A DNA stretch of 11,519 nt from Candidatus Dormiibacterota bacterium (lineage in GTDB: Bacteria; Chloroflexota; Dormibacteria; Aeolococcales; Bog-877): positions 1 to 11,519 of the forward strand of contig PLDE01000276.1 in NCBI GenBank assembly GCA_003135035.1, in the 5' to 3' direction. A program made the position numbers and the translations under genes. The notes below the pieces were generated by a model. It had not been told where the DNA came from. It ran no database searches and saw only the letters and a list, made by a program, of their open reading frames with translations. Shown here one piece after another: positions 1-11,519 of the stretch (the first letter of the stretch is position 1; every line of letters starts with the position of its first letter).

Positions 1-333
1 CGCTGCAGGGTACTTCGGAGGACATTGCGGCCATTCCCCAAGCTGGCTGACGGGCTCCGACCGATCTCGAGCACTTGATAGGTACGCTTGCGACGCACCG
101 GCTCAGTGTTCAAGTGGGTGACCTGCGGGCCGGACGGCTGCCAGCGTCTAGGGACCAAGTCACTCCTCAGCTTTCCGGGCCGAAGAGGACGTCAGGAATC
201 ATGGCCCAGGGCTAGTTGGCTCGGAAGTATCCGAGTCGATTGTCGTCGAAAAAGTGCTGATCCAGCGCCCAGAACGCGGACCTATAGAACAAGATCACCC
301 AGCAGGAGTCGTGCGTGGAGGACTTCTCTGAGA
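1..333. other. no supportable gene; possible integrase scrap
   Basis: I see no convincing coding region here. Open frames on the plus strand lack a ribosome binding site and overlap the toxin gene antisense. One short plus-strand segment at about 88-165 reads RRTGSVFKWVTCGPDGCQ and then RLGT. This loosely recalls the cysteine-bearing N-terminus of some actinobacterial tyrosine integrases (GSV-[FY]-x-R-x-C-x-C followed by LG). It is too short to call, and no catalytic domain follows. Confidence 0.3.
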
Positions 334-347
334 CCAGCCAAGGCTGG
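334..347 (-). terminator. small hairpin after the toxin gene
   Basis: A perfect 6-bp inverted repeat, CCAGCC and GGCTGG separated by two bases, begins 17 bases after the toxin stop codon. It has no following T-run, so at best it is a weak or U-less terminator for the toxin-antitoxin transcript. It may be chance. Confidence 0.25.
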
Positions 348-363
348 CTCGCCTTGTGTCCTC

Positions 364-732
364 CTAAGTACCTTCGCCGGTACCTGGCCGAGCGTCGAGC
401 CTCGTCACGGCCTCCTGATAGACAGCATGCCCGCCGCGAGGCCCGACGGAGATCACCTCGACGGTGTCAGGCTCGCCTTCCGTGGGGCGGAGGCGATAGA
501 CGATGCGGTAGCGCTCAGGCCGCTGGCCCGGCAGGTCGAAGCGGAGCCGGCGGCAGCCTTCGAGATCGCCGCTCACCAAGCGGGCGCCGAGCGCCTTGCC
601 GATCCGGCGCCGGCTGGCCAGGTCGCTGATCGCTTGGAGTGCCGCGTCGACAAGCTCTTCGTCGAGCTCTGACAAGCCCCGAAGATCGTCGAGGACTTGC
701 GGTAGGAGTGACCGGTGCCAGGCTACCTGCAC
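364..732 (-). CDS. RelE/ParE-superfamily toxin of a type II toxin-antitoxin pair
   Basis: This 122-residue protein is probably a RelE/ParE-fold toxin. RelE-type members cleave mRNA on the ribosome and ParE-type members target gyrase; the sequence alone does not decide which. The diagnostic part is the C-terminal sheet, residues about 59-110: CRRLRFDLPGQ, then RYRIVYRL, then VEVISVGPR, then VYQEAVTRL. This is the usual order of a basic strand, the R-x-x-Y core, the V-x-V-x-x-V-G-x-R strand and a closing helix. The start is GTG at 732: an ATG two bases upstream is in a different frame that stops after three codons. GTG lies three bases after the antitoxin stop, so the two genes are almost certainly co-transcribed and translationally coupled. 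Length and position downstream of a Phd/YefM-like gene support the call. No nearby gene suggests another role. Confidence 0.8.
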   Translation of the reverse strand: MQVAWHRSLLPQVLDDLRGLSELDEELVDAALQAISDLASRRRIGKALGARLVSGDLEGCRRLRFDLPGQRPERYRIVYRLRPTEGEPDTVEVISVGPRGGHAVYQEAVTRLDARPGTGEGT

Positions 733-735
733 ATC

Positions 736-1035
736 TCAGCGATATTGGGTCGCGTCACGGCCCAGCGCCGCGGCGGCATGGTCGAAGTCGCTCCTCGCCT
801 CGCCAGCCTCGGCAAGGCGATGCCTTGCCTCGGTGGCATCCAACAAGTCTTCGAGGGCAGGAGCTAGTTCTGCCCAGAGCTCCCACGGCACGATCACACC
901 CTGCGGCTTGCGGTGGCTGCCGAAGGCCACCGGCTCAGCCGCAGCGCCACGCCGAGCGAAGTCGGCGACAATCTGGCTGAGCCGTGCTCTAGCTTCGGTT
1001 GTTGGCAGCACCTGCGGCGGCAGCTGGTAGACCAT
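736..1035 (-). CDS. Phd/YefM-family antitoxin
   Basis: This 99-residue protein starts MVYQLPPQ. Residues about 10-60 match the Phd/YefM DNA-binding fold: LPTTEARARLSQIV (the helix of the 'ArxxLxxlv' type), then EPVAFGSHRKPQGVIVP (the strand pair usually seen as 'pv.it.hgkp.avlvs') and a following helix WELWAELAPALEDLLD. The C-terminal third is acidic and helical, as expected for the part that wraps and neutralises the toxin. It precedes the toxin in the usual antitoxin-first order. An upstream in-frame start at 1095 is possible, but it would add 20 residues unlike the family and would read through the candidate promoter and operator. The ATG at 1035 has no clear Shine-Dalgarno; a -10-like hexamer seven bases upstream suggests a leaderless or near-leaderless mRNA. 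The protein probably represses its own operon. Confidence 0.82.
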   Translation of the reverse strand: MVYQLPPQVLPTTEARARLSQIVADFARRGAAAEPVAFGSHRKPQGVIVPWELWAELAPALEDLLDATEARHRLAEAGEARSDFDHAAAALGRDATQYR

Positions 1036-1042
1036 GACTGAA

Positions 1043-1063
1043 ACTGTAGCATGTAGCTGTACG
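1043..1063 (-). promoter_or_regulatory. candidate promoter and autoregulatory operator of the toxin-antitoxin pair
   Basis: On the plus strand three TGTA-headed hexamers follow closely: TGTAGC at 1045-1050, TGTAGC at 1052-1057 and TGTACG at 1058-1063. The known YefM operator core is TGTACA, so the repeats suit binding by a YefM-like antitoxin. On the minus strand TACAGT (1048 to 1043) could be a -10 element seven bases before the antitoxin ATG. Repressor binding at the repeats would then cover the promoter. No good -35 hexamer is visible. The operator role is inferred. Confidence 0.45.
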
Positions 1064-1647
1064 TATTTCCTCTCTGGTCTCGGACCTTGTGGCACCTCTG
1101 AAGCTCGCAGCCGCTCAGGGCCCCACCTGCTCTTCGCGCCCCTGCCGCCCAGCTGAGAAAGCTTCGGTCAACGCTCAAGTGGTGCCGTCGAGACGAGGGC
1201 GCCAGAGCATTCAATGAGCATGGGAGCGTCGCCACCACCTTCGGAGTCAGGTCAGAGCAGAGGCTCACCCACTCCTCTGCGCACACCGCCTCGAGGGCTG
1301 CCAGGGCCGCTCGGTAGGAGCGCCGTGAAGGGGTACCGGGTCCCCAACAGAAGAGGGATGCCGCCTCACTGACTCACGGGCACTCCTCAGGAGTCGCGCC
1401 ATGCAGGGGAGGTGTAACCGCGGCATGGACGAGCTGCCCTGCGAAGGAGCGCTGGAGTTCGGCCATGAATCCACTTTCGCACGACCGTTCCCATCCGAAA
1501 AAGCCGCCAGGCACCGACACCCAAAACGCATGGTCATCTTGCCGGACTCGCCCCGCGGCGGGGAACGCTCAGTTGCCAAGGGCCCCAGAAGGTGCAATCC
1601 TGACGGCGCTACCAAACTCCCACGCGTATCCATCGAGGAGGGACGCC
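1064..1647. other. long intergenic stretch, no supportable gene
   Basis: About 580 bases lie between the divergent antitoxin gene and the membrane-anchored protein. Open frames on both strands (a minus frame over 1265-1660 and a plus frame entering from 1465) have arginine- and serine-rich translations with no recognisable motif. Short inverted repeats occur (for example ACTCC-TCA-GGAGT near 1381-1395 and CCCCGCGGCGGGG near 1552), but none has a T-run. The promoter of the plus-strand gene at 1648 must lie here; I could not place it. Confidence 0.4.
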
Positions 1648-2298
1648 ATGAACAGTGCATGGCTGCCGGTCGTCAGCGGGCTGGTCGTGGGCGTAATCGG
1701 ATCCTATCTCGCTTGGCTTATTATCGCCCGGATCCATCTTCCCAAGCTGAAGGTGTCAAAGATTTGCCGGTCACCAGACCAAGCCACCCACCGAATAAAA
1801 GTGTGGAATGTGCGCCGGATTAGTGACGTTTCTCACCTCTCAATTGAATGTCGGCTCCTAGTAAAGGGTCTAAATCCGAAGCATCGGCGCAGCTGGACCT
1901 CAATTCGTATACCGGTGGGAGATGAGCACCCCTTTCCGGCGCTCAACCCCAGAGAAGACCGCGTATATCATGTGCACCTGGCTGGAATGCTGGAGGAGAA
2001 GGAGTTTGAGCAACTTTCCCCACAAGAAGCTAGCCGTGTTTCTGACATAGCGGCTCAACGCATAGAGCTCATCCCGGAGCATAGCCACGATTTCGTCCGA
2101 GTGAGTGTCTCGGGCGCCCACGAGATCGGGGGACTCCATAGGACCTTTACGTTCCGATACGGTCCCCAAAGATATAGTGACTGGGGAGTTCGACAGCCAC
2201 CATCCCGTGAAAATTATTCCAGAAGTCGATTCCAAAGCGTCCGACGGAAAGTCCGCCGATGGACGGCCAGGCCGGCGACGCAGACAGAGGAAAGCTGA
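1648..2298 (+). CDS. membrane-anchored protein of unknown function
   Basis: I do not recognise a named family. The 216-residue protein has one N-terminal membrane segment (residues about 6-28, VVSGLVVGVIGSYLAWLIIA) followed by IHLPKLKVSKI. A domain over about 34-175 follows, rich in predicted beta strands: HRIKVWNVRR, HLSIECRLLV, SIRIPV, RVYHVHL, FVRVSVSGAH, RTFTFRYG. This pattern resembles bacterial proteins in which a single anchor precedes an Ig-like beta sandwich, but no catalytic residues stand out. The C-terminus (190-210) is strongly basic (SRSRFQSVRRKVRRW). The start is ATG at 1648, chosen because GAGGAGGG lies just upstream and the membrane segment then begins at residue 6; the frame is open upstream to 1465 but without meaning. 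The sequence from about 1700 to 2220 is visibly richer in A and T than its neighbours, which suggests recent acquisition. It is convergent with the peptidase gene. Confidence 0.65.
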   Translation: MNSAWLPVVSGLVVGVIGSYLAWLIIARIHLPKLKVSKICRSPDQATHRIKVWNVRRISDVSHLSIECRLLVKGLNPKHRRSWTSIRIPVGDEHPFPALNPREDRVYHVHLAGMLEEKEFEQLSPQEASRVSDIAAQRIELIPEHSHDFVRVSVSGAHEIGGLHRTFTFRYGPQRYSDWGVRQPPSRENYSRSRFQSVRRKVRRWTARPATQTEES

Positions 2299-2370
2299 TT
2301 GCGACGGCCCATCTAGGTATGAACGTTTACGGCTCGGGCGTAGAGGACGCGAGGCTTACCCCGGCCCCCG

Positions 2371-4194
2371 CTATTCGGCTCTGAGGTGCTGAGCGAGGAA
2401 CTTCATGGCTCGCGGGTAGGCGTCGAGGCGATTAGCGCGCTTGGCCAAGCCGTGACCCTCATCTTCGTACACCAGCAGTTCGCACTCAATGTCGTGAGCT
2501 TTGAGAGCTGCCGCTATCTGTCGAGCCTCTGTCAACGGTACCCGGGGATCATTAGCGCCATGAATGATGAATAAGGGTGCCCTAATCGCGTCGACACTTC
2601 CGAGGGGGGAAGCCTGCTCCAGAAAATCTCTGTCTTGGTCTAGCGATCCGTACTCCGGCTCGCGCTGAGCTCGTCGGTATCGGGAGGTATTCTCCAGAAA
2701 AGTCACGAGTGAGGAGATGCCGACGATGTCAACGCCCGCCGCCCATAGCTCGGGCTGAAAGGCAAGGCCGGCGAGAACCAAGTACCCACCATATGAAACA
2801 CCCCAGAGCGCGGCCCTAGCCGGGTCGAGTCCGCGGGCTGGCAACCACGCATGAAGTGAGGCGAGGTCACGCACAGAGTCTAGTCGTAGACGTACATCAT
2901 CGGCCGAGTACCACCGCTTCCCGTACCCATTCGAGCCGCGAACGTTTGGCACCACCACGACGTGGCCGGCGGAGGCCAGCGCTTGGATGATCGGGTTGAA
3001 TGCGCGGACGGCCTGGGACTCTGGCCCTCCGTGGAGGTGGAACACGCAAGAACCGGTCAGAGCCGCATCTTCCGGAACTGGGTGTCGATATATGAAGCAA
3101 GGAATCAGCTCGCCATCGAAAGACGGCACGCGGTACGACTCCGGCTCGACAAGCTGGCCATCGACGACCGATCCCGTACTCTCGGCCAATCTAGTGAAGG
3201 AGCCGGTCTCCACGTCGATCCGGAGGATATCTCCCGGAGTGCTCGGGCTGGTGAACGATATAACCACGGACCGTGAGTCCGGGGACCAGATCGGATCAGG
3301 CACTGCTGGCTCCGCCGCCCACCCGTCGCCGGGCAACTCCGCGTCGCGGAGAAATTTCCCCGTAGCGGCCTCATGTAGGCCCAGACGTGCGACCCCGTCG
3401 TCGTTTGTCATGGCAAGAATGAGCCGCTCGTCTGGAGAAAGCCACCCCGTGACATCGTGCCCGTCGACAGCAACCAGTTCTGTCCAGATCCCAGTCGCCA
3501 GTTCGAGTCGGGCAATCACGGTGAAGTCCCGCTCTCGATTTGTTGTCACGATCAAAGCGCCCCGAGAGGAGGTCGGATAGGGGCGCAGATGCCGCGCGCG
3601 CTCCTGGGGGTCGGTCAGTGTCCGCACTTCACGGCCAGCCGCATCCACAGCAAGCAGCTGTTGCGACATCGGCTCCGGTATCCGTCGGGTAAGCACGACG
3701 GAGTCCGCGTCCGAACCTAATGAAACCTCCACGATCGCACCTCCTTCCTGGTAGATGACAGTTTCATTCGCGGAGGCAACGTCAAGCACGACGACGTCGT
3801 AGTCGACTGAATTGCGGCGGTTGGTGGTGTAGGCAACCCTGCCGGACGCCACATCTGCTAGTTTGTGGAAGAAGCGTTGGTCGCGGGCCAGGGGCTCTAA
3901 CTCGCTGAGGCCCACTGGATGGGCCAGAGGGTGATCCAGCCGGAGCAGAGAAAGCTGGCGACGCTCGTCTCCCCCCTGGTCGTGCTCCACGATTACGGCT
4001 CTCGCCCCGGGCAGGTAGCGGCCATCGCAGGGTCCCTGAAGTGACGTAAGACGTGTCGCGGAGCCGTCCGGATCGAGCTCAACCAGTTGGATCGATCCAG
4101 ACTCGTTGTAACCAGCGAGGACGCGGCCAGCATCGTCCACGTCATATGCCCGCCAAGAGGGCAGGTTCAGCAACTGGGTCATTCTGAGTCCCAT
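2371..4194 (-). CDS. S9-family serine peptidase (prolyl oligopeptidase / acylaminoacyl-peptidase type)
   Basis: This 607-residue protein hydrolyses short peptides, or acylated N-terminal residues, in the manner of S9 peptidases. An N-terminal region of about 330 residues with repeated blades (SWRAYDVDDAGRVLAG, TGWLSPDERLILAMTN, PIWSPDSRSVVISF) fits the beta-propeller that gates the active site. The C-terminal alpha/beta hydrolase has the oxyanion stretch HLHGGPESQ, then NVRGSNGYGKRW, the nucleophile elbow GVSYGGY (Ser at about 467), the acid in HGANDPRVP (Asp about 549) and the base in DEGHG (His about 581). The spacings of 82 and 32 are close to those of acylaminoacyl peptidases. No signal peptide is seen, so it is probably cytoplasmic. 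The start is ATG at 4194, six bases after a TATGAT hexamer; ATG at 4182 (MTQLLNLP), preceded by GGGA, is an equally plausible start. The true peptidase specificity is not readable from sequence. Confidence 0.87.
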   Translation of the reverse strand: MGLRMTQLLNLPSWRAYDVDDAGRVLAGYNESGSIQLVELDPDGSATRLTSLQGPCDGRYLPGARAVIVEHDQGGDERRQLSLLRLDHPLAHPVGLSELEPLARDQRFFHKLADVASGRVAYTTNRRNSVDYDVVVLDVASANETVIYQEGGAIVEVSLGSDADSVVLTRRIPEPMSQQLLAVDAAGREVRTLTDPQERARHLRPYPTSSRGALIVTTNRERDFTVIARLELATGIWTELVAVDGHDVTGWLSPDERLILAMTNDDGVARLGLHEAATGKFLRDAELPGDGWAAEPAVPDPIWSPDSRSVVISFTSPSTPGDILRIDVETGSFTRLAESTGSVVDGQLVEPESYRVPSFDGELIPCFIYRHPVPEDAALTGSCVFHLHGGPESQAVRAFNPIIQALASAGHVVVVPNVRGSNGYGKRWYSADDVRLRLDSVRDLASLHAWLPARGLDPARAALWGVSYGGYLVLAGLAFQPELWAAGVDIVGISSLVTFLENTSRYRRAQREPEYGSLDQDRDFLEQASPLGSVDAIRAPLFIIHGANDPRVPLTEARQIAAALKAHDIECELLVYEDEGHGLAKRANRLDAYPRAMKFLAQHLRAE

Positions 4195-4200
4195 GCCCTG

Positions 4201-4206
4201 ATCATA
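4201..4206 (-). promoter_or_regulatory. -10 element of the peptidase gene, leaderless arrangement
   Basis: On the minus strand TATGAT (5 of 6 matches to the TATAAT consensus) ends six bases before the ATG at 4194. This places the expected transcription start on or next to the start codon. No recognisable -35 is found 16-18 bases further upstream. Confidence 0.45.
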
Positions 4207-4367
4207 TTTCGAGTCCGCTCGCTGGGGTCTCCCGACCGTAGGCCGCGAGTCGTGGTGACCCCGGCACAGTGCCGCTTGGCAAAGGTCTAACTTCGACTCA
4301 GCTCCGGCCAACCGCGGGCCGCTCGAGTCCGGTCCTGCCCTTCAGCGGATTCCCGACGTCGAACCTT

Positions 4368-4403
4368 GGTATCAGCGGTAGCGACGGTATCAGCGGTAGC
4401 GAC
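4368..4403. repeat. perfect tandem duplication of an 18-bp unit
   Basis: GGTATCAGCGGTAGCGAC occurs twice with no spacer and no mismatch, at 4368-4385 and 4386-4403. Each unit also contains the related halves GGTATCAGC and GGTAGCGAC. It lies in noncoding DNA between the divergently placed peptidase gene and the transposase remnant. It could be a replication slippage product or a pair of protein binding sites. Confidence 0.9.
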
Positions 4404-4414
4404 TGACTCTATAC

Positions 4415-4720
4415 ATTGGCGCGCGTGGGGCTTCGACCAGATCCCGTCCTATCACATTGTTTTACCTTCGGTTCCGGGAGTTGGAGGCGCATGCCTCGGC
4501 CTTCGAGGCCCGTGCTGCGCAGTTGATGCAGAAGGCTAAGGCACGCGATCCTCGGGTCGGAGCCTGGTTGCGCATCGACGCATCAGAGGCTGAGACTCAC
4601 GCGACACCACAGCACGACTGCCAGACAACTGAAGAATGCCCTACGGCGATGGGTTCGCCTCGGCTTTACAAGGCATCCGCGAAGACAGCTGCCGAGGTGC
4701 CCGAGAGATCGCGAAGCGAC
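4415..4720 (+). pseudogene. probable transposase remnant
   Basis: Read from about 4415 in the frame of the TTG at 4457, the plus strand gives FYLRFRELEAHASAFEARAA, then AKARDPRVGAWLRIDASEAE, THATPQHDC and a second Cys a few residues later. A helical charged region followed by a hydrophobic strand ending in an Asp, then a His/Cys cluster, resembles the stretch around the first catalytic Asp of some DDE transposases found in high-GC bacteria (pattern D-[AS]-[ST]-E-x-E-T-H-A). There is no proper start, no ribosome binding site and no later catalytic residues. The translation decays after about 4690 into serine and arginine runs and the frame ends before the tRNA gene. I infer a decayed internal fragment of an insertion sequence. 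No terminal inverted repeats were found. The family match is from memory and not verified. Confidence 0.38.
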
Positions 4721-4847
4721 CTGTCGAAGAGGAGCAGGAGCCGGTCTTCGTGGACGGCCTTCAGACCGCTGCCATTGGCGCCACCGAGTTCGACTGGCGG
4801 ATCTCAAAGGCGCCTGGACCCAACTTCAAAATCGAACTAAACCACCG

Positions 4848-4924
4848 TGGTGCCCGCAGCAGGACTCGAACCTGCAACCTTGGGATTAAGAGTCCCCTGC
4901 TCTAACCAGTTGAGCCATGCGGGC
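4848..4924 (-). tRNA. tRNA-Lys(CUU)
   Basis: Read on the minus strand, the 77-base gene folds as a full cloverleaf. The acceptor stem is GCCCGCA paired with TGCGGGC; the D stem is GCTC/GAGC around AACTGGTTA; the anticodon stem GGGA/TCCC encloses the loop CTCTTAA; and the T stem GCAGG/CCTGC encloses TTCGAGT. The seven-base anticodon loop puts CTT at positions 34-36, which decodes AAG as lysine. The 3' CCA is encoded in the DNA. A possible -10 element lies 14 bases upstream. No duplicate of its 3' end was found, so there is no evidence that this tRNA is a used attachment site within the window. Confidence 0.95.
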
Positions 4925-4938
4925 CGGTCCCAGCGTTG

Positions 4939-4944
4939 AGTCTA
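4939..4944 (-). promoter_or_regulatory. possible -10 element of the tRNA-Lys gene
   Basis: TAGACT on the minus strand fits the TANNNT form of an actinobacterial -10 hexamer and sits 14 bases before the mature tRNA 5' end. No convincing -35 accompanies it. Confidence 0.25.
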
Positions 4945-5025
4945 GCGGGTGCTCTGTGGTGGCGCCTTGGAGACAGAGCCAGTCGCCCGGGCCCACTAAG
5001 GTCAAGCGTCGATATCCTGTGTGAG

Positions 5026-5053
5026 CCGGCCCGGGGCCCCAACCCCGGGTCGG
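5026..5053 (-). terminator. strong GC hairpin downstream of the eis-like gene
   Basis: CCGGCCCGGGG pairs with CCCCGGGTCGG around a six-base loop: 11 pairs, ten Watson-Crick and one G-T. It lies about 95 bases beyond the stop codon of the eis-like gene and about 100 bases before the tRNA gene. There is no T-run on either side, so it could be a U-less terminator or merely a stable structure. Confidence 0.3.
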
Positions 5054-5148
5054 TACCATCAGAGCGCCACCAACTAGCAGAGCGAGCACATAGGGCGGGC
5101 GCGAAATTCACGATGGTCTTGGCCAAAGCATCGTAGCCTGTTCGAACC

Positions 5149-6360
5149 TTAAAATTCGTCCACACACCATGGTGGAGGATCCCATCCGAACAGGCGGTCC
5201 GCCCTAATCGCCGCTCCTGGTGAGACTTCCATGATCCTCCCAGCTCTCGACAGAGCGCCGAAGCAGATTTGACCGAGGAACGCGCTACTTAGCTCCGAGA
5301 TCCCCAGTCTCAGGTCGGGCTCGTCATCTGTTTCCACGCACTTACCAATGCCATCCCGCACTTGAAGGTGGAACCGGCCGCCCACCTCTGGGAGGAACGG
5401 GTCCGAGACATCTAGAACGAGAACTCCGCCAGCCTGGTATCGCCGCGTCTGCAGAGCCGTGGGGACGTCCAGAAGGCGAGCCCAGATCCCAGTCTTCCAC
5501 TGCACTTGAAGCGCCTGTGGGTCTTGTGCCAGCCAGAGTACTGGATCATCGATTGGACCCATGCGGCGTTCCACTCTGCCGACCAGATCGAGGGCCAGCA
5601 AGTGGCGCCATAGGTCTGCCTCAGCTACTGGTCCAAGAGCCGTCAATTCGACCACCAGGGCAGTAGCCCGCTGGCCGTCGTGGGTTTCCGAGCGGCGCAT
5701 CCGGTAGATCGCGTAGCCATCGGGGGGATCGCCGTGGATAAGAAAGTAGTGCCGAGCCTCGCTAGCCGGCAGGTGGGGATCGTCGTCGGCACCGACGGCA
5801 TCCCACATCGTGCGGTCACGGATTAGCAGACCAGGTCGGTCGCTAACGAGTTGGTCATAAACAGCCGGCATCAGCTGAAGTGCCTCTGGCCGGTCCATCA
5901 TGCGCAGCGGACCGGCGCTGGGAGTGTCAATAAGGGCGGTGTTCGGCCGCTCGCAGACCACCCCGAGTCGGCGCGTGGCGGGGCCGAAACCAAAGCGTCC
6001 ATAGATCGATCCCTCAGACGCCCAGAGAATCGCTACCGGTGTGTTGGCCGCGCGAGCGTCGCGCAGTTGTCGATCCATCATCGCTCGGAGCAGACCGCGG
6101 CGCCGATGGGTCGGTTGTACGCCCACGGCGGTGATCCCGGCAGCTGCACAGCGACCTCCAGGAACACTGAGAGTCAGCGGCAGCGCCGCCGAGGTTCCCA
6201 CGATGGCCCCGTCGTCCAGGGCGGCGATGGTCGATTCGAGGGGAACTTGTTTGCGGAACCAAGCATCGTGCCAGGGGTCTCGCCGCTCGTAAAAAGCACC
6301 AGCCATCACTTCGATGAAGGCGTCGACCTCGGTGGCGGTTATCGGCCGCAGCTCGAGCAT
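5149..6360 (-). CDS. Eis-family GNAT N-acetyltransferase
   Basis: This 403-residue protein belongs to the Eis family, which transfers acetyl from acetyl-CoA to several amines of aminoglycosides and to lysines of some proteins. The Mycobacterium tuberculosis enzyme has nearly the same length. Visible parts are an N-terminal GNAT domain with the acetyl-CoA motif AVGVQPTHRRRGLLRAMM (about 78-95); the signature WASEGSIYGRFGFGPAT (113-129), whose Tyr120 corresponds to the general acid of Eis; a second, degenerate GNAT region in the middle; and a C-terminal SCP-like domain with FHLQVRDG. The chain ends in Phe (WCVDEF), and in Eis the terminal Phe carboxylate acts as the base. The start is ATG at 6360, which gives the family N-terminus MLELRPIT; a longer frame to 6522 has no family similarity. 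It diverges from the GNAT gene at 6525 across 164 bases. Whether it confers aminoglycoside resistance cannot be told from sequence. Confidence 0.88.
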   Translation of the reverse strand: MLELRPITATEVDAFIEVMAGAFYERRDPWHDAWFRKQVPLESTIAALDDGAIVGTSAALPLTLSVPGGRCAAAGITAVGVQPTHRRRGLLRAMMDRQLRDARAANTPVAILWASEGSIYGRFGFGPATRRLGVVCERPNTALIDTPSAGPLRMMDRPEALQLMPAVYDQLVSDRPGLLIRDRTMWDAVGADDDPHLPASEARHYFLIHGDPPDGYAIYRMRRSETHDGQRATALVVELTALGPVAEADLWRHLLALDLVGRVERRMGPIDDPVLWLAQDPQALQVQWKTGIWARLLDVPTALQTRRYQAGGVLVLDVSDPFLPEVGGRFHLQVRDGIGKCVETDDEPDLRLGISELSSAFLGQICFGALSRAGRIMEVSPGAAIRADRLFGWDPPPWCVDEF

Positions 6361-6524
6361 TGCCCGTCGAGGATATCTGGCCGACCGCGCTCCCGATGCG
6401 TTCAGGGCGCTGGCTACCTCGCGGCAAGAGGGGCCAGCGTCCGGAGGGAGGCGACTTCCGAATACGTCTGCGATACTCGGGTAGCGACAGGCAGATCGCG
6501 TTCTCTTGAGGGACTCATCCACGA

Positions 6525-7109
6525 ATGTCCGCCAACCGGCTCTTTCACGGGGACCTGATCCGACTTGCCTCTCCGCGACCTGAGGATGCCGAAGTCCTGT
6601 CCCGATGGAGTGAGGACGGTGAGTATCGACGCCGGCTGGATACCGATGCTGCCCGCCCCTTGTCGAGCGAGTTCTTCGCGGAGCGTGATCAAGCGTCTGA
6701 GCCGTCGGCGAGCGCCTACGAGTTTCGGGTGCGCACGTTGGCGGAAGACCGGCTGGTTGGCTTCGTCGCCATCTTCAGCATCGAGTGGTCCAATAGCAAC
6801 GGCTGGATGGCGGTCGGTATCGGTGATGCCGGCGATCGCGGTAAGGGGTTCGGCAAGGAGGCCAGTGGCCTGGCTCTGCGCTTCGCCTTCCATGAACTGG
6901 GGCTGCGGCGCCTCAGCCTGGATGTGATCGCCGACAACCTGCCTGCCCTCGCCCTTTATCGCGGACTGGGATTTCGGGAGGAGGGGCTGGTTCGGGAGCG
7001 CGTCTACCGGGACGGCCGCACAACCGACCTCATCTACATGGGTCTGCTTCGGCGCGAGTGGGAAGTCAGCCGCGGTTCTGCACCTTCGTCGGCTCCGGCA
7101 GAGGACTGA
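6525..7109 (+). CDS. RimJ/RimL-type GNAT acetyltransferase
   Basis: This 194-residue protein is a GNAT acetyltransferase of the RimJ/RimL class (Acetyltransf_3 type). The start GDLIRLASPRPEDAEVLSRW is the usual first strand and helix. WMAVGIGDAGDRGKGFGKEA (about 94-112) carries the acetyl-CoA pyrophosphate loop (R/Q-x-x-G-x-G/A as DRGKGFG). LDVIADNLPALALYRGLGF (132-150) is the characteristic motif with Asn138 and the Tyr145 general acid candidate. Members acetylate ribosomal protein N-termini, small amines or antibiotics; the acceptor here is unknown. ATG at 6525 has GAGGGA about ten bases upstream. The gene is divergent from the eis-like gene, and its stop lies seven bases before the GTG of the DUF1707-RDD gene, so those two are probably co-transcribed. 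An extended -10-like TGCGATACT lies at 6469-6477. Confidence 0.88.
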   Translation: MSANRLFHGDLIRLASPRPEDAEVLSRWSEDGEYRRRLDTDAARPLSSEFFAERDQASEPSASAYEFRVRTLAEDRLVGFVAIFSIEWSNSNGWMAVGIGDAGDRGKGFGKEASGLALRFAFHELGLRRLSLDVIADNLPALALYRGLGFREEGLVRERVYRDGRTTDLIYMGLLRREWEVSRGSAPSSAPAED

Positions 7110-7116
7110 TCTGGCA

Positions 7117-7800
7117 GTGCAGGTCCCGCCTCCGCCCCCGCTTCCGCCCAGCCCTCCCAGCTGGCCACCATGGTCCCGTCGCGACCAGTTACGGGCCTCT
7201 GACGAGGACCGGGAGCAGGCGGTCACCGAGCTCACCGAGCATCACGTCGAGGGACGTCTCAGCTCAGATGAACTGAGCGAGCGCTCCCGGCTCGCCTTCG
7301 CAGCGAAGACCAACGGCGACCTCAGCGCCTTGCTCGCGGATCTTCCCGGCCGGCAAAAGAGCCCCTTGACGGTATGGCAGGGTGTGCGCTCGCTTCGCGC
7401 CCGGGGTCCATTCCCCGGCCTCGGCTACCTGGGCTTCTGGCCCCGCGCGGGGGCGCTCTGGGCAGACCTCATCCTGGTCGGAGGCGTTGGCTACGCCGTC
7501 CCGACTCTGAGCCATGACGCATACCTGAGCGCTCCGGTCGCCGTGCTCCAGGCTGGCTACTTCGTGGTCCTCTGGGCGACGACCGGAAGGACGGTCGGCC
7601 TCTGGCTCGTGGGGGGACGAGTGGTACGGGAAGAGGACGGCGGCCGCTTAGGTCTGGGCCGAAGCCTGGTCCGGATGGTTGGCTATCTCGTCGACGTGAC
7701 CACCTGCTTCCTGGGCTTCGCCTGGGCCGGAGTTGACCGGCGCAAGCAGGCGTGGCACGACAAGATGGCCGGGAGTTACGTTGTGCGCCGGCTGCACTGA
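7117..7800 (+). CDS. DUF1707 and RDD domain membrane protein
   Basis: This 227-residue protein has three parts. Residues 1-20 are proline-rich. Residues about 24-77 are a DUF1707 domain (LRASDEDREQAVTELTEHHV, EGRLSSDELSERSRLAFAAK, DLSALLADLPG), a small helical domain common in actinobacterial membrane proteins. Residues about 107-224 are an RDD domain, with the family's conserved residues in RAGALWADLIL (Arg110, Asp117), GRTVGLWLVGGRVV and the terminal DRRKQAWHDKMAGSYVV. Three membrane segments are expected (about 111-130, 138-155, 183-204). RDD proteins have been linked to ion transport in a few cases, but this one's job is unknown. The GTG start at 7117 follows GAGGAC at about ten bases and lies seven bases after the preceding stop. 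Its last 150 coding bases and stop overlap, antisense, the end of the S-component frame. Confidence 0.85.
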   Translation: MQVPPPPPLPPSPPSWPPWSRRDQLRASDEDREQAVTELTEHHVEGRLSSDELSERSRLAFAAKTNGDLSALLADLPGRQKSPLTVWQGVRSLRARGPFPGLGYLGFWPRAGALWADLILVGGVGYAVPTLSHDAYLSAPVAVLQAGYFVVLWATTGRTVGLWLVGGRVVREEDGGRLGLGRSLVRMVGYLVDVTTCFLGFAWAGVDRRKQAWHDKMAGSYVVRRLH

Positions 7801-8577
7801 AGGGCTGCCCGGGACTAGGAGACCCGATTGCGGCCCGGGTTGGGCCAGCCACTCGCTGCCGAACCTCCGTGAGATCCGGTGCAGCGCGGCGAGGACGGGC
7901 AGGCCGAGTACCAAGACCATGACCGCGTTGCCCCCGGCTCGGAAGGCGTCATAGCCCGCCGAGGTGACCAGGTAGTACTTGGCGAAGTGTTCGAGCGCGG
8001 TCAGAGGAGCCAGGTGCGGGCTCCAGCCGATCTGGGGTGAGGAGAAGTAGAAGGTCCAATTCCAGATGTCCATGACCGCGCCAAACCCGAATCCGGTAAC
8101 GACGCCTACGCCGGCCAGCAAGAGCACGTCGCGGCGGCGCGGGCGCTGCTGGGCCAGCACCAGTCCGACCAGACCGGCGAATGCTCCCACCCAGCCCACG
8201 GCAAAGATCTGGTACGGCACCCAGGGCCCGATGCCGCCAGTAACCAAGGCGGAGACCAGCAGCGAGGAGGCGCCCAGGAGAAACCCGAACTCCGGTCCCA
8301 GCGCGTAGCCGCCGCAGAGCACCAAGAGGAAGATCGGGCTGAATCCGCCGATGCCGGTGACCAAGGCGGCTCGGAGCCCGGCGTCGATGGCACTCAGGGC
8401 GGCCAGCAGGGCGAGCTGGCGGGAGTCCATTCTCCTCGTCCCCACCTCGATGGCGAGCAGACCGAGGACGGCTCCAAGCCCAATCGCCAGGGCCGGTGTG
8501 GCGGCGGGCAGCCCCAGCCCGCTGAAGGGCCAGAGAAAGAGGCCAATCCCGAGCACCGAGATGAGCAGGATCTTCAT
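7648..8577 (-). CDS. ECF transporter S-component (substrate-binding membrane subunit), probably corrinoid
   Basis: This is the substrate-specific subunit of an energy-coupling factor importer. The 309-residue frame has a hydrophobic core to about residue 240 with six likely membrane segments. The second half of the core has conserved-looking stretches: SAIDAGLRAALVTGIGGFSP, FLLVLCGGYALGPEFGFLLG, ASSLLVSALVTGGIGPWVPY and VMDIWNWTFYFSS. These fit the S-component group found next to fused ATPases in actinobacteria. The ATG overlaps the ATPase stop by four bases (ATGA), so translation is coupled. The B12 riboswitch upstream suggests cobalamin or a precursor as substrate (a CbrT-like role); this is inference. 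Residues about 243-309 are proline- and glycine-rich and look unlike the core, and residues 260-309 are encoded antisense to the DUF1707-RDD gene. The natural stop may have been lost by mutation or frameshift. Confidence 0.82.
   Translation of the reverse strand: MKILLISVLGIGLFLWPFSGLGLPAATPALAIGLGAVLGLLAIEVGTRRMDSRQLALLAALSAIDAGLRAALVTGIGGFSPIFLLVLCGGYALGPEFGFLLGASSLLVSALVTGGIGPWVPYQIFAVGWVGAFAGLVGLVLAQQRPRRRDVLLLAGVGVVTGFGFGAVMDIWNWTFYFSSPQIGWSPHLAPLTALEHFAKYYLVTSAGYDAFRAGGNAVMVLVLGLPVLAALHRISRRFGSEWLAQPGPQSGLLVPGSPSVQPAHNVTPGHLVVPRLLAPVNSGPGEAQEAGGHVDEIANHPDQASAQT
7803..7850 (+). terminator. imperfect hairpin just after the DUF1707-RDD gene
   Basis: GGCTG-CCCGGG (7803-7813) can pair with CCCGGG (7834-7839) and CAGCC (7846-7850), leaving a six-base bulge on one side. 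GGCCC/GGGCC (7832-7846) is a competing smaller stem. It starts three bases after the plus-strand stop but also lies within the C-terminal tail of the minus-strand S-component frame. There is no T-run. It may be a bidirectional terminator between the converging genes. Confidence 0.3.
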
Positions 8578-9917
8578 GCCGCTGCCTGCCCCCGCGCCAG
8601 GACTCGGCCCTGGTTCAGGTCCAGCACGCGGTCACCAATCTGCTCGGCGAAGTGGGTGTCACTGGTGGCCACCAACACTGCCGTGCCCGAGGCGGCGAGC
8701 CGGTCCAAGACCCGCAGCAGCATGGCTCGGGAACGAGCATCCGCCCCCCTGGTGGGTTCATCGAGAAACACCATCTCGGGCTCGCCAACCAGGACCGCCG
8801 CAAGGGCCGCCCGCTGTCGTTGACCGGTGCTGAGGTCCCGGGGATCGGTCTTGGCCAAGGAGGAGAGCTCGAACTCCCGGAGAATCGGTCCGGGCTGGCA
8901 ACCCAGCCGCAACCAGCGGATCGTCTGGCGGACCTCATCCTCCAGAGTCGCCTGGTGCAACAGTCCACCGGGTTCCTGAGGCAGGTAGGCGCAGCGACCG
9001 GGTCCGCGCTGCACCGAGCCGGAGAGCGGGCGCAGCAGCCCCGCTATGGTCCGGAGCAGGGTTGTCTTGCCGCTGCCGTTGGCGCCGGTGAGGCAGAGCA
9101 CCTCCCCCTGCATCCCGGCCAGGTTGATGCCGGTCGCCACTGGTACGCCGTGACCGATCGCCAAGTCCTGCAACTCCCAGGCGACGTCACCTGAGGACGG
9201 GTGGCGGTGGGCGCCAAGGGGAGCAGGACCTGATCGGGTCGTCCCCGGGGAGATGAGGGAGCCATGGTCGAGTTCCAGCCGCTGAGAGCCTGGGCCATCC
9301 AGCCTCCAGGGGCGGTGCTCGGCGACCACCACCGCCAGCCCTTGGGCGGCCAGGTCCCGGCATGCCAGCCGAAGGGAATCCGCCCCGGCGTCGTCGAGCT
9401 GAGAGGTTGGCTCGTCGAGGACCAAGAGCGTGGGCCGCATCGCCAGGGCGGCGCCCAGAGCCACCCGTTGGCGTTGGCCGCCGGACAGGGTGGCGATCCT
9501 GCGCTCGGCCAGCTCGAGGAGTCCCATCGCCTGCAGGCCACCGTCCACCCGTTCTGCTATTTCCGAAGCGGGCAGACCGAGGTTCTCGGGACCGAAGGCA
9601 ACCTCGCGACGCACGGTAGCCAGGACGAACTGGGATTCCGGCTCCTGGAAGACCATGGACACGTCTCGGGCCAGCCGCCTGGTCGAACTGCTGCGGAGGT
9701 CGTGCCCGAGGATCGTCGCCCTTCCCCACGCCTGACCGCCGTGGAAGTGTGGGACGAGTCCGTTCAGGCTGCGCAGCAAAGTCGTCTTGCCACTCCCCGA
9801 CGCTCCGCCCAACAGGGTCAGCCCACCATGCAGATCGAAGGTGACGTGGCTCAGGGCCGGGTCCGCCTGCTCCGGATAGCGGTAACCGAAGCCATCGAAG
9901 GTCGCCAGGTCGCTCAT
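8574..9917 (-). CDS. fused EcfA-EcfA' ATPase of an ECF transporter
   Basis: This 447-residue protein carries two ABC ATPase domains in one chain and would power uptake through EcfT. Domain 1: Walker A GGASGSGKTT (37-46), Q-loop FQEPESQF (90-97, the ECF-type extended Q segment), signature LSGGQRQR (144-151), Walker B LLVLDEPT (164-171), H-loop in AEHRP. Domain 2: Walker A GANGSGKTT (278-286), Q-loop LPQEP (312-316), signature LSTGQRQR (362-369), Walker B MVFLDEPT (382-389) and His422 in SDTHF. Both sites therefore look catalytically intact, although the second signature is LSTGQ. The start is ATG at 9917, which overlaps the EcfT stop by four bases (ATGA) and begins MSDLATFDGF just before the first ABC strand; a longer frame to 10217 is antisense-like noise over EcfT. 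There is no Shine-Dalgarno, in keeping with coupled translation. The stop overlaps the S-component start by four bases. Confidence 0.93.
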   Translation of the reverse strand: MSDLATFDGFGYRYPEQADPALSHVTFDLHGGLTLLGGASGSGKTTLLRSLNGLVPHFHGGQAWGRATILGHDLRSSSTRRLARDVSMVFQEPESQFVLATVRREVAFGPENLGLPASEIAERVDGGLQAMGLLELAERRIATLSGGQRQRVALGAALAMRPTLLVLDEPTSQLDDAGADSLRLACRDLAAQGLAVVVAEHRPWRLDGPGSQRLELDHGSLISPGTTRSGPAPLGAHRHPSSGDVAWELQDLAIGHGVPVATGINLAGMQGEVLCLTGANGSGKTTLLRTIAGLLRPLSGSVQRGPGRCAYLPQEPGGLLHQATLEDEVRQTIRWLRLGCQPGPILREFELSSLAKTDPRDLSTGQRQRAALAAVLVGEPEMVFLDEPTRGADARSRAMLLRVLDRLAASGTAVLVATSDTHFAEQIGDRVLDLNQGRVLARGQAAA

Positions 9918-10732
9918 GACAGGAGGGCCGGAATGAAGAGAACAAGGCAGCAAGTCGCGGGCCACCAACTGAGGGCGGGAAGCAGGAGCGTGGGGAAAGG
10001 CTGCCAGCTCGGCACCTGTCCCACGAAGAGGGCGACGACGAAGGCGACGATGGCCAGGACCGACGTCCCGGCTATGAGCAGATCGGACCGTCGCCACGTC
10101 GAGGTTGCCAGCGCGGTCCGGGTTCCGGACCCGAAGGCCCTCGCCTCCATGGCCTCGGCCAGGAGCACCGAGCCCTCGATGGTGGTCAGCACCGAGGGGA
10201 CCAGCACGGCTGTCCACGAGCGCAGGCCGCGGGCTCGCCAGCCGCGCATCTGCTGGGCCTCCCGCACCGCCACGAAGCTATGACCCAGGCGCGGAACCAG
10301 GGTCATGGCCGCGCCCAAGGCAGCCCCGGTACGGGAAAGCACCGCCGGTAGGGAGTCCACCAGTTGATGCGGCTCCACCACCAGGGAGAGGGTGATTCCA
10401 GCGACGATACAGGCGGCCAGCCCGAGGGCGAGGTCCAATCCGTACACCCCGCCCTCGATTGTCAGCGGGCCGCCCAGGGCAGGCAGCCAGCCGGGCAGGG
10501 TGAAGACCACGTCCTGGCCGGTGTGACTCAGCAGAAAGTTGAAGAGGACGGTCAGGATACCCGCCACGCTGACCGCCACCAGGGCGGGCCGCAGCCTGAC
10601 GTCGGGCCGGCGCCGCGCTGCCAGCACGGCCACCGCCGCGCCCAGAGTGAGAACCCGGTAGACCGGGTCCTCACTCCCTAGGCTAAGCAAAAGCACTGCC
10701 GCTACCCACGCGGTCAGCGCGCGCGGATTCAT
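9914..10732 (-). CDS. EcfT energy-coupling transmembrane protein
   Basis: This 272-residue membrane protein joins the two ATPase domains to the S-component. It has several hydrophobic segments (about 5-38, 50-68, 96-118, 218-238, 246-270). Two cytoplasmic coupling helices carry the EcfT signatures: EAQQMRGWRARG (158-169) and AEAMEARAFGSG (192-203). The arginines in the ARG and ARA triplets are the residues that dock into the ATPase grooves; the second triplet is ARA where ARG or ARS is more usual. AMTLVPRLGHSF (142-153) precedes the first helix as in other EcfT proteins. ATG at 10732 lies four bases after the lipoprotein stop, and its own stop overlaps the ATPase start in ATGA. The family (CbiQ/EcfT) is secure; the substrate is set by the S-component and not by this subunit. 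Confidence 0.9.
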   Translation of the reverse strand: MNPRALTAWVAAVLLLSLGSEDPVYRVLTLGAAVAVLAARRRPDVRLRPALVAVSVAGILTVLFNFLLSHTGQDVVFTLPGWLPALGGPLTIEGGVYGLDLALGLAACIVAGITLSLVVEPHQLVDSLPAVLSRTGAALGAAMTLVPRLGHSFVAVREAQQMRGWRARGLRSWTAVLVPSVLTTIEGSVLLAEAMEARAFGSGTRTALATSTWRRSDLLIAGTSVLAIVAFVVALFVGQVPSWQPFPTLLLPALSWWPATCCLVLFIPALLS

Positions 10733-10736
10733 CAGG

Positions 10737-11225
10737 TCATGACTTGGGCGGCCGGGGAGGTGCAGCGGCGGTACCGGTGCTGGGGTCGTAGCGCCAGCCG
10801 AGCGCCTGGCCGCTCTTCAAGGTGACGTCGCTGATTCCGGAGGAAGCCGCTTTCCACTTGCCCCCGCCGGTCGAGAGAAAGAGGGCCCAGTAGGGCTGGC
10901 CGGAGGCGAAGCAAGCGGTGTAGGAGGCGGGATCGTGGTCGATCTGGCAGACGGCGTCCCCATAACTAAAGTGCTGGGACGCGAACTCAATCCCGCTGCG
11001 ACGGAGAGCTGTTTCCCCTTTGATCTGGGCGTCCTGGAAGCCGACGCAGCGGTCGACAACGTGATGGTTGCCGAGTTCCACCACCACCTCCACGTGATGC
11101 CCCGACCCCGAGCAGGTGGATCCCGGGGTACTGGGACTGCCGCTGCCTGCGCTGCTGCAAGCCGACATCAACAGTCCCATCGCCATCGCGGCCAGTACTG
11201 CGCTGGCCCCTCGAGACGATCTCAT
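10737..11225 (-). CDS. lipoprotein with transcobalamin-like (DUF4430-type) domain
   Basis: This 162-residue secreted lipoprotein is the first gene of the ECF operon. Residues 1-22 form a signal peptide (basic RSSRG, then VLAAMAMGLLM) ending in the lipobox M-S-A-C with Cys23 as the lipidated residue. A serine, glycine and proline linker follows to about 42. Residues about 45-147 resemble the DUF4430 domain (PF14478), the fold shared with the C-terminal domain of animal transcobalamin: VEVVVELG, the helix ETALRRSGI, then YWALFLSTGGGKWKAASSGI, VTLKSGQALGWRY. The YWAxF...G.W......G pattern is the clearest part. Cys60, Cys93 and Cys105 may form disulfides. The chain ends in a proline-rich tail. 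The start is ATG at 11225, preceded by a perfect AGGAGG at eight bases; a longer frame to 11453 would read through the riboswitch. With the riboswitch upstream, I infer that it binds cobalamin outside the membrane and delivers it to the importer. Confidence 0.78.
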   Translation of the reverse strand: MRSSRGASAVLAAMAMGLLMSACSSAGSGSPSTPGSTCSGSGHHVEVVVELGNHHVVDRCVGFQDAQIKGETALRRSGIEFASQHFSYGDAVCQIDHDPASYTACFASGQPYWALFLSTGGGKWKAASSGISDVTLKSGQALGWRYDPSTGTAAAPPRPPKS

Positions 11226-11232
11226 CGTCTCA

Positions 11233-11269
11233 ACCTCCTGGCGGCGCTTGGTCCCGTCACGCCAGAGGT
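11233..11269 (-). promoter_or_regulatory. Shine-Dalgarno-occluding helix (riboswitch expression platform)
   Basis: In the minus-strand RNA, ACCUCUGGCG (11269 to 11260) pairs with CGCCAGGAGGU (11243 to 11233), giving ten base pairs with one bulged G and a 16-base loop. The right arm contains the whole AGGAGG of the lipoprotein gene. When formed, the helix would block translation initiation. Loop bases GGACC can alternatively pair with GGUCC just upstream of the left arm (11274 to 11270), a possible anti-sequestor. There is no intrinsic terminator between the riboswitch and the ATG, so control is probably translational. Confidence 0.65.
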
Positions 11270-11327
11270 GGACCTGCCGCCGAAGGCCGACCGTCCCGTT
11301 GCGCGCGGGGGTGCGTCGATCCCTCAG

Positions 11328-11490
11328 GGCCGGTCTCCTGGCTCGCGGATCGACGCCTGATGCCGCCTTCCCGGGACAGTCCCAGTGGCTCGCTGGCTCA
11401 GGCTCCCCGCACACAGTTGCGCGACAGCTCCGGCTTTGGGTGACGCCCCGCACCGGATTCCCATTCGCCCGTCGGGCTATTCGGTTGTTA
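11328..11490 (-). promoter_or_regulatory. cobalamin (B12) riboswitch
   Basis: The minus strand carries the conserved blocks of the adenosylcobalamin-type riboswitch in order: GGGAATCCGGTG (11462 to 11451), GGAGCTGTCGCGCAACTGT (11431 to 11413), GCCACTGGGACTGTCCCGG with GGAAGGCGGCAT (11389 to 11360), and the B12 box GCCAGGAGACCGGCC (11342 to 11328). A short GCCC/GGGC stem before the first block is also typical. The 5' boundary is less sure, because the outer P1 strand is hard to place near the window edge. It precedes the lipoprotein gene by about 100 bases and would lower expression of the four-gene operon when cobalamin is plentiful. Confidence 0.95.
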
Positions 11491-11499
11491 GGCGAATGG
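11461..11499. repeat. 9-bp perfect inverted repeat at the riboswitch 5' end
   Basis: CCATTCGCC (11461-11469) and GGCGAATGG (11491-11499) are exact inverted copies 21 bases apart. The inner copy overlaps the start of the conserved riboswitch core. On the minus strand a -10-like TACCAT (11501 to 11496) overlaps the outer copy. The repeat could be a DNA operator or an alternative RNA stem competing with the riboswitch fold. Confidence 0.5.
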
Positions 11500-11519
11500 T
11501 ATGGCCAGAGAGGGCGCCA

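Follow-up and report, generated by a model that had tools for sequence, protein, structure and literature searches.

An operon on the minus strand of the 11,519-nucleotide window (the whole stretch of DNA analysed) probably encodes a dedicated ECF-type corrinoid importer, controlled by a cobalamin riboswitch and equipped with a capture lipoprotein that carries a transcobalamin-like beta domain. Relatives encode two transcobalamin-like parts, an alpha toroid and a beta domain, of which the window's lineage has the beta domain only. The open reading frames and their Pfam matches give the gene order lipoprotein (162 aa, 10737..11225), EcfT (272 aa, 9914..10732), fused EcfA-A' ATPases (447 aa, 8574..9917) and S-component (309 aa, 7648..8577), with a 4-base gap once and then 4-base overlaps twice, confirming the four packed genes that the first-pass annotation had placed behind a riboswitch. 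A search for sigma-70 promoter and terminator patterns gave no match, a weak test in a GC-rich organism.

We evaluated the leader of the operon with Infernal, which matched the cobalamin riboswitch aptamer (RF00174) at 11311..11519 on the minus strand with 87.1 bits (E = 7e-21), compared with a cut-off of 31.5 bits. This match bears out the complete riboswitch claimed ahead of the operon and extends about 20 bases past its earlier end point (11490). A search of the window's own genome (64% complete) returned a single RF00174 match, at 11311–11509 (model positions 1–189, 86.7 bits). An 11-pair hairpin (11234..11286, minus strand; arms 11276–11286 and 11234–11245) is the probable expression platform and would hide the Shine-Dalgarno AGGAGG at 11234–11239, which lies inside one of its arms. 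The pairing was kept among 17 distinct leaders from families f1 and f4, with 94.6% of cells paired versus 35–63% in slid controls. When the alignment was assessed by shuffling, the observed number of pairs changed on both sides was reached by 136 of 500 shuffles and the number of further pair types by all 500, with the remaining three measures reached by none of the 500. In the minimum-energy fold of the window leader, the Shine-Dalgarno is paired to a closer arm, not the hairpin arm, and single-sequence folds of the relatives' leaders contain the hairpin in some cases, not all.

The operon has the parts of an ECF transporter, namely EcfT, two ATPase domains and an S-component. EcfT matched PF02361 with 31.3 bits (cut-off 25), EcfA-A' contained two ABC_tran (PF00005) stretches over cut-off and matched TIGR01166 with 245.8 bits (cut-off 211.8), and the S-component matched PF12822 with 32.6 bits (cut-off 30.7), upholding the earlier assignment of a dedicated ECF importer. 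A profile of the S-component family (L067 excluded from the alignment for a stop codon) found the vitamin B12 S-component CbrT (6FNP) first among PDB sequences (E = 4.7e-4) and FolT next (0.041); the window S-component alone reached CbrT at E = 0.024, alongside chance matches at 0.034. Its C-terminal tail beyond about residue 240 is poorly conserved. No CbiM match was obtained for the S-component at E≤1, PF12822 being its only match, and FecCD (the BtuC-type permease) matched none of the eight window proteins scanned.

The first gene starts with a hydrophobic stretch followed by the lipobox MSAC with Cys23, so that by inspection its product appears to be a bacterial lipoprotein with a signal peptide and a lipobox cysteine; the alignment shows AGC in most family members. 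We aligned 35 of 41 available lipoproteins (the window and 40 loci), dropping L047 for a run of N and the near copies L037, L042, L043, L053 and L062. The window protein shares 42–72% identity with the 12 family members in the alignment and 23–41% with the remaining sequences, and Val48, Cys60, Cys93, Pro99, Cys105, Trp113 and Gly143 are invariant across all 35 beta domains. The domain itself (about residues 42–150; 10776..11102, minus strand) was modelled by AlphaFold2 with pLDDT 80–97 per ten-residue block. By fold, the model matched 3U7Z and, at low sequence identity (12–22%), the beta domains of transcobalamin, haptocorrin and intrinsic factor. BLASTP matched the window domain, with E = 3e-10, to the beta portion of a protein in which alpha and beta are naturally fused. 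The lipoprotein is predicted to share the beta-domain fold of transcobalamin and intrinsic factor. The first-pass annotation had proposed a transcobalamin-related domain belonging to PF14478 (DUF4430). Its relation to transcobalamin is supported by the predicted fold; its PF14478 membership fails, a result named beforehand as refuting. The PF14478 model gave no match to the window protein at E≤1 and matched none of the 35 aligned homologs, window included, at E≤10, and we rejected membership on this basis. Profile comparison between the beta domain and DUF4430 proteins was weak (E = 0.003, probability 10.5%), and beta-domain sequence profiles found no transcobalamin match in the PDB. Besides missing PF14478, the family differs from DUF4430 proteins such as RUMGNA_00854 (3U7Z) in its invariant cysteines, which neither of the two aligned DUF4430 domains has.

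Across 61 genomes, the lipoprotein gene was matched in 46, including the window's own; the other 45 were relatives, from which we studied 40 loci, leaving out G029, G044, G047, G052 and G056. Lipoprotein, EcfT, EcfA and S-component stood in this order at 34 of the 40, which supports their conserved co-occurrence. Five of the other six loci end at or near contig ends, and one is without ECF genes. Near the homolog L066, ECF genes and a riboswitch are both absent. Profile matches in genomes of the host family identified the B12-dependent ribonucleotide reductase NrdJ, with exceptions in both directions: G005 and G008 carry the lipoprotein gene with no NrdJ match, and G016 (85% complete) has NrdJ with neither a lipoprotein nor a riboswitch match. 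Over the family cut-offs, neither CobJ/CbiH nor BtuC/FecCD was detected in any of the 18 family genomes, BtuC/FecCD giving two weak matches. A host family with a B12-dependent reductase and no BtuC-like permease over cut-off agrees with the link of the operon to B12.

An alpha/alpha toroid and a beta domain occur together in relatives, in L146 as one chain; this toroid partner had been overlooked in the first-pass annotation. No toroid was found in the window or elsewhere in its genome (G000), and families f1 and f4 lack this half. Searching the window's family gave only weak cyclase-like matches in 16 of 18 genomes (best E per genome 9e-8 to 2e-4), and a toroid gene elsewhere in the family was rejected, as these matches span about 60–100 model positions inside frames of 660–994 aa, a size suggestive of squalene-hopene cyclases. 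Five of six tested toroid proteins from relatives matched NF053823 (SCO2321; E from 4e-47 to 4e-13) and four beta proteins matched NF040672 (SCO2322; E from 0.4 to 3e-7), all under the family cut-offs, and the window protein reached E = 0.007. The fused alpha-beta model aligned to transcobalamin, haptocorrin and intrinsic factor over both domains with a TM score (by target) of 0.41–0.48 and an rmsd near 23–24 Å, so the relative domain placement of the animal carriers is not reproduced. Among the matches listed, the toroid scored higher against squalene-hopene cyclase (Z = 26.9) than against the B12 carriers (19.8–20.4). In a tree of 50 of the 61 loci, kept if they had EcfA and one more ECF protein, neither the grouping of f1 with f4 (p-AU 0.81) nor that of f1 with f2 (p-AU 0.74) was rejected; both being tenable, a single loss of the toroid and two losses are each compatible with the data. 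To represent the phylum, we picked 17 of the 35 genomes with an SCO2322 match so as to cover many families, and three of the 17 loci had no convincing ECF gene within the stretch examined. Profiles were built from rows free of stops and X. It is quite possible, and we put it forward tentatively, that a surface protein of alpha toroid plus beta domain, split or fused and a true bacterial counterpart of intrinsic factor and transcobalamin, is ancestral in the B12-riboswitch ECF importer across the phylum, that the window's lineage was reduced to a beta-only capture lipoprotein, and that the two-domain ancestor is common with the animal carriers.

Together, these features suggest a mechanism in which the substrate would be cobalamin or a close analogue. 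When B12 is scarce, the riboswitch would free the Shine-Dalgarno and the operon would be translated. The secreted, lipid-anchored, stand-alone beta domain would catch the corrinoid outside the membrane and either hand it over to the S-component or raise its concentration there; the EcfT/EcfA-A' motor would then turn over the S-component. Ancestrally, another surface protein, the alpha/alpha toroid, would have clamped the ligand from the opposite side, as in the animal B12 carriers, and this toroid would have been lost in the window's lineage.

The nearest solved sequence relative of the S family belongs to ECF-CbrT, a vitamin B12 transporter of Lactobacillus delbrueckii (6FNP), which likewise combines EcfT, two ATPases and an S-component. 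As described in PMC5997447, other S-components use the ECF module of CbrT as well, and CbrT transports without an extracytoplasmic protein, whereas the window genes form one operon with a fused EcfA-A' and a co-encoded lipoprotein. With the animal carriers transcobalamin, haptocorrin and intrinsic factor, the lipoprotein has the predicted beta-domain fold in common, and relatives add the toroid; unlike them, it is bacterial, membrane-anchored and tied to an ECF importer, not endocytosis, and lacking the toroid, f1 and f4 do not show the two-domain clamp. The same lack separates the window from the SCO2321 family, which relatives' toroids resemble. In its proposed role, the lipoprotein resembles BtuG/BtuH of Bacteroides, surface proteins that catch B12 for a transporter. 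BtuG/BtuH serve outer-membrane uptake.

The precedent of ECF-CbrT gives some weight to an ordinary B12 importer, whose S-component binds the corrinoid alone and whose lipoprotein is not needed for capture, acting instead in assembly, anchoring or protection or persisting as the remnant of an alpha-beta carrier that was lost. The missing toroid partner fits this account, but we consider it unlikely: the lipoprotein is the operon's first gene, is retained in the genomes counted above and keeps invariant Cys, Trp and Gly, unlike a decaying gene. Fold likeness might also reflect a common small fold with no shared function, as the failed PF14478 and transcobalamin sequence searches would allow. The transcobalamin beta-domain superfamily has been linked to another, CATH 3.10.20.30 (PMC13385337), so likeness of fold does not by itself have to imply B12; still, we judge this reading improbable.

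B12 riboswitches control cobalt transporters too, and EcfT and EcfA give matches to the CbiQ/CbiO families, as ECF modules generally may. A CbiMNQO-kind cobalt importer is nevertheless highly improbable, and we rejected it: the S-component is not of CbiM type, the partner is transcobalamin-like, and with CobJ/CbiH lacking over cut-off in the family, no ring-synthesis use for cobalt was found. There is a small chance that, in place of complete cobamides, the importer takes up corrinoid precursors or lower ligands (cobinamide, dimethylbenzimidazole) or some other tetrapyrrole. ECF-CbrT also carries cobinamide (PMC5997447), but the transcobalamin-type partner would point to a whole corrinoid.

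A literature search of titles and abstract openings, with most subscription papers outside its scope, returned nothing that connects a B12 ECF importer with DUF4430, SCO2322 or a transcobalamin-like protein. In descriptions of ECF importers, it is the membrane S-component that binds the substrate; the genetic link to an external protein seen here opens two-step capture to testing. If true, the lipoprotein adds a capture step previously considered unnecessary for ECF systems. The data suggest that animals and bacteria catch B12 with related proteins. The predicted fold of the lipoprotein is that of half of the human carriers, and relatives join to it a toroid like the other half, in some cases in a single chain, so that simple bacterial proteins could serve to study how intrinsic factor and transcobalamin arose and how B12 came to be clamped between two domains. 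The finding also suggests a function for NCBIfam families named by locus tag only (SCO2321, SCO2322), and a possible B12 supply route for uncultured soil Dormibacterota that, going by CobJ/CbiH, seem unable to make B12.

The operon lies on the minus strand of the window and opens with a cobalamin riboswitch (RF00174, 11311-11519, 87.1 bits against a cut-off of 31.5), followed in order by gene calls for the lipoprotein (10737-11225), EcfT (9914-10732), a fused EcfA-A' (8574-9917) and the S-component (7648-8577), joined by one 4-base gap and two 4-base overlaps. The first-pass annotation had named the riboswitch and the three ECF proteins, and the searches bear it out, with Pfam backing EcfT, both ABC domains and the S-component; its limits for the feature are also correct, except that the aptamer is about 20 bases longer. 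This is the only RF00174 match in the 64% complete genome. An RDD/DUF1707 membrane protein gene (7117-7800, plus strand) shares 153 bases with the 3' end of the S-component gene, and the same tail-to-tail overlap with RDD/DUF1707 matches is seen again in family members, for example at loci L032 and L035. The window also holds a tRNA-Lys (CTT) at 4848-4924 and two adjoining small genes at 364-732 and 736-1095, all on the minus strand, the latter pair resembling, by eye, a RelE-type toxin and a Phd/YefM-type antitoxin.

Of 61 genomes belonging to the same class, 46, the window's own counted, have a lipoprotein homolog, and we examined loci from 40 of the 45 relatives with a match. The co-occurrence proposed for checking proved conserved: lipoprotein, EcfT, EcfA and S follow one another at 34 of the 40 loci (including L055, where the S gene is cut, and L059, where it is in two pieces), with the order interrupted at or near contig ends at five and absent at one, L066. 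A riboswitch lies upstream at 33, would fall beyond contig ends, out of reach, at six, and is absent at L066; all 15 loci of the window's family, f1, have it. L066, in genome G059, carries a beta lipoprotein gene without ECF genes or riboswitch nearby, and the sole cobalamin riboswitch match of that genome sits on a different contig. The operon looks vertically inherited, because the ECF protein tree follows the families f1-f4. Twenty related records are titled Candidatus Dormiibacterota (nine), bacterium only (seven), Chloroflexi (two), Candidatus Amunia (one) and Acidimicrobiaceae (one). Locus L091 (palsa_735), titled Acidimicrobiaceae, has a 100% identical lipoprotein; Candidatus Dormiibacterota is the title of the records that come next in similarity, and L091 is probably mislabelled.

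As to substrate, a profile of 18 S-component sequences of the family found CbrT (6FNP; E 4.7e-4), described as the B12 S-component of L. delbrueckii (PMC5997447), as its best PDB sequence match, followed by FolT (0.041); as a lone query, the window's S-component matched CbrT unconvincingly (E 0.024). The B12-dependent ribonucleotide reductase NrdJ had a match in 15 of 18 family genomes (14 over cut-off, own included). The corrin-ring enzyme CobJ/CbiH and the BtuC/FecCD permease were over cut-off in none of the 18 (seven and two weak matches, respectively), an absence that rests on the family because the own genome is incomplete; in 14 named control genomes NrdJ, CobJ/CbiH and BtuC/FecCD were over cut-off in seven, seven and 13. 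CobJ/CbiH was the one ring-synthesis gene, and BtuC/FecCD the one importer type beside ECF, that these searches covered. Lipoprotein, riboswitch and NrdJ are all missing from genome G004. Counting against co-occurrence of lipoprotein and NrdJ, the lipoprotein occurs without NrdJ in G005 and G008, and NrdJ occurs in G016 with neither a lipoprotein nor a riboswitch match. Sister genome G001 has another cobalamin riboswitch (L184, contig C155), its second, upstream of apparent class I ribonucleotide reductase genes, by inspection large and small subunits; this would be expected if the choice of reductase depended on B12 supply.

The window's lipoprotein is, by predicted fold, a stand-alone domain like the beta half of animal B12 carriers. 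Sister families f2 and f3 have an extra gene between riboswitch and beta gene, encoding the toroid half. A profile built from eight of the positive loci found it at 18 of 21 f2/f3 loci, the other three (L049, L050, L061) being cut by contig ends, and at none of 15 f1 and four f4 loci; genome-wide, a toroid profile gave only weak, squalene-cyclase-like matches in 16 of 18 f1 genomes and no match in five f4 genomes. By inspection, the f2/f3 toroid protein is secreted and anchored at its C-terminus, and the beta protein of f2/f3 has a transmembrane-like segment at its end, that of f1 and f4 a lipobox instead. Two of six toroid proteins tested scored above cut-off with the Pfam model for squalene-hopene cyclase, the rest falling below it, and five of six matched the NCBIfam SCO2321 family below cut-off; four beta proteins matched SCO2322, also below cut-off (E 0.4 to 3e-7). 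In NCBIfam, a locus tag is the only name that either family has.

Across 301 genomes of the phylum, SCO2322 matched at E<=0.001 in 35 and over cut-off in none. A toroid lies beside or near the beta domain at all 17 phylum loci examined, and at 15 of them a cobalamin riboswitch precedes the toroid domain by 166-330 bases. EcfT, EcfA and S are all present at nine and one or two of them at five; no convincing ECF gene was found at L131, whose stretch stops just past beta, L132 or L139. Fusions include L136 and L141 (toroid-toroid-beta) and L146, a 535-aa chain that joins a single toroid to a single beta domain and is flanked by S and EcfT genes. L134 has the domain order beta-toroid-toroid, and L173 and L174 have beta-toroid frames, each close to a further beta protein. 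L132 (G115, contig C58) has toroid and beta genes, and neither a riboswitch nor ECF genes turned up in its stretch. G115 has a second copy of beta on C73, preceded at about 3 kb by a riboswitch. True PF14478 (DUF4430) proteins adjoin ECF genes in G111 and G184, linking DUF4430 proteins to a similar setting. G021, a genome of the same taxonomic order that lacks the beta protein, has at L180 (contig C66, 7661-8709, minus strand) a true PF14478 protein adjoining a DUF6580 membrane protein, with a cobalamin riboswitch match below threshold (23.8 bits) close by.

The window's lipoprotein matches the beta half of the L146 fusion by BLASTP (28% over 117 residues, E 3e-10). The 15 best Foldseek matches of the predicted L146 structure (pLDDT 85.9, pTM 0.68), at E 1.5e-10 to 5e-8, were transcobalamin, haptocorrin and intrinsic factor, in alignments covering both domains, with squalene cyclases ranking lower. 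The relative domain placement of the carriers is not reproduced (rmsd near 23-24 Å), and by Z the L146 toroid is nearer to squalene-hopene cyclase. By sequence, too, a family profile detects transcobalamin-1 (E 1.5e-4), ranked far below the cyclases. A beta-only corrinoid binder is plausible, since entry 5NP4 reports a lone transcobalamin beta domain crystallised with cyanocobalamin.

An 11-pair hairpin is possible 3' of the aptamer, its 3' arm containing the Shine-Dalgarno AGGAGG 8 bases upstream of the lipoprotein ATG. Across 18 f1 and f4 leaders (17 distinct), 94.6% of hairpin cells were paired, against only 35-63% with the partner moved 1-3 columns, a control in which the hairpin is favoured, having been derived from one of the aligned leaders. 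None of 500 shuffles reached its nine both-side-changed cells, percentage paired or covariation score; 136 reached its three pairs changed on both sides, and all 500 its count of further pair types. The minimum-energy fold of the window leader pairs the Shine-Dalgarno with a nearer arm instead and is barely better than shuffled sequence (z -1.5), and the hairpin is missing from some single-sequence folds of relatives. Translational control would be the natural reading of riboswitch action.

The main rival to a capture role is an ordinary ECF importer to which the lipoprotein is accessory; ECF-CbrT is described as working without an outside binder (PMC5997447). BtuH, a different surface B12 protein, is tied to an ECF-like cobamide transporter in one note (PMC8941943), and a literature search of partial coverage found no paper describing a transcobalamin-like partner of an ECF importer. 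Very probably the operon encodes a corrinoid importer, and the best reading is that its lipoprotein would catch corrinoid on behalf of the S-component.
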